A DNA stretch of 64,000 nt from Isoetes taiwanensis (lineage: Eukaryota > Streptophyta > Lycopodiopsida > Isoetales > Isoetaceae). A program made the position numbers and the translations under genes. Below the pieces are notes generated by a model, which did no database searches, was not told the origin of the DNA, and worked only from the letters and a program-made list of their open reading frames with translations. Positions within the stretch are counted from its first letter, which is position 1, and every line of letters starts with the position of its first letter. This document shows positions 1-64,000 of this stretch, one piece after another. The stretch is taken from contig JAJEKV010000051.1 in the NCBI GenBank assembly GCA_021234155.1, positions 951,692 to 1,015,691 on the forward strand, read 5' to 3'.

Positions 1-564
1 GTGATGTAATCCCATAGCGACCTGTAGCCTTGAGAGCCGAAAATATGCCAAATCATAGACTAAGCTGGAAAAATATAGGGATGTGTGGAGATTGGCATGG
101 GAACAAAATTAAAAGCCAAAGGGTTATGAGTAGAACAAAGCAAATATCCTGAGTATTTATCCTCTGCAGATCAAGGAACCTAGCTGTTAATATGTATGAT
201 ACAAACACTTTTTCACTGGTCAATATCTAAGAAAGGCTATCAGTCAGCATTCAAGGCATAATTTAAGTCCTTGCCATCACCACTAAAAATATAAGGTTCA
301 GGTCCAAATTAACACCTACCCCAGATCAGCAACTTAAATAATAGCAAATTAACAAGTGAAGAGACTACTGGAAAACCATAGATCATTACAATCATTGGGC
401 ATCAGTGAGGCAAACATGGCTTGAGGAGAAAAATTAAAATGTAAGGTCATCGAAACTAACTCTTAACCCATCTCTTAGCCAAATCAAAGACTAAATTCAC
501 CAAATCAGCAATGTAAGACTAAGAATCTAGATAAAATAACATCCAACTATTAAATCATTAAAAG
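1..564. other. AT-rich non-coding stretch
   Basis: No open frame, repeat or RNA signal could be recognised here on either strand. Confidence 0.4.
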
Positions 565-569
565 GAAAC

Positions 570-996
570 CTGGTCCATAGCAGATAATAAAAGCCCAGGC
601 TTGCGCCGATAGCCGCTCCTGGATCTGAAGGAACAATGGGGCTTCTCATGCTGCCTCCATTTACTCCTGGCCGAGAAGATTGTTCCAAAGCTTAAACTGA
701 CGTTCCGAGCAGAATTAACATAGCCTTATTACCACCGTCCCCATGCATTCCGAGTGCACAACAGGCTAGAAACGCAACAACCTGTACAAAATCTGTATAA
801 CCTTTGTGAAGACCATAAATCTGCACATTTTCAGCAAGAAGACCATAAGAAAAAAGGGGTCATGCTTTGCACTGAGTTCTAGAGGCCGATCAACAGCCAG
901 CCATGGCAAGCCACTGAATATTAGAGCAGCATCGATTCTCTGAGTAACTGTGGCATTGCTCAAATCCTTACCTGCTCTATCGTACCAAAGATCCAA
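570..996 (-). other. two exon-like open segments, unrecognised
   Basis: On the minus strand one frame is open from about 691 down to 571, reads PIVPSDPGAAIGASLGFY near its end and runs into a GT donor (CCAG then GTTTCC). A second open frame at 766-996 begins near a GTAAGG donor-like site. Neither resembles a family I know. They may be exons of the same minus-strand locus as the segments at 2.25-2.59 kb, but phases were not reconciled. Confidence 0.2.
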
Positions 997-1106
997 GATC
1001 TCATAACATTAGCTACCAGAGCTCAAGCTTCAAGATCTCATACACAAGCCGGATTGCCGGATTAAAGCCGGATTGCTGGACTGCCATAGACAAAATGCAT
1101 CTGTAG

Positions 1107-1820
1107 ATCCCAAGGTCTGCTGCTCAAGATGCTGTGAGGGAATTTGAAGCTCAAGATAAGTACGTACAGGAGGAGAACTTGAAAAGAGCAAGACAAAGAC
1201 TTGAATTAGAGAAGAAGAAGCTAGAGGTGCAGAGATATAATGAGAATCTTATAAAGTTGAAAAAGATAAGGTGGAAAAAAGACTGCGTACATGCCGAGAA
1301 AGCATATGAAGAGGAGGTTGCCATTGCGGAGGTGGAGCATGCAAAGCTTGTGGAGGAGGTTAAACAGCGAAATGCAGAAATACTTCAAGCTGCGTTGTTG
1401 GAGCACAGAGCAATGATTGCTGCAGTTGAGTCATACAACGAGACTGTCAGGCCATATGTGGAGGCGTCTAATATAGTGCGTGGGGAGATAGCTCGCGTTC
1501 AACGTTTTCTTAAGTACCTTATAAATACTTATGTGGATCCTGCCTCCAGGGGTTCTAAACCAAGCTTTGACTCAGATATTAGATTGCTTGCAAAGGCAAA
1601 TCGTGCTTTGGATACCAAACTGCTTATTGAAGCATTGCAGGAAGCCTATGAAACTAGAGGGAAGGCAGAAAGGGCTAGTATATATAAGAGAACAGACCTA
1701 ACTGGCATGATGCCAGTTCATCCACCCCGTGCTCTTTCTCACCATTGTGCCTTGGATGATGCTGCCCCTCATCATTTGTCTTTGGATGACCAGCCTTCTG
1801 AAATCATTATTAATGGCTGA
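1107..1820 (+). CDS. coiled-coil protein, C-terminal exon, function unknown
   Basis: This is the longest clean reading frame in the window: about 237 codons, opening just after an acceptor-like CTGTAG at 1101-1106 and ending at TGA 1818-1820. The first ATG-like start is not needed, because upstream codons from ATCCCAAGG are in frame, so it reads as a 3'-terminal exon. Residues 1-115 are dominated by Lys, Glu, Arg and Ala in heptad-like spacing (for example LKRARQRLELEKKKLEVQR), predicting a long charged coiled coil; residues 120-200 look helical and globular; the tail is His/Asp rich (PPRALSHHCALDD). I do not recognise the family. A structural or cilium-type coiled-coil protein is possible, but this is inference from composition only. 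The frame has no lesions, unlike most coding remnants in the window. Confidence 0.5.
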   Translation: MPRSAAQDAVREFEAQDKYVQEENLKRARQRLELEKKKLEVQRYNENLIKLKKIRWKKDCVHAEKAYEEEVAIAEVEHAKLVEEVKQRNAEILQAALLEHRAMIAAVESYNETVRPYVEASNIVRGEIARVQRFLKYLINTYVDPASRGSKPSFDSDIRLLAKANRALDTKLLIEALQEAYETRGKAERASIYKRTDLTGMMPVHPPRALSHHCALDDAAPHHLSLDDQPSEIIING

Positions 1821-2245
1821 ACTTATAGCACAATCTTGCGCATTTGCTGAGAATCTGGATGGATCCCTAAGATCTCGTCTGTTTTGGTGGTGGCGCTGTT
1901 TGTCCGATCCTTATGGCTGTTTTGCTACCCTAGTAGAAGGGCAATGGGCAGAAAGATATTGCCAGAAGCCCTAATTAGAGAAGTCCCAGATGAGAGCCTG
2001 GATAACTGGAGCTTAGATTATAGTGCTGCTGCTCCTACATTAAGATAAGGAAAAATTAGTTAATGATGCAGCAAAATTGCAAGCAAAAAGCTCTAACTAA
2101 AAGTTCATGAGAGCACACAAGAAAAAGCATAGAACCACCTCGTTCAAAACTTGTTGCTCCAAATAACCCAGGGCAAATAGCATTAGTAAATTGCATCTTT
2201 TGCCAATAAATAAATACTTTACGAGAATGTCTTAAAAAAGCGAAG
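1821..2245. other. non-coding stretch after coiled-coil exon
   Basis: Could hold the 3' UTR of the coiled-coil gene. No clear polyadenylation signal or further exon was seen. Confidence 0.3.
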
Positions 2246-2251
2246 CCTTAC

Positions 2252-2423
2252 CTGCTATATTGTTGACAAAATCGCTGCATGATGCAAGCCACAGGAGCTT
2301 TCGCCGAGCCAACAAAATACAGACGCTGCCAAGAACTTGGACCTTTACAACCAGTTTTCTTCACAATCTCTAGTACATTATCAAATGGGCATGTAAACGC
2401 CTTGTCTCTAGTGGAAAAACCAT
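2252..2423 (-). CDS. well-bounded internal exon, unrecognised protein
   Basis: On the minus strand this 172-nt segment lies between an acceptor (CTGTCAG) and a donor (AGCAG then GTAAGG). One frame is fully open and reads DGFSTRDKAFTCPFDNVLEI, then VKKTGCKGPSSWQRLYFVGS, then AKAPVACIMQRFCQQYS. The composition (Cys, Trp, aromatic residues, few low-complexity runs) looks like real protein. I do not recognise the family. The neighbouring segment at 2449-2590 may be its upstream exon. It has fewer than 60 codons, so a simple ORF scan would miss it. Confidence 0.4.
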
Positions 2424-2448
2424 CTGACAGTGAAATACAAATTAGATT

Positions 2449-2590
2449 TTAACCCAGCCACAAAATCAAGGTATCAAGAGTAGAATCTCCAAAAACAAGC
2501 AGAGCTTTTGGCTTCAGAATTTCTTGTGCCCCAAGGCGAAATCCACTTCCATTATTCATGGTAGACCGACCTCTGGACTGCAAGTTTGGA
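2449..2590 (-). CDS. possible first exon with GDSL-like motif
   Basis: A minus-strand frame opens after a TTGCAG acceptor-like site, contains ATG at 2559 and reads LKPKALLVFGDSTLDT before stopping at 2449. The block VFGDSTLDT resembles the GDS(L) nucleophile motif at the N-terminus of plant GDSL esterases/lipases, where the Ser is catalytic. Against this, the expected Gly-Asn-Asn block does not follow, no secretion signal precedes it, and the next segment (2252-2423) does not look like a GDSL enzyme. It is a motif-level suggestion only. Confidence 0.25.
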
Positions 2591-2679
2591 CCTAACCAGA
2601 GCTAGCTGAACTATCTGCAATTGAAATATTTGTATAAAACAAACAAACACACATTGCAAGGCAAAGAACCTGGAAGAAA

Positions 2680-3020
2680 ATGAGTCATGGCCAAGCCGAC
2701 TTCATCTATCTGCAGAGAAAAGTTAGGATACAAAATGAAACACAGATGTGCAAGACAACGAACCCTAGCCATGCCGACTTGATCTATCTGCACGAAAAAT
2801 CAAAATAGAAATAAAAACCAAGTGGTTTTCTTATGGTCCCTAATATGGTAAAAGGGCAAGCCAAGCCGATCTATCCGCAAAAAAATGTGAGGATAGAAAA
2901 TGAACGCATTTGCGAGACAGAATCTTGCGCGGCAAAGCAAAGATAATTTGCTATCATGATCCGGAAGCGATGCATTCATTTGCAGACGTGAATCTTGTGT
3001 GCAAAGCAAAGATAATTTTC
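2680..3020. repeat. degenerate short tandem repeat
   Basis: Phrases recur at irregular spacing: GCCGACTTCATCTATCTGC, GCCGACTTGATCTATCTGC and GCCGATCTATCCGC, followed by two near copies of GGCAAAGCAAAGATAATTT about 67 bp apart. The overlapping small ORFs come from the repeat and are not supported as genes. Confidence 0.5.
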
Positions 3021-3589
3021 AGATCATCCTTTTCTCGAAGTTCTACTTTTAATTCTCGATTACGCCACGGACCTTTAAAACCCGTAAGAAGAATCCAAAA
3101 TACAAACCTTAAGCCTAAAAAATGGGTCAAATTTATGCCACCGAGTCTAAAAAATGATGTAAACAGGACCATTAGGCATGTGTTAAGCAAAATCCCATTT
3201 TGAAAGACGACCTTCATTTCAAATTTCGATTGTGTTCGGGAACAATAGAAGCTCGGTTGTGCTCGCAATGATTTTACATTTACCGGAAGCGAGCCAAAGG
3301 CACATCCTTGTGATGTCGGAAAACTCTTGGCACCGAAAGTATTTTATTAATTAGATTCTAATGGAACGAAATGTTGAAACTAAACTCTAAAGTCGAAGCT
3401 TCAAATCAATTACGGGTTATACAGGGGATTCACAAACGCCGTCGTCATATCCTCGCTCCGCCATAGCCCGACCACAAGCCAGCCGGAACCGAGAACAGAG
3501 AAAAGTGGAAAATATCCTTTGGATGATTTTTAATTAATATGCATTGCCACCTCATGAAGGTGGACATTAAATTTCTTTCCCCATTAAAT

Positions 3590-4265
3590 TTCCTTGACTT
3601 TTAAATCAAGGGAAGAGATTAGAAGCCCCAATTCCAATGATCTGGATTAAAAGCCCCAATTCTATCACCTTCCTTGCAACTTCCTATCCAAAATTGACGG
3701 CGAAGATTTGACCTTCCCTTTTAATCCGACGGCCCATATGAAAAGCCCCAAATAATTTTAATCGACGGTCTAGATAAAATGCCCCAATTTCAAGGGCCCA
3801 GATTAAAAGCCCCAAATAAGGGGGGATGCTTGGGGTGTTACGAGGTGGCACCGTCTGGGCCGTCCATCTCAGAGATGGACGGCCGAGATCAATCTCTACA
3901 CCATGTTGGTAGACCTCCAAATAATTGTATATATATATAAGGATATACAATTATATTATGGGTCCTATGGGGGGTTGAAAGTTTGTAGAGATTCATCCTG
4001 GCCGTCGATTTTCTGAGGTGTCGCGATAATGGCTCTTGGATTTGATGGGGGGGCATGCATGGAGCATGCATGGGGCATGCACCCCATCCCTGGGCCGTCG
4101 ATCGGGCACGTGAGAAATCGTGGCCCTTGATTTCTTTGGGGGATGGATGGCCCGGATCAAAAGCCCCTTTATTTGGGGCTTTTGTTTTCGACCGTCAGAT
4201 TAAAGGGGCAGGTGATATCTTAGTCGTCAAAATATTGCTGAAGGGTGATTTAATGGTGGCATGTG
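3590..4265 (+). mobile_element. palindromic MITE-like element, copy 1
   Basis: Starts with repeats of AAAAGCCCCAATT and carries at 3858-3884 a perfect palindrome (arm GGCCGTCCATCTC around a central A), then GAGATCAATCTCTAC, an AT-rich palindrome around 3930-3955, a GCATGCATGG/GGCATGCACC block at about 4050-4085 and the hairpin CCCCTTTATTTGGGG near 4166. The same ordered modules recur at 22.9, 41.6, 50.6 and 62.4 kb (palindrome type) and at 12.0 and 21.8 kb (GCATGC type). No transposase is encoded, so it looks like a non-autonomous element. Target duplications were not located. Confidence 0.6.
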
Positions 4266-5740
4266 CAATTATGGAGCATTTATTTTTATGATGATGTGGG
4301 AAAGAAAATGGAGAATTTATTGCACAAATTTATTATTATCTATGGTTTTCTATTCTAATAGTGACATGTGCGGATTCTATTCTAATGGTTTTCGAGCAAA
4401 GCGATTTCTGTTCTCACGCCGGAGCAGAGCTCGAAACTTGGATTTCTTCGTGCCTGTGTTATGGCGGCAATGTGGAGCGGCATTCGAGTTTCGCTTTGTT
4501 GCTGATGGCTCCTCATTTCTAGCGATGTGGCAGTCTAGAAATATTGACGCAAAAATGGTTGAATTTGGGCGCCTATCTTGCCGTCTTCTTCACAGTTCAT
4601 CCGTGGTCTGCAAAAAATCCTAGAAGAAACGATTTTGTTAGAACCTTGCTCCTGTTTCGATCCATTCTGTGCAGCTATAGAAGAGCTAGAGCGTCACGAC
4701 AGTGAAGAAGACCACGGATTTTGCTTCCTTAGAAATGTCGGTTTGCAGGTTATTCTTGGAGTTGGAAGCGAGATAGAAAGCAAGCTCTAAAGCCCTTGAA
4801 AGAATCAGGTAATACAGTCATCAGGTCCTTAGGATTTTCTCAATCAAAAGGACCGTGCACTGCTCCACATTTCGAGTTAAGAGGGGAATCCTTCGTTCTG
4901 GGATGAGCATAATGTTCAGGTTGGTTTAGCATTGCTTTCTTAGTTACCCTTTGGTTTGCGGCGAACAATTTTGTTCTGAGGCCAGTACCCAGTCTAGAAT
5001 TATTCCTGCATTTGCTCCTATTTATGTACTAAATCTTTGTTCAATCGCTCTGTTCTTATTGTGCGTTTTGTTTCTGCAGCTGGAAAGGAAATGTTGATCA
5101 AGACTCTTGCTCCGGCAGTCGGTTCTTTATGGTAATTTTCGTCTGCTCCAAATATGACCGGATTTGGAGCTCTGCTCTATAACAGTAGGGCTGTGTAAAA
5201 GTCTTCCTTTAATTCTATTCTGTTTATTTGCTTGCATTGGCGGCCTGATGGTAAGCAGCTATGGCAGAGTTATGGAAGGAATTTTTTCTTTTTTCGTTTT
5301 CTTTATGAGTCTGAGAGCATTCCGGGCATTGCCAAACCCTGCTGATAAATCTCATGTCCAAACATTACATCTCGAAGTAGCCAGGAGTTCTCCGGTGACA
5401 ATGTACGAATTTGATTCTTATACGGCTATTCTGCATTTCTGGATTAATGTTTCTATTTGATTTTCTAGGCTGAAGCAACATCTCGTTTCTAAAAGCAGAT
5501 GGATTTTGTCATTTTGAGCATCGATCTACTAGACAGAATACAAAGGATGCGGCTGTGCAATTCATGTCTTTATTTTTGAAGGAAGAGAAATTAGGATGTA
5601 AGATACTGCACAAATTTGCATGTTTTATCTCAGTTCTTCCCTATCATTTTTTTTTACCATTGTTGTACTAAGGTAATAATACTGCATCTCAGGGCTCAAA
5701 CTGGTGAATGGCCACAAAGAATATCTTCCCGCAAAGAATA
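4266..5740. other. no confident gene
   Basis: Open frames at 4261-4623 and 5164-5460 are of ordinary length for AT-rich DNA and match nothing I know. Several TTTCTGCAG and GTAATT-like splice sites are present, so short exons of the decayed kinase locus downstream cannot be excluded. Confidence 0.3.
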
Positions 5741-5744
5741 TCTT

Positions 5745-5836
5745 CACAGTGAATCATTTGGCAAATAATCCAGTGGGAAGTGGTGGACGTGCTAAGCTAT
5801 ATAAAGGCTGACTCCCAGATGGACATGTTATGGTGT
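5745..5836 (+). pseudogene. receptor-like kinase N-lobe remnant
   Basis: The frame reads VNHLANNPVGSGGRAKLYKG, a stop codon, then LPDGHVMV. This matches the ATP-binding (subdomain I) region of plant receptor-like kinases, typically GSGGFGxVYKGxLPDGxxVAVK: the glycine-rich loop GSGG, the YKG and the LPDG strand are visible. The third loop glycine is replaced (GGRA instead of GGFG), an in-frame TGA splits the strand, and no invariant lysine or later kinase subdomain follows. It is therefore a dead fragment. The surrounding 5.9-7.0 kb contains an internal duplication and may include further unrecognisable pieces of the same locus. Confidence 0.6.
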
Positions 5837-6088
5837 GAGTTTTAAAGGTCTGCTTTGCATGTGTTATGTTGTGAGTTCTATATTCAAAGCACTGGGGTAA
5901 TTTTAGGCTATGATGGATTCGTTTGCAATTCTTGAGTCGTCATTTCCATCATTCTAATGCATGTATTGCCTAATGCAGCTTCAGATGATTGCCATTTGAA
6001 ACACCTCATGGAAGCATATTGTTGCAGGACCTGCCTTATGGGCTTTGATATTCAGTGCAGCTTGCTGCCTTAACAGTCCTGATCAACT

Positions 6089-6273
6089 CATGTTACTAAG
6101 CTGGAGACATGTCTACTATAGGTGCCGACAGCTGTGGCCTCCTTACGTGCTTATTTTGCATCTTGAGAAGAAAAATGTTAAAAATCAAAGCGAGCATTTA
6201 GTCTTCTTCTTGCAAATTCTCAAATGAGACAGGTTCCTCCACCGGATCTAATTGACAAGGTTTGTTTTGGAAA
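6089..6273. repeat. duplication copy 1 (deleted)
   Basis: Near-identical to 6560-6816, beginning CATGTTACT and ending GGTTTGTTTTGGAAA. Relative to copy 2 it lacks about 80 bp between GTGGCCTCCTT and ACGTGCTTATT. Confidence 0.8.
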
Positions 6274-6559
6274 CATAACTCACTGCTATTCTTCCAAGCA
6301 AAATCTTTAAACTTAGGATCAAATGGAGGTACCTTAGGCTTTTCTATGCAGGTGAGAACTATATGTTGTGGAAGCTTGGGATTTGAGGGTAATTATAATT
6401 TAACAGTTATATCATTATGAAGGATTTATGGAGTGGTGGCCTAGAATAATATCATATCAGTTCAAAACATCATTCCTGTGCATGATGTCTTGGCAGATCA
6501 TGCTGCTCTACATTTTCCCAGGGCAATTCTCAACTCTGTACAATGGAATCGTTATTTCT

Positions 6560-6816
6560 CATGTTACTCGGCTGGAGACATGTCTACTATAGGTGCCGAT
6601 AGCTGTGGCCTCCTTGCAAAGTGTTGGCGAGCTTAGGAAGCCCCTGCATATTTACTGGAATGGCATTATTTGCCATTATTTTGCAATTTGACGTGCTTAT
6701 TTTCCATCTCCAGAAGAAAAATGTTAAAAATCAAAGCGAGCATTTAGTCTTCTTCTTGCAAATTCTCAAATGAGACAAGTTCCTCCACCGGATCTAATTG
6801 AGGTTTGTTTTGGAAA
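6560..6816. repeat. duplication copy 2 (full)
   Basis: Longer partner of 6089-6273, about 470 bp downstream in the same orientation. Long identical blocks such as AAATCAAAGCGAGCATTTAG indicate a fairly recent local duplication. Confidence 0.8.
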
Positions 6817-7205
6817 ATAGATATATAAGCACATGTTTTGTATTTCACAACTGAGTAGTCTAATAATATGAAAAAATGCAGATAAGTTAGCATGTAGGCC
6901 TGCTTAAACTAGCAGGGCTGCGTAACTTTGAACTGATTCAGTTCCTAATTGATCCAAAGTGCTGTTCTGCCCATGCCATGTCTATTTCTCGTCAATTAAA
7001 GGATTTGAAGGAAGTCTTCTGCGTTTATTGATTGATAATTGTGGCTCCGTCAATGGTTGTGGCTCGATAAGGGCAATTAGGTTGCATCCCCATTAGACTG
7101 TGAATTTGGTGCCTCAGTGCAATCTCGGACAGAAAAAACACCTTTTCCAGTGATTTCCTTTGGCTGCGCCAGATTATCACGGACAAAGGTTGCAACAACA
7201 TTCTT

Positions 7206-7302
7206 TTATTTACTGCAAGAAGCACTCCATCAGCAGGTTCTTCGTGAGGTTCTTCAACGGCATGGAGTGCAGGTTAGATTTCTTTGTGCTTTGCATGGGC
7301 AA
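7206..7302 (+). repeat. dispersed exon-like repeat, copy 1
   Basis: Similar over roughly 95 bp to the minus strand of 37921-38017, including the shared blocks GCATGGAGTGCAGGT and AGATTTCTTT. One frame reads LHQQVLREVLQRHGVQ up to a GT dinucleotide, so similarity spans a possible exon end and the start of an intron. The family is unknown. Confidence 0.5.
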
Positions 7303-7319
7303 GTATGAGAATGTTGGAA

Positions 7320-9498
7320 AACATAATTTAATCTTTGTGCACGCAAGATAGAAGAAAATCAAGGCTCAGAATTCTGATAGACAGCAGAGATCAATCAACT
7401 GATGTACATGTTGATGGGTAGTTGAAAGTCATTCTTGAAATGCTATATGCCGATGTCATATTCGTATTGTGTTTTCAACGGCACTTCCAATTTAAGACTT
7501 AGAAATGGTTGATGAATTCATGCGAGTGCAATGACAAAAGTGATTATTATATTGATTGATAAAAGATGCGTGAAACGGAGTCGCAATGTTATTAAACTTT
7601 CCGATGTAGGTAGCTTGGGGTTAGCACGAATACCCCATCCCTTCCACTCCTCAAGAGAAACCTAACCCTTGAGCATAAACTGTCCAAAATTGCATATCCG
7701 ACTTTGTTACTCGGTATATTAACCTTTTGAAAGATGCACACGATTCACGAAGTCCATCTTTTCATATTCTTTGCACTGTTGAATCTTTCTTGTGAATTCA
7801 GTATATTCTAGTTTACAAAATACTGTAGTAGGAGCAGAAACAGCCCCCCAAATTTACATGCAGCATGGATTAGGGGCATTTCCATCCTTCTTGTTGAAGA
7901 ATGATGAGGTATGGCCTTAAATTAAACATTCAAGGTGATTCTTGCATAAGTTAAATTGCTTCTTCCTAGAGCATTGCTTCTTACCGAATCATCCTCAAGG
8001 GACTGCTATCTACTTTCCCTTCGAGTCTCGAACCTGAGATTCCACAACGAAGGAAATAAATGACAAGGAAATAAATGACCTTAACGTGCTTTTGCCCCTA
8101 CTCAAGGATGCTAGGCAAAGAGAAAAGCTGCGATTTAACTACCATTATAATTATTGCTAATTCATAGAGCTCTTCCCTCACATTGTAAAACTTTCCTAAC
8201 AAACTCTTGATTAAAGGATAGACAAGCTCTCCGATCCTTTACAACACTAATAGTTGGCATGATAGACCTTCTTTTGCACATTGCATCTTTGGAAGCAATG
8301 CAAAATTATCAGTTCGTACTTGGGTTTTAACTTCCTGCCCGATTTTTATTGTCCTGGTGTAATATTGGGATGCTTGATATAAAAGAAGAAGGATGCAAGT
8401 TAAAGTTCCCTCGGCAACAATCTCTGGCTCTAACAATTCAAACTATCTATGCATTCTATTTTATTCCATTTTGTGGGTACACACACTTTCTGAATGCTAT
8501 TTCAATAGCCTACTTTTTATAAGGGCATTCAACAAACATCCTTGCGTAAAAAAGGTTGTTCTCAGCGAGATTGACTTGGGAGTTTGATCCAAGTTGATTA
8601 TGGTTGTTGACCAAGAATTTGACCATCTACATGTTCAATATATGTTGATTGGTTGGAACTAAGTATCCCTAGAGCTACATACCCACAGTTCCCAAGGTCT
8701 GTAATGTCCGTTGATACGTGGGTTTTAGGTTAAAGGCTTTAAGATTTACGATCAGAGTAACTATTGACTATTAGCATTGGTTTAGGGTGAAAGGTTCAGG
8801 ATTTTAAGGGTTACTCTCAGGTTTAGTATTGGGAATTTATGTTATTTAGGTTTCACATGGTATTCAAAGAAACAATAACAGGTTAATAAAGTCTTTTCAT
8901 AGTTAAAATGGAAAATTGAATCGACATCCTTGTGTGCAAGAACGCTTTGTTGTAATGTGATTGTTGTTGTTAATGGGATTGTAGACCTCAATTGTGTCCA
9001 GATGTAAAACTTCACTCAATCTTATTGTTTCCAGACTTGCTTTTGTGTTTCTATTATTTGCTGAGGTAACTTAGAAGACCTATTCAGCTATGGCCAATTC
9101 TGAATCATGCAACTCCAGGATACATTTTTCCTTATTATATCAAATGCCCTTCAAATGTCTCAAATGTTTGAACTCTTAACCTTCAAAAACATTCACTTGG
9201 ATGTTGTGTGGTTTTCTATTGTTATCAGATGTATATGTGATGCCCAAACCAAAAGAATGGAGAAGTCATGACCTCGATGTGTAACAAATCAAAACAGCTT
9301 GCCTAACACATTATATAAATGTGACTACCAAAGCTTGGATTTCAACAAAGAGGAAATTGACCATGTTGGATAACTCGTGGAGACCATCTATCCTGCAGAG
9401 AACATAGAACGACATGCAACTTCTCAGGTGGTTTTACCTCTTATAATGGTAGCAATAATACGTGACTTAGGCAATAAGATTTGGGGTTGGTCTAGACT
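7320..9498. other. no confident gene
   Basis: AT-rich with short unrelated frames. Scattered TTTAGGG-like words near 8.79 kb are isolated and do not form a telomere-type array. Confidence 0.35.
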
Positions 9499-9877
9499 AA
9501 ATCTACATGTAAATAGAGCGTTATGGCAACATGCCACTTAGAAAAAGGTTGCCAGGATGGGGTCTCGTGCAAGGAAGAGGTCAAAGAAGGTATGCCGTGA
9601 GGCCCCTGTGCGTCATAATCTCCAGAGTTCAGATAATACGATGTCTAGTAATGATTGTATTGATATGGTAGAACATGCTGATTGTGATGAGGCTATTAAA
9701 CGCCTCAAGATGGTACAAGATATTTGATTATGTACTGTGTATGGGTGGTTTTGCTTAGGGGACTTCGTAGTCCTCTAGGTTTTGAGTCCCATTTCACAGA
9801 CCTCTTGTATGTTTCTTGATTTTTTCATGAATAATAGACTGTCGTCCTTCAACAAAAAAAAAATCTACATGTAAATA
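9499..9877 (+). mobile_element. 5'-truncated LINE-type insertion with target duplications
   Basis: The 17-bp word AAATCTACATGTAAATA occurs at 9499-9515 and again at 9861-9877. Between them lies about 345 bp ending in an A-rich tail directly abutting the second copy. The 3' part (CATGAATAATAGACTGTCG, then CTTCAACAAAAA) resembles plant LINE 3' ends. A short open frame for the presumed ORF2 tail lies inside. Target duplication, poly-A and 5' truncation together are the hallmark of target-primed reverse transcription. A processed transcript of another gene is the alternative. Confidence 0.8.
9557..9727 (+). CDS. C-terminal tail of LINE ORF (fragment, 56 aa)
   Basis: Within the insertion a frame runs from ATG 9557 to TGA 9725-9727. 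It begins MGSRARKRSKKVCREAPVRH, a strongly basic stretch, and ends with an acidic-to-mixed helix (DEAIKRLKMVQDI). An in-frame TAG lies a few codons upstream of the ATG, so the ATG is not necessarily a biological start; the segment is better read as the tail of a longer protein lost by 5' truncation. No reverse transcriptase or endonuclease motif is included. The assignment to LINE ORF2 rests on position before the poly-A tail, not on sequence similarity. Confidence 0.45.
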   Translation: MGSRARKRSKKVCREAPVRHNLQSSDNTMSSNDCIDMVEHADCDEAIKRLKMVQDI

Positions 9878-10321
9878 TAGAGAAGGCAGTGATATTTGAG
9901 ATCGACATAAGCACAATAGATTAGATAAGGCTTTCTTCATTTTGTAAAACTATGCAATGTAACGTTACGAATCCTCAACCCTCACCTAATTTTTGTGATG
10001 CACTTGCAAACAAATGTGCAAATTATTTTTCCAGACAAATTGCATGGTGCAACTCTTAAGGGATGTAGTAGTACAAATGTGCAAAGAGAAGATGGTTCAA
10101 AAATAAGAGATTATTAGGGAATTTGTAGATTTTTGGATAAAACAATCTAAATGGGGGCCCAAGTGATATTTGATACAATGCTCTCCTTCACAATAGTTAT
10201 ATTGTTTTGTGAACCTCTGGCTTCAAAGCTTGACAATAGTTGCACTATTTTGTCAACATTTTGAGTGATGGCTTCAAATTAAACAACATGACATTGATGC
10301 TAAACACAAAATAAATGTGAC

Positions 10322-11125
10322 GTTCCTTCCCCTAATAGATCTCCCATTCCGTTGAGTGCATTCAACTTGTGAATTTTTCTTCTTCCAATTCAGTATAGAG
10401 CAGTTCATACTTGATGAAGTAATCCTTCATCAGAGCATTAAAATAAGCAAAATATAGGGGCTAGGATCGAACAAAATTAAGATCAACATTGGAATGAGGA
10501 CTCTTTTAGCTATTAGTTAGATCATGTCGCATTAAGACATTAAGATTCAAACCATATTATCTTATATTGCAGGGACAAATAAACTCATATTGCACAAAAT
10601 ACAATACTCTTCTCCATTGACTAGCAAGCTCCTTACAATTGCAAAGATTTTGAGCTCACATATTCAAAGATTTAGTGATCCAACATGGCACCTAGTATCC
10701 CCATAGATCTCACATTTCATTAAGTGCCTTCGACTTGTGAATTTTTTCTCACGATTCATTACAGAGAAACTCATACTGATGCAATGATTAGACTTCATCG
10801 GAGCATGAAAATAAGCAATAATATAAGAGGTTAGAATCAAATAGAATTAAGATTAATATTGCAATGAGGACCTTTTTAGCTATTAGTTAGATCATGTCCC
10901 AAAGATATGCGAACTCATGCTGCCCAAAAACAAACAAAACTAGCATAAAGACATTAAGATTAGAACCAAATTAGCTTATGTTCCAAGGCCAAATAATCTC
11001 ATATTGCACAAAAACGCAATGCTCTGACTTGCAAACTTTTTGCCTTGCACAGTTACAAAGATTTAGAGTTCAGATACTTACTCAAAATTTAATGATCCAA
11101 TCGTGTGACCCAATATCCCCATAGA
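10322..11125. repeat. tandem repeat, two units of about 370-410 bp
   Basis: Unit 1 (about 10322-10690) and unit 2 (about 10691-11104) share ordered blocks: GTGAATTTTT, TTTTAGCTATTAGTTAGATC, AAGACATTAAGATT, CTCATATTGCACAAAA and AAAGATTTAG. A third start (ACCCAATATCCCCATAGAG) follows at about 11107 and is then lost. It is non-coding. Confidence 0.8.
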
Positions 11126-11303
11126 GTATTTAGGAATTAATCGTACTCATTTATCTCGAAGAATCTTGCAAAAATTTGGTGAAGGTCTCAGGAATCCATA
11201 AGTCTTTAGAAAATTTTAGGGATTTTAGAGGGATGGTGGGATGCGTTATGATTTGTTTTTGCTATGCATGTCCTTTTTTGTTGGAGAAAAGGGCATGAAA
11301 AGG

Positions 11304-11430
11304 CAAAGGGTTTAGTTTAAAACTTCATGACTTTGAACTGGATGCATGCTACCATTCCTGCCATTCTTAATCTTGGAATTTGTTCCCAGATTTCGTAAAC
11401 CATAGTTCATAGACCCATTTATAGTACAAT
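11304..11430 (+). repeat. dispersed repeat, copy 1
   Basis: Nearly identical to 33309-33435 in the same orientation (for example GGATGCATGCTACCATTCCT and CAGATTTCGTAAACCATAGT). Its end, CATAGACCCATTTATAGTAC, also recurs as one arm of the 33.4 kb palindrome, so it is probably a transposon terminus. Confidence 0.75.
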
Positions 11431-11924
11431 GTTTTTTCAAAATTCACTCTGAGGCCTGATATTATGAGGTAATATCTTATAATATAAGGTAGGCATTCAT
11501 ATGAATAGTCTGCTACTAACCAAAATATGGCCATTGGTCAAATAGTTGCCTTAGGGCTTCTATAGTAATAGGAAATTTTGCCAGCATAAATTAAGAACGG
11601 AGTTCATCTCCAAGCATCCCTAAATTCAGCCTCAAGAAATGATACAGTCTTGGAAGTTCAACCTGTTTCAAGGATACATAGTAATCTTGCAATGGCTGCT
11701 ATGGAGATACACCAACTGTCAACAATTCATTGAAATTCGGAGCATTTCCAGGACTCAAAGTCCACCTTGCAATTCTACAAAGAGAACTCAAAGCATACAG
11801 GTATTTCTCATTTATCTTGCTAAATTTTAGTACAGTTGGCAGGGGGATCCCTAGAGCATAGGGATCCTCCTGTCCCATTGCTATCTAGGGTTCTACTTTG
11901 CCTTCCGGTTGGAGGTAGGGTTTA

Positions 11925-12290
11925 GCTTATATATATATCATTAATATATATACACGTATATCACATGCTGGGGCATCGTGGACATTTTATAACAGACATT
12001 GATCTTGGCCGTTCACACTTGAAAAAAAAGAGGTGGCACAATTATGGCCCTCAGATCTGATGAGGGGGCATGCATGGGGGCATGCACCACATGCCTGGAC
12101 CGTCGGATATGGGGAAGTTAAATCATGGCCATTGATTTTAAGCTAATGGAAGGTGCAAAGAAGTTGTACCACATTTAATATGGGGGGTGAGGTGGCACCG
12201 CATTTATTGTAGAGGTTTAAGGAAATTAAATGTCACCTTATGAGGTGGCGCCATTACATGTTTTGATTATTTATTATAATATTTTGTATT
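11925..12290 (+). mobile_element. GCATGC-type MITE-like element, copy 2
   Basis: Contains an AT palindrome near 11930-11960, TTGGCCGTTC, then GGGGGCATGCATGGGGGCATGCACC at about 12063-12090 and CTGGACCGTCGG, in the same order as 3.96-4.13 kb. GAGGTGGCACC recurs as well. No coding capacity. Confidence 0.55.
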
Positions 12291-12766
12291 TTTAAATTAG
12301 TGACGTGGCGATTTAGACGATGGCGGCGAGTTACTTCGAATTTTTCTTTCTTCCTTCTGGCGTCTGAGTCCGCCGGATTGTATGATGGAGCCAGAGCTAT
12401 GGCCGCTGGGGGGAGACCACATACTGAGAAGACTCCGAGTTTTTTAACGTTTCTGGGCGCCGGATAAGCTTTTGGCTATGGTGGGTCGCCGGATTTGTCC
12501 TCTGTTTGGGTTTGTTGTTTTGTTCTGAATCATTTGTGTTTTTGAAGGCTTTTCTTGGTATTCTTGCAAATTCCGACTGTAATGCAGCATTGGGTTCGTG
12601 TCTTTGGCATCTGCTTTCTGTTTTGTTTAATCGTTAAAAAACTGGTTTGTTTATGCATTGCAGAAAGCGCAAGAATTCTGACCACGCTTTCAAGGCAGCC
12701 TTTGGACCTCTTCTTGCCGGTATAAAACATAAATTGATATCCTTGCCTTACACGTTTATGATGCAG

Positions 12767-12996
12767 TTACTGTTCGGGATTTGGATGGAAAGGTATCAAG
12801 CTTCAACGCCATAGCCAGGATCGAAAATGGACAGCGAGCTGTTTTTAATGCTTCCTCTGCTGCAATGGTAGCTCTGTTTTCTTCAAGAGGACCGGATTTT
12901 CGAAGCTTTGCCTTCCAAGATGCCGACGTACTTGCTCCTGGATCTCTGATCTGGGGCGCCTGGACCCCTCTCGGAATCGACAACCCAATTTTCAAG
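12767..12996 (+). pseudogene. subtilisin-like serine protease (SBT2 type), single exon
   Basis: A 230-nt segment between an acceptor (GATGCAG) and a donor (TTCAAG then GTACAA) is open in one frame and reads IARIENGQRAVF, FSSRGPD, DADVLAPGSLIWGAWTPLG. This matches the stretch of plant SBT2-type subtilases just before the catalytic-Ser motif GTSMA, where family members usually have VxxFSSRGPD, ADVLKPNxxAPGSxIWGAW. Compared with that pattern about four residues (the KPN block) are missing without a frameshift. The catalytic Asp, His and Ser would lie on other exons, none of which I can find: the sequence after the donor is unrelated and 140 bp on an eIF3c remnant begins. I infer a captured or orphaned exon; a functional protease here is unlikely. 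Confidence 0.75.
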
Positions 12997-13132
12997 GTAC
13001 AAATTAAAACCCTAACGCCTCAAATTTTGCTGTTTGTCTTTGGCGAGCATGAATTCCTGGCAGAGATAGGGGCGGATGATCTTTCCTTTGCGTACTGATA
13101 AACATACAGAGATTATTACTGAAAAATTACAG

Positions 13133-13425
13133 AGGTTATGACTACCGCAAGAGCAATGTTATGTGACATTTATCATCATGCCATATCCGGCGACTTTCAT
13201 ACTGCAAGGGACTTGCTTCTTATGAATCATTTGCAAGATACTGTACAGAACATGGATATTGCAACCCAGTTGTTTAACAGATCCATGGCACAGTTAGGGC
13301 TTTGTGCCTTTCGTGCTTCTTTAATCAATCCAGGAGAGGCTTTTGTGCAGTGTCTCATCTATACAACAGGCAATTCGTGCAGAGTGTTTGAAGGGCGGAT
13401 GCATCAATAGATATTACAAATGATA
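13133..13425 (+). pseudogene. eIF3 subunit C remnant, frameshifted
   Basis: After an acceptor-like TTACAG the frame reads [20 protein letters not shown], then [32 protein letters not shown] and RASLIN. This is the highly conserved region of eukaryotic translation initiation factor 3 subunit c preceding its PCI domain (family pattern [40 protein letters not shown]). One residue is missing in the MDIxTQxLFNR block. From about 13330 similarity continues only by changing frame: SHLY in one frame, then NRYYK in another (compare SELY and SRYHEK), with stops in every single frame. It therefore cannot encode a working subunit. Only this short block is present and its neighbour is a subtilase exon, so I read it as a decayed, displaced fragment. 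Confidence 0.8.
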
Positions 13426-13429
13426 GTTC

Positions 13430-14640
13430 TATGACAATGCTGACTTGCACAGGTTCGAAGAGTGACATACCCAAGACCGTTGATAATTAAAATGTATGGC
13501 AATTGTATAGCCTTGCATACAGAAAATCCAGGAGATGCTTTATAAAAATGTGATTTGTTGTTGCAAAAAGGCTCCACTTTGTTGGTCATTTTGCATTTCA
13601 GAATAAAATCTTTGGATTGGAGAACCTGTACTCAATAAAAACAAATTGTAACCTCGCCAATTTTTTATTGGCCAACCTGAACTCATTTACAAATTAAAAC
13701 CTTAGCATTTTTATTGGCCAGCATGAACCCAATTAGGACAAATTACAAATTTGTGAATCTAATTAAGACGTTTGTACAATGTCTTAAGCACACCTGCACG
13801 AAGTTAGAATAAACTATTCATATTTATGAACATAATGCAATGATTCCCTTCAAGTTAGTATATCCCACGAAACTGACGTTTACTTTCAACCCTAAAACTC
13901 ACACCAAGCAAATATGCATGACTCCAACATCCTATCTCTTTGTGTACCAATGCCTTAAGCACATTTGCACGAAATCAAGACAAATTATTCATATCTATAC
14001 CTATCTATGAACACATTGCAATGATTCCCTTGCCACAGCAAATACCCATAGTAACAAAATGACAAGTCCATGATTCACACATATCAATCCACTCAGCTTC
14101 AATGTTTTGACAGTAAACTAACACTTTCAAGCAAATTTCAATTTCTAGCACTTCATTTCTCTCCATAACATTTAAATACCTTCTATTATGCCTTTATTAT
14201 CCATTTCAAATTCTCAATCAAACACCTATGTGTACACCCCTCAATGAATCTCTACCATTATTCAATCCTCACTACTAAGTTCACATTACTAAGTTGAAAT
14301 TGATCATCCTTCAATATTACTCATACTTAATCACAATACTTAATACGTAAAGTTTCACACATGAACCACTAGCACAAAGCAACCACAAACACAACTTAGC
14401 ATTTCTATCTAATTAACCCCCAGTTGCACCCTCATTAATAAAAAGTAATGAGGTTTTCGGAATGGACTTTCTAGGAAGCTTCCTTTCATTTAATCGCCTT
14501 CAAACGCACGTAGCTTGCAGTAGAGGGATCGGATGAAGGTGGGACCCACGCCATTGGACTCCTCTCGTTGAGAGCTTTCCAACGAGTGGTGGTTTGGCAC
14601 AGTTCCGTTGTAGTTGGAGTCAATGTGATCGAACTCTAAG
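13430..14640. other. non-coding AT-rich stretch
   Basis: No exon with paired splice sites was found. CCTTAAGCACA-CTGCACGAA phrases recur twice (about 13782 and 13952), a hint of an old local duplication. Confidence 0.35.
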
Positions 14641-14644
14641 GGAA

Positions 14645-14800
14645 TTCATGGGAATCTCGGGGAATCTAAAGGAATCTTCATAAGTAGTTGGAGAATCTAG
14701 AGGATCCTGATGCAATCTTAGAGAATCTAGGGGAATCTTCATAGAATCTTAGAGAATCTAAAGGACTCTCAAGAGAATCTTATGGGAATCCATCTCGACG
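14645..14800 (-). repeat. phased AGATTC array, reverse orientation
   Basis: GAATCT-type units (for example AGAGAATCTAGGGGAATCTT) repeat about every 10-11 bp. It is the reverse complement of the arrays at 17.3, 22.0 and 41.9 kb. Confidence 0.7.
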
Positions 14801-14882
14801 GCGTGAATCCATCTCCTATTGAGTTCGCCTGTAGTGTTCTTTCAGATCCCTGATACAGCACTTTACCATGTGATTGACTTAC

Positions 14883-15053
14883 TTGCAACTACAGTTGCAG
14901 GAACCACCACATCACTTTGTACCATTGACATCCACCAGAAGCCCATATCCAGCATATAACATGTCCCTTTACATTTTGACACTTGGAATAATATTGGCAC
15001 TGTGGTGCACAACATTTCAATGCATGAGCAAGCAAAATCCCCATACAACGTAC
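14883..15053 (-). CDS. exon of unrecognised minus-strand gene (3' part, exon c)
   Basis: 171 nt between acceptor CCCTGCAG and a consensus donor (GCAA then GTAAGT). The frame reads TLYGDFACSCIEMLC, TVPILFQVSKCKGTCYMLDM and VVVPATVVA with no stop. It begins with two bases completing a codon, exactly what the upstream exon at 15225-15297 leaves over (one base). The Cys- and Met-rich composition is unusual and I do not recognise a domain. The agreement of phase with its neighbour is the main support. Confidence 0.4.
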
Positions 15054-15224
15054 CTGCAGGGTATAATAATGTCAGTATAAAATAGTAACGCCGTAAACAA
15101 ACTGCCAAGGAAAAAGCACATGTGTACACAACATTACAACTCACGGATTAGTCGTACCTTTCATATAAACAAAATCCAGGGCTATTGGCTAGGCGCATTG
15201 ATATGCATTTCATCTTGCACTTAC

Positions 15225-15297
15225 ATTTTCGACATTTGCTTTCCTCCAGGCTGCAAGCAGTGAGAACTGCTTCGAAAAGTGCATTGATTCTTTCCAT
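15225..15297 (-). CDS. exon of unrecognised minus-strand gene (3' part, exon b)
   Basis: 73 nt between acceptor TTTGACAG and donor AAAT/GTAAGTGC. Reads MERINALFEAVLTACS then LEESKCRK plus one base. It starts in phase 0, as the preceding exon (15492-15693) ends in phase 0, and its leftover base fits exon c. The helical, charged sequence looks like part of an alpha-helical repeat protein, but no family is recognised. It is too short to appear in an ORF scan with a 60-codon limit. Confidence 0.45.
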
Positions 15298-15491
15298 CTG
15301 TCAAAGATTCATCGTAAGAAACATGCTTGAAAGAAAGACTTGACTATAAAAATATAAAATTGAACCTAAACTGTAAGACAAAGTACATGAATTTGAGGTA
15401 AATTCACCTAATGGCAATCAAGTCTATTTAATGCTCCAATAAATGCCCTGGTGTCCGGTAAACACAGATGTACATATCTATACATTGATAC

Positions 15492-15693
15492 CTTCTCGCG
15501 AGGGTTTTTGCCTTGTTGAATCTGGAACCTGCTCTTCTTTGCACAGCCTGCCACGATTTGGATTAAACGCTCTATTGCTCTGGTTGCTTTGTAGAATGCG
15601 AAATCAGGAAGATAAACACGAAAGGCAAGGAGACCTATATTAAGCCTGTGTATTCTTTGTTGAACTGCATTCGAGCCTGAAGGGAAGATCCGT
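15492..15693 (-). CDS. exon of unrecognised minus-strand gene (3' part, exon a)
   Basis: 202 nt bounded by acceptor CATTACAG and donor GAGAAG/GTATCA. The single open frame reads RIFPSGSNAVQQRIHRLNIG, LLAFRVYLPDFAFYKATRAI, ERLIQIVAGCAKKSRFQIQQ and GKNPREK. It is helix-rich with Lys/Arg/Gln and no repeats. Exons a, b and c are consecutive on the minus strand with matching phases, which is unlikely by chance, so I regard them as parts of one real gene, possibly the 3' continuation of the exons at 19.7-21.2 kb. The family is not recognised. Confidence 0.5.
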
Positions 15694-16208
15694 CTGTAAT
15701 GGGAAGTCAGATCGTTAGCCCTCTCACTTTGCATAACGAAGAAGCCAAGCGCATACCTGAACTTGAGCCAAACCAAACAAAAGCAGAAAATGGTGCTCTA
15801 GAGCCCTTTTTTAATCAAAAAACTGACATAAGCCATATCATTAAACAAAATTAAACAATGAATAAAAAACAATTGGCATGCCAATCTCATATATTCTAGC
15901 TTACCATATCATTTTCTTGTCCAAATTATCATTTTGTACTTGATCAATCAAGCTGCTGGAGCCCACAAATCTAACTCCCAGCTTTCTAACCCTTTTTCAA
16001 GCTTAGATTATCAGGATTTTTTCATCCTTTTATATTGCTTTGCTTCCTCTCTACTCTGTCTTTAGTTGGTGGATTTTAGTTTTAAAAAGGATAATTTGAT
16101 TTGGTCTTATGCATCCCTTTCTCATTTTGCATGTAAGTGGCTACATTGTCAACAAAACCATTGATTTTTTTGGCTAGTGAAGAGCACTGTTTAGAAAAAC
16201 ATTTGCAT

Positions 16209-16622
16209 TCATAATTTGGACAATCTGCACTGCCAAAAAACCAAGCAGATCATTGCAAAACATGCAAACTTTTTTTGCATATCATAGAACAGACATTGAT
16301 CATTAAGGCGCATCTGAAGTTCTTCCGTCTCTGAAGATATTGGTCTCAAGTATTTTGACAGATTTCCATCAGTGCCATACAGTTCTTTTGTAACTAGGTT
16401 AACCACATGTAAAGCCTTGTCCAAACACTTCGGAAAGCATCCACTGTGATATTCTGTGCATTCAAGCTTGAGGGGAAGATGCACAACTTCAAGCCTTTCT
16501 TTAAAATGTGCAACAACAACATTTGGCAATCCTAATGATACTATATGATTATTCCTGATAGATAAAGCAGGTAAAGCTCGATCAAAACGTACCTTTTCAC
16601 CGACCTCAAATCCAGCTCCGAA
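16209..16622 (-). CDS. long open segment, possible LRR-like exon
   Basis: One minus-strand frame stays open for about 138 codons, beginning FGAGFEVGEKVRFDRALPAL, continuing SIRNNHIVSLGLPNVVVAHF, KERLEVVHLPLKLECTEYHS, then CFPKCLDKALHVVN and LYGTDGNLSKYLRPISSETE. The segment LPALSIRNNHIVSLGLPN resembles one leucine-rich repeat, but there is no second repeat. A GTACGT donor-like site lies inside, so the true exon may be shorter. It lies between the two exon groups on the same strand and could belong to the same gene. I do not recognise the protein. Confidence 0.4.
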   Translation of the reverse strand, partial: FGAGFEVGEKVRFDRALPALSIRNNHIVSLGLPNVVVAHFKERLEVVHLPLKLECTEYHSGCFPKCLDKALHVVNLVTKELYGTDGNLSKYLRPISSETEELQMRLNDQCLFYDMQKKFACFAMICLVFWQCRLSKL

Positions 16623-17296
16623 TCAGAAGAACTAAGCATTCCGGTAGAGTTTCCCTTCTGGGTGCATGAAACTAAGCGACCAATATACATGTTATCAATC
16701 TTTCTGCATTTCCGCATTTATCAACCTTTCCGCATCGGTGTTCGGGGGCCTTTAACACTCCCGTTTCCGCATCTCCATTATCACTGTCTAACTCTTGGGC
16801 ATCCTGAAAAGCTTATACTAAGAATAACGTTAACGTCTTCCGAGTACTTGAATCGTGGGGAATCAATGAACCTGCCTGTTTACCTGCTAGCTTCCATCAA
16901 CTGCTTGCATTTGAACACAGTCAAGCTTTCACTTTACTCAAAGACCACAGGTTTCTATCATATAATCTGTTGGGATTTATAGTCTCATAAATGTTGTTTT
17001 AGAACAGGTCCATCATATCATTCGTTGGGATATAGTTTCTCAAGCATTGTTTTGGATTCGTTTTACATGTTTACTGTTCTCTATTTTGTAATGAGAATGG
17101 TAGCAATGATTTAAGTTCTCCTATTATGGACAGAATGCATTTCAGCAAGCATAAGCTGCCCAAAGTGATATTTTTGAGCACTTCATTGGATGGAATAGGT
17201 ATATGCATGAGAATAGTCCAGAATAGTCTTTGTACTATGTAGGGCCTGTACAAATCCAGCTAGAAGCCAAATACACAGATATATCTCTTAGACTAC
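16623..17296. other. intron-like or intergenic, no feature
   Basis: Contains a short local repetition (TTGGGATTTATAGTCTCA at about 16971 and TTGGGATATAGTTTCTCA at about 17025). The plus-strand ORF at 16662-16982 has no recognisable content. Confidence 0.35.
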
Positions 17297-18064
17297 TAGA
17301 TTCTCAAAGATTCTCTTGAGATTTCCATAAATTCCTTAAGTTTCTCTTCAGATTTTTCCATTATTGCTTAAGATCTTGAGATCCAAGGATTTCTTTAGAT
17401 TCTTCAAGTTTCTATGTAGATCCTCCAATATTCTTCAAGATTCCATCAAGATTCCCTTAGATTCTCAAAGATTCTCTTCTGATTCCTATAGATTCTCCCA
17501 GAGTCTCTTGAGATTCTTCTAGAATCTTAAAGATTTTTTGGAGATAAAAGATTACAATTTAATTAAAAAAATAATGGTTAGGATTTTTCCTTCCCTTTTG
17601 GTCTATCGACTAAAGATTCTCCAAGATTCTATGTAAATTCTCCTAGATTCTCTAAGATCCTAAGATTCCTCTAGTTTCTTTAAGATTCCATCAAGATTCC
17701 CCTATATTGCCAAAGATCTTATGGAGGTTTCCATAGATTCTCTAATATTCTCTTGAGATTTCCCTAAATTCCCAAAGATTATCCATCCTCTAGATTCTCC
17801 AAGTTTCTTTGCAGACCTTAGGAATGAAAATTAGACAGGAAAAGAAGGTTGTCGTTTAGAGGATAAGATGGTTGCGCTTCTGCAAGGTTCTCCTCAATTC
17901 TATTAGTTTCTATAAACATTCATCAAGATGCCATCAAGATTTCCTTAAATTCTCCAAGATTCTATGAAAATAACCCCTAGATTCCCAAAGATTCTCTGAA
18001 TATTTCCATAGATTCCCCAAGATCCTCTGAAGATTCTCTAAGATCCTCTGAAGATTCTCTAAGA
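17297..18064 (+). repeat. phased AGATTC array
   Basis: Dozens of AGATTC-type hexamers recur at about 10-11 bp spacing (for example TAGATTCTCAAAGATTCTCT). If the flanking minus-strand exons belong to one gene, this array sits in one of its introns. Confidence 0.85.
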
Positions 18065-19665
18065 AAATTGACTAGTTGGTCAAATGTTGGGTTAAACTCA
18101 TGGCCAAACTCTTGGTCAATGACCCTAGTCAACTTGGATCAAACTCCCCAGTCAATCTCACTGAGGTTTATGATAGACTAGTTTTGATAAGACGAAATAT
18201 TGTTTATCATATCTAATATTTAGTAGGGACAACGGTCTCACTTAGCGCAAGTCATACTCAATCGGCTTCGAACACAAACCTTTGTGTTATGCAACGTTGC
18301 AAATAGAGTCCAATCACATTATCAATATGCCAGTCATCTTTTTTTATGAATGGGACATGTGTAAAATCATACTTGTTAAACTATTGAACTAAAATCTAAT
18401 GCATCCTGCAAAATCTGAACATATGATAGACTTTGTAAAGCGCACATATTCTATGGAGATTTGTTCATATATAAAGAAGACATCGAAATGTTAATTATGC
18501 TTAAAAAATATTTCAAGAAAATCATTGCTTAGCTTTGGTGGCATTTTCTCGTTGCAAATGTAAAACATTCGTTTAAACTTCCTAGAGGCTTGTTTGGATT
18601 TTTGAAATTCCACCAATATCTATAAAATGTAGTATCAAACAAAAAAAAAAAAAGATTGGATGTGCGCTTTTTGTCATCTTAGGACTGCCAATATATAAAT
18701 ATCAATAAGAACAATGTGTGGTAGTTTGTTTTGCGCCGCTTGGGCGCCGCCTTGAGAAATTCCCTCGAGGTGCACTTTCCCTAGTACTTTATTCACTTTC
18801 CATCGGAAGTATTTGAAACTTAAAGGCATCAAGACCTGGCAATTGCATCGACAAATCAAGTCGTTTCAGAAGAAATCAAATACAAATCAAATAGAAACAT
18901 ACTGCCCCAATAGCTCTAAAACTAATGAGGCTAGCTCTAATAGTTAGCCACAAATCCTTCAAACCACATGTTATATCAAATCCACCCATAATTTGGGAAA
19001 GCAATGTCTTCAGTAATAGAGACAAATACGCAATTGCATGGATTATTGGAGAATACAGGATGTCAGGTTGCGAAAAGATTTCTCCATCTTGGTACTTATT
19101 TGCATTAAACCACCTGCATGCAAGTTGTTTCAATTCTAATTGTGTACAAATATGATGGCCCAGGCACTAGGCCCATGTGATCTAAGCCTTAGGTAACTGC
19201 ATTCTCTGTGATGACCTGTTTGTAGATGTACATTGCTTCCAAAAACATTCAATGCACATGTTGCAGTATCATGCTGTGGGATTATAGATGTAATGTGCAC
19301 GGGTGTTTTCAATCTAAATGATTCTTTTCTGCAATCTATTGGTGGAACGGTATCTAATAAATGTAATGTGTGTTTTCCTTTTTACTGAAGCTTCAAGATC
19401 TGCTGGTTTCTTCGTCTTTTCATTTTTTAACAACGAAATAAGCAAAAACCTCATTCTTTTAACACAACTCATTGTACAGCTTTTGTACCTTCGACATCTC
19501 CATCCTCCAGAAGGGGATTATAGCCATCACAAGTTTGAGTTATGGATGTCGAAGCAAACTTTTCATAAAATCAGCCGAAGTTACCTGCACACATATAGCC
19601 AAGATGCCCTCAAATGGTTGATGGCACAGCTTGAAAATATCAAAATTCAACATCCTCTTTCTTAC
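18065..19665. other. mostly non-coding; one exon-like minus-strand frame
   Basis: A minus-strand frame open over 18876-19133 follows a TTGCATGCAG acceptor and reads WFNANKYQDGEIFSQPDILY. It may be another exon of the same gene but lacks an obvious donor. An A-tract at 18641-18653 has no detectable target duplication. Confidence 0.3.
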
Positions 19666-19755
19666 CAGCGACGAAAAACGCTTTTCCCTTGCCACATGAT
19701 GATCAAGCCTCTTCAACAAAGTGAAATCAGTGGGGAAAAAAATGTCCACGTTGCC
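19666..19755 (-). CDS. exon of unrecognised minus-strand gene (5' part, exon 5)
   Basis: Exactly 90 nt (30 codons, phase 0 at both ends) between acceptor GGTATCCAG and a strong donor (TCGCTG then GTAAGA). Reads GNVDIFFPTDFTLLKRLDHH then VAREKRFSSL. The FFPTDFTLLKRLD block looks like a conserved core segment, yet I cannot name the family. Four neighbouring minus-strand exons are also whole multiples of three, which strongly supports real splicing. Confidence 0.55.
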
Positions 19756-19812
19756 CTGGATACCAGTAACAATAAAAATGATTAAAACCCCTACATGGAT
19801 GCATAAACATAC

Positions 19813-19863
19813 CCCTGATTCCTGAATGTTATTGGCATTAGTTGTGCCCAGCTCTTTCTCTAT
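19813..19863 (-). CDS. exon of unrecognised minus-strand gene (5' part, exon 4)
   Basis: 51 nt (17 codons, phase 0) from acceptor TATGCAG to donor TCAGGG/GTATG. Reads IEKELGTTNANNIQESG. It lies only 57 bp from exon 5, a very short intron whose size fits the other small introns in this cluster. Confidence 0.45.
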
Positions 19864-19901
19864 CTGCATAAACTTGAGTTTTCATTACAAAACAAATGTA
19901 C

Positions 19902-19946
19902 CTCTGCTATAAGATAACTTGGGTAGTCGTTTGTGCTCCCTCCCTC
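19902..19946 (-). CDS. exon of unrecognised minus-strand gene (5' part, exon 3)
   Basis: 45 nt (15 codons, phase 0) between acceptor TTTTTTGCAG and donor GCAGAG/GTACAT. Reads EGGSTNDYPSYLIAE and joins in frame to exon 4 (IEKELG). Microexon-sized, so gene finders may skip it. Confidence 0.45.
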
Positions 19947-20101
19947 CTGCAAAAAACACGACCAGCAGTTCAACAGCTTGACACCAATGGATTTAACAGT
20001 TAGAACTTAAGTTGTGTGTAAAGTCTCCAATAGCTCCTGCACTAGACAATATTAATTCAGAACCTTAGAAAGAGCATTGGTATGCTTCAACATATGCCTA
20101 C

Positions 20102-20257
20102 CAAGCATCCTGTTGGAATCCAGAGAAGCCTCTCGAAAATCATCTTATCCAAATGACTACTTGCTTGTGCTAAGAGCTTCCTGAGTTTACTGTCGCTGTT
20201 TCTTCCTTGCTCAGCAATGTCAAGGCAACGCAAGGTTATATTAACAAGATAAAGAAT
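20102..20257 (-). CDS. exon of unrecognised minus-strand gene (5' part, exon 2)
   Basis: From acceptor CTTTCAG the frame reads ILYLVNITLRCLDIAEQGRN, SDSKLRKLLAQASSHLDKMI, FERLLWIPTGCL and reaches a GTAGGC donor, 156 nt and phase 0. Alternatively the exon extends to a GTTCTG donor at about 20064; then a 2-bp AG insertion near 20140 would break the frame, because the sequence beyond it (EASLDSNRMLGRHMLKHTNA) is open only in the shifted frame and would also end in phase 0 without those two bases. I cannot decide between an alternative donor and a frameshift mutation. The helical, charged content suggests an alpha-solenoid type protein, unnamed. Confidence 0.45.
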
Positions 20258-20469
20258 CTGAAAGAGGATTTCATAGCACCAGGCGAGAAACCAATGGTTT
20301 TATATTGGGATGTGAGACTCCAGCATACAAACAGCTAGGCTAATGGCACAACATAAAAATTTAAAAAAAGTGTTAAATTCACAATTCAATGAAGTTCAGA
20401 ACTTTCAGTAAACAGATTAGAAGAGGGAGAGTAAGGAAGCAAAAAACAAACGAAAGGAAGGGGTTGAAC

Positions 20470-20663
20470 TCAAGATGTCAAATGATAGGCTGAGAATAAC
20501 CAAACAAAGGGGTGGCAAGAAGGGCTATTTGTCTCACTGCAAAGAGCCTGAAGCAAGAAGCCTGCAGAAGCATTGTCTGTAATACTGGGAATGCGATTAT
20601 CCTCTGAGAAGGAGCCTGATTGCATTTGCAGCTCGTTTATATTTAACAACTTAACAACAATGC
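20470..20663 (-). CDS. possible exon of the same minus-strand gene
   Basis: Follows acceptor AATCTTCCAG; the open frame reads IVVKLLNINELQMQSGSFSE, DNRIPSITDNASAGFLLQAL. A GTGAGA donor-like site lies at about 20535. Its phase does not match the phase-0 pattern of neighbouring exons, so it is less certain than they are. Confidence 0.3.
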
Positions 20664-21132
20664 CTGGAAGATTTTGTATAAACAAACATGCATAAATTTC
20701 AGTTATTAATAGGAGTGTGGACGTAAATCTAATCTTATGGAGTAGAAGAAACAATTGAGTATAATAGTCTCAACCTGTACTTTCGTACCAAATATAATCT
20801 TTACCGGGATAATTCATGACCTCTATGTAGGCTGAAGATTAACGAAAGACTGCAGCCAATTGAAGATCCTTTAATCAGGCAAAATATATTAAGACGTGAC
20901 GTGAGAAATGCTGTAGGAAACTATAAACCTAGAATAATCCTATGCAAAACCAGACAAATTGGTCAATCTCTTTTTCGACAGTATATTTGAACACAGACCA
21001 GGCCGAAGTTCCTGATAAGCAACCGTAATAAAAGCATGTGCCACATACACCACATTCTTCAAATCCGATTTTAATGACACATGAAACATACTACATTTTG
21101 AATCATGATTGAAAGGCATCAAACACCCGTAC

Positions 21133-21198
21133 CTGATCATTGTAAGTAACGTAGCCAGCATATCTTGCCACGGGCACCATTGGCATCTGGCCAACCAA
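21133..21198 (-). CDS. exon of unrecognised minus-strand gene (5' part, exon 1)
   Basis: 66 nt (22 codons, phase 0) ending at a clean donor (GATCAG then GTACGG). Reads LVGQMPMVPVARYAGYVTYN then DQ. An upstream ATGGGC at about 21261 followed by GTAGG could be a first exon, but its phase does not fit; translation could also begin at the internal ATG. It marks the most upstream coding piece I can support for this minus-strand gene. Confidence 0.4.
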
Positions 21199-21764
21199 CT
21201 TGTTTAGACAAAGATAAGAAATAACAGCAAATCCAAAGTCCTACCTATAAGAGCCCATTTTTGGAAACTGAATTCAAAGCTTTGCCATGCCATTCAAAAC
21301 TGAGTTCATATCAGACACAAAATGTCCAAATTTCATTCTCACAACACAAGAAAATCATGGGGTCAATACATACTGAAGCTAAATTTCCAACTTCGGCCTA
21401 GCACTAGAACGGATTGGAGCGCAGACTCAAAAATATTAACTGTGTCTAAGTCTAGATTCGGAAAATTCAATCTGGACTACACATCTTCACAAAATACTGC
21501 CTCTGCGGAGCTCATATTGAAGCCTAGGCCATGCCGCTTCCATCAAAACCTACCTTAATCCCAGTGTCATTCGAAAACTTGGCAAAAAACTTCATGAAGC
21601 ACGGCTATGGGAGTCGGAGAGAGAGAGAAACAGAGAAGAGCTACGGCACAAATTTCTGCTGCAATGTGCGGAATTTTGGCTCCGTGCCCATCAATGCACG
21701 AGCCACACGTCGACACGTTTCCAAATGGCATACCCTGCATTTAAACTTTGCGGCTTGCTAGCGA

Positions 21765-22010
21765 CGGTCGGGATTTAAACTCTAATTTCAACGGCTGTGA
21801 TCAAAAGCCCTAAAAATTAGCACCTTCCTTGCATTTTCAGAAAATAATCAATGGATAGGAATTTTTTGCCTCCCACCATATCCAACGGTAATGAGATGGG
21901 GAGGCATGCCCCATGCATGCCCATGGATGCCCTCATTAAAATCTCACGGTTGCAAGTTTGCCACCTCGCCGCTTTTCAAATAAACGGACTAGATTCATTT
22001 GAGTATATAG
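21765..22010 (-). mobile_element. GCATGC-type MITE-like element, copy 3
   Basis: Shares CAAAAGCCC, CACCTTCCTTGCA and a GGGGAGGCATGCCCCATGCA block with the copies at 3.6-4.1 and 12.0 kb. The repeated, self-complementary GCATGC words could form cruciforms. The small ORF over it is a by-product. Confidence 0.45.
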
Positions 22011-22032
22011 ACAAGGTATATGATGGGGTTCT

Positions 22033-22870
22033 CTTGAGATTCTTCAGATTCCCTAAGGTTCTGTTGAGATTCCTCTAGATTCCTAAAGATCCCATGAAGA
22101 TTCCCCTAGATTCCCTTAAATTACCATAGATTTCGTAAAGATTCCCCTAGCATCTTAAAGATTCCTTTAGATCATATAAAGATTCCTTTAGATTCCATCA
22201 AGATTCCCCTAGATTCTTCTAGATTCTCCTAGATTCCCAAAGATTCTCTGTAGATTCTCTAAAGTTCTATCAATAGTCCCTAGATTCTCAAATATTCTAT
22301 GAAGATTCCCCAAATTCCCATAAATTCTCTCGAGATTTCCAAAGATGCCCCAAGATTCCCCATGATTCTATGTAGATTCTCTTGGATTCCCTTAGGTTCT
22401 CTAAGATTCCATGAAGATTCTTTTAGATTCTCTCAAGATTCACATAGTTTTCTCAAGATTCTATGTATATTTCCTAGATTCTCTAAGATTCTATCAAGAT
22501 TCCCCTAAACTATCAAGTATTTCTATAAAGATTCCCTAGGTTCCCATAAATTCTCTCGAGATTCCCCTACATTCCTAAAGATGTCTCAAGATTCACGCAA
22601 ATTCGCATGGTTCTATGTAGATTATCTTGGATTCCCATAGATTCTCCATAATTCCATCAAGATTCCCCTACATTCCGAATTATTCTCTCAAGATTCATAT
22701 AGATTCCCCAAGATTCTATTTAGGTTCTCTAAGATGCTATGAAGATTCTGTTAGATTCCCATAGAGCCCTAAGGTTTTCTTGAGATTCCCTAAATTCCCA
22801 AAGACTATATCAAGATTCCTCTGCATTCCCCAAGATTCTATGTAGATTCTCTTAGCTTTCCTGAGATATT
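22033..22870 (+). repeat. phased AGATTC array, about 0.84 kb
   Basis: Very regular AGATTCYCYTA / AGATTCTATGA units of 10 or 11 bp (for example AGATTCCTCT, AGATTCCTAA, AGATCCCATGA, AGATTCCCCT in direct succession). It runs straight into the palindromic element beginning at about 22870. Confidence 0.9.
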
Positions 22871-23240
22871 ATGAGGATATCCTTATATATATACAATTAT
22901 ATTGAGTGCCACAAATGTTGGCAGTGCCACAAATGGTGTAGAGATTGATGCCACAAAATGTTGGTAGAGATTGATCTCGGCCGTCCATCTTTTGAGATGG
23001 ACGGTCCAGACGGTGCCACCTCGTAACTCCCCAAGCATCCCTCTTGTTGGTGTACCAAAATATTGGTACAGATTGATCTCGGCCGTCCATCTCTTAGATG
23101 AACGGCCCACAACAAAAGCCCCAAATAAGCCCCTTGATGCAGAGTGTGTGTAGACATTTAAATCTCGGCCGTCCATCATCAAACTGGGCGGCCCACGTTA
23201 AGCCCCCAAATTGACCCCTTTATTTGGGGCTTCGATCTGT
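22870..23240 (-). mobile_element. palindromic MITE-like element, copy 2
   Basis: Reverse-complement copy of the element at 41.6 kb: ATACAATTATATTG, GTGCCACAAATG, GGTAGAGATTGATCTCGGCC, two GGCCGTCCATCT palindromes (near 22979-23007 and 23080-23106), GGTGCCACCTCGTAACTCCC, then AAAAGCCCC and CCCCTTTATTTGGGG. Peptides such as GRDQSVP in overlapping frames recur in other copies only because the DNA does. Confidence 0.75.
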
Positions 23241-23435
23241 GGACGTCGAGTTTGCCCTCTTCCCCATTTCCTCGGGCTCTTGCCGAAGAACTCCTCCATC
23301 TATGGCCGATTCGGGGACCGTGATATCCAGTGCGCGGATCGTTTACGCACTTATCTTTCTCTCTCCAGGCCTGCGCTTTTCCTATGTCTCGACCTCGGAT
23401 CCATTCTAGTGCCCCCCTCGGTTTCTCGTTCAAAA

Positions 23436-24040
23436 GTAGTTGAAGCGGTGATCAAGCGGAGACTCAAATTTTGCAAAAGACACAACTACAATATGTCTTC
23501 ATCATGCTATTGCTGATTATGCAGAAGCTCTCACACAACGAATGCCCAGAAACTTGAAGTTTTCTTTTCTATGCTTATGATCTTCCCTATGAAGTGGTGA
23601 TATACACCAATGTTATTGCCGTTTCAACATTTATTTCCCAGGTGGTATATTTTGTGAATTCGGGATCAGAGGCAAATAATATGGCAATGTTGATGGCAAG
23701 ATTGTACACAGGATCTTATGATATAATTGCTTTGAGGAACGCATATCATGGTATGAGTCCTTCTACAATGGGTCTGACGGCCCACAGTACATGGAAATAT
23801 AATGTTCCTCAGGTGCAAATCCAGGCTCATTTATTGTAAGGAAAAATATGTTTATACTAGTTTTTGTAATCACCCATCTGCTCGTACCTCAGGGATTTGG
23901 AGTGCATCATGTGTTAAACCCTGATCCATACAGAGGCATTTTTGGATCAGAAGGAAAGCTTTATGCAAAAGACATTGCTAATCTAATTGAATCTGGCACA
24001 TCAGGTCAAGTGGCAGGCTTTTTTGGAGAAACTATACCTG
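23436..24040 (+). pseudogene. AGT2: alanine-glyoxylate aminotransferase 2-like, three broken exons
   Basis: Three consecutive exons of a mitochondrial class III PLP aminotransferase of the AGT2 type can be followed. Exon A (23436-23559) reads VVEAVIK, then after a one-base shift DTTTICLHHAIADYAEALTQ and RMPRNLK. Exon B (23642-23812) is exactly 57 codons: [51 protein letters not shown], with a CAG/GTGC donor. Exon C (23893 to about 24037) reads [45 protein letters not shown] is the PLP-phosphate-binding motif and NAYHG is also typical. Lesions: a frameshift in exon A; the donor after NLK lacks one G (AAG then TTTT); similarity stops after GETI, before the family's QGVGG block and the PLP lysine. 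The 5' exons are absent. The family normally transfers the alanine amino group to glyoxylate; this copy cannot. Confidence 0.85.
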
Positions 24041-24099
24041 GCAGACTCTTCAAGAAGTTCTTGCAAGCAAAGCTTTTCTAAGATTTCAACATATGTTTT

Positions 24100-24417
24100 G
24101 ATAGCTGTGGAGATGGAATCTTCAACAAATTGGAAGTACTAAGCCGGCTATCTGCCGAAATTGCATCTTCGGCATTCCGCCCTTGGATTTTGAGTTGCCG
24201 AATTGATCGATCCGTGAAATCCATTACTCCCGGATTTTCTGTTTCCACTGCCTGCCGATTTCTCTGTTTCGAGCTTTGGATCACCGTTCTTACTCCCTCC
24301 AGCATTTCATATGCCCGTGTTATGCCCGTGTTAAACGACCGAGCAATGGAGATGAACGTAACCCTTCAAAAATTGTACCGGTATGCAAGTTTCCGTATAG
24401 CTGCGCTCAAAAGGTAA
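24100..24417 (+). CDS. possible first exon, unrecognised
   Basis: A frame open over 24130-24417 ends at an AAAAG/GTAATT donor and contains in-frame ATGs (for example before PVLNDRAMEMNVTLQKLYRY). The stretch is visibly richer in C and G than its surroundings, as 5' exons often are. No similarity is recognised and no downstream exon could be paired. Confidence 0.25.
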   Translation, partial: DSCGDGIFNKLEVLSRLSAEIASSAFRPWILSCRIDRSVKSITPGFSVSTACRFLCFELWITVLTPSSISYARVMPVLNDRAMEMNVTLQKLYRYASFRIAALKR

Positions 24418-24532
24418 TTCTAAAATACCGCTTACATTCATGTAAGATATGTTATGTTTATTCTAGCACATCGTGATATTAACTGTTTCGCATTCTATTT
24501 CTTGGTCATATGTTGTTACCTACGATTACATT

Positions 24533-24570
24533 ATCTATGATGGGTAGACAATATCTATGATGGGTAGACA
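24533..24570. repeat. short direct duplication 2 x 18 bp
   Basis: ATCTATGATGGGTAGACA occurs twice, 20 bp apart. Confidence 0.8.
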
Positions 24571-24579
24571 AAAGAGGGT

Positions 24580-26730
24580 GGATTCTCAACCATGGTTCAT
24601 ATTCATGGAGGGACGTAGTTTTGAACTTCCAAGTATGGAATTCATTGTGATCTTGCAACTTCAAAAGGATATAAGTTTTGTACTTACGTAATCTTGGTGG
24701 ATACTTTAGGTAAGATAAGGTAATCTTTGTTTTAGAACAGGATTGGTTTAAAATATGTTCTTTCAGTGGTATCACAAGATCGATTGCAAGATTTTCTAGA
24801 ATTGTCGTGGTGCCATTTCATCTTATTGAGACAATCTGTCAAGTCAACAACTCTCGTTGCTATTTTCTACATTTTAACCAATGTGTGATCGCTTTTCTAA
24901 AGATTGCAGCCTCGTTGTACCGCCCATGCCTTTGAACAAACCCTTAATGGTTGTTTTAAATTTCGTCGTTTTTATAGTCGGCATCCTCGGATATAGTTAG
25001 TAACTTCTCGATGGTTTGTTGATGTAAAGCTCAATGTCCCGCGAGGAGGTTGCTAGTCTTTGTTAAAATTATGAATAAGCGTGCAAGGCGTGCCCTCCGG
25101 ATAACCAACATCTCTTGCAACTTTTGAGAGCTCGAGAATTCCATGTGTTGCTTTGTATTTTTCAGGCAAGTAGGTATAGAGTAAAATCAACGTAAGCTCA
25201 GGTCTATCAAAACAAATTGTGAAGAGAAATGACGATTTAAATGAGGGAGATAATTTACAGGTGTAAGACCATTATCTTTTCGTGTTAAATAGAACTTCGG
25301 ATTCCTTTGCTTATGGAGGGCTAATACAATTTTGTCAACTTTTTCTTCTCTCACAGTTTCTTGCAGATCCAAATATTGAAATGCAGCCCTGGATAATGGC
25401 TGAGAAAGGCTTTGTGGAGGTATGAGCTTCATCAATATCCAAAACATTTCATATTGTCTTTTCCCAAGAGGATTTGAACGACCCTATGAAGACAAAACTT
25501 GAGTTAAGGGAGCAGGAAATACTCGAGCTGAGATATGGTGGGAAGTAGGTGTTCTACTTTAGCAATTGTCATGGTCAATGTTTAAATTTGGTTTGCAACC
25601 ATTTTGAGAAGAAACATTTTAATAATCCAGATGTTGCAGCACAAAAATTGAGAATCCGAGGCATGTTAATGAAATTGAGGAAATCTGTTTGGCTACATCC
25701 TCGTTGGGTGGAATTGTTCCTTCTGGAACAGGGTTAGCTTGGAATAATTTATGGGCTGGATGTATCAAATGTCATTGGTGAAGGGTCCGTCTCTATGTTG
25801 CAGAATTTTGTCTGGTGTTGAAGCGCATTCGATGTTTAGCACCAGATTAGGTAAATTTTGCTAAGACAGCGAAGCTGAGCATACAGATTAAATGTAATTT
25901 TTGTTCCTTGAAACCGTTGGGATTGAGCCCTAGCCCCTTGCCAATTCTGTTAAAATCCCTGCCCGTTTGCCAGTTCTGCTAAAATGCCTGAGTAAATAAG
26001 CATATAGCAAGAATTAGACAGAGAAACTCGATAACTCCCTGGGCCTCTTGAAGAAATCGACCGCCTGGTTCTTTTGTGACTTGAAGCTCTGTCCAGTCTA
26101 TGTCTTTTTCAAACCGAACCTAATAATCCGATTGAAACAAGTTATTGAAATGCCATGGATCGGGTTCCCAAAATCTCAGATAACTCCCATAAACAAGCTC
26201 CATTTTCGGTGTGAGAACATGCGTTGGAAAGGTTGGAGAAAGATCTACAAATGGTCTTAGGTGTATATTTTTCAGATTGATAGCAGAAATGGTGCAAAAC
26301 AGAGAAAACGTTTATGCTATATCCAGATAGTTCTTGCAGCAAAACTTTGATAGCTGATTGGCATTACTTCTCTCTAATGATCTCCCTATGCTGCATTTGA
26401 GCGATTATTTTTCCCCGATATGGTGCAAAAGGGTGATCCGGCTTTCAGCTCCAAGTGCAGATTCTAAAGGGCTAGGTTTAGATGTGGGTTTAGAAATTCC
26501 TGTCAGCAAATGGGTTTTGTTGTTGCTGTTCCGGCAGGATTGTACGGATAATTGTACCATTGGTTTTTCAAAGCATACTACTGCATATGAAAAGTGACAG
26601 CATAGGTGATTTCAATGAGGAGAGCGGCAATGTATTTAGCAACAAGTGGAGAAAATTCATGTTTTGCATATGTTTTACCAACTATAAAATCGTTTTGTAT
26701 GTTATCCTTCCTATATGCATGATTACTAGC
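24580..26730. other. no confident gene
   Basis: Short exon-like pieces with TTGCAG acceptors occur (for example DPNIEMQPWIMAEKGFVE near 25365-25420, and an open frame at 25549-25737), but none is recognised or paired with a neighbour. Confidence 0.3.
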
Positions 26731-26732
26731 AC

Positions 26733-27031
26733 AAGAACTTTATGCAACAAACATTAGACATGCGCTCTTGTGATCTTGCATGCGCTCTTGTTGGCTGGTA
26801 GACCTGCAAGGTCTTTTGCATTACCTGATGACGAGAAACCAGCCATTCAGCAGCTTTGCTTGCTTACAATGGTTTTGATATCCTTACCTCATAAGAACTT
26901 TATGCAACAAACATTCGACATGCGCTCTTGTGATCTTGCATGCGCTTTTGTTGGCTGGTAGACCTGCAAGGTCAGTTGCATTACCTGATGATGAGAAACC
27001 AGCCATTCAGCAGCTTTGCTTGCTTACAATG
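26733..27031. repeat. 160-bp direct duplication over coding remnant
   Basis: AAGAACTTTATGCAACAAAC through GCTTGCTTACAATG is present at 26733-26871 and again at 26893-27031 with only a few differences. A 21-bp stretch (GTTTTGATATCC...) separates the copies. Confidence 0.9.
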
Positions 27032-27190
27032 AAGCCAGTGATCTTTGCTGCAAATGTTGCAGAAACAGATCTTCTTGACCCTTCAAGCAATGCGCATGCA
27101 GAAGCTTATGGATGTTGCGAAGACATTACAATCTGAAGTAGTGGTTGTATCCGCCCAGATAACTATCTTGCAGATCTTCCTCCTCTTTTT
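26770..27190 (+). pseudogene. YchF/Obg-like ATPase remnant, duplicated and frameshifted
   Basis: Copy 2 reads LLLAGRPARSVALPDDEKPA, IQQLCLLTMKPVIFAANVAE, TDLLDPSSN. This is the GRPARSV, LCLLTMKPxxYxANVAExDL region of YchF (Obg-like ATPase), most like the organelle-targeted bacterial-type form in plants; NVAE is the altered G4 motif (NxxE) that gives the family ATP preference. After the DPSSNAH block a one-base shift restores MDVAKTLQSEVVVVSAQ, and a second shift restores YLADLPPL (family: LQSExVxVSAQVEAELADLP). The first copy repeats only the GRPARS to LLTM part. Walker A, the TGS domain and the ends of the gene are absent. Two frameshifts plus an exon duplication mean no functional product. 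Confidence 0.8.
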
Positions 27191-27199
27191 GTACATAGA

Positions 27200-28000
27200 T
27201 ATGAAATAGGCTCGAAGTTGTATTCTTTGTCATGGTCTTTTTATAAAAACATAATAAGGCTAATAAAAAGGATGTGGAGGGTAGTTTTAATGAGAGAAAT
27301 ACGTTAACTATATGAAGATAATACAGCTTCTTCTATAATTATCACGTATGTTATAGTTACCTGCTGTTATATTAGTTATCTACATGGTATACTAGGGCCA
27401 TTTTCAAAAATTCTTCTTACAGAGGTGTAAAAGCAGAGCACTAGTGACAACTCCAGGATAAGAGGCATCCAGCTGCACTTTCTGTATTTGCACTGAAAAC
27501 ATGTGCCTCTTATTTTCAGAGGTATGTCTTTTCCGATTCACATTTCTGGACATTTGAATTTATTCTCTTCATCCCTCTATTTCGTCATTCCCATGATGCA
27601 CAAATTGTCCGATTATTTGACCGTCAATAACTGTATTCATGCGATGATGAATGTGGTATGGCTTCTCAATGTATCTTTGTAGGCTAGCATTATTTCTTGC
27701 AAAATAATGATTTATCTCCATTAGTATTGCTGCACAGCATATGGAGGAAATGCAATTTCATTGCAAGACAATATTATGAGACAATTGCTGGACTTTGTCA
27801 ACTAGGTTTTGGATCAGAGAGTCTTTCAAGTGTAAGGATTAGCAAAAGCATGTTTGAAACTATAGTTTAGGGGCTGCTGTCAGAACGTATCTATTAGAGC
27901 GATCTCGCATTGTACAGATATCAGTTCCATAATAAAATTATGATTGCTTTTATCAGCTTATTGCATCTTCAGAGGCTGCTTCCGCTACAAACACTTTTAC
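27200..28000. other. non-coding stretch
   Basis: No recognisable exon. Any further YchF sequence has decayed beyond reading. Confidence 0.3.
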
Positions 28001-28251
28001 TAAATTGTCAGCAAGGGATGACATTTCATGGATTTATTTTTTATGTCTCAGGATGCAGAAGGATAGAAACAAACTGGGAGATGTAAAGAGGTTCTGCTAT
28101 CTAAATCAAAGCAGTGGCTACGAGTTGAAGAAGGGAGACTTGAAATACTTGAGGTTCAAAACGTTTCTCTATATTCTGTCACATTTATGAACGTTTCTCT
28201 ATAATGCTTCACATTTATGAAGTGTTTATGGGGTATGCCTGCACTGTGCAG

Positions 28252-28360
28252 GTGCATTTAAGGAACAAGCCATTCAACTCCGAGAAAGAAAAAGAATCCT
28301 ATTGAAGGAGGTTGTTGCAGAAAGAAAAGGATATGGTGGTGCAGATTTGACAAATATCAT
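28252..28360 (+). CDS. isolated exon, weak AAA+-like motif
   Basis: 109 nt between acceptor CTGTGCAG and a consensus donor (ATCAT then GTGAGT). The open frame reads AFKEQAIQLRERKRILLKEV and VAERKGYGGADLTNI. The end, GYGGADLTNIM, resembles the GxxGADLxNLxNEA segment of AAA+ proteases such as FtsH, though the upstream helix does not. Nearby exon-like pieces (DAEGxRNKLGDVKR type at about 28051-28090, QVLSELEADLNMCVTL at 28804-28852 after TTTGCAG) may belong to the same plus-strand gene. I cannot assign it. Confidence 0.3.
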
Positions 28361-28399
28361 GTGAGTTTTTGTGCAAAAGTATAAGCACATTATAAGTCA

Positions 28400-31040
28400 G
28401 TAGATCTTAACTTGATAGATATATTTTGAACACTGCAGAAATCTTGCTTCTATAGACTGCGTTTAATTCATTCTGTGCTTCTAAGCGACGCCGGGTCTGC
28501 TAGAGCGGCACAATCTCTGCAAAGTGGCACACATTGTGAAAAACTTATATAAGACTTAAAGAAGTTCTATTTCAGCTGTGGCATTTCTTGGAAATGAGGT
28601 ATGTCTTGTGGATTTGTTTTCCAAGAACCGGTTCTCTAGCATGGAAAAAACCATGGTTGCATGTTTTAGTTTGTTCAAATTTCAAGGCATGTTTCAATTC
28701 AGTTATTTTGTGTAGTGAGATTTCGTTTAGTTTGTACTGCTCTTCCATGTTCTCATTGTATTTAAGCTATACTTTATGCTAAGTTATTTCTTTGATAATT
28801 TGCAGCAAGTATTATCAGAGCTGGAAGCTGATCTTAACATGTGTGTCACTCTGGTTTAGCACCAGAAGCAGCCAGAAACTATTTATCTTAAGGGGCAGTC
28901 AATTGACAAATGAACTTGGATTCCAATGGAGTCGCACAACATCCCAGATGGTCAAGGTCCTGGGGACGATAAACCTGTGCTATGGCAAAAGGTTTGCATT
29001 CAATCCAAAATTAAAATTTGCCTTGCAACATCGACTTGCATTCTGAATTTTAGAAATATCCCATTCATACAGGTTTAGAAGTCCCATGACGGCGCCAATC
29101 TTGACGTTGGAGCTCAATGCATTTTCTAGCCTTTTTGTATTTTTGCGTCCATTTTGTCATACCCTTATTTTGCTTTCACAATCTCCATTGAGGAGCAATC
29201 ACAATCCATAGACTGTTATCTTCCTGTTACCTTTGTTTTCAAATTGTTTTTCCAGATGGGATGTGAAGCCTATTTGCATGCTTCTGGGCTATTTTGTTCC
29301 AATTCGAGGCTTTCTTACCTTCTGTACCTCTGTTTTGCAGATCCCTCGGGTATGGACCTGATGGCAAAGACAATTTGAGTTTTTGTTTCCGTATCTGAAA
29401 GGGCTCAAGCCGTTGCTCGGGATTTCTTGATCAATATCATGTATTTGGATAGGATCTGGGCTAAACGGTATCACATAGTTTGACGTAAGAATTCATACTA
29501 CTCAAGGCAAGTAGCTTTCAATCCTTTTTCTTTCATAACGCCAGGAACTATTATGCAACAATTGGGGATTGTAAGAAAGCACAACCCTTGCCTTTTATAG
29601 ACTGCACATCTGCGAAAAAATGTCAGGTTATAAGATTTTAATATCGATTATTTGGGATCTTTAGTCTTGGACTAATGGGTAGACCATTGTACTCTAAGCA
29701 ATATGTTATCTCCAATAAGGCTTGTAAGAATAGGCAAGATTTCTTGGGTATATTGTAGCTGTGGTTTTTAATGGCCTCCAAATATGGTGGAAGCGTGGAT
29801 TGGCCTCAAAATTTTGCTCTCATAATGGAAGCAAAAGACTTTTTTTTTTTGCAAAGATTGAGCCTGGAGCCAACAAACAGTGTTGTTAAACAGAGCATGT
29901 AGGTAGATTATTTTATGGAAATTTTATATGGATAATATTAATAGATTGCATTCATCCAGGCAGCTCAGAAGAAACTTGAACCAATCTGAAGTAGGGCACA
30001 AATGCATGGATAGCCAGCAAATGGGCAGGTAAGATTCTCTAGGTGGCTTATGCACTGCTCATAGGAAGACACTACTTATATTTGTTGGAGACTGCATAGA
30101 GAACATATGCAGACTTTTTGCCATCTTTTTGTTTCACACTTTGCTCCTAGACAATTTTACTGTAGTTGTCCTTTTTATCAACTTCCAATCTATTTTCTGG
30201 ATCTATAATTTTACATATTTGTGGTTTGACCTGACTAGTTGAGATAATGATGTGCCATATTGGCAAATGAACAAGATTCATGTCTTATAGAACAGTGGAT
30301 TTTACATGAAAAAACGGGTGTTCAACCCATCCATCATATGTGCACCATGAATTCCACTTTCTGCCTATGCAGTTTGCTCAATTACGTTTTGGTCATAATT
30401 CTCCTTAGTTTGGAAGAAGTTCGAAAGTTAGGATTATTGGCAACATCCATATGTTATTTGATGGGGAAGAATTACCTTCACAGTACATGTATCCAATCTT
30501 CAACATGTTTGCTGCACACAATGTTAAAAAGATAATGAAGGCAGATATGAGGCACAAACACAAGCTAATGGAGCTCCTTCAGTGTTCCATGATGTGCCCT
30601 AATTTCAGCTAAGTGCCATTTCAAGTTGCAGGAATTGCAGGGTCAGTAATGTAGATATTTGACAAAATTAGTAAGATAACAGAACGTTAGTTTTGCCATT
30701 AAGGAAGCACTCCTGGCCCGCCATGCCAATTGCCTTTGGTGAATGTGTGTCCTTTATAGATAGTCATTCTTTAAGATAAGATAGAAGTATGAGTCTGCCC
30801 AAGGTCTTAATAGCCTTGGTGTTGTAAAAGGAACATTCAGAAAAAAGAGAGCACACTTATTGTGATCGTGTAGTGTGGTGGTCGTTTTATGATAAGGTCT
30901 AGGTTAAAAAAAGTATTGTATTTTTGAACTTAGATAAAAGATGGGAGTGTGTCAACCAGCTATAATCCTAACATGCACACACTTAGCACACTAAGAGGAG
31001 GTTGTATGAACACTAGTGGCAAACACTAATGGCAAACTGT
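28400..31040. other. no confident gene
   Basis: Open frames of 60-90 codons are scattered without paired splice sites or known motifs, apart from the QVLSELEADL piece noted at 28.8 kb. T- and A-tracts near 29840 are simple sequence. Confidence 0.3.
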
Positions 31041-31042
31041 TT

Positions 31043-31232
31043 TAACACTAGTGGCAAACTGCACACCATAGGATATAGTAAAGGTAACATGGAGATAATC
31101 CGTATTGGGATATAACACTTTAGCACATTAAAGAGATGAACTTATATAATTTTCCTGTAACACTAGTGGCAAACTGCACACCATAGGATATAGTAAAGGT
31201 AACATGGAGATAATCTATGTTGGGGTATAGCA
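31043..31232. repeat. 115-bp spaced direct repeat
   Basis: TAACACTAGTGGCAAACTGC through ACATGGAGATAATC is repeated at 31043 and 31158, essentially identical for about 58 bp and similar further on. An extra partial ACTAGTGGCAAAC lies just upstream. Confidence 0.85.
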
Positions 31233-31522
31233 CGGGAAGATAAGTAAGATCGAGCATGTTCCATTCATGAAAAAATTTTTGGTTATACTACATTATTGTT
31301 TGGTTGCAGTTGAGAAAGAGAACTCTTAAAAGGAATATGTCCTAAAAGAAAATGTAAACTAGAATGCTAGCAAATTGAATTGCTGAGATATTTGTTTTAC
31401 TAAAAGTGCACTTAAAGTTCACCAGCATTTGTCGAGGTCTATTTGAGATAATTATCATTCAGTAGCATGAGTTGTTCAAGCTGGCATTTTCATTGCAAGA
31501 ACCGATAATTTATGTGCATTTA

Positions 31523-31785
31523 GAACATGATTTTGAGTAAGTTATGCATTTGCATTTTGTGTCAGATTTTTCTTTCTTCTTTCGCTATAGCTTCATATAG
31601 TCATTGGAACGTGGTTTCGAGTAAGTTAAGCCTTTGCATTTTGCAGTGTCTGATGTTTATTTCTTCTTTTTGTTATAGTTTCATACAACCCTTTAGAACA
31701 TAGTTTCGAGTAACTTAAGCCTTTGCATTGTGCAACACCAACTGTCTCTTTCTTCTTTTCTCTAAAACTTGATACAATCCTATAC
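31523..31785. repeat. three tandem units of 85-89 bp
   Basis: Units begin at 31523, 31608 and 31697 with AACRTRGTTTCGAGTAA and contain TTAAGCCTTTGCATT and TTTCTTCTTTT. Non-coding minisatellite. Confidence 0.85.
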
Positions 31786-31799
31786 AATATAATGACTTT

Positions 31800-33300
31800 T
31801 GATCAATCTTCAACAAACCTCTGTGGAATATAGTGAAATAGAGAAGTAAATTGTTGAGAATCTAATGAATCTTTCCACCCAATGTTATTGGCCTTAAAAA
31901 TGATGGCTTATATAATCGATCGACTATGAAAAATCATCAAAAAATTTTCTATTTGCAGGAATAGAATATTTAAGAATCTTACTCTAAGAAATTGTTGAGG
32001 TAATGTTTACACAAAGCTTAAGTAATATTTGAACAAAGTTTTAATTAATTATGAGAGAACGTCATAGAATCCCCACACTTAATATGAAAAGTACCGCTTG
32101 CACCCTATTGCTAGACCATAAAATTGTACTTTTGGGGTTGCAGAAGAAGGGCAAACGCTAGGCAAGGTTGTGATATTTGTTGAAAATTGTGGTGTATGAT
32201 GCTCTCTAGCACCTTAATTCCCTAGTTTTGTTAGATCATTCTTAGGTCTTTGTTATCTCAACAAAGGTTTTGTTGATCTCTGTTTTGCTTATTTAGACTA
32301 CTAAATTTGAAATGATCTGGACAATTCCCTCTTTCCTTATGTCAAATCAGGAAGATGGTCGGCCTCGATTTGTTCTAAGACTAGTGTGTTATTACTAAAT
32401 CAAATGTCCAGGCGTAGATGCTAGTCTTCTTAATGTTGGACTTCTCCCAGATATTCATAAACCATAGTTGATAGATCATTGATAGTACAAACAAATGTCT
32501 AGGCATATATGCTGATCGTAATACTCTCGAAGTTTACTCCCAGGTGTTTATAAACTATAGTTGATAGACAGTTCGTTACCTTAGGACCGTTATAGTTACG
32601 GCCACAGTTCATTGGGGCTAAGAGGAGCATGTATAATGGGACCACCATCTTAAGATGAACATGACATGGTAGATGATGGGAGGATTGAATTGTCGGTATA
32701 TGGAAGAGCTTGAGGTATCAAAAGCATAATGGCGAAGGGAATTGGTTGAGAAGACCCAGTGGTAGAGTAATCATAAAGCAAGGATTAGAGCATTGTCAAA
32801 ATTGTAAGGCATGATATTCTGGGGCCTTACAACGCATGTTAATATAGGTAGAGGATTTTATTCCCAGATGTTCGTATAGTTCATGGACACATTTATAGTA
32901 CAAAATGCACCTTCCAACTACAAATAGTGTATAACTATACAGAAATGTCTATCATCGAGTGTTCCTGAGAAAGCCAAAACTAATTCACCGAGGAGTCAAG
33001 GACAAGCTTTTTGTTTGTACATTTGGTGCGATTGTTGAATTTGCCTCGAATAAAATTGGATACGCATCAAGAATAAGACAATAAATGAAGTTCATAAGCG
33101 GATGCATGTAGACTGTTTACCAAATATCTATGCTCATTGTTAGAGGAGATGCAATTTAATTTCGCTGAGCCAAAGACACCTCGAATAAAGTTGTACCCAA
33201 TAGGATTATAGACAAAGTTTGCTTCGTTATCATAGAGTGATCAGATGAAATCTAATTGCAAGTCTCCATCTAATAAACAACGATGAGCTCGATTGAATGG
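31800..33300. other. non-coding stretch
   Basis: Phrases like CCATAGTTGATAGA-CATT-ATAGTACAAA recur near 32.46, 32.55 and 32.89 kb, apparently degraded relatives of the terminus seen at 11.4 and 33.4 kb. Confidence 0.4.
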
Positions 33301-33308
33301 CCATCAAG

Positions 33309-33435
33309 CAAAGGGTTTAGCTTAAAACTTCATGACTTTGGACTGGATGCATGCTACCATTCCTGTCACTCTTAATCTTGGATTTTGTTCCCAGATTTCG
33401 TAAACCATAGTTCATAGACCCATTTAAAGTACAAA
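33309..33435 (+). repeat. dispersed repeat, copy 2
   Basis: Partner of 11304-11430, same orientation. Its last 35 bp form the left arm of the palindrome at 33401-33502. Confidence 0.75.
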
Positions 33436-33502
33436 AACTTGTATATATATATATATATATACAAGTCTTTGTACTATGAATGGGTTACTGAGCTATGGTT
33501 TA
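33401..33502. repeat. 102-bp inverted repeat with (TA)n centre
   Basis: Left arm TAAACCATAGTTCATAGACC... and right arm ...TGAGCTATGGTTTA are complementary with few mismatches and meet in CTTGTATATATA / TATATATACAAG. It looks like two copies of one transposon terminus joined head to head, or a foldback element. Confidence 0.8.
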
Positions 33503-34354
33503 TGAAGACATGGAAATAAAATCTAGGCTTAAACGGATTGGAATACGCTGAAAGAGTCGAATTTAGTGGAATACAAAATCTTAAAGGATCTAGAAGAATC
33601 TTCATAGAACATTAGAGAGTTTAAGGAAATATTAAGATCCCCTTATAATTCTCATTCTTTCAAATTCCATAAAGATTCCAACATTATCTAGAAACATTTG
33701 CATTTGTCACTGTTTTCTTATTCTACATAACCTTGGATTTGTTTTTGAGGCACAGGCATTTCGACACATGTTATATTGCAAAATAACATTCTCACCGACA
33801 AAAGTTTACCTTTTGGGAAGTGGCAATTTCTATACAAAAGATTGTGCACACATTGGGTGGGTTGTTCTTTTTTTAACAACAAAAACGTGTTTTCGTTGCA
33901 TAACAGTTGGCAAGCATTGCCGATCATTCTTTGATCACCTTGTACATGCCGTTCCTATTTGTATTTTCATACGTATATGTACATACGCAAGGGAATGCTC
34001 AAGTATGTGGGGGTGTGAGGTGTATATTTGTGAACCCCAGATCTGGCATATTTGTAGGAATATGCTGAAATCCAATGTCAACATTCTATGTCAATATTAA
34101 GATATTTAAGACATTAAAATGCCATAGCGCTTTCATGTAAAATGTTAGGGTGGTTAAATGTGAAACATGTAATTCTTAAGGTTATAGAAAACATATGCTA
34201 TTTTCAAATATGTGTTACAATTATCTCCACCGTTGAGAAGGAAAAGGGATGTGTCTCAGTAAGCTACTTGGCGAATTGCACCCTACAATGATTTAAGAAT
34301 CTACATCCATGTGTTAAGAGTCAAATGTACGTACGTTGGGAAATATAGATTTGC

Positions 34355-34700
34355 TAAGTTTCTATAAGATTTCTAAGTATACTAACATTCAATTAAGACT
34401 GCCCAATATTCTGAAAAGATTCTATAAGATTCTTCGTGGTTTTCCATGAATCTATCAACATTCCCCAAGATATTGCAAGTATTCCTCAAGATCATACAAA
34501 GATTCATTGCAAGCCACACCCAATGTGAATGATATACCAAGATTTCCTTAAGATCCCCACAATGCTAGAATATGTTCTCCACTTTTTAAGATCCTGGCAA
34601 TGCTTCGAGTTTAAGATTCCTTGAAGGCACATGATGTACATGGTGTCTATTCCATAAACTCCAGATTTCTATGAAGATTTCCCTAGCTTCCTTAAGACTC
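34355..34700 (+). repeat. degenerate AGATTC array
   Basis: Sparse, decayed units (AAGATTCTATAAGATTCTTC) with less regular spacing than the arrays at 22 and 42 kb. Confidence 0.5.
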
Positions 34701-34709
34701 TACAAAGAC

Positions 34710-36530
34710 TCTGCTATTATTACACTACATTTGAAGACGCTATAAATCTGGGGCATGCCCAAAAATCTTGGACGGGGGCTACCCCCGGGCAAAGTTCTTA
34801 GCCACCGTCAGCTCAATGACACATTGACCGAAACATCAAAAGTGAAAAATTATGGTTCTTGGCATAATTTGAGCCGGATTTTGTTTGTGAAGCCGAAACG
34901 GCAAATAAACACTGATTTGGAGCACTATTTGAACTAATTGGCAGCGAAGGGATATGAAGAATTTTAGAGTCTAATCAAAGGTTATTTGAAGTGTTTTAAG
35001 CAAAGCTAGAACTATGCCAATTTAATAGATTTGGAGTAATCGACAGCCTAATCTAGAGATAATTAACAGTTTCTTTTCTTTGCAATCCAACAATTTCTAA
35101 TGTGACAAGCACTGGGCGCTAATGTGATGTTAAAATCTTGGGTCTCCACAACCTTTTATCAATGATTATGCGTTCCTACTCGAATGTACTCGCAAGGCAC
35201 CTTGTTTGCATAGTGTGCACTTCCTTTTTTTAAGCTTTACCACGTTCTTTAAATTAGATTGTTGTCTTTGGTGAAATTAAGCAAGGCCAATGATATTGGA
35301 TGTGACAAAAATTTAAGAGTACAATGATTATTTGGATGCTAGTGCATTAAAACAAAAGACGCTAAATGTTCTTTGCATTTTGGAGTCTTAGATAGTGTCT
35401 TGGATAACCAATTGTTGTGAGTTGTCAGACTAATATTTGATGCATGGGTTTTCTTGAATATATTAAGTTGAAGGAAATCATTGCTTTGTGTTCACAGATA
35501 TAAATCATTGGTATCAACTTGTTTTGTGGATTTGTTTGTTCGATTAGTCAAAGACAACATGAGCTTGGTGCAAAGGCGGTACATATGCTATACATTATAA
35601 TTCCCAAAGTCAGCTATGTGTAAGTCATCTGTCAGCTATGCCATGGTCTTCATCTGTGCTACTTGCCACAGAAATGCCGTCATTTGCAATATCTATCGAT
35701 GCATCCTACCTGTTGTATAAGTATACACTTTTGAAAAGCACAAATCTGAATCAGTATTTTCAACCACATTAGTTACTGAAGCTGGTTGGGTTGCTATGCA
35801 AACAACTAGTCATGCATTCCTTTAAGACGAGATCAAAAACGATAAATTAGATACAGAAAGAAAAAGATAGAAATGCTTCTACATGGCAACACAATACGTT
35901 TCTTTGACTTGCTGCATTGCCAATGAGATTACTTGGTAATACAAACATATGTTGAATGCTCAAGATTTTTATCTATCTTACATAGAAGAAAGCATGAAGG
36001 TCAAGCATTGGCAAGAGCGTTTAGTACGACCAGTGCTACCCATATTGCAGGATTGAATGGGCACAAAGACCAACAGACAATATAAGAACAGTGCACCAAA
36101 GACCAACACACAACATAAGAACACTCTATAAAATATTAATTTTGAAGCTCCAAATCGTAGCCTATTACCCAATTGAAATGATGATACTTCGGAAAATGTT
36201 TACTACGAAGGCATTCAAGGTAACAATATGGGCACGACACTAGTTCTGCTGGCAGATCCCAACAATATACTCTTGTCCCCTATATCTGCCTTCCCAATGT
36301 GCAAAGAAGAAAGAAATTGGACTTCAATGGAACATTGTAAGCATTTGAGGGTGCTCTGGTGTATTTGGGATAAATACTAAGGACTTTAACAGTGAATACT
36401 TGGTATTTGAATACCAACTATGTGCACATAGGCACTAGATATAGACGATTAAACTAATAATATATTTTAAGCTGCGCCTAACATACCAAAGGGCTTACCT
36501 CAAATATGGAATCGAAATAAGGAACAAACA
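34710..36530. other. no confident gene
   Basis: A minus-strand frame near 36.2-36.3 kb reads GRYRGQEYIVGICQQN but could not be bounded. Otherwise nothing recognised. Confidence 0.3.
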
Positions 36531-36537
36531 TTCATAC

Positions 36538-36664
36538 CTTTGATTTTGCTATGATCCAAATTCTTAGGCGCACGTCTTGGTATAAAGTGCTTCATGTGTG
36601 TAACCTTTCCAAAGGGATGAATACGAGCAATTGACCACTGCGCTGCAGTCTTTGATTGGCGTGC
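36538..36664 (-). CDS. well-bounded exon, unrecognised
   Basis: 127 nt from a TAG acceptor to donor TCAAAG/GTATGA. It reads ARQSKTAAQWSIARIHPFGK, VTHMKHFIPRRAPKNLDHSK, IK plus one base. The basic, Trp-containing QWSIARIHPFGKV segment is reminiscent of beta-barrel (OB/CSD-like) RNA-binding domains, but this is only an impression. No partner exon with matching phase was found within 1 kb, so it may be another isolated exon. Confidence 0.4.
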
Positions 36665-36699
36665 CTACAAATTGATATCTCAAATTGGGAATATATATA

Positions 36700-37920
36700 A
36701 ACAGAGCAACAAACTTTCTTTCATATTATTGTTGTTTTCTGCATGCATGCAGGCAGTAACCCATGCGTCAAAAGCCTTTATCTTGCTTTCATAATAGAGC
36801 TGGTAGTATCAAATCTATAAGTCATGGAGCTCGTGCTGCATCTCTGCTGGTAGCTTCGAATGTGGAATTAACCATCTCAGCCCCTTTATTAATTTCATGG
36901 TATTCAATTGGCAAAGTGGCTGCCAGCCAGTCTGTTAAAGCAAACACTTGAAGTTGCCTAGTATCAAAACGGAGATTAGCTCCTCAAAATTCTAGATGCT
37001 GATGAATGGGAATAATCAAGAATGCATTATACCAGCAGGTGTCTTTAAGGGTCTGACATTATGAATCCCACAGTTCGACTGCTAAGCGCCCTAACGCTGC
37101 CGCCAAAAACAGAAACGCGCACTGAGACGGATCGTGGCAAGAAAGCCGGCATTTGTAAAGGAGGAAAGTGCCACGTAAATAGGCGATGTCGATCCGAAAA
37201 AAGAAATCAAATGTTTTAAATAAAAAAAAGAGGGACGAATAGCCAATTACAGAGAGAAAGTTTCGTAAAGAAACGGAGGCGTAAAAGCAAAAGCATTGTA
37301 TTGTTGTTTATGATAATAAAAAAACAACACGGACCACTAAGAAACAAATGACCTCTAATGCATCTAGTGGAGCATTGCTATCTCGACCAATAAAGCAATA
37401 GGTATCACTTGTCAATATAAGATTCTAAAGAGCATAAACAACATCGTTGGATAACATGCGAGGATCGCACTTGGATGATGCAAACACATTCACATCAAGA
37501 CCGAAAGCAAAACACGTAAAAAAATAATAGCACTTGTGGATCTCTTGTGGTGCAACTTGGCGAATCTTTAAAGAAGAGGCCAATGTGGCATAAGATTCTA
37601 TTCCATGAAATAAACAATGTACCTTTGCTTCGATTTGTGCCTCCGTGGTGCATCTCCTCAAAACATTCAATAGCTCAAGACCAATTATTTGCGTATGCCA
37701 CAATAATGAGATTCTGTGTTTGCATTTGTTGGCAGAGCAAAGCTTTAAACAATCCCATCTAAGATCCAATATTTGCTCAAGCAAAGATATTTTCTGCCAA
37801 TGGATTGCCCGCTACAAAAAAACCAAATAATCTTTAGTTCTATGGATCTTGACATCCCACAACGAATGTTCCAATCTTCAGCTGATTTAGAAAATAGCAT
37901 ATGCAAATTATTATTTAGTG
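36700..37920. other. no confident gene
   Basis: Overlapping open frames on both strands at 37.4-37.8 kb show no known motif and no preferred strand. Confidence 0.3.
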
Positions 37921-38017
37921 TCGGGACAAAGCGAAGCAGAAAGAAATCTGACCTGCACTCCATGCCATTAGAGCCCCATGAAGAGCCTGCTGATGGGGTG
38001 CTTTTTGAAGTAAACCA
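37921..38017 (-). repeat. dispersed exon-like repeat, copy 2
   Basis: Minus-strand relative of 7206-7302, sharing CATCAGCAGG, GGCATGGAGTGCAGGT and AGATTTCTTT. The corresponding frame reads PHQQALHGALMAWSA, so reading potential has diverged. Confidence 0.5.
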
Positions 38018-38689
38018 GGCAATAAACCACAGTTTCAGACTATATCTGCGGGATGTGCACATATTCACTTGGCTTGCGTACGTTGGGGAAACAGATGCTT
38101 ATTTGTCTCTTTCCAGTTCCAAAGTATAACTACTTTGAGTTTGCAGAGAAGATTTAAGCGAGGTATGCATTCCAAATCTCTCCAACAACTAGTCTCGCAA
38201 CTCTGCCAATAGATGCAACATAGAGGAATGCAAAAAGGTTACATTGCAAAGAGAGAAGAACAGCCAAACAATTAGGCAATTGGCTACACAATGTATATTG
38301 TCGAATATAACAACTCACTCTTCAAGAATCGCTCTCCAAAGACACATACTTTTATGCGGTCATATGGTTTGCAATGAGACATGAATTTTTCTTGGTGACA
38401 TTTATGGGAAATGTGGTAAAAGCACGGGATGCTAAGCGCATCTGTAAAGGCCATAATAAAGTTTATATAGGTATGCATAGGATAGATCCTAAAAAATCTA
38501 AATTATGTCCATGGACTAAGGCAACAACGGAAGATGGATCGAAGCACAAAGCAAAGAGAGGACTCGAATGAGCCTTAAATTGCAATAATAATAGCTTTTG
38601 TTATGAGATCCCTCAATACTACATGTAATTTAAATGCATACATGAGTAATTTTGTGCACTTAATGTTGTAACACGAGAAAAAAGCTTAC

Positions 38690-38749
38690 TGTTCCTGCAT
38701 TTCCAGTCTTATAAATCCTGTCATCAAGTTTAAGAATACCAACTACAAC
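38690..38749 (-). CDS. isolated 20-codon exon, unrecognised
   Basis: 60 nt, phase 0, between acceptor TTGTACAG and donor GGAACA/GTAAGC. Reads VVVGILKLDDRIYKTGNAGT. It is clean and protein-like but belongs to no family I can name. It lies on the same strand as the IleRS and PPR pieces upstream, without evidence of a shared transcript. Confidence 0.4.
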
Positions 38750-39064
38750 CTGTACAACAAAACCTAATCATAGCATGGCATGATAATCCTAAATAACATA
38801 CTTGAGGCTGTTCAGGCTGTTCTACATAACTGACAACTGCAAATTACAAAAGAGATTTATTTCATGACATAATACATAATGCACAAGACTACAACAACTT
38901 AAATAGCACTTTTTGCATTTATTACCTCGTTTGGTTAAAGAACCCCATTTGGAGGACACATTAAGCATCTCTTAGGCGTCGTTGTTTGAAACTGAAAGTT
39001 GAACAATTTATCAGGACTTTCTTGCAGTATGCACAAAAACTAAAAATGTGAAATACAATCCAGC

Positions 39065-39170
39065 CCTACGGCCAAGTGGTTAGGCACAGGAATCACTTAA
39101 TTTCAATGCCACTAGGGACCAGCTAACATCTTTTAGCTTCACTGCACTTGCAACCTCCTTGCCAGGTTCA
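39065..39170 (+). mobile_element. tRNA-derived SINE remnant
   Basis: An A-box-like CGGCCAAGTGGTTAGGC (about 39069) is followed about 30 bp later by a B-box-like TTCAATGCC (about 39101), the spacing of an RNA polymerase III internal promoter. It does not fold as a complete tRNA, so a tRNA-derived SINE head is more likely. No poly-A tail is visible. Confidence 0.45.
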
Positions 39171-39782
39171 TTTGATGAATACAAAGCTCATCAGCACTGC
39201 AAAACATCAAACATTGTTACAACCATTTCTTATTTTTCCCCGTAAAATATTATTGACATAGGTGTTACCATGTTGGCACCAAAGTATTATCCAGGCCGTA
39301 TAACCTGCAACATGAAAAAAAATGGAGTCTTCAGAGAAACACGTCACCAGATGAACCAGGCTTGCAAATGGCAATGGATTTTGATTCATCACGTTTTTTT
39401 CTAAAGCAACCTCCACAAAGTGGAGAGCAAATTGAGAAATTATTCAGCGAATTGCCATCAAGGAGACTAGCATGGGATTTATTGCTGAACCATTATGCCC
39501 ACACACGCTTTATATAAAAGGGGTCTAAACCTCAACAGACGATATTGAAATACCAGGATGCCAAATCTTTGCAGAGACTGTAATAAGGGCGGTATAATTC
39601 AAAGGGGGGCTCGCTTCACATTTTAGCTATCCAAACCAGAAAAAGAAAACACATAGATAGACATGGATAACTTATCACAGATTAAGTTATGAAGCATATC
39701 TAAAGAAGAGAACAGAAAGCACTGAATAAATCAGCCCTAATGACATTTCCAAAGTTACAAACAGGAATAGCAACATGCTGAC

Positions 39783-39850
39783 CTCACGGGCAATTCCAGC
39801 CTCCACGAGCAATTGATCGGGTCTTAAATCCAGAATAAGTAACACATCAC
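39783..39850 (-). pseudogene. isoleucyl-tRNA synthetase, single isolated exon
   Basis: 68 nt with a textbook acceptor (TTTCTGTTCCACAG) and a GAG/GTCAGC donor. The two leading bases complete a codon, then 22 codons read DVLLILDLRPDQLLVEAGIA and RE. This matches the cytosolic eukaryotic isoleucyl-tRNA synthetase block GxVLxxLDLRPDxxLxEAGxARE in the anticodon-binding region, which is normally followed by VVNRIQKLRKKA. I looked for that next block on the minus strand down to about 39.2 kb and did not find it, nor the catalytic HIGH/KMSKS parts. A lone exon in isolation suggests capture or loss of the rest, although very long introns could hide the remaining exons outside the window. Confidence 0.65.
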
Positions 39851-40545
39851 CTGTGGAACAGAAAGATTTTTCAGGCTTCTAGCTCAAGTAAAGATATTTC
39901 ATATTATGCAATTAAAGCCTACTTGAGACATCTTCTAACACAGTTTGGAATCCAGATTTCTAGCTCAAGTGGCCCTATCTATGTGGAAAGTATAGAAGTA
40001 TGAACTAATAGAAGTACAAAGCATAAACTTGCAAAACGCTTCATCCTAAAATGTAAAGTAATGGAATTCTTCCAGATGCAATCAGCATAAACATAAATTG
40101 TGGCCATCCTATGAAACAGGATGAGTGCAAGAAGCCAAGAGAGCATGGATTCATGGCTGTAAATGGGACCTTCCAATGGTATGCCATCTGCAATGTTTCA
40201 TAAAAACATGCAAAATGTGTTAAGCTGCAAACATATGTAAAACAACTTACCACTAGAATAGTAGTATCCTGCCAACTAGAATGATGAAATGTCACTGAAG
40301 CCGAAAAGCAGAATCATTGCAGAAGAAAATTTTGACGGAGGGCACACCTTGGCAGTAAATCGTCTTCCATAATCAGTTTCTTATTGCCATACTTTCATGG
40401 CAGCAAATCCTCTGCATATTAAGTCAGAACCTGAAGTGCCGTTGCACAAAACAGAGATATTGAAAATGCATCAACTGGGTTTCAAATGTTTTGCAGTTGT
40501 TTGTGTAGCAAAAATAGAGCCAAATGCAACTGGCAAGTTTAGATA

Positions 40546-40847
40546 CTACTTCGAAATATCCATAAGACAAATGAAGGTAATCTTATCTGGTTGTAACGAT
40601 TCTTCTTGCATCTGGTCAAAAAGTTGGAGGGACTTGATAAGTTGTCCGTGACGACCATAAGCTGCAATCATAGCGTTAAAAGATACCACATTGCGCTGGG
40701 GCACTTGCTCAAAAACTTGATTGGCCTCCTCCAAGCTTGCATGTTCTGCATACGCAACAATTAAAGCATTCCATGCAACAACTTCCTTCACAGGCATCTG
40801 TTCAAATATTCTTGTTGCAACATCTAAATTACCATATTTTCCGTATT
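40546..40847 (-). pseudogene. pentatricopeptide repeat protein, truncated
   Basis: After an acceptor-like TTGCAG the frame reads [80 protein letters not shown] and PDKITFICLM before a stop. Two S-type motifs followed by an L/P-type motif are visible, typical of plant PLS-class PPR proteins that bind organelle RNA and often direct C-to-U editing. Such proteins carry 10-20 motifs, usually plus E/DYW domains; only about 2.7 motifs are present, and the reading ends abruptly where the next repeat should start. PPR genes usually have few introns, so exon splitting is a poor explanation. I regard it as a gene fragment. Confidence 0.75.
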
Positions 40848-40849
40848 CT

Positions 40850-41585
40850 GCAATTCATCTTCAGATAATAAATCAGCAAATTCATTTAGAAGCCTTTGGA
40901 CTGCTCGGTTCAAAGCCATAGCTGGCAGCACTTCTGTTTTTAAAAGCTCATGCTTCTGCATACCCTGCATAGAAATTTCACAATGCTTTATTTCTCCTGC
41001 ACAAAACTGAAGCATCCTACAGTGAGAAGAAGCAGGACGTACAAAATTAAAGGAGTCCCATTTTGATGTTTTCTTGGAAGCTATCATATCACCATCACTT
41101 CTCGGTCATCCAATTCCAAGTTAACCCCGTTAGGAGGAACGAACTCCATGAAGCAAATGACGCCTTGTGAAATGGGAAACCACACGATTAGCCCTCAAAA
41201 ACCCACGATACAAGCAAGCCAAATGCAAAACAAGCCAAATGCAAACGGAACAACACGAAACCTGGAAAAGACCTTAAAAGGCCGATTAAACACACTGCTG
41301 GCAATGGGAGCAGAGTTTCCTTCTCTTAATCTAGGCTTAGGCTTGCCGCTGCGTCTCGAAGGGGTGGTAACGCGCCTAGAAAAAAGAACATGATATAAAC
41401 GCTGAAAAAAACCCTGTCAATTCGGCCTGGATATTCACAATGGCCAGACGGATTTTTGACAAAAACACAAGATCCCAATCTTAACTTGGCCAGAGGAGCG
41501 GATCGATCGGTCGGATTTGTAACAGCGGCAGAAAAGATCTACCTCCTCCGTCACCATTGCTGCTCCAATCGACTGAACCCCAAGG
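40850..41585. other. no confident gene
   Basis: A minus-strand frame at 40824-41087 contains [16 protein letters not shown], faintly like the start of Ty3/gypsy pol, without protease or RT motifs. Confidence 0.3.
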
Positions 41586-41589
41586 AAAA

Positions 41590-41905
41590 CCACAGGGGCG
41601 CCATCGGCGTGGAGAAATCGAATTGGGGCTTTTGTTGTGGGCCGTTCATCTCAGAGATGGACGGCCGAGATCAATCTGTACCAATGTTTTGGTACACCAA
41701 CAAGAGGGGTGCTTGGGGAGTTACGAGGTGGCACCATCTGGACCGTCCATCTCAAAAGATGGACGGCCGAGATCAATCTCTACCAAGATTTTGTGGCATA
41801 ATCTCTACACCATTTGAGACTCTACATCATTTGTGGCACCCAATATAATTGTATATATATAAGGATATATATATATACAAGTATTTGTACTATAAGGAGT
41901 GTACG
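41590..41905 (+). mobile_element. palindromic MITE-like element, copy 3
   Basis: Ordered modules: GGGGCTTTTGTTGTGGGCCG, palindrome (about 41640-41666), GAGATCAATCTGTACCAATG, GGAGTTACGAGGTGGCACC, second palindrome (about 41739-41767), GAGATCAATCTCTACCAA, TTTGTGGCACCCAATATAAT, then AT-rich palindromes and TACAAGTATTTGTACTATAA. It immediately precedes a phased array, as copy 2 immediately follows one. Confidence 0.8.
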
Positions 41906-41934
41906 AAGTCGGATGTAGGTACATAGGTTTCCCC

Positions 41935-42835
41935 AAAATCTATTAAAGATTCTCTTGATATTCCCTTAAATTTCTAAAACTTATCTCAAGATTCCTCTAG
42001 ATTGCCCAAGATGCTAGGTAGATTCTCCTAGATTCCATTAGATTCTATGAAGATTCCTCTGCAAGCACACCTAGTGTCAAATATTCTCTTAGATCCTCTT
42101 GGATTTTCTCCTAGATTTCCTAAGATTGCACAAAGATTCCCCTAGATTCTTAAGATTCTATAAAGATTCCCCTAAATTTTTCGAGAATTATCCCAACATG
42201 CCTCTAGATTCCCCAAGATTCTATGTAAATTCATTCAAAATTTCAAGGATTCATTCAAATTTTGTAAAGATTCCCCTATATTCTCAAAGATTTTATGAAG
42301 ATTCCTTTGAATTCTCCGAAATTCTCAAAGATTTTCATGAGATTCCCATAGATTCCCCTAGCTTTCAAAAGGTTGTTTCAAGATTCACCTAGATTCCCCA
42401 TGATTCTATGTAGATATCGATTTCCTTAGATTCTATGAAGATTCCTTTAGGTTCTCCAAAATTTCATCAAGATTCCCCTCGATTATTAAAGATTTTATGA
42501 AGATTCCTTTAGATCCTATGAAGTCCCTTTAGGATCTTCAAGATTTCATCAAGATTCTCCTAGATTCCCAAAGATTCTCTAAAGATTCACATAAATTCCC
42601 CAAGATTATATGTAGATTCTCATAGACTCTCTAAGATCCTAAGAAGATTTCCATAGATGCTCAAATATTCAATGAAGATTCCCTTCGATTCCCTTAGATC
42701 CTTTTGAGATTCCCCTAGATTCCTAAAGATTGCCCCAAGATTCACCTAGATTCTCCACGATTCTATGTAGATTATCTTGGATACCCTTAGATTCTATGAA
42801 GATTCCTCTAGGTTCACAAAGATATAAATTGCCTA
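41935..42835 (+). repeat. phased AGATTC array, about 0.9 kb
   Basis: Same 10-11 bp AGATTC repeat as 22.0-22.9 kb (for example AGATTCTATGAAGATTCCTC). The frame open over 42099-42392 (SPRFYEDSFEF-like repeats) is a translation of the array, not a gene. Confidence 0.9.
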
Positions 42836-45130
42836 TCGATACTGCACTCTAATTTGGCTTAAATGATAAAAGTTTTTTTAGCAAAATGAGATAACTATTT
42901 CCAAACAACCGATTTAATGGTTTCCAAACAGTGGAAGCATTGTTAATTTGATGATATTGCCCTCATTGAACCATATTTGTTATCAGAACATGTGCCATGT
43001 ATTTGTGAACAAATCAGATTTTTATGCATCTTTGTTCTTTTGGCCCCTCTATCTTGCACCTTTATCTTCTACCACTAATCGTCATTTTTACCACTAGCTG
43101 GCGTCATTTTTCTATCATTTATTAAAAACTATTATGCGTGTATCGAGTTGAGCAAATGCATTGGTGAGTCTTTGATCCGAATCTGGCATGATATCTCACA
43201 ACACGTGAGACAACTCATCTCAAAGTGGGTTCAGATAATCGAATTAAATACCGCCTCAAAATGCAATAATTTGTAGACTCTAAATCCACTCCATTGCATA
43301 TTTCAACACGGGTGAGATCTCGGCCACTAAAATGCCAATTCACGGGCATAGTGTTATTTGCCATCTAATAAATGAGAACAAAAAAAAAAAAGAAATAGAT
43401 GTTCTATGTATTAGACTCACTCTTAGAGGATTTCCCAGAGACAATATTTATCAGATATCTTGATGTGCCAACATCTATGGAAGCGTCTCCATCCTTCGAT
43501 GGAATAAGTACCTTTATGCCTTAAATCCCTTCAACTCTCAATAGTTCCACATAGAATTGTGCGTGACAAAATCTTGCATTAGCAAATACAAAGCGACCAT
43601 TTACCGTCTTTATTGTATATATGTTGGGCATATCTCAAATATATGGCCGGGCGGTGGTTGGGCATATATTGGACATATGTTGGGCAAAATGTTGGAAATA
43701 TATTTGGAAGGACAAATGTTACACAATCTTCATTGTTGTAGGACCTAGATGGCCTTGAAGCGGAGCCGGGATGCGAAACAAGATTGACGTGTTAGATAGC
43801 GAAATCGATTGCGAGCTTTCGGCCATTCGGCCGTCCCTACAGAACAGCGAGACGCCGAACATATGCGGCGTTTTAATTTCCTCGCGCATATTATTTCAAT
43901 GACTTTATTCAATGGATGAGATCAAATCTTAAAATTAGCGGCCACAGATGTGGCCGCATGGCTCTTTTAGCGTCTCGATATCACTAAGATGTAAACAATG
44001 ATACATTTGTTGAATTTCACATAATATTTTTGTTTACTCCACGAGCAATGCGGTTAATATCAAGACCTATAGATTATGCTAAAAGAAGCTATAAACATAA
44101 ACATGACATCCTCAACATCACAGCACAGATCCACAGAAAACTCCTTGATGTAGCCAAGGAGTTTCTTGCTCTCTGTCTTTCAAGAACACCCTATCTTTTA
44201 GATGGAACTAATTTGTAGTTCGATGAGTGACATGGAGTTGGTTACACTTATTCCAATAAGTAGAAGCAGAGAGCCTTCAGGTGTTTAGAGAAGCCAACAT
44301 AATAGGCATGCTATGTCACAAATAAACAATTAATACCAAGTTTGTGTTATTGTTTTCTTTTCGTTAAAGAACCACCCAAAAATGCATGCATTTTTCAAAC
44401 CAAACAACTAATACATAAGGCATCCATTTTAGTTTAAGCTTCCGGATGCTCTTTACTCCTTTGTTTGAGCTTTCAAACAATGCCTATGAAATTCAAAGGA
44501 GGATTCACTACATATCCAGTAGCAGTAAATGAAGGACCCTTCTATTGAAGGGTGGAAATAATCACTCATGCCCAACCACTTAGCCATAGCCAAATCCTTC
44601 GATTACCGAAATGCATTTTGTTTTCCAACTACATGATTAATCACACGCATACTTGACGTCAATTATTTCAAACAAAAGTTTGCAGAATCTAAATCTCCAC
44701 CATGAAGAAACCAAAATTTGTATAGGAATTATATTCATCAAAGGGCTTGTTCCTTGAATCATGTTCCTTTGTTTGCAAAGAAGAAAGGTAAGATTGCAGA
44801 ACTATTGGCAGAAATTATAGAGGCATCTTTTTATCCATCACTTGTACAGGTTCTTCAAGATTCTCAATTGAACTCTCACGTTGGTATACAAACAAAGCCA
44901 GATCTCACGCATCAAGATTTGGTGAAACGAGGATGTGAACATTCCCTCACATTAAGATCCAATTAGCTTTATCAGATAACTGTGCTTTCTTAAAATCTTA
45001 TGAATATTTTTCCTTTAAATCCCTTTCTATGAAGATCCCTATGATTTTAATAGTATTCCACTAGGTTTCTTGAGTACTTCTTTGGCTCCCCAAGAGGTGT
45101 ACAAAGTTTATCATAGTTGATTATTTAGGG
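42836..45130. other. no confident gene
   Basis: Includes an A-tract at 43378-43391 without target duplication and, at 43.74-43.98 kb, a CpG-rich block with the palindrome CGGCCATTCGGCCG. The frame at 44718-44966 has no recognised content. Confidence 0.3.
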
Positions 45131-45136
45131 ACATAT

Positions 45137-45340
45137 GAAGTTAAGTGCATGTCTATCTTGGGCAGCCTTGGTGAAACCTTATTTAAAGCCAACAACATTA
45201 AGCGAGCGACCAAACATTTCTCACGTATTTAGGGGCTGATGTGAAGTTAAGATGTCTATCTATCTTGGAGCAGCACAACCGAACCTCATTGAAATTTTAT
45301 TTAGAACCAACAATTTTAAACAAAGCGGCCAAACAATTCT
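45137..45340. repeat. diverged tandem duplication, period 106 bp
   Basis: GAAGTTAAG...CTATCTTGG...CCTTATTTAAAGCCAACAAC...CGACCAAACA (45137) recurs at 45243 as GAAGTTAAG...CTATCTTGG...TTTTATTTAGAACCAACAA...CGGCCAAACA. Confidence 0.7.
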
Positions 45341-45349
45341 CCTAGAATG

Positions 45350-48300
45350 TCGAAGAATGAAAAGAAATTACTCTGTGCACATTCAATGTGGCCAAATTAG
45401 CGGACAAACTATAATTTTTGCTCGAATACAAGGCACTACTTGTTTCTGTATCACTGTCGGTCTTTTGCAATAGTATTTGCTACAACCATTGAGTGATTGG
45501 CATTAATGTCATCAACTTTGGAACACACATGGCTGTTTTACGAACATATGAAGCTTCATCTTTGTTTTTCTGAATCAACCTGAAGTAAAACTGAACCGGG
45601 CACAAAGATATTAATTTTTGTCACTTTCGAATGCACCTAAGCTCTCACGTAAAAAGCGCAACAGAAAGCTATCAAGTCATAGAAACCTTTGTCGAGACTT
45701 AAAACACATCGAGTTGTTTCAATTTTAGCCAACATAAACCAAATACAATCACGGATCAAACAAGTCAAAGAAAGGATTGATAAAGGAAAACAAAGACCCC
45801 TTTCATGCATGCATTGGTGCATTATGTTCCAAAGGTCTTGAGATAGCATGCAAATTCATCATTACGAATCTATCGAGAATCCGATTCCCATCAATAGAGT
45901 ATGTAATGAGGGAACAATTCAGCCATTTTGTTCAACTTATCACCTTTGCATCATTTTGCATGAATATATATGTCAAATGCAAATGCTTCAAAGCACCTCA
46001 CTTCTTTATACTAAGTTCTTGAGGTTTCTTGTTTTGCATATCTTCCATTTATACGCATGTATGATTCTATTTCTAGTTCTTATTAGTGTGAACCTGTTTT
46101 ATTTTATGGTTGTTTCCCATAACCAATAGTTGCCACACCAATAAACCAGCATCGTACTGTGGAACGGACTCTTACTTATCCGGCTATTATATTGCTCTAC
46201 ATAAAAATTGCGAGTCAAGTATGAGTCTAAGTATAGCGTCGATTACCACAGTAATAACGTTAGGTCTACTTGATTCAAAAGACATCCCCAAATGCATCTA
46301 TTTTCCTTTCTTGTCTTGACATTGGACAATAGAAGCTGCCAAAACAATGACTTGATTATTAATAGCATGTGTGATGCGAGATCTTGAAGTTTGAATTGGG
46401 CGTTTGAATTAGAAGTTTTAACTACGGAAGATAGCCCGACTGGCTTTCTATCTACATAAAGGTTCTAAGAGCAGCGCAAACTTCAATAATAGTCCATTTA
46501 AGAACAGCTGCGTGTTGCAGTACGCAAAATCCCAATTCTTTTGCAAGTATAGGGGCAAATGGAGGATGCTTGAAATGGCCGTATTTATAGTGACAAAGTC
46601 GATGGCATAATGATCATATGAATGCGTAAAATGTTTGGTGAATTATCACAAACTTGCTCATACTAGCAATAGCTAGCTTTGCACATGATTGGCTTCGGTT
46701 TACAGTTTACAAAAATTTTATACGCTTGCAAGGCGTAACACATATCATCACATGCATTGCTGACAAATCTGGTCACATCACGAGAGTTCAGCAGGGCCTA
46801 AGATCCAGCGGCACTTCCACATGGCTATCTGATTACCTACTAAATGAGAATCTGTTGGTATTATTATGGAATTACCAGAAATTTCCTCATCTTGGCGGTC
46901 TGCAGTGCAGAAAAAAAGGGCTTCATAGGCTGACAGAAATGTCTTGCATTGGATATGGCATCTACCAATTGTAGGTAAGCATCGTTTTAATTATTTTCTT
47001 TAAAGTGCACCCTATGAAGCACGCCTCCAAGGCTTGTACTACTGCTCTGATTGATACTCGATTGGAAAGAATCACTTTTAGCATATTCCTCGAACCGATA
47101 TTTACCTAGCAAAAATAGCAAACAAAGCCTTTGAGCAAAACATAGATGTTGTGCATACAGTGACATTTAAAGGAGGACATACAACGAGGTAAGGGTATAA
47201 TAATGATTCCGTACTCCAACAACTAGAGAGAGCTGGAACTTCAGAAAATAATCCTCCTTTTCCCACATTCAACCCATTTTTCCTTTCCACGATGCATGGA
47301 ATGGTTTCGCGGCCGCAAGTAGAGAATACCTAAAGATATCATGTGATATTATGGTGCATGCTAATCCGGGTAACTAATTATATACCTTTTGGGTACTTGA
47401 GAGAGAGCTCTTTGAGCATGTCTTGCTAAAGTCAATGCCCATTACTAGACTTTATAGAGGTTTGGCATGGAGCGAGGTTAATGCAAATCTTAGATCAAGC
47501 ATTCTCTCAATTTACTTGAGAGGTTTGGAAGAGTGTAAGCACATGGTCACCTCATCGACAGGCATTTGGAGCTGAAATGCTACCAAAACATTCTCCAAAT
47601 TTTTGTGCACACGCCCTGTTCAAAACAAATTTAGCTGATCAATTTCTCGACCATCAATATCAGCGGGATACTATACCACAGCTGATCCCAATAATCCTGT
47701 TATTACATGGAGTGAATAATTCACCTTAGATTGCAGAATTTCTCCTATCATCACGTTTACGCACGAGCGGAGCTAATAACTTACACCCTAGCGTGATAAA
47801 GCTCTGCCTTTGTCACCGAGCCCATTGCGGAAGCACCTTGCTCATCACTTTTGGTATTCGATGCGATGCGAGGTAGCTACCTTCATCCTCAGGTAATTAT
47901 TACTCAAAGTGCTCAAATCTGGGCGACCACCCAATTTGATTATGATTGTGATGACTAGAAACACATTTGATATTTAGAAGCTTTTACTTTGATTGGCCTT
48001 GAAAGTTTGCAAGGCGAACACAAATTGCCACTCTGTATTAATCAATACAAGAACTTCTGGGGAAAGCCAATGCCCACACATATTCTAAAATAAGTTATAT
48101 CACATATGCCATACTCCACGGCATAACTATATATACAGCGGTTCAAAGCAAGTCCAACCGCTCCCAAATGCAAAATTAATGATGTGTGCTATTGGCCCAT
48201 TATTATTCCTTCCACTTGATAAAAAGACATACTCTCTGGAATGCGGGAGCGAGCGAACTCATTATACATAGATTACTTACATTAGATGTCCTCCACAAGA

Positions 48301-50640
48301 GAGCATTCTCGGAGCTCAACCAGTTAAAATGCATACAGGCATCCATTACCTTGCAATGGTTATTTGCAAAAGAGCATCATTCTCAACTCTCTTCTAAGCA
48401 TTTGCCCTTTGTTTCCTTCTAAGTCCAGATTGTACTTTGAGTAAGCTATTATTTCTTGATTAGCGCTGCTGCCCGAAGAAGGCAAGGATTGGGTCATTCT
48501 CCGTTCACTTAGGGAAGAGAACAAAATAAATCATCAACTTATTAAATTTGGCATTAAATTATCTTTACAATAAGACATATACCAAAATTTGCATGACACA
48601 TATATTATCTCAGCTGCACATCTTGCACCTCTATAGAGGCACAACAAAGCGTATAATTAGTTGCATTTCTCCGACACATCCTTTATTTTAGAAGTGAACT
48701 AGAGAATAGTAAAAAGCAATCCAACCATAAGTAGCTTTTCATGTTCACATTGCGAAGCAGTGGAAAGCAATCAACAGAGAATGTGTGGCTACTGCGAGAA
48801 AGCAACGGAACTTTGATAATACTGGAATGCATCCTAGCAAACGCATGCATATATCATAGAGGCAAGACATACACAAATTGTGGTGATACCTTGTGGGAGA
48901 CATAGCAAGTCTCCAAGTGGGAGAGCGTAGCAAGTCTTAAAATCGTATGACCAATAAAAATTAAATATGAAGGCGTATGCAAGTAAATTTGGAAGGCATA
49001 TTAATAGCATGCTTTCGATTTACGTAACACCACATCCACCACTACATGAGCTCGCGAAAGCCAAAACAAAGAGAACTGAAACAGCACAAACTTTTACTCG
49101 GCATCAAGTTGGCGACAATTGTTATTCTACCCATCAAACTCCTCTGCGGGCGCTCCTATATTATCTAGATTTGCCATTGAAAATTCTTTGTTTGGAAATT
49201 GTCTCGTAAATTGGCTATCAGCGGATATAATAAGGCAAAATAGGCGTACCTGAAGAAACACGCAAGCGGCAAACTAAATGAGTTAAAGCACAATCCATAT
49301 TTGAAATCCATATTCCAGCGGCTGTTGAAATCACGGAGTAAATTACAGAGTCTCGCTTTTCTTGGGGCCAAGAGATAGGTGATTAAAAGCAGAACCTAAA
49401 CATCAATAGAAGCGCAGCGGAAGTGATATTCGATATTTTAAAAGCCACAAACCCGAGGTTAAGTAAGTCGATAAGCGTATCAATTTCTGAAATATGGCAA
49501 ATGTTTCGCCACTTGATACATCCATGTTTGAAGGCTTGAACAACAATCTCCGATTACTGCGGTTGAAAGAACCGTTTAAATAGTCAAAATCAGAGCAAGA
49601 AGGTGATGATATTAACCTTAAAGCTTTGGTTGAAGTCGCACTTCTAGCTCGAAACGACCTACACGCAGTAAATCTTCAAGTTTTGAAACTCTTTTGCCAG
49701 AGCTGGCCGGGTTAAATAGAGTTGATAGCGACATCGGCTGAAATGCCGGGCGGTTTGCATACCCATCCTTGCAAAAAAGAAGCGGCGTTTACATGTGTGA
49801 GGGCATAATATTGAGAAATTGGAAAAGCATTTGATGGTTCCTCAAAAATCTAGGAAACAATGCATCTTTTGGACAATGCATTATAAAAACCTTACCTCGG
49901 TAGATCCACGGAGAGCGTTCTCGGCACAATGCTTTGTAAGAGTTAAGCGGGAATTCTCTCCTAACTCATTTTGATCTGACGTATGCTTTTCAACTTCTAT
50001 TGGCAACGTAGACCAGCGAGAAAAGACAAATCTGAGAATTTTATAGCGGAGATAAAGCGGCTGGCATGCACATTCATTCGAACAGCGGATCTAGTCTACC
50101 GTAGGCTTCGGAGATAAACCTTGTCTGGCAGGCGGTGGATATCTTCATTTCTGAGCAAGACATGAAAGGAAAAAGGAAAGCGGCTCACGTATTTTTTAGT
50201 AAATATAAGCGGACGGGAGATCAATTAGAAACAAAGGAATGGAGGCAAAGGATCGCATTTTGCCCAGCAGCGGAAGAGGAAAGCCTTGTCCTTACGGTTA
50301 AATGCGTCTGTATTTTTGGTGCCGCGCCATACAGTGCTTGCTTAACATTAGTTTGATATTCTTAAGGAATACCATCGCCCAAACCATATTTGGAATTTCT
50401 AGAACCGACTCGTAAAGGAAAATCCGGCTATTAGGAACAACGATGGCGGCCACGGCCTTAATGATCCGGGTGCATTTACACCTTTGTGACATGCCGATTC
50501 ATAACCAAACTTCGTTTCTATCTCCGGATATACCCGGCTGAGATGAATCGGTATGCAAAGAGCGAATGCCTGCGGAGTAGAAGCCGGATCTGGAGGCCGA
50601 AGCGGGGGATAATTTAGGTTTCAAGCGTCTCGAAAATCCA
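45350..50640. other. no confident gene; CpG-richer toward its end
   Basis: Small overlapping frames on both strands, none recognised (the 46654-46974 frame is the longest, 106 codons). From about 47.8 kb GCGG and CG words become noticeably more frequent than in 5-40 kb. Confidence 0.3.
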
Positions 50641-50644
50641 CAGG

Positions 50645-50945
50645 ACCAATTGATGGAGAAATGGAATTGGGGCTTTGTTAATGGAGCGTTCATCGAGGAG
50701 ATGGGCCAGTAGAGATATCTGTACCAATATTTTTGGTACACCAGCAGAGGGGCGTGCTTGGGGAGTTCTGGTGGCACCGTGCGAAGATCCATCTCAAAGA
50801 TGGTGGCCAGAGATCAATCTCTACCAAGATTTTGTGGCATAATCTCTACACCATTTGAGACTCCTACATGTTTGTGGCACCCAATATAATTGTATATATA
50901 TAGTGATATAATTATTAGGAGTGGCTTCCTAGAACCTTCTTTTAT
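50645..50945 (+). mobile_element. palindromic MITE-like element, copy 4 (decayed)
   Basis: Same order as copy 3 (TTGGGGCTTTG, ATCTGTACCAATATTTTTGG, GCTTGGGGAGTT, GAGATCAATCTCTACCAAGA, TTTGTGGCACCCAATATAAT), but both GGCCGTCCATCT palindromes are mutated, so it is an older or damaged copy. Confidence 0.7.
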
Positions 50946-50949
50946 ATCT

Positions 50950-53630
50950 ATACGCCAAATCTTGTGGCCGTCGATTTGCTCCTCGCCAGTCGGTAGTCGG
51001 ATCGAGGTAGCTTCGAGGATTTGGCGAGGAGATATGGTATTGGCCTTCCATCTTGGAAATTCTAGAAGATGACAAAATTCTAGAACATTCTTCAATCTTC
51101 TGACGCTCATTATATATATAATAATCTTGACGGGCCTGCCAGAGTTACCATCGCCTCTATTTTTACGTTTTTCTATATGGATTTATTGGCGGGCCTCTTT
51201 GGATGACATCGCCTCGGTTATATAATGCTATATATATGGCTTCTCCTATCTGGCTCGGCCTCTGGGGATCGTCCTTCCTCTTGCTTTAGATTCGGCATGG
51301 AATTTTGGAGCTTTGGGCTGGTTTGGCTAAAATCTTGGCTATTGATTATTGTTGAAATTTGAGATAGATGTGGCATTTTGGATGCTTATTATCAAGACGG
51401 TCGAGTTTGACATTCTTGAGGACAAAATAGAGATCTTGACGTGCCTCTTCGCACTTTGGGGTTACGAAATTCAACTTTACCTCATTAAGCCCCAAAATCT
51501 TGTGGGCACAGTGCATTGGCTCTGGTCGTGTTGCCTCGGAGGCTAACTGCGAGGTTAGGAGCTTGAGATTTAGGCGTTTAGTGATGATAATCTAGTAAGT
51601 TATTCTTGGTGGCTGAAATTATTTTTTTATTTGTATGCATTTTTAGGCTTCGGGGACATGCAACCCCGATGTCAAGGGTGTCGATTAATACTGCGTGAGC
51701 TCACAGCCAGCATACCGCCACGCTCTATGGGATTCTTTGATGTATTTCCATATATAGCCTACATGGGCCTTTGTGATTGAAGGCCTCAAAGCGAGGGAAC
51801 TGGTTGATTGCCATAAGCGGAGCCTTAGGTCCTTGAGCCCCAAGCGGGGCCACATCCATTGTTTTGAGATTTCCGGTGATAGAATTCTACTTGGGCTTAC
51901 AGGTACGCCCAGTTTTAAGATCTGGAACTCAAGAATGGCCCGGGTATTCTTCCTTCTTTGGTTTTGTAGTCTTAATCTTTGTTTGAAATATTTTTTTTTA
52001 ATGAGGAGAGGAAGCAGTTGGGTCAATCCTAAAATTAAATACCAACAAAGGAAGGAGCTTCTTAGCCAAATTTAAATGATAAGCCCATAACAAGCTCTAC
52101 CTCCTTTAGTTTGAATGGATTGTGGTTGGTTTTACATTTATTCTGAGGGAATGATATTGTTTTTTGAAATACGAGATAGAGTTTGGGAATTCTATGGCAT
52201 ATTGTGAGAAAAGGATAAAGGGAAAGGTTGCCACTGGAAACCTTAAAATTTTGCGTATTTGGAAGGGTTATACTAGAGCCAAACATGGATAAGGCGGTCT
52301 ACAAGTTTAAGTTTACTAAAGCTTTTAAATTAAGCATTATATTGCCGTCTTTTGCTACAAATGCCAACAAATTCAGACCTTCTATAGGTTAGAAGCGGGG
52401 AAGGGTATGTCGGTTAGAGGCTTATCTTACATTAGATTTATCGCGCTGGTTGTATGTACCCGGGTGAAAGCATATTTGTAGTGGAACAAAAGCGTGCATT
52501 TAGCACCACATTTTTGGGTGCTAAGTGTGTAGTGGAACTACCGAATTTGTAATTAGGGCGGTTATTTTTTCAAATATACACATGATTACTTATTCAAAAT
52601 TTTGGCCATACCGGTCTTGTCCGGTCTTATTGACCCAATGTACGCGTCGACACCAAGCTTCGATCATGCTCCTTAATCGGCAAGATTCATTTGATTACGA
52701 GATTTTTCATTTTTCCTCACCATTTACGATTTAAGCAGAAGATCGATCCGCGAAATAGCTCGATCATACCAGACTTGAATGCCATGGGATACACCTACGG
52801 AAAAATGTCTGAGCAAAGAAAAGCATTCGCCACACAAAAGAAATGAGTGTTTGGGGGCCAGAAAGTATTAGAAAAATCCACTTACAGGTAGGTTGCATTC
52901 TAGATTAAGGGGATGCCCTTGATTCTCTGTTATTTTAGAATATTGTTTTTGTTTCATCATGCGAGGTTGAAGAATCTGAGCAAGGAAATTATAATGAATA
53001 TATATGTGCCTTAAAAAATCCACAGGCGAGGAGGTAATGCACGGGAGGCATAGCCTCCACAGGACTATAGGCCTTCGCGTATTACCTTCACACAAAAGGA
53101 AAAGAAATAAAGCGGGTTGAGTTTTGGCAAAATAGTGAGGGAAGCGAGGCAACACACCCACAGGATAATCACTTCACTCTGTGAAATGACTAGGCCACAA
53201 TTCAAGCCTCCTCAAGTACGTAAGAAGAATCTAAAGGGAAAATCAACTGAAAAATGGAAGTGCGCACTCAGCCCTCTTATTACCGGAACCACCATGATGC
53301 AATTTAATATTGGAACTATTATTTTCCGACAAGGTCTAGCAAGCTTGAACATTAGAATTTTTGCCCGCTTCTTCATTTGGGTGTGTTTATGAGAGATTAT
53401 GTAGCAGGAAATTTGAAATGTACACTTCTAGTTTGAGTTGTAGTGGATAATTTTGAGTTCCGCGGTAGTAGCTCCAAATGTGTTCTGGAGACGGTCATAT
53501 GGTGCCAATTATATGTTAATAATGTAGTTTGTAGCATATGTAGTGTCACATATAGTACGAACATGGTACACCTTATCTGAATAGTGAATTGGCTTTATAT
53601 GTTTCTATACTTAGTGTCATATGCTTGATG
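50950..53630. other. no confident gene
   Basis: Frames at 51773-52075 and 52868-53161 lack motifs and splice partners. Short (AT)n tracts near 51.1 and 51.2 kb. Confidence 0.3.
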
Positions 53631-53639
53631 TTGGGTATA

Positions 53640-54070
53640 GTGATACTTGTAGATGATGGATTGTGGTGCCAAATTTCTTTGCTTTGAAATATTGCACCAG
53701 CTATACGCGCCTACACATATGGGGTGGTGGATGCACAGGATGTGGTGCCTTCTTTGCATTAATGGTGCCACATGTGGTGTCTAATGTATGGCACCACTAT
53801 GGATCCACATTTGCACCACATGTGAATTGTCTTTGGCGCCATTTGTGGTCGCGAGAAGTATGGATTGCCATATGGTGGCCTTGGGTGCATTGTGGTGCCA
53901 TAGGTGAATTGTGTCATGAGGCACCGGTTGGTGCACATGCCACACCACATGTGGTGAATATGGCATACACCACAGTGCCACATGCCACACCACATGTGGT
54001 GAATGTGGCGCCATTTGTAGTTGCAAGAGTTTGTCATGATGGAATTTGTGGTGTATAAAGTGGTGCACAT
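53640..54070. repeat. palindromic GTGGTG/CACCAC satellite
   Basis: Irregular repetition of TGGTGCCA, CACATGTGGTG and GGCACC. The 14-bp perfect palindrome CACCACATGTGGTG occurs at 53943-53956 and 53988-54001. Because the repeat is self-complementary, long frames open on both strands (for example 53663-54058 and 53759-54079); these are compositional artefacts. Confidence 0.75.
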
Positions 54071-54079
54071 TTGTGTCAT

Positions 54080-54925
54080 GTGGTACTAACCTTGGATTAC
54101 TTTCAGGTTAGATTCAACGAGGACCTTTGCAGAATGGATCAACTCTACAAGATCAGAAGTGATTGATTAGTAGGTAGGAGTTGCAAACTTGTGATCAAAG
54201 CTGCGGGTGCTACAAATGAAGGTTGACAACGGGTTCATAGGAAGATGAATAAAGATTTAAAAAATGGGAAGGAATGATTAAGGATAAAACCAAATTACGA
54301 TGCGAGGCCGGTGTGGGCTATATGCCAAGATCTGGTGAGGCTGTACGGAGCAGCGGATAAAATCGAGGAGCTTAATCACAACACTGTATGGGGCTGACTG
54401 CTTGACATTAGAGAAGTCTTTGGAACCAATTAGAGGTTTTGTGCACGGGACGTCTTCCTTTATTTATGCGGATACCTGCTTCGGACCGCCAGTAAAGGCT
54501 GAAGGTTATGGTAGTGGTTTGTCCATTACGTGGCAGATCCTCCGGTGGATGGAAACCACCACCAACTTTGATTCTTTGAATCGATCCTGTACCATCTTCC
54601 ATGCGCTCGGCCTCTTGAGAGGTACTTCATAACAAAATTCTGAAGTGCCCAGGTATAGTGTATTCTCATTGACAAATTTGCGTTCACTTTACTTGAGTTG
54701 TAATCATTGTTGCATTGGGGGTACATCGCCGTTTTCTCTCTGACTGGGTACAAGCCTTAGGTGTGAGTAGGGATCCAAAGCAACTTCAAGCCTCTTGAGG
54801 GGCGCTACGGTGAGCACTTATAGGTAGCAGTTTACATGCCCAGGCTGATGTAAGGAGACGGATGCGAGTGGGATTAGTGGACTTCCTAATCTTTTCACCA
54901 CGGCAGTGCTACGTTTGTCTTTTAT
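54080..54925. other. no confident gene
   Basis: Frames on both strands at 54.4-54.6 kb overlap without any recognised motif. Confidence 0.3.
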
Positions 54926-54928
54926 TTT

Positions 54929-55280
54929 GATGTGTCAATTTGCCCCTAGGATGAGATTGGCTCTCACTCATTTTGGGTGGCGAATTAGATACATCAGCGA
55001 GAAGCTTCGAAAAAAGAGAGTAAGTCAGCTTGAATCTCCTTCGTTTTTACGTTTTATTGTATCTAATTTGCCCCCTAGGATGACATGGCTCACTTTCGGT
55101 GGCGAATTTAGATACATCAACTGACTTCGAAAAGGGAGTAAGCGGTACAAAACAAGATCACAGCTGGCTTAGTCTCTTTTTGTTTCTCTTTTTGTTTTGT
55201 GTATCTAAAGTGCCCCTTTGGGATGAGATAAACTCTGCGGCTCATTTTTAGGGGACACTTTAGATATATAAAAACGAGGA
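54929..55280. repeat. three tandem hairpins with covarying arms
   Basis: Hairpin 1 (54929-54995) pairs GATGTGTCAATTTGCC with GGCGAATTAGATACATC; hairpin 2 (55059-55115) pairs GTATCTAATTTGCC with GGCGAATTTAGATAC; hairpin 3 (55201-55267) pairs GTATCTAAAGTGCCCC with GGGGACACTTTAGATA. The loops share TAGGATGAGAT-type sequence. Each hairpin is followed by a CTTCGAAAA-GAGAGTAA-like block. Units are about 130-145 bp apart. Confidence 0.8.
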
Positions 55281-55329
55281 ACATCGTAAAGAGAGTAAAA
55301 AGTAGGAGCTTAATTTAAAAAAACCAAAA

Positions 55330-56800
55330 CATGCTACAATCAATTGGCAGGTTAATTTCCAGGTTTTACTTGAGCATGGTGCGTTTACTAATTAGTCCTG
55401 GCTGTATTCATCTTTGGTATATCCATCAGCACGCAAAGGGGTATTTTCTACCCTCAAAGGTAACCAAGTATTGTTTGATGCAATTGGGATATGTAGCTTA
55501 CTTCTTCATCCCTACTTTGTAGATATAGAGGTACAACAATTGATTAGGGGACAAGACACTCACACACCCCTTAAAGCATTAGACCACAGAGATGAAACTT
55601 CGGGCAAATGGAAGATATCGAGGATTCTGAGAGTCGGACAAATCCCGATAGATATCAACAAATCGTTAAGATTGCATCAAGTCAAGCTCGGTAGGTGCTC
55701 AAGCTGGACAACAATCTGCCGGATCGGCCGGATGCATTAAGTCATGCTCCCACACCAATCTGCCAAATGTCCAATGGTCATCAGTTATAATCTGAACAAA
55801 TCGTTTACGTTGAATGTAAGTCACAAGGTAACTTCAATCTTTGTGCACATCTTCTTTTAATTTGACCCATATAGTTGCAGAATACATTAAATTTTTGCAT
55901 TTGGAAGTGTCACCGGAGAAAAAGCAAGAGCGAATTCCAAGAAGCAAAAGGCACCAAGACATTAGGCGGTTCCGTACACACCGAAGAGATGCTGGAAAGC
56001 GAAGTTCCAGCCACTAAGAAATGCGGCGGTTCCGATACGCACCAACTCACATTCCATCACGGAGACTACGGGTTAAGCCCAATCACCTTGTTTTTTACAC
56101 TACAATGCAGGTTACGGGTAGAAGCTATGACAGAGTGGTCGCGCCAAAGAGATGATGTTAAGTTGATCACGCCGCGGAACCAAGTGGGTAATGTAACTAG
56201 ACCAATTTGGGCGAGTTCATAGATTGATGCGGTCGGAATTTCATACTTAGCACTTTGGTCCGACCTCTGGGGCTCAAAACTTGAGAGTCATAGTTAAAGG
56301 GAGCATTGATGAAACACAAGGACAAATTCAAGTTCATGTATAGGTCGGGGATGATTGTACTGGCAAGCCCCTTTTTACTGCCAGCACAATTTATTTAGGT
56401 AGATGTAATTTTTTTGAAGCACACGAAAAGGTCTCTGGCTTAATTTCGAGGTTTCACAAAGAAGAGCGTGTTCTGGTGGTGGCAGAATACGGGTACCTCA
56501 ATCGCCCAAACACCGCGTCTGTCCCAAGCGGTTTGGAGCCGGCGATGATGGCAATTTCCTCATGAATGATCTAAGGTTTGGCCGAGGGGGTTCTTGAAAG
56601 CGGGGAATGTACAAAGTTATGTAGAAGCCAACAAAATCTGAATATGTTTGTGATGAGAGTCAAATTTGTGTATTAATATGATGAAAAACATAGAACTAAA
56701 GCTTAGAAATAGTATTGTGTGTATATGATGTAACCTCTCTTGACTTTAATATAAACAAGTTTTACTTCAAATTGTTCATTTCTTGGCTATTTCAATGTTC
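55330..56800. other. unrecognised ORFs, low support
   Basis: The frame at 55875-56222 (115 codons) has an internal echo (LGGSVHTEEM and CGGSDTHQL) and a basic start (KCHRRKSKSEFQEAKGTK), but no known domain. Another at 55414-55740 overlaps nothing recognisable. Confidence 0.25.
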
Positions 56801-56814
56801 CTCAAAGGTTTTCA

Positions 56815-57023
56815 ATGATCTTCCATTTCTTGGAGAATGTGGCTGCTACACCACCAGCCACCGCGAGGACTACTTACGGTATTAAGGCGCACATCCGACC
56901 AGAACACTTGCCACTTGAAGTGTTTAAAGGTTGTGAGGAGCCTCTTGTGCTTGATCAAGAGACAATCGAGGAATATTTGAAAGGCGGTTGGTTCAATAGC
57001 GGGATAGTCAATTTCTTCATGAG
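56815..57023 (+). CDS. exon with possible Ulp1/SENP-like start
   Basis: The open frame ends at a GAG/GTTAGT donor and reads HLPLEVFKGCEEPLVL, DQETIEEYLKGGWFNSGIVN and FFMRL. The pattern GWFNSGIVNFFMRL resembles the WLNDxIINFYLxxL entry motif of C48 (Ulp1/SENP) cysteine proteases, which in plants are frequently carried by Mutator- and CACTA-type transposons. The catalytic His, Asp and Cys would lie downstream and were not found. Family assignment is tentative; the segment otherwise has good protein-like composition. Confidence 0.35.
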
Positions 57024-57039
57024 GTTAGTAATTTAATAT

Positions 57040-57900
57040 AAACTAACAGTTTGGAAGTCTTACATTGTTTCTTAAATCACATCTTGATGTTTTACGGACC
57101 TTGGACTTTGGCGGTGTATGCACCAATTACGCATCAAGCATGACATGGAGCAGGTTCCATTTCATGGATCGGCTCATTTTACATTCTTGTGACGAGCTTG
57201 CTAAGGACTGGCTATTGAACCCTCAACTTGCAATTTGAGATGTACCGATGCTGCCCGGTATTATCGGCAGCGGGCCGATTGTGTAATGTCATTGTAGGTC
57301 TTGGAGGTCAGCCCGGTTAAAATGTCGTGTGTACCATTTTGTGACCTAGAAATGTACAAGGGCTCGAACTGTCATGAGTTTTGTTGAGGATGCAAACACA
57401 AAATTCCCAGTACCGCGGTAGCACAAAGAAATTACAAGTTCCCCCACTTTCGGTCGATTGCTGGTCATTGTGGTCACTGCTATATGTAATGTCTTTGTAA
57501 AAGTTGTAGCTCTGATGTCACGAGACTTGGACATACTATATCCCAATGCAAGGTGAGTTAAGTAGAATTTGAAATTACTCATCGATGTGAGGCCTGATAT
57601 GTTTGTTCTGCGGGGTGTACCAATTTCTAGTTGGTACATTTGGACCGCATGAGAATGATGATTGATGTTGTAAACCTGATGATTCTTTGTAGTAATGTGG
57701 AAATTTGAGGTTGGCGGATCAATAGATCTTTACTTATGTAATCACATGTTTTGTATTATTGTAACCAAAGGAGTTATTTCTTTCATTATTACTCTAATGG
57801 CATTTGTTGTATACTATTGTACAATAGACTTTTACGGTGACGAGCAACACTGCGGTGGGTTCAAATCTCGGAAGAAATTGGTGTATTCAAAGATTCATGA
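57040..57900. other. no confident gene
   Basis: Contains GGGTTCAAATCTCGG near 57856, similar to a tRNA B box, but no matching A box at the right distance was recognised. Confidence 0.3.
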
Positions 57901-57904
57901 CAAT

Positions 57905-58620
57905 GTGGTGTTACATATGCGTGATAGATGTAGTGATGCAAATGGTGCATGTGGTAAATCATGTGGTGCATTTGGTGAACCATGTGGTGAATCATGTGGT
58001 GAATCATAGGTAGCATCTTTGGAGCTTACATTGGCATGTTGGAGCCTAGGTAGCATGTTTAGGCACGCGGCATGTTGAGCCTAGGTGGAATGGCCCAGGC
58101 CACGCTGGCATGCTTGAAACCTTTACATGACCTTTGTTACATGTTTGACTGTTGTTAACATGTTTGGTGACGATGCAAATGGTGCATGTGTGGTGAATGT
58201 GTAGTGCATTTGGTGAATCATGTGGTGAATCATAGGTGGCATGTTGGAGCTTACGTGGCATGTGTGGAGCCTAGGTGGCATGTTTGAGCCACCTTGGCAT
58301 GTTAGACCTAGGTGGCATATTTGAGCCACCTTGGCATGTGAGCCTTACATGACCTTTGTTGCATATATTTGACTTTCATTGACCAACGCTTGTTTGGTGA
58401 TCTGCAAATGGTGCATGTGAATTGGATCATGTGGTGCATTTGGTGAATCGTGGTGAATCATGTGGTGAATCATAGGTGGCATCATTTGGGCTTGTTTAGC
58501 AGGTGGAGCCTAGGTGGCATGTTTGACCACCTTGGCATGTGGAACCTAGGTGGCATGTTGAGCCACCTTGGCGTAACAGGCAACCTTTGCATGTTTCATT
58601 TAGGCAACATGTTTGGTGAA
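57905..58620. repeat. mixed minisatellite: GTGGTGAATCAT and AGCCTAGGTGGCATGTT units
   Basis: Runs of GTGGTGAATCATGTGGTG alternate with units such as GAGCCTAGGTGGCATGTTTG and AGCCACCTTGGCATGT of about 35-40 bp. The larger block GATGCAAATGGTGCATGTG...CATAGGTGGCAT occurs three times (about 57936, 58171 and 58400). The first words overlap those of the 53.7 kb satellite. Confidence 0.8.
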
Positions 58621-58867
58621 AGCGTAAGTCAACAATTAGAAATTGGCAATCAATTTACACTAGCTAATTATAGCTAAATTACTAAACAAATTGCCAAATA
58701 ACATAATATGATTGAATTGTCAAAATGAATGGCGATTCCGGAGATACGATATATATATATGTATAGAAATTTGTCGATCCTAAGGTTGTATTTAGGTTTA
58801 GCATGTTCTATAACTTGATTCTAGTATTTTCATTCCTAAAAGAATGTCTTGAGAATGCTCAAAATTC

Positions 58868-59165
58868 CACTTAGATTCTCTAAGATTCTACCAAAATTTC
58901 TCTTGGAGGTTTAGTGGAGATTCCTCTAAATTTTACTAAGTTCCCTCTAGATTCCATTAGATTTCAAGTAGATTCTCCAGATTCTATAGCTGATCTTATG
59001 GTTCATGGTCCCTTTAGATTTTATACCACCAGAAGTTACCTTAGGTTTCCATACATTTATATGCCAGTTGAAGTCTATAAAATTCCCATAGGGTATACAG
59101 TTTCATCAGCATTTTCCTAGGCGCCTTAGATTTTATGAAGATTTGTGATCCCTAGATTTTAAGAG
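58868..59165 (+). repeat. AGATTC array, short
   Basis: TAGATTCTCTAAGATTCTAC and related units, less regular than the 22 and 42 kb arrays. It introduces a TTCTAGAACTTT-rich stretch (59.26-59.50 kb) that recurs near 60.77 kb and, inverted, near 61.73 kb. Confidence 0.65.
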
Positions 59166-59626
59166 ATTCCCTTAGGCTTGTAAATATTTTCTACAGTTAT
59201 ACCATTTTGCTAGAGATTTTCTTAGATTGATTTAGTTCCTGCGGATTCCTTTACATTCTAGAACTTTTTTAGAGGCGTTAAAGGCTTTACGGGACATTCT
59301 AAGACTTTCTAGGGGCATTAGGACAAAATATCTAGAACTTTACGGAAGTATTTCCCTAGATTCTCTTACTTCCCATGGATTCCTACATTCTAGACATTTA
59401 CAGAACCTAATAGAACAATTTGGGAAACTTCTGGAAGAATTTTTCATAGATTCCCCAGTTATGTTCTAAATTTTTGCAGAGATATTCCCCAAATCCTAGA
59501 AGATTCTGAACTTTTGACACTAGAGTTGTTTAGACTCTTTTTTGAGACTAGTTAGATCCATTTTATCTTAAGCCAGTTGTTTACCCTTAGAGTATATTTG
59601 AAACATAAATTATTCATAGAATTAGT

Positions 59627-60215
59627 AGTCTAATTAGTTTACCAGAATGCATTTGGGGGTTTGGCCGGTTTAAATCCTCCACACAACACCACAAAAATTT
59701 TGAAACCTTGGGGATGAGCATTCCAACGTGGGCGTAGGATCTTGGACCAGTCAAGGGCGAGATGGTACCGTGGCAAAAATCACAAAGCGGCATGAGCACG
59801 TAGGATCTGGTAAACGATCAAGATCAAGAACAACACGGGCCGCGGTTGATTTACATATAGTTTGGCCATTCGCGAGTAGGATGTGTGTCCCCGAAGCCGG
59901 TGGCCCGTGGATCTGGGTGCGATGGGATCAAGTCAACACTGGACCACCGGCCTGCCGTGGGATCGGTCGGGTAGGTTTGGAATGGAAACGTAGAATATAT
60001 CACGGACCATAGGATCGGTGTGATTTGGCCATCGCAGGATGTGTCCCAAAGCCCGTGAGCGTAGGATCTGGACCGGCGATCGAGGATCAAATCAACATGG
60101 ACCCGTAGGATCGGCGTAGTCAATACACAAACTCCCAAGCCATCTGGGCGTAGGATCACGTCCCAAAGCCACGTGGTAGTAGGATCTTGGTCAGCGATTG
60201 GTTAGGAGACAAACA
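59627..60215 (+). mobile_element. tRNA-derived SINE with GTAGGATC body, copy A
   Basis: A-box-like TCTAATTAGTTTA, B-box GGTTTAAATCC (59667-59677), then ACAAAAATTTTGAAACCTT, GGATGAGCATTCCAACGTGG and GCGTAGGATCTTGG. The body continues with about ten variants of CGTAGGATCTGGACCGGCGA spaced 30-60 bp. Head and body match copies B and C. Confidence 0.65.
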
Positions 60216-60589
60216 TAAGAACATATATATACAAGAGGTAAATGGTCTACGGCGCGTGCAGTTTTAGCATGTTCTTACTGATTGTAAGACTATGTCTCCT
60301 AGATAACCAAGCGATTCTCACGAGATTCTCTTGTAGTTCTCTATATTCTTTGGCATTGTGGTATGTTTGGCATGTGAAGGTTACTGGGTTCTCTTAGAGT
60401 TTTCCTATTTTAGTTAGAGGTGCTTATCCATAGGCATTTAAAGCCCAAAATAATCTATTTTGGATCGTATTTTTAAAATATTTTCTATTTCTAGGTAGAG
60501 CGCGAGCATCAGAATATTTTTTTATATTGCTATTATGAAACATTTTAGAACATTCTATTATTAGGCTCTTTGCAAAATCTTAAAAAAAC

Positions 60590-60890
60590 TCTAGATTTCA
60601 TCAAGATTTTCTTAAATTCCCTTAGATATTATGAAGATTCCCTTAGATTCAATTAGGTTTTAAGAGGGTCACATTGGAGCTTGTATATTTTCACAGATTC
60701 TCTTACACAATTTATAGGATTTTATACTCTCCAGGTTAATTCTCACACTAGGACCGCCCTTCTATTCTAGAACATTTTTAGAACTTTTACGGAACATTTT
60801 TGAAGCAAAAACATCACAAATATTATAGTATTTATCTTAAGTTAGAACTACCCTTAAGTACATTTTAGAGCGTAAGTTCTTTGCCAGGGT
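60590..60890 (+). repeat. AGATTC array remnant plus TTCTAGAAC spacer
   Basis: CCCTTAGATATTATGAAGATTCCC is a short array remnant, followed by TATTCTAGAACATTTTTAGA and TTATCTTAAGTTAG, matching in order the sequence that precedes SINE copy A. Confidence 0.55.
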
Positions 60891-61170
60891 GTCTTGATCT
60901 AGTGGTTTAGGTGGGGGTTTGGGGGTTTGGACTGGGTTGAATCCACGATAACATAAAATTTTGAAGCCTTTCCTTAAGGCAGGCATTCCAATAGACCTTA
61001 GGATCTTGGGCTGATCAGCAGCGATCAGATCTACCATTATAAAGCAATATGAGCGTAGGATCTATTGCATATAATTCCCAAAGCCACGTGGACCGTGGGA
61101 TGTATCCCCAAGCCGTGGAGCCGTGTCCGGATCTCGGACCCGGCCGATTAGGATCAGAATCAATGCGGAC
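60891..61170 (+). mobile_element. tRNA-derived SINE with GTAGGATC body, copy B
   Basis: A-box-like TTGATCTAGTGGTTTAGG (about 60893), B-box GGTTGAATCC (about 60935), then ACATAAAATTTTGAAGCCTT, GGCAGGCATTCCAATAGACC and TTAGGATCTTGG. The body is shorter than in copy A (GAGCGTAGGATC, GACCGTGGGATG). Confidence 0.65.
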
Positions 61171-61490
61171 CGTGGGGCATGGTGCATATTATGCTTAATG
61201 TAAATTGCACGGCGCGTGCGGGCGGATCGTCAACCCGTGAGCGTCGGATACCGAATGGGCCGGCGGGTTAAAGCGGCGAGCGCAGGCATGCCGCGGAGTC
61301 GGATATATATATCAGATATATACGATATCTACTCCACTGCGCCGTTGCCGCGCTATCCCGGCCTCGTTCAAGATAATCCTCACGGCGGAGTTTATATAAT
61401 CCCAGGTATAGACACACAATCCCTGCGGTCCGAATTGATCTAATCGACGGCCGGTCTATGACACAAATTATAGCCAGCAATAGATCTATG
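61171..61490. other. CpG-rich centre between inverted copies
   Basis: High local density of CG words (GCACGGCGCGTGCGGGCGGA). Two overlapping frames of 75-91 codons on opposite strands are unrecognised. GGCGCGTGC also occurs at about 60252, after copy A. Confidence 0.35.
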
Positions 61491-61494
61491 GCTA

Positions 61495-61645
61495 TGTTCG
61501 CGTGGATCTCGACCGCTTGATGGGTCAAGATCCTACGGCCCAAGTTGAATGCTCATCCTTGGGAAAGAAGGCTTTTAAAATTTTATGTTATTAATGGTTC
61601 GAACCACATTTGGCCCCAGCCCCAACCACTGAACCAAGCGTTGGT
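61495..61645 (-). mobile_element. tRNA-derived SINE, copy C, inverted
   Basis: On the minus strand: A-box GCTTGGTTCAGTGGTTGG, B-box GGTTCGAACCA (61596-61606, close to consensus), ACATAAAATTTTAAAAGCCT, AAGGATGAGCATTCAACTTG and CCGTAGGATCTTGACC. Best-preserved promoter of the three. Confidence 0.7.
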
Positions 61646-61719
61646 TCTGTTGTTTATGTTTTGCACAAGGTATTTCATGGAACAAAATGAATTCTGTAAT
61701 AACTAGTTCAAGAAGGTTC

Positions 61720-62330
61720 ATAGAATGTTCTGGAAAACTCTAGAAAGTTCTAAATCTTCACGAAGTTAGAGCATAGAATCTAGGGGGACTAAAAGTCTCT
61801 TTGAAGGTTTAAATTATTCTAACAAGTTTAGAATGTTCTAGAATGTAGGGAATCTACGGGGAATGTAAGGAAATCTAGGGAAATACTTCGAAAGTTCTAG
61901 AATATATTGAAAGTCTTGAATATTCCGAGGAAGTGCAGTATTTCTAAAAAAGTTCTAGAATGTAAAATGGAAGAATAAATAGAATGTAAAGAAAATCTTG
62001 CCAAAATGTAGAGAATGCAGAAGAGCTTACAAGCCTAAGGGAATCTCTTGAAATGCAGGGGATCTAAAAGGAATCTTCATAAAATCGGGGAATCTAAGAA
62101 AATGTTGATGAAATCTTAAAATTATCTAAGGGAATCTTTATAGAATCTCTTTGAATCACAGGCAATCGATAAAATCTAAATGAATCTGAAGGTCTGAGGA
62201 TCTTCATAGAATCTTGGAGAATCTAGGGAAATTTAATGGAATCTAGAGGAATACATAAAATTTAAAAGTATACATAGGCCTAAGAGAACCTTGGTAGAAT
62301 CTTAGAGAATCTATGAATTTAAATTATCCT
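61720..62330 (-). repeat. TTCTAGAAC spacer and AGATTC array, inverted
   Basis: GTTCTAGAATGTAGGGAATC-type words, then GGGAATCTAAGAAAATGTTG and AGAATCTTAGAGAATCTA units: the reverse complement of the arrangement upstream of copies A and B. Confidence 0.7.
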
Positions 62331-62424
62331 CAAGAATTTTTTGCAGGGGCACTGCGTAGGAACATGCGCTAAAACTTCGGACATGCAAGTAGGGCGCATT
62401 AAATTTCTTGTATATATGCCGCCA

Positions 62425-62790
62425 TATCTATTATATACTACCGCCGCTATACAATTATATTGAATGTAGATAATGTCCCGGTCCGAGGCGTCCATCGAGA
62501 TCTGGGTGACACGTTCATGCAGATCTCTCTAGTTATAAGGGGCAGCTTAGTTTGACTCATCACAAGCCGTCGAGCGTGCTTGATGGATGGCGGCCCCTTT
62601 ATTTAGGGCTTTTGTTTTCGGCCAGGTATTCAGTTGAAGGGGCGAGGGTGATATCTTGGCCGTCAAATATTCTTGAAGGGTGATTTAATGGTGGCGGTGG
62701 GGCATGAAATCTTGACCCTTGAAGTGGGGCATCTATTCTTGGCGAGTGATTAAAAAGCAAAGTGACCAACTGTTAATTATTTGTGGTGGC
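62425..62790 (-). mobile_element. palindromic MITE-like element, copy 5
   Basis: ATACAATTATATTGAATG, then CCCCTTTATTTAGGGCTTTT, GTTTTCGGCC, GGTGATATCTTGGCCGTCAA and GAAGGGTGATTTAATGGTGG, the last part nearly identical to 4160-4257. The GGCCGTCC palindrome region is diverged. Confidence 0.7.
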
Positions 62791-63828
62791 ATCCCTAATT
62801 AACTCTATACCCATGGCAAGGGGCAAATCTAGGCCAGGGGCCAAGTCTGGGCCCATTCACCTTTGAGGAATAGAAATTGCGTACATTAATTTGGGCGTAG
62901 ATCACGAGAGGTGTTCAATTAATGTCCTACGATGTATAGAATTGCTTGATCATTAACTATTTTTCCAAAAGAGCCTAGCGTTTTGCCCGGCATTCTCATT
63001 TGTCTCCCTCCCATAAAGCCATAGCCAAGCTTCTCAGGTTCAGGCATATAATAGCCGGTCTGTGTCTTGATATTCTCTTCGCTGTCCAAGGACATTTCTC
63101 AAGGACATATCGCGGTGTAGATCGGCGGGTCGAAGATAGGGTTGTATCATGTGCGTGTGGTATACTCTGCCGTGATAAACCATTACTTAAGCGAATTTGA
63201 AGCGGTGTGCCGTGGCTTTTTATCATCTGGTTTTCTGCGGCCTTTATTTGAAGATAAACTTTTTGAATCTCCCAAAGATGTTACGTATTTCAATATCCGA
63301 TGCTCTTGCTTTCGATATTTCAGTCACGATATTTATTACGATCCATTTGTGTCTAATGGGTGCGCCTTGACTCCACCACAATGGTCTGCAGGGGATGTAG
63401 GATTTGGTGTTCTGAGAAGAAAAGGAGTTAGTTGAATTCTTGGCTATATGGCACATTTGATAGATGGTGACAAAGTGTGTTTGTTATCTTCTTGTGATTT
63501 CTCTCCTGTTTTGAGTTGCTTGAGAATGGGAATCTTTATTCTTTATGTTTCGTTGCGACAATGATCTTCAATGGCGGTTGTGAACCGAGCTCTGACAAGA
63601 GTTGAATCTCAACTACGGTATTTTTTCTATTAAAGTTGACCCCCAGGGAAGGTCAGTAGGGTATTCGACCTTAATTTGAGCTTGCCAGCTCCATCTTCAC
63701 CTAATTAGGGGGACTGGAAGTCTTGCCAGAACTATGGTGTTACTTTCAAAGTGGAGGTAATGTGGGCGAGGGTGGAGAAAGCCCCAGGACAATTTGCTGA
63801 AACATTATAGATTTCTTACACTCCTTAG
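62791..63828. other. unrecognised ORFs
   Basis: The frame at 63142-63435 (97 codons) includes EDKLFESPKDVTYFNIRCSC; overlapping opposite-strand frames are equally long. No family is recognised. Confidence 0.25.
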
Positions 63829-63984
63829 GAAGAAATCTCTAAGCTTATTGGACTACCATTGCCTAATATTGGAATTGTGGTAGCTTGTAAATTCTGCAGA
63901 GGTGGAACAATTATGATGCATTTAGATGCAACTGACTTCAATGATGCCCTAATTAGAAAAGGAGGTAAATTACAAGACAAATAA
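63829..63984 (+). CDS. short open segment at window end, unrecognised
   Basis: A frame of 51 codons directly after an in-frame TAG reads EEISKLIGLPLPNIGIVVAC, KFCRGGTIMMHLDATDFNDA and LIRKGGKLQDK, ending at TAA 63982-63984. It looks protein-like (mixed hydrophobic and charged, a CKFC pair) but carries no motif I can name. It may be an exon end, or part of a retroelement gag, which sometimes begins with a similar EEIxxLIGLP phrase; this is speculation. Confidence 0.3.
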   Translation, partial: EEISKLIGLPLPNIGIVVACKFCRGGTIMMHLDATDFNDALIRKGGKLQDK

Positions 63985-64000
63985 ACAATACATGGCAATG

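Follow-up and report, generated by a model that had tools for sequence, protein, structure and literature searches.

A covarying hairpin array inside a DNA transposon of Isoetes taiwanensis, a candidate structured-RNA cassette

Introduction

Hairpin structures within maize transposons are tied to small RNAs in passages of a maize study (PMC10760457). The array described here likewise consists of local hairpins that resemble microRNA precursors within a transposon and that could act as a template for small RNAs. It differs from the maize hairpins of those passages (PMC10760457) in that one cassette is present in two repeat families, forms a tandem triplicate in one of them and has arms that covary beyond a tree-based null. 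The plant MIR genes derived from transposons, as treated in parts of another study (PMC3086885), are also plant hairpins of transposon origin; in contrast, the Isoetes cassette has hundreds of copies, many of which are still within elements, and is known here from sequence alone. A third system, the Sola superfamily, is described in passages of PMC10741241 as having 4-bp target duplications, terminal inverted repeats and sizes that may exceed 15 kb, features that recur in the host transposon described below (family A), and as reported from a moss. Unlike family A, the Sola elements of these passages (PMC10741241) appear without mention of internal RNA hairpins.

The DNA analysed here, termed the window, is a stretch of 64,000 nucleotides of the I. 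taiwanensis genome (C1058:951692-1015691). Long hairpins would normally be a liability to a transposon, and a stem of the length found in this array is a natural substrate for Dicer-like proteins. To our knowledge, a structured RNA of its own is not something that a DNA transposon is expected to require. The silencing pathways of lycophytes differ from those of angiosperms. Among lycophytes, I. sinensis has a 24-nt small-RNA peak and two Selaginella species are without it, according to the portion of PMC5569507 that treats them.

Results

The array is composed of near-perfect palindromic units

Three tandem hairpins are located at positions 54929-55280 of the window, where an earlier sequence-only reading had placed them. 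Folded as + strand RNA pieces of ~100-120 nt, hairpins 1, 2 and 3 reach -39.9, -29.7 and -40.6 kcal/mol (z -5.1, -2.9 and -5.5), with 0, 1 and 1 of 200 dinucleotide shuffles folding as well. The whole array of 431 nt reaches -155.4 kcal/mol (z -11.4; 0 of 100 shuffles as good). Both the claim of three hairpins and the proposed check, the folding of each unit and of the whole array, are borne out by these values. In most rows of a 42-row alignment of copies, which contains the window and 41 blocks from L001-L038, the arm pair of hairpins 1 and 2 is TAATTTGCC with GGCGAATTA and the arm pair of hairpin 3 is TAAAGTGCC with GGGG(A/G)CACTTTA, so that the matching changes of the two arms first noticed in the window are found in most of these rows. 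Every distinct inner hairpin among the 42 rows keeps a hairpin fold; the weakest fold, -8.8 kcal/mol, belongs to hairpin 2 in an L034 block.

The unit is longer than the sequence-only reading had proposed. In cleaner copies (L039 and L019), each unit is a near-perfect palindrome of 116-127 nt with arms of ~57 nt and, in unit 1, a loop of ~8 nt. It starts with GGCTTAGTCTC, and units 1 and 2 finish with GAGTAAGCC or a near variant. The 3' block that had been described as shared between hairpins, CTTCGAAAA / GAGTAA, is present in sequence but is not a separate block: it forms the outer 3' arm of the longer unit, and its partner in clean copies is TTAGTCTC..TTTCG upstream. Mapped from L039 onto the + strand of the window, unit 1 spans about 54901-55026 (inner stem about 54927-54997), unit 2 about 55028-55142 (inner stem about 55058-55119) and unit 3, which carries the arm variant TAAAGTG/CACTTTA, about 55166-55303 (inner stem about 55196-55272). 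A 60-nt leader on the same strand (54841-54900, corresponding to L039:6536-6597) precedes unit 1 and is shared with a second repeat, family B, in the alignment of the two families.

The sense RNA of units 1, 2 and 3 in the clean copy L019 folds at -79.4, -57.7 and -59.3 kcal/mol (z -15.2, -9.4 and -9.1), and the antisense folds are weaker in all three units (-56.9, -45.4 and -53.1 kcal/mol). By fold computation, the units have a feature of plant microRNA precursors, a stable hairpin with a long paired stem; another mark of such precursors is a small-RNA duplex that is cut precisely and has 3' overhangs. No Rfam match was found in the window, and none reached the gathering cut-off; at E up to 1, L019, L089, L094 and L097 gave 19 matches, all below the cut-off, 18 of which were to miRNA families and one to an antisense RNA.

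Genomic copies and sequence quality

The genome searched comprises 1,658,258,908 bases in 1110 contigs. Searching it for copies, as had been proposed, revealed that the array is not the only one of its kind: a 17-nt core taken from the unit 3 arm is matched exactly 457 times, and the same pattern read backwards 0 times; the covariation analysis proposed alongside was run on 31 units. Positions 50617-59507 of the window were compared with a duplicate 74 kb away on the same contig (L005). The two differ at 23.4% of positions, inside as well as outside the repeat, with up to 45% differing at CG and 53% at CAG/CTG, and 14-17% at positions farther than 5 bases from them. Deamination could account for the commonest replacement, TGG to TAG (12), but not for other frequent ones such as CAG to CGG (8) and TCTG to TACG (6). 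The counts also show strand asymmetry, with 278 A to G and 169 T to C changes. The assembly was built from R9.4.1 nanopore reads with racon, pilon and LR_Gapcloser, as stated in a section of PMC8566536. The region looks like poorly polished nanopore sequence rather than the product of evolution, and many of the positions at which the window departs from its relatives appear to be uncorrected errors. Because of this, single-copy variants of the window are considered unreliable and the argument uses variants common to several copies; rare variants are blurred by the same errors. The low divergence of the window stems (16 differences seen against 32 expected, given the distance to CG, CAG and CTG sites) was set aside as strong evidence of constraint, since the errors cluster at these sites.

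This nanopore-like error pattern is what would be expected if assembly error or chance had made the array or its covariation. As a source of the array itself, such an artefact is refuted by the exact arm-core matches set against none backwards. The persistence of the fold in every distinct inner hairpin of the 42 rows and the recurrence of the arm variants on several contigs also argue against an artefact, which we regard as very improbable overall.

The array is carried by a DNA transposon

The array sits in a DNA transposon, family A, approximately 2.5 kb from the left end of the element. In the window, the left terminal inverted repeat is located at 52462-52488 on the + strand (GGGTGAAAGCATATTTGTAGTGGAACA) and has one substitution and one insertion compared with the 26-bp repeat of other copies, GGGTGAAAGCATGTTGTAGTGGAACA. 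No convincing right end of this copy was observed within the window. In the three copies read at both ends (15,679, 13,376 and 10,662 bp; contigs C959, C908 and C1054), the 26-bp inverted repeat is identical at both ends, and 4-bp target duplications (ATAT, ATGG and CTCT) are present in all three. The left end abuts different flanks in 18 of 18 junctions read, with a variant start in two of them, and an inverted copy of the left-end repeat is found at the far end of the element. This sharp left end and the inverted repeat exclude an LTR retrotransposon, a LINE or a SINE as the host. An apparent (TA)n 3' end of the element was dropped once longer copies had been read.

The 4-bp duplications would fit the Sola superfamily. 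Among 13 open reading frames tried from family A loci and their flanks, nine had no Pfam match and a tenth had only a sub-threshold one. Two family A frames without a match, L062:4478-5050 and L062:5103-5528, may resemble the DDD transposases of the Sola type. A NIF/FCP1-like phosphatase frame lies on the hairpin strand (L039:7583-8416, PF03031, E 3.7e-13); a search with this family gave 151 matches from the 150 of 3263 candidates scored, many in frames longer than 250 aa. The array block gave 43 matches from the best 40 of 953 candidates, and their surroundings are common over many kilobases. One long copy (C1055) is without ~2 kb that include the hairpins. In a comparison of 100 of the 457 arm matches with 60 of the 100 listed left-end matches (of 293), within 6 kb, an exact left end was found 2.2-3.1 kb upstream on the same strand for 34 of the first 100 arm matches, and 32 of the 60 left ends had an arm match downstream.

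Several other features were observed in and around the element. A Ty3-type gag fragment (window about 52180-52460) adjoins the element in L005 and L003 and is degenerate in the window; in L005 (1522-1878) it was considered as part of the element and proved to be flank. The copies in the window, L005 and L003, which have ~293 bp of flank in common, may descend from one insertion. Inside the element, window 57935-58572 holds a 226-bp tandem array with GTGGTGAATCATG-type subrepeats, the copy number of which varies between copies. In L004, a family A segment is repeated, and the junction fuses right-part sequence to an internal left-part site. The C959 copy contains a zf-RVT match (L062:2293-3204, E 4.1e-8), probably a nested LINE-like insert of ~1.3 kb. 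Elsewhere in the window, diffuse 10/21/31-bp AGATTC-type repeat arrays occur on both strands (14635-14790, 17293-18085, 22027-22898 and 41935-42823), and a 160-bp unit is present in two copies that are 96% alike (26730-27031).

The leader and hairpin recur in a second repeat

Six arm matches without a left end were fetched. Two belong to family A; the other four belong to another repeat, family B, and carry one or two units each. The 3' flank of family B has 816 candidates, 40 of them scored. Four family B loci match five family A loci only over the leader and the hairpin. Between L039:5901-7300 and L079:1201-2600, this is the sole aligned part, with 193 columns that are 88% identical. The stretch common to the two families is thus ~190 bp, composed of the 60-nt leader and the hairpin, and family A carries the cassette as a tandem triplicate.

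In the family B locus L078, a frame with coiled-coil/RING-like similarity (858-1544; best E 1.5e-4, below the Pfam cut-offs) shares the strand of the hairpin and stops ~340 bp short of it. The cassette therefore lies on the same strand as nearby frames in both families, NIF-like in family A and RING-like in family B. After the hairpin, L078 has a hAT-type transposase frame on the opposite strand (3633-4721, E 3.3e-7); this hAT stretch is present in one of two other long family B copies and absent from the other. Terminal repeats or ends of family B were looked for and not found. At least these two kinds of repeat, which are probably mobile DNA, carry the cassette.

These arrangements bear on an explanation at the DNA level, in which a palindrome, either a nested foldback or MITE-like insert or a duplex or cruciform binding site, became threefold in family A at a later stage. 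A MITE or foldback insert would itself be the mobile unit and have a target duplication of its own. Such an origin would fit the occurrence of ~124-bp palindromic units singly, doubly and triply, as well as two contigs in which the first and second blocks are 646 and 688 bp apart. Against it, the end of the transposon is ~2.5 kb away from the array, and the stretch common to families A and B takes in the leader, which lies outside the palindrome; the palindrome therefore probably did not move alone. A duplex also gives no reason for the weaker antisense folds or for the excess of G.U pairs on the sense strand that is described below. We consider a palindrome acting as DNA unlikely.

The arms covary beyond shuffled and tree-based nulls

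Covariation was measured in two sets of units. Among 45 family A blocks with at least 300 aligned bases, exactly three unit anchors were found in 23, and 22 were parsed, two of which (L009 and L039) are one locus. Set A2 contains 30 full units (29 distinct) from 10 of the 21 distinct parsed blocks. Set A3 contains 31 units, nine from family A (L011, L019, L021 and L028; three per unit position) and 22 from family B, where L081 and L095 among 24 loci yielded no unit and one of two L074 units was missed. In A2, pairing holds in 89.5% of cells, both sides have changed in 37 cells and the covariation score is 0.151; in A3, the corresponding values are 92.3%, 33 and 0.136. None of 500 shuffles reaches any of these values in either set. 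Slid partners score 0.018-0.074 (A2) and 0.022-0.059 (A3), a comparison that inherently favours the tested structures, which are folds of single rows (L019 unit 1 for A2 and L092 for A3). In a purpose-built tree null, columns were simulated independently on a FastTree phylogeny, itself derived from the same alignment, with the parsimony changes of each column; 0 of 1000 replicates reach the fraction paired, the doubly changed cells or the score of A3. Independent drift of the arms, the pattern that the sequence-only reading had set against its own claim, is not seen in these 31 units, the pairing and score of which exceed the shuffles, the slid partners and the tree null.

Doubly changed pairs are not unusually numerous: their number was matched by 53 of 500 shuffles (A2), 283 of 500 shuffles (A3) and 210 of 1000 tree-null replicates. 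Extra pair types are not exceptional either (39 of 500 shuffles in A2 and 158 of 500 in A3). In A3, 23 of the 33 doubly changed cells sit at three pairs, 33-101, 45-90 and 46-89, two of which are neighbours, so that few events carry the covariation signal. RNAalifold called only 13 pairs on the first alignment, which we attribute to misaligned unit ends and gaps. For the outer stem of unit 2, a supposed compensatory change was dropped (in A2, U.G at 10-123, 12-121 unpaired in 11 of 29 rows).

Near-perfect stems of this kind are also predicted by template switching or gene conversion between arms, in which slippage of the polymerase, or repair across the palindrome, replaces one arm by a copy of the other and no RNA function is involved. 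Both sides change on the same branch for six pairs, among them the neighbours 44-91, 45-90 and 46-89, as such copying would produce. Yet the arm variants form a stepwise series, TAATTTG/CGAATTA, TAAATTG/CAATTTA, TAAAGTG/CACTTTA and TATAGTG/CACTATA, and the intermediate TAAATTG/CAATTTA together with one U.G state at 46-89 suggests that the neighbours changed one step at a time. Arm copying would moreover leave Watson-Crick pairs and no strand bias, which leads to the comparison of the two strands.

G.U pairs exceed A.C mismatches on the sense strand

If nothing but the duplex DNA counted, transition mismatches of the G.U and A.C types would be equally frequent. Among A3 column pairs with a transition mismatch in at least 3 of the 31 units, 15 are G.U and 0 are A.C on the sense strand, compared with 20 G.U and 15 A.C among the rarer ones (Fisher p 0.0019). 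Altogether, 35 G.U stand against 15 A.C (p 0.0066). The threshold of 3 was picked after the table had been seen; at threshold 2, the shared mismatches are 19 G.U and 4 A.C and the contrast is not significant (p 0.12), and raising the threshold to 4 and to 5 gives p values of 0.021 and 0.043. In family B by itself, 13 G.U and 0 A.C are counted at threshold 3 (p 0.016), and thresholds 2, 4 and 5 yield p of 0.026, 0.079 and 0.16. No contrast is seen in family A by itself (66 units, with one locus counted twice), where 12 G.U and 6 A.C are shared and 31 G.U and 18 A.C are rare. By unit, the shared G.U to A.C counts in family A are 5:0 in unit 1, 5:2 in unit 2 and 8:4 in unit 3; the bias stands out in family B and, within family A, in unit 1 but not in the other two units.

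Fold energies were compared on the two strands as well. The sense strand folds better in all 22 parsed family B units and, among the distinct inner hairpins of family A, in all 36 hairpins 1 and all 30 hairpins 3; for hairpins 2, the antisense strand is slightly better in 9 of 38.

The predominance of G.U pairs over A.C mismatches in the sense strand speaks for a single strand that folds, and not so much for a duplex palindrome or pure arm copying. Of the two readings offered from the window, selection for an RNA or DNA structure gains from the covariation and the pooled bias, although the contrast is missing in family A alone. Gene conversion between arms loses ground to the same pooled bias, in which shared G.U pairs persist, and keeps the same-branch double changes on its side. 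Because the sense bias is weak in family A, we retain arm copying as a minority possibility of some weight.

Discussion

We favour a pairing selection that acts on the sense single strand, which would most simply be the transcript of the element. In the mechanism that we propose, the cassette would be transcribed along with the element, and base pairing in the sense RNA would have been selected while the two families spread. The double-stranded character of the folded transcript would then be recognised by host Dicer-like or other dsRNA-binding proteins, the most likely job of the structure, and this recognition may lead either to cutting into small RNAs or to protection of the RNA. Taken as a whole, the view of the array as a transposon-borne structured-RNA cassette with selected sense pairing, most likely serving a Dicer-like or dsRNA-protein role, has in our judgement an even chance of being correct.

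A bolder version is conceivable, in which the leader plus hairpin is a mobile RNA module that passes between unrelated plant DNA transposons and persists through selection on the sense RNA, as decoy dsRNA or a protected transcript, to evade or exploit host silencing; we hold it to be a long way from probable. Among the papers listed on Isoetes, hairpins and transposons, none was found to describe the cassette, which is no proof that it is unreported.

If the structured-RNA reading is true, a covarying cassette in two repeats would suggest that DNA transposons can be subject to selection at the RNA level. The hundreds of natural variants in this genome would then be available for studying the production of small RNAs or the protection of transcripts in a lycophyte.
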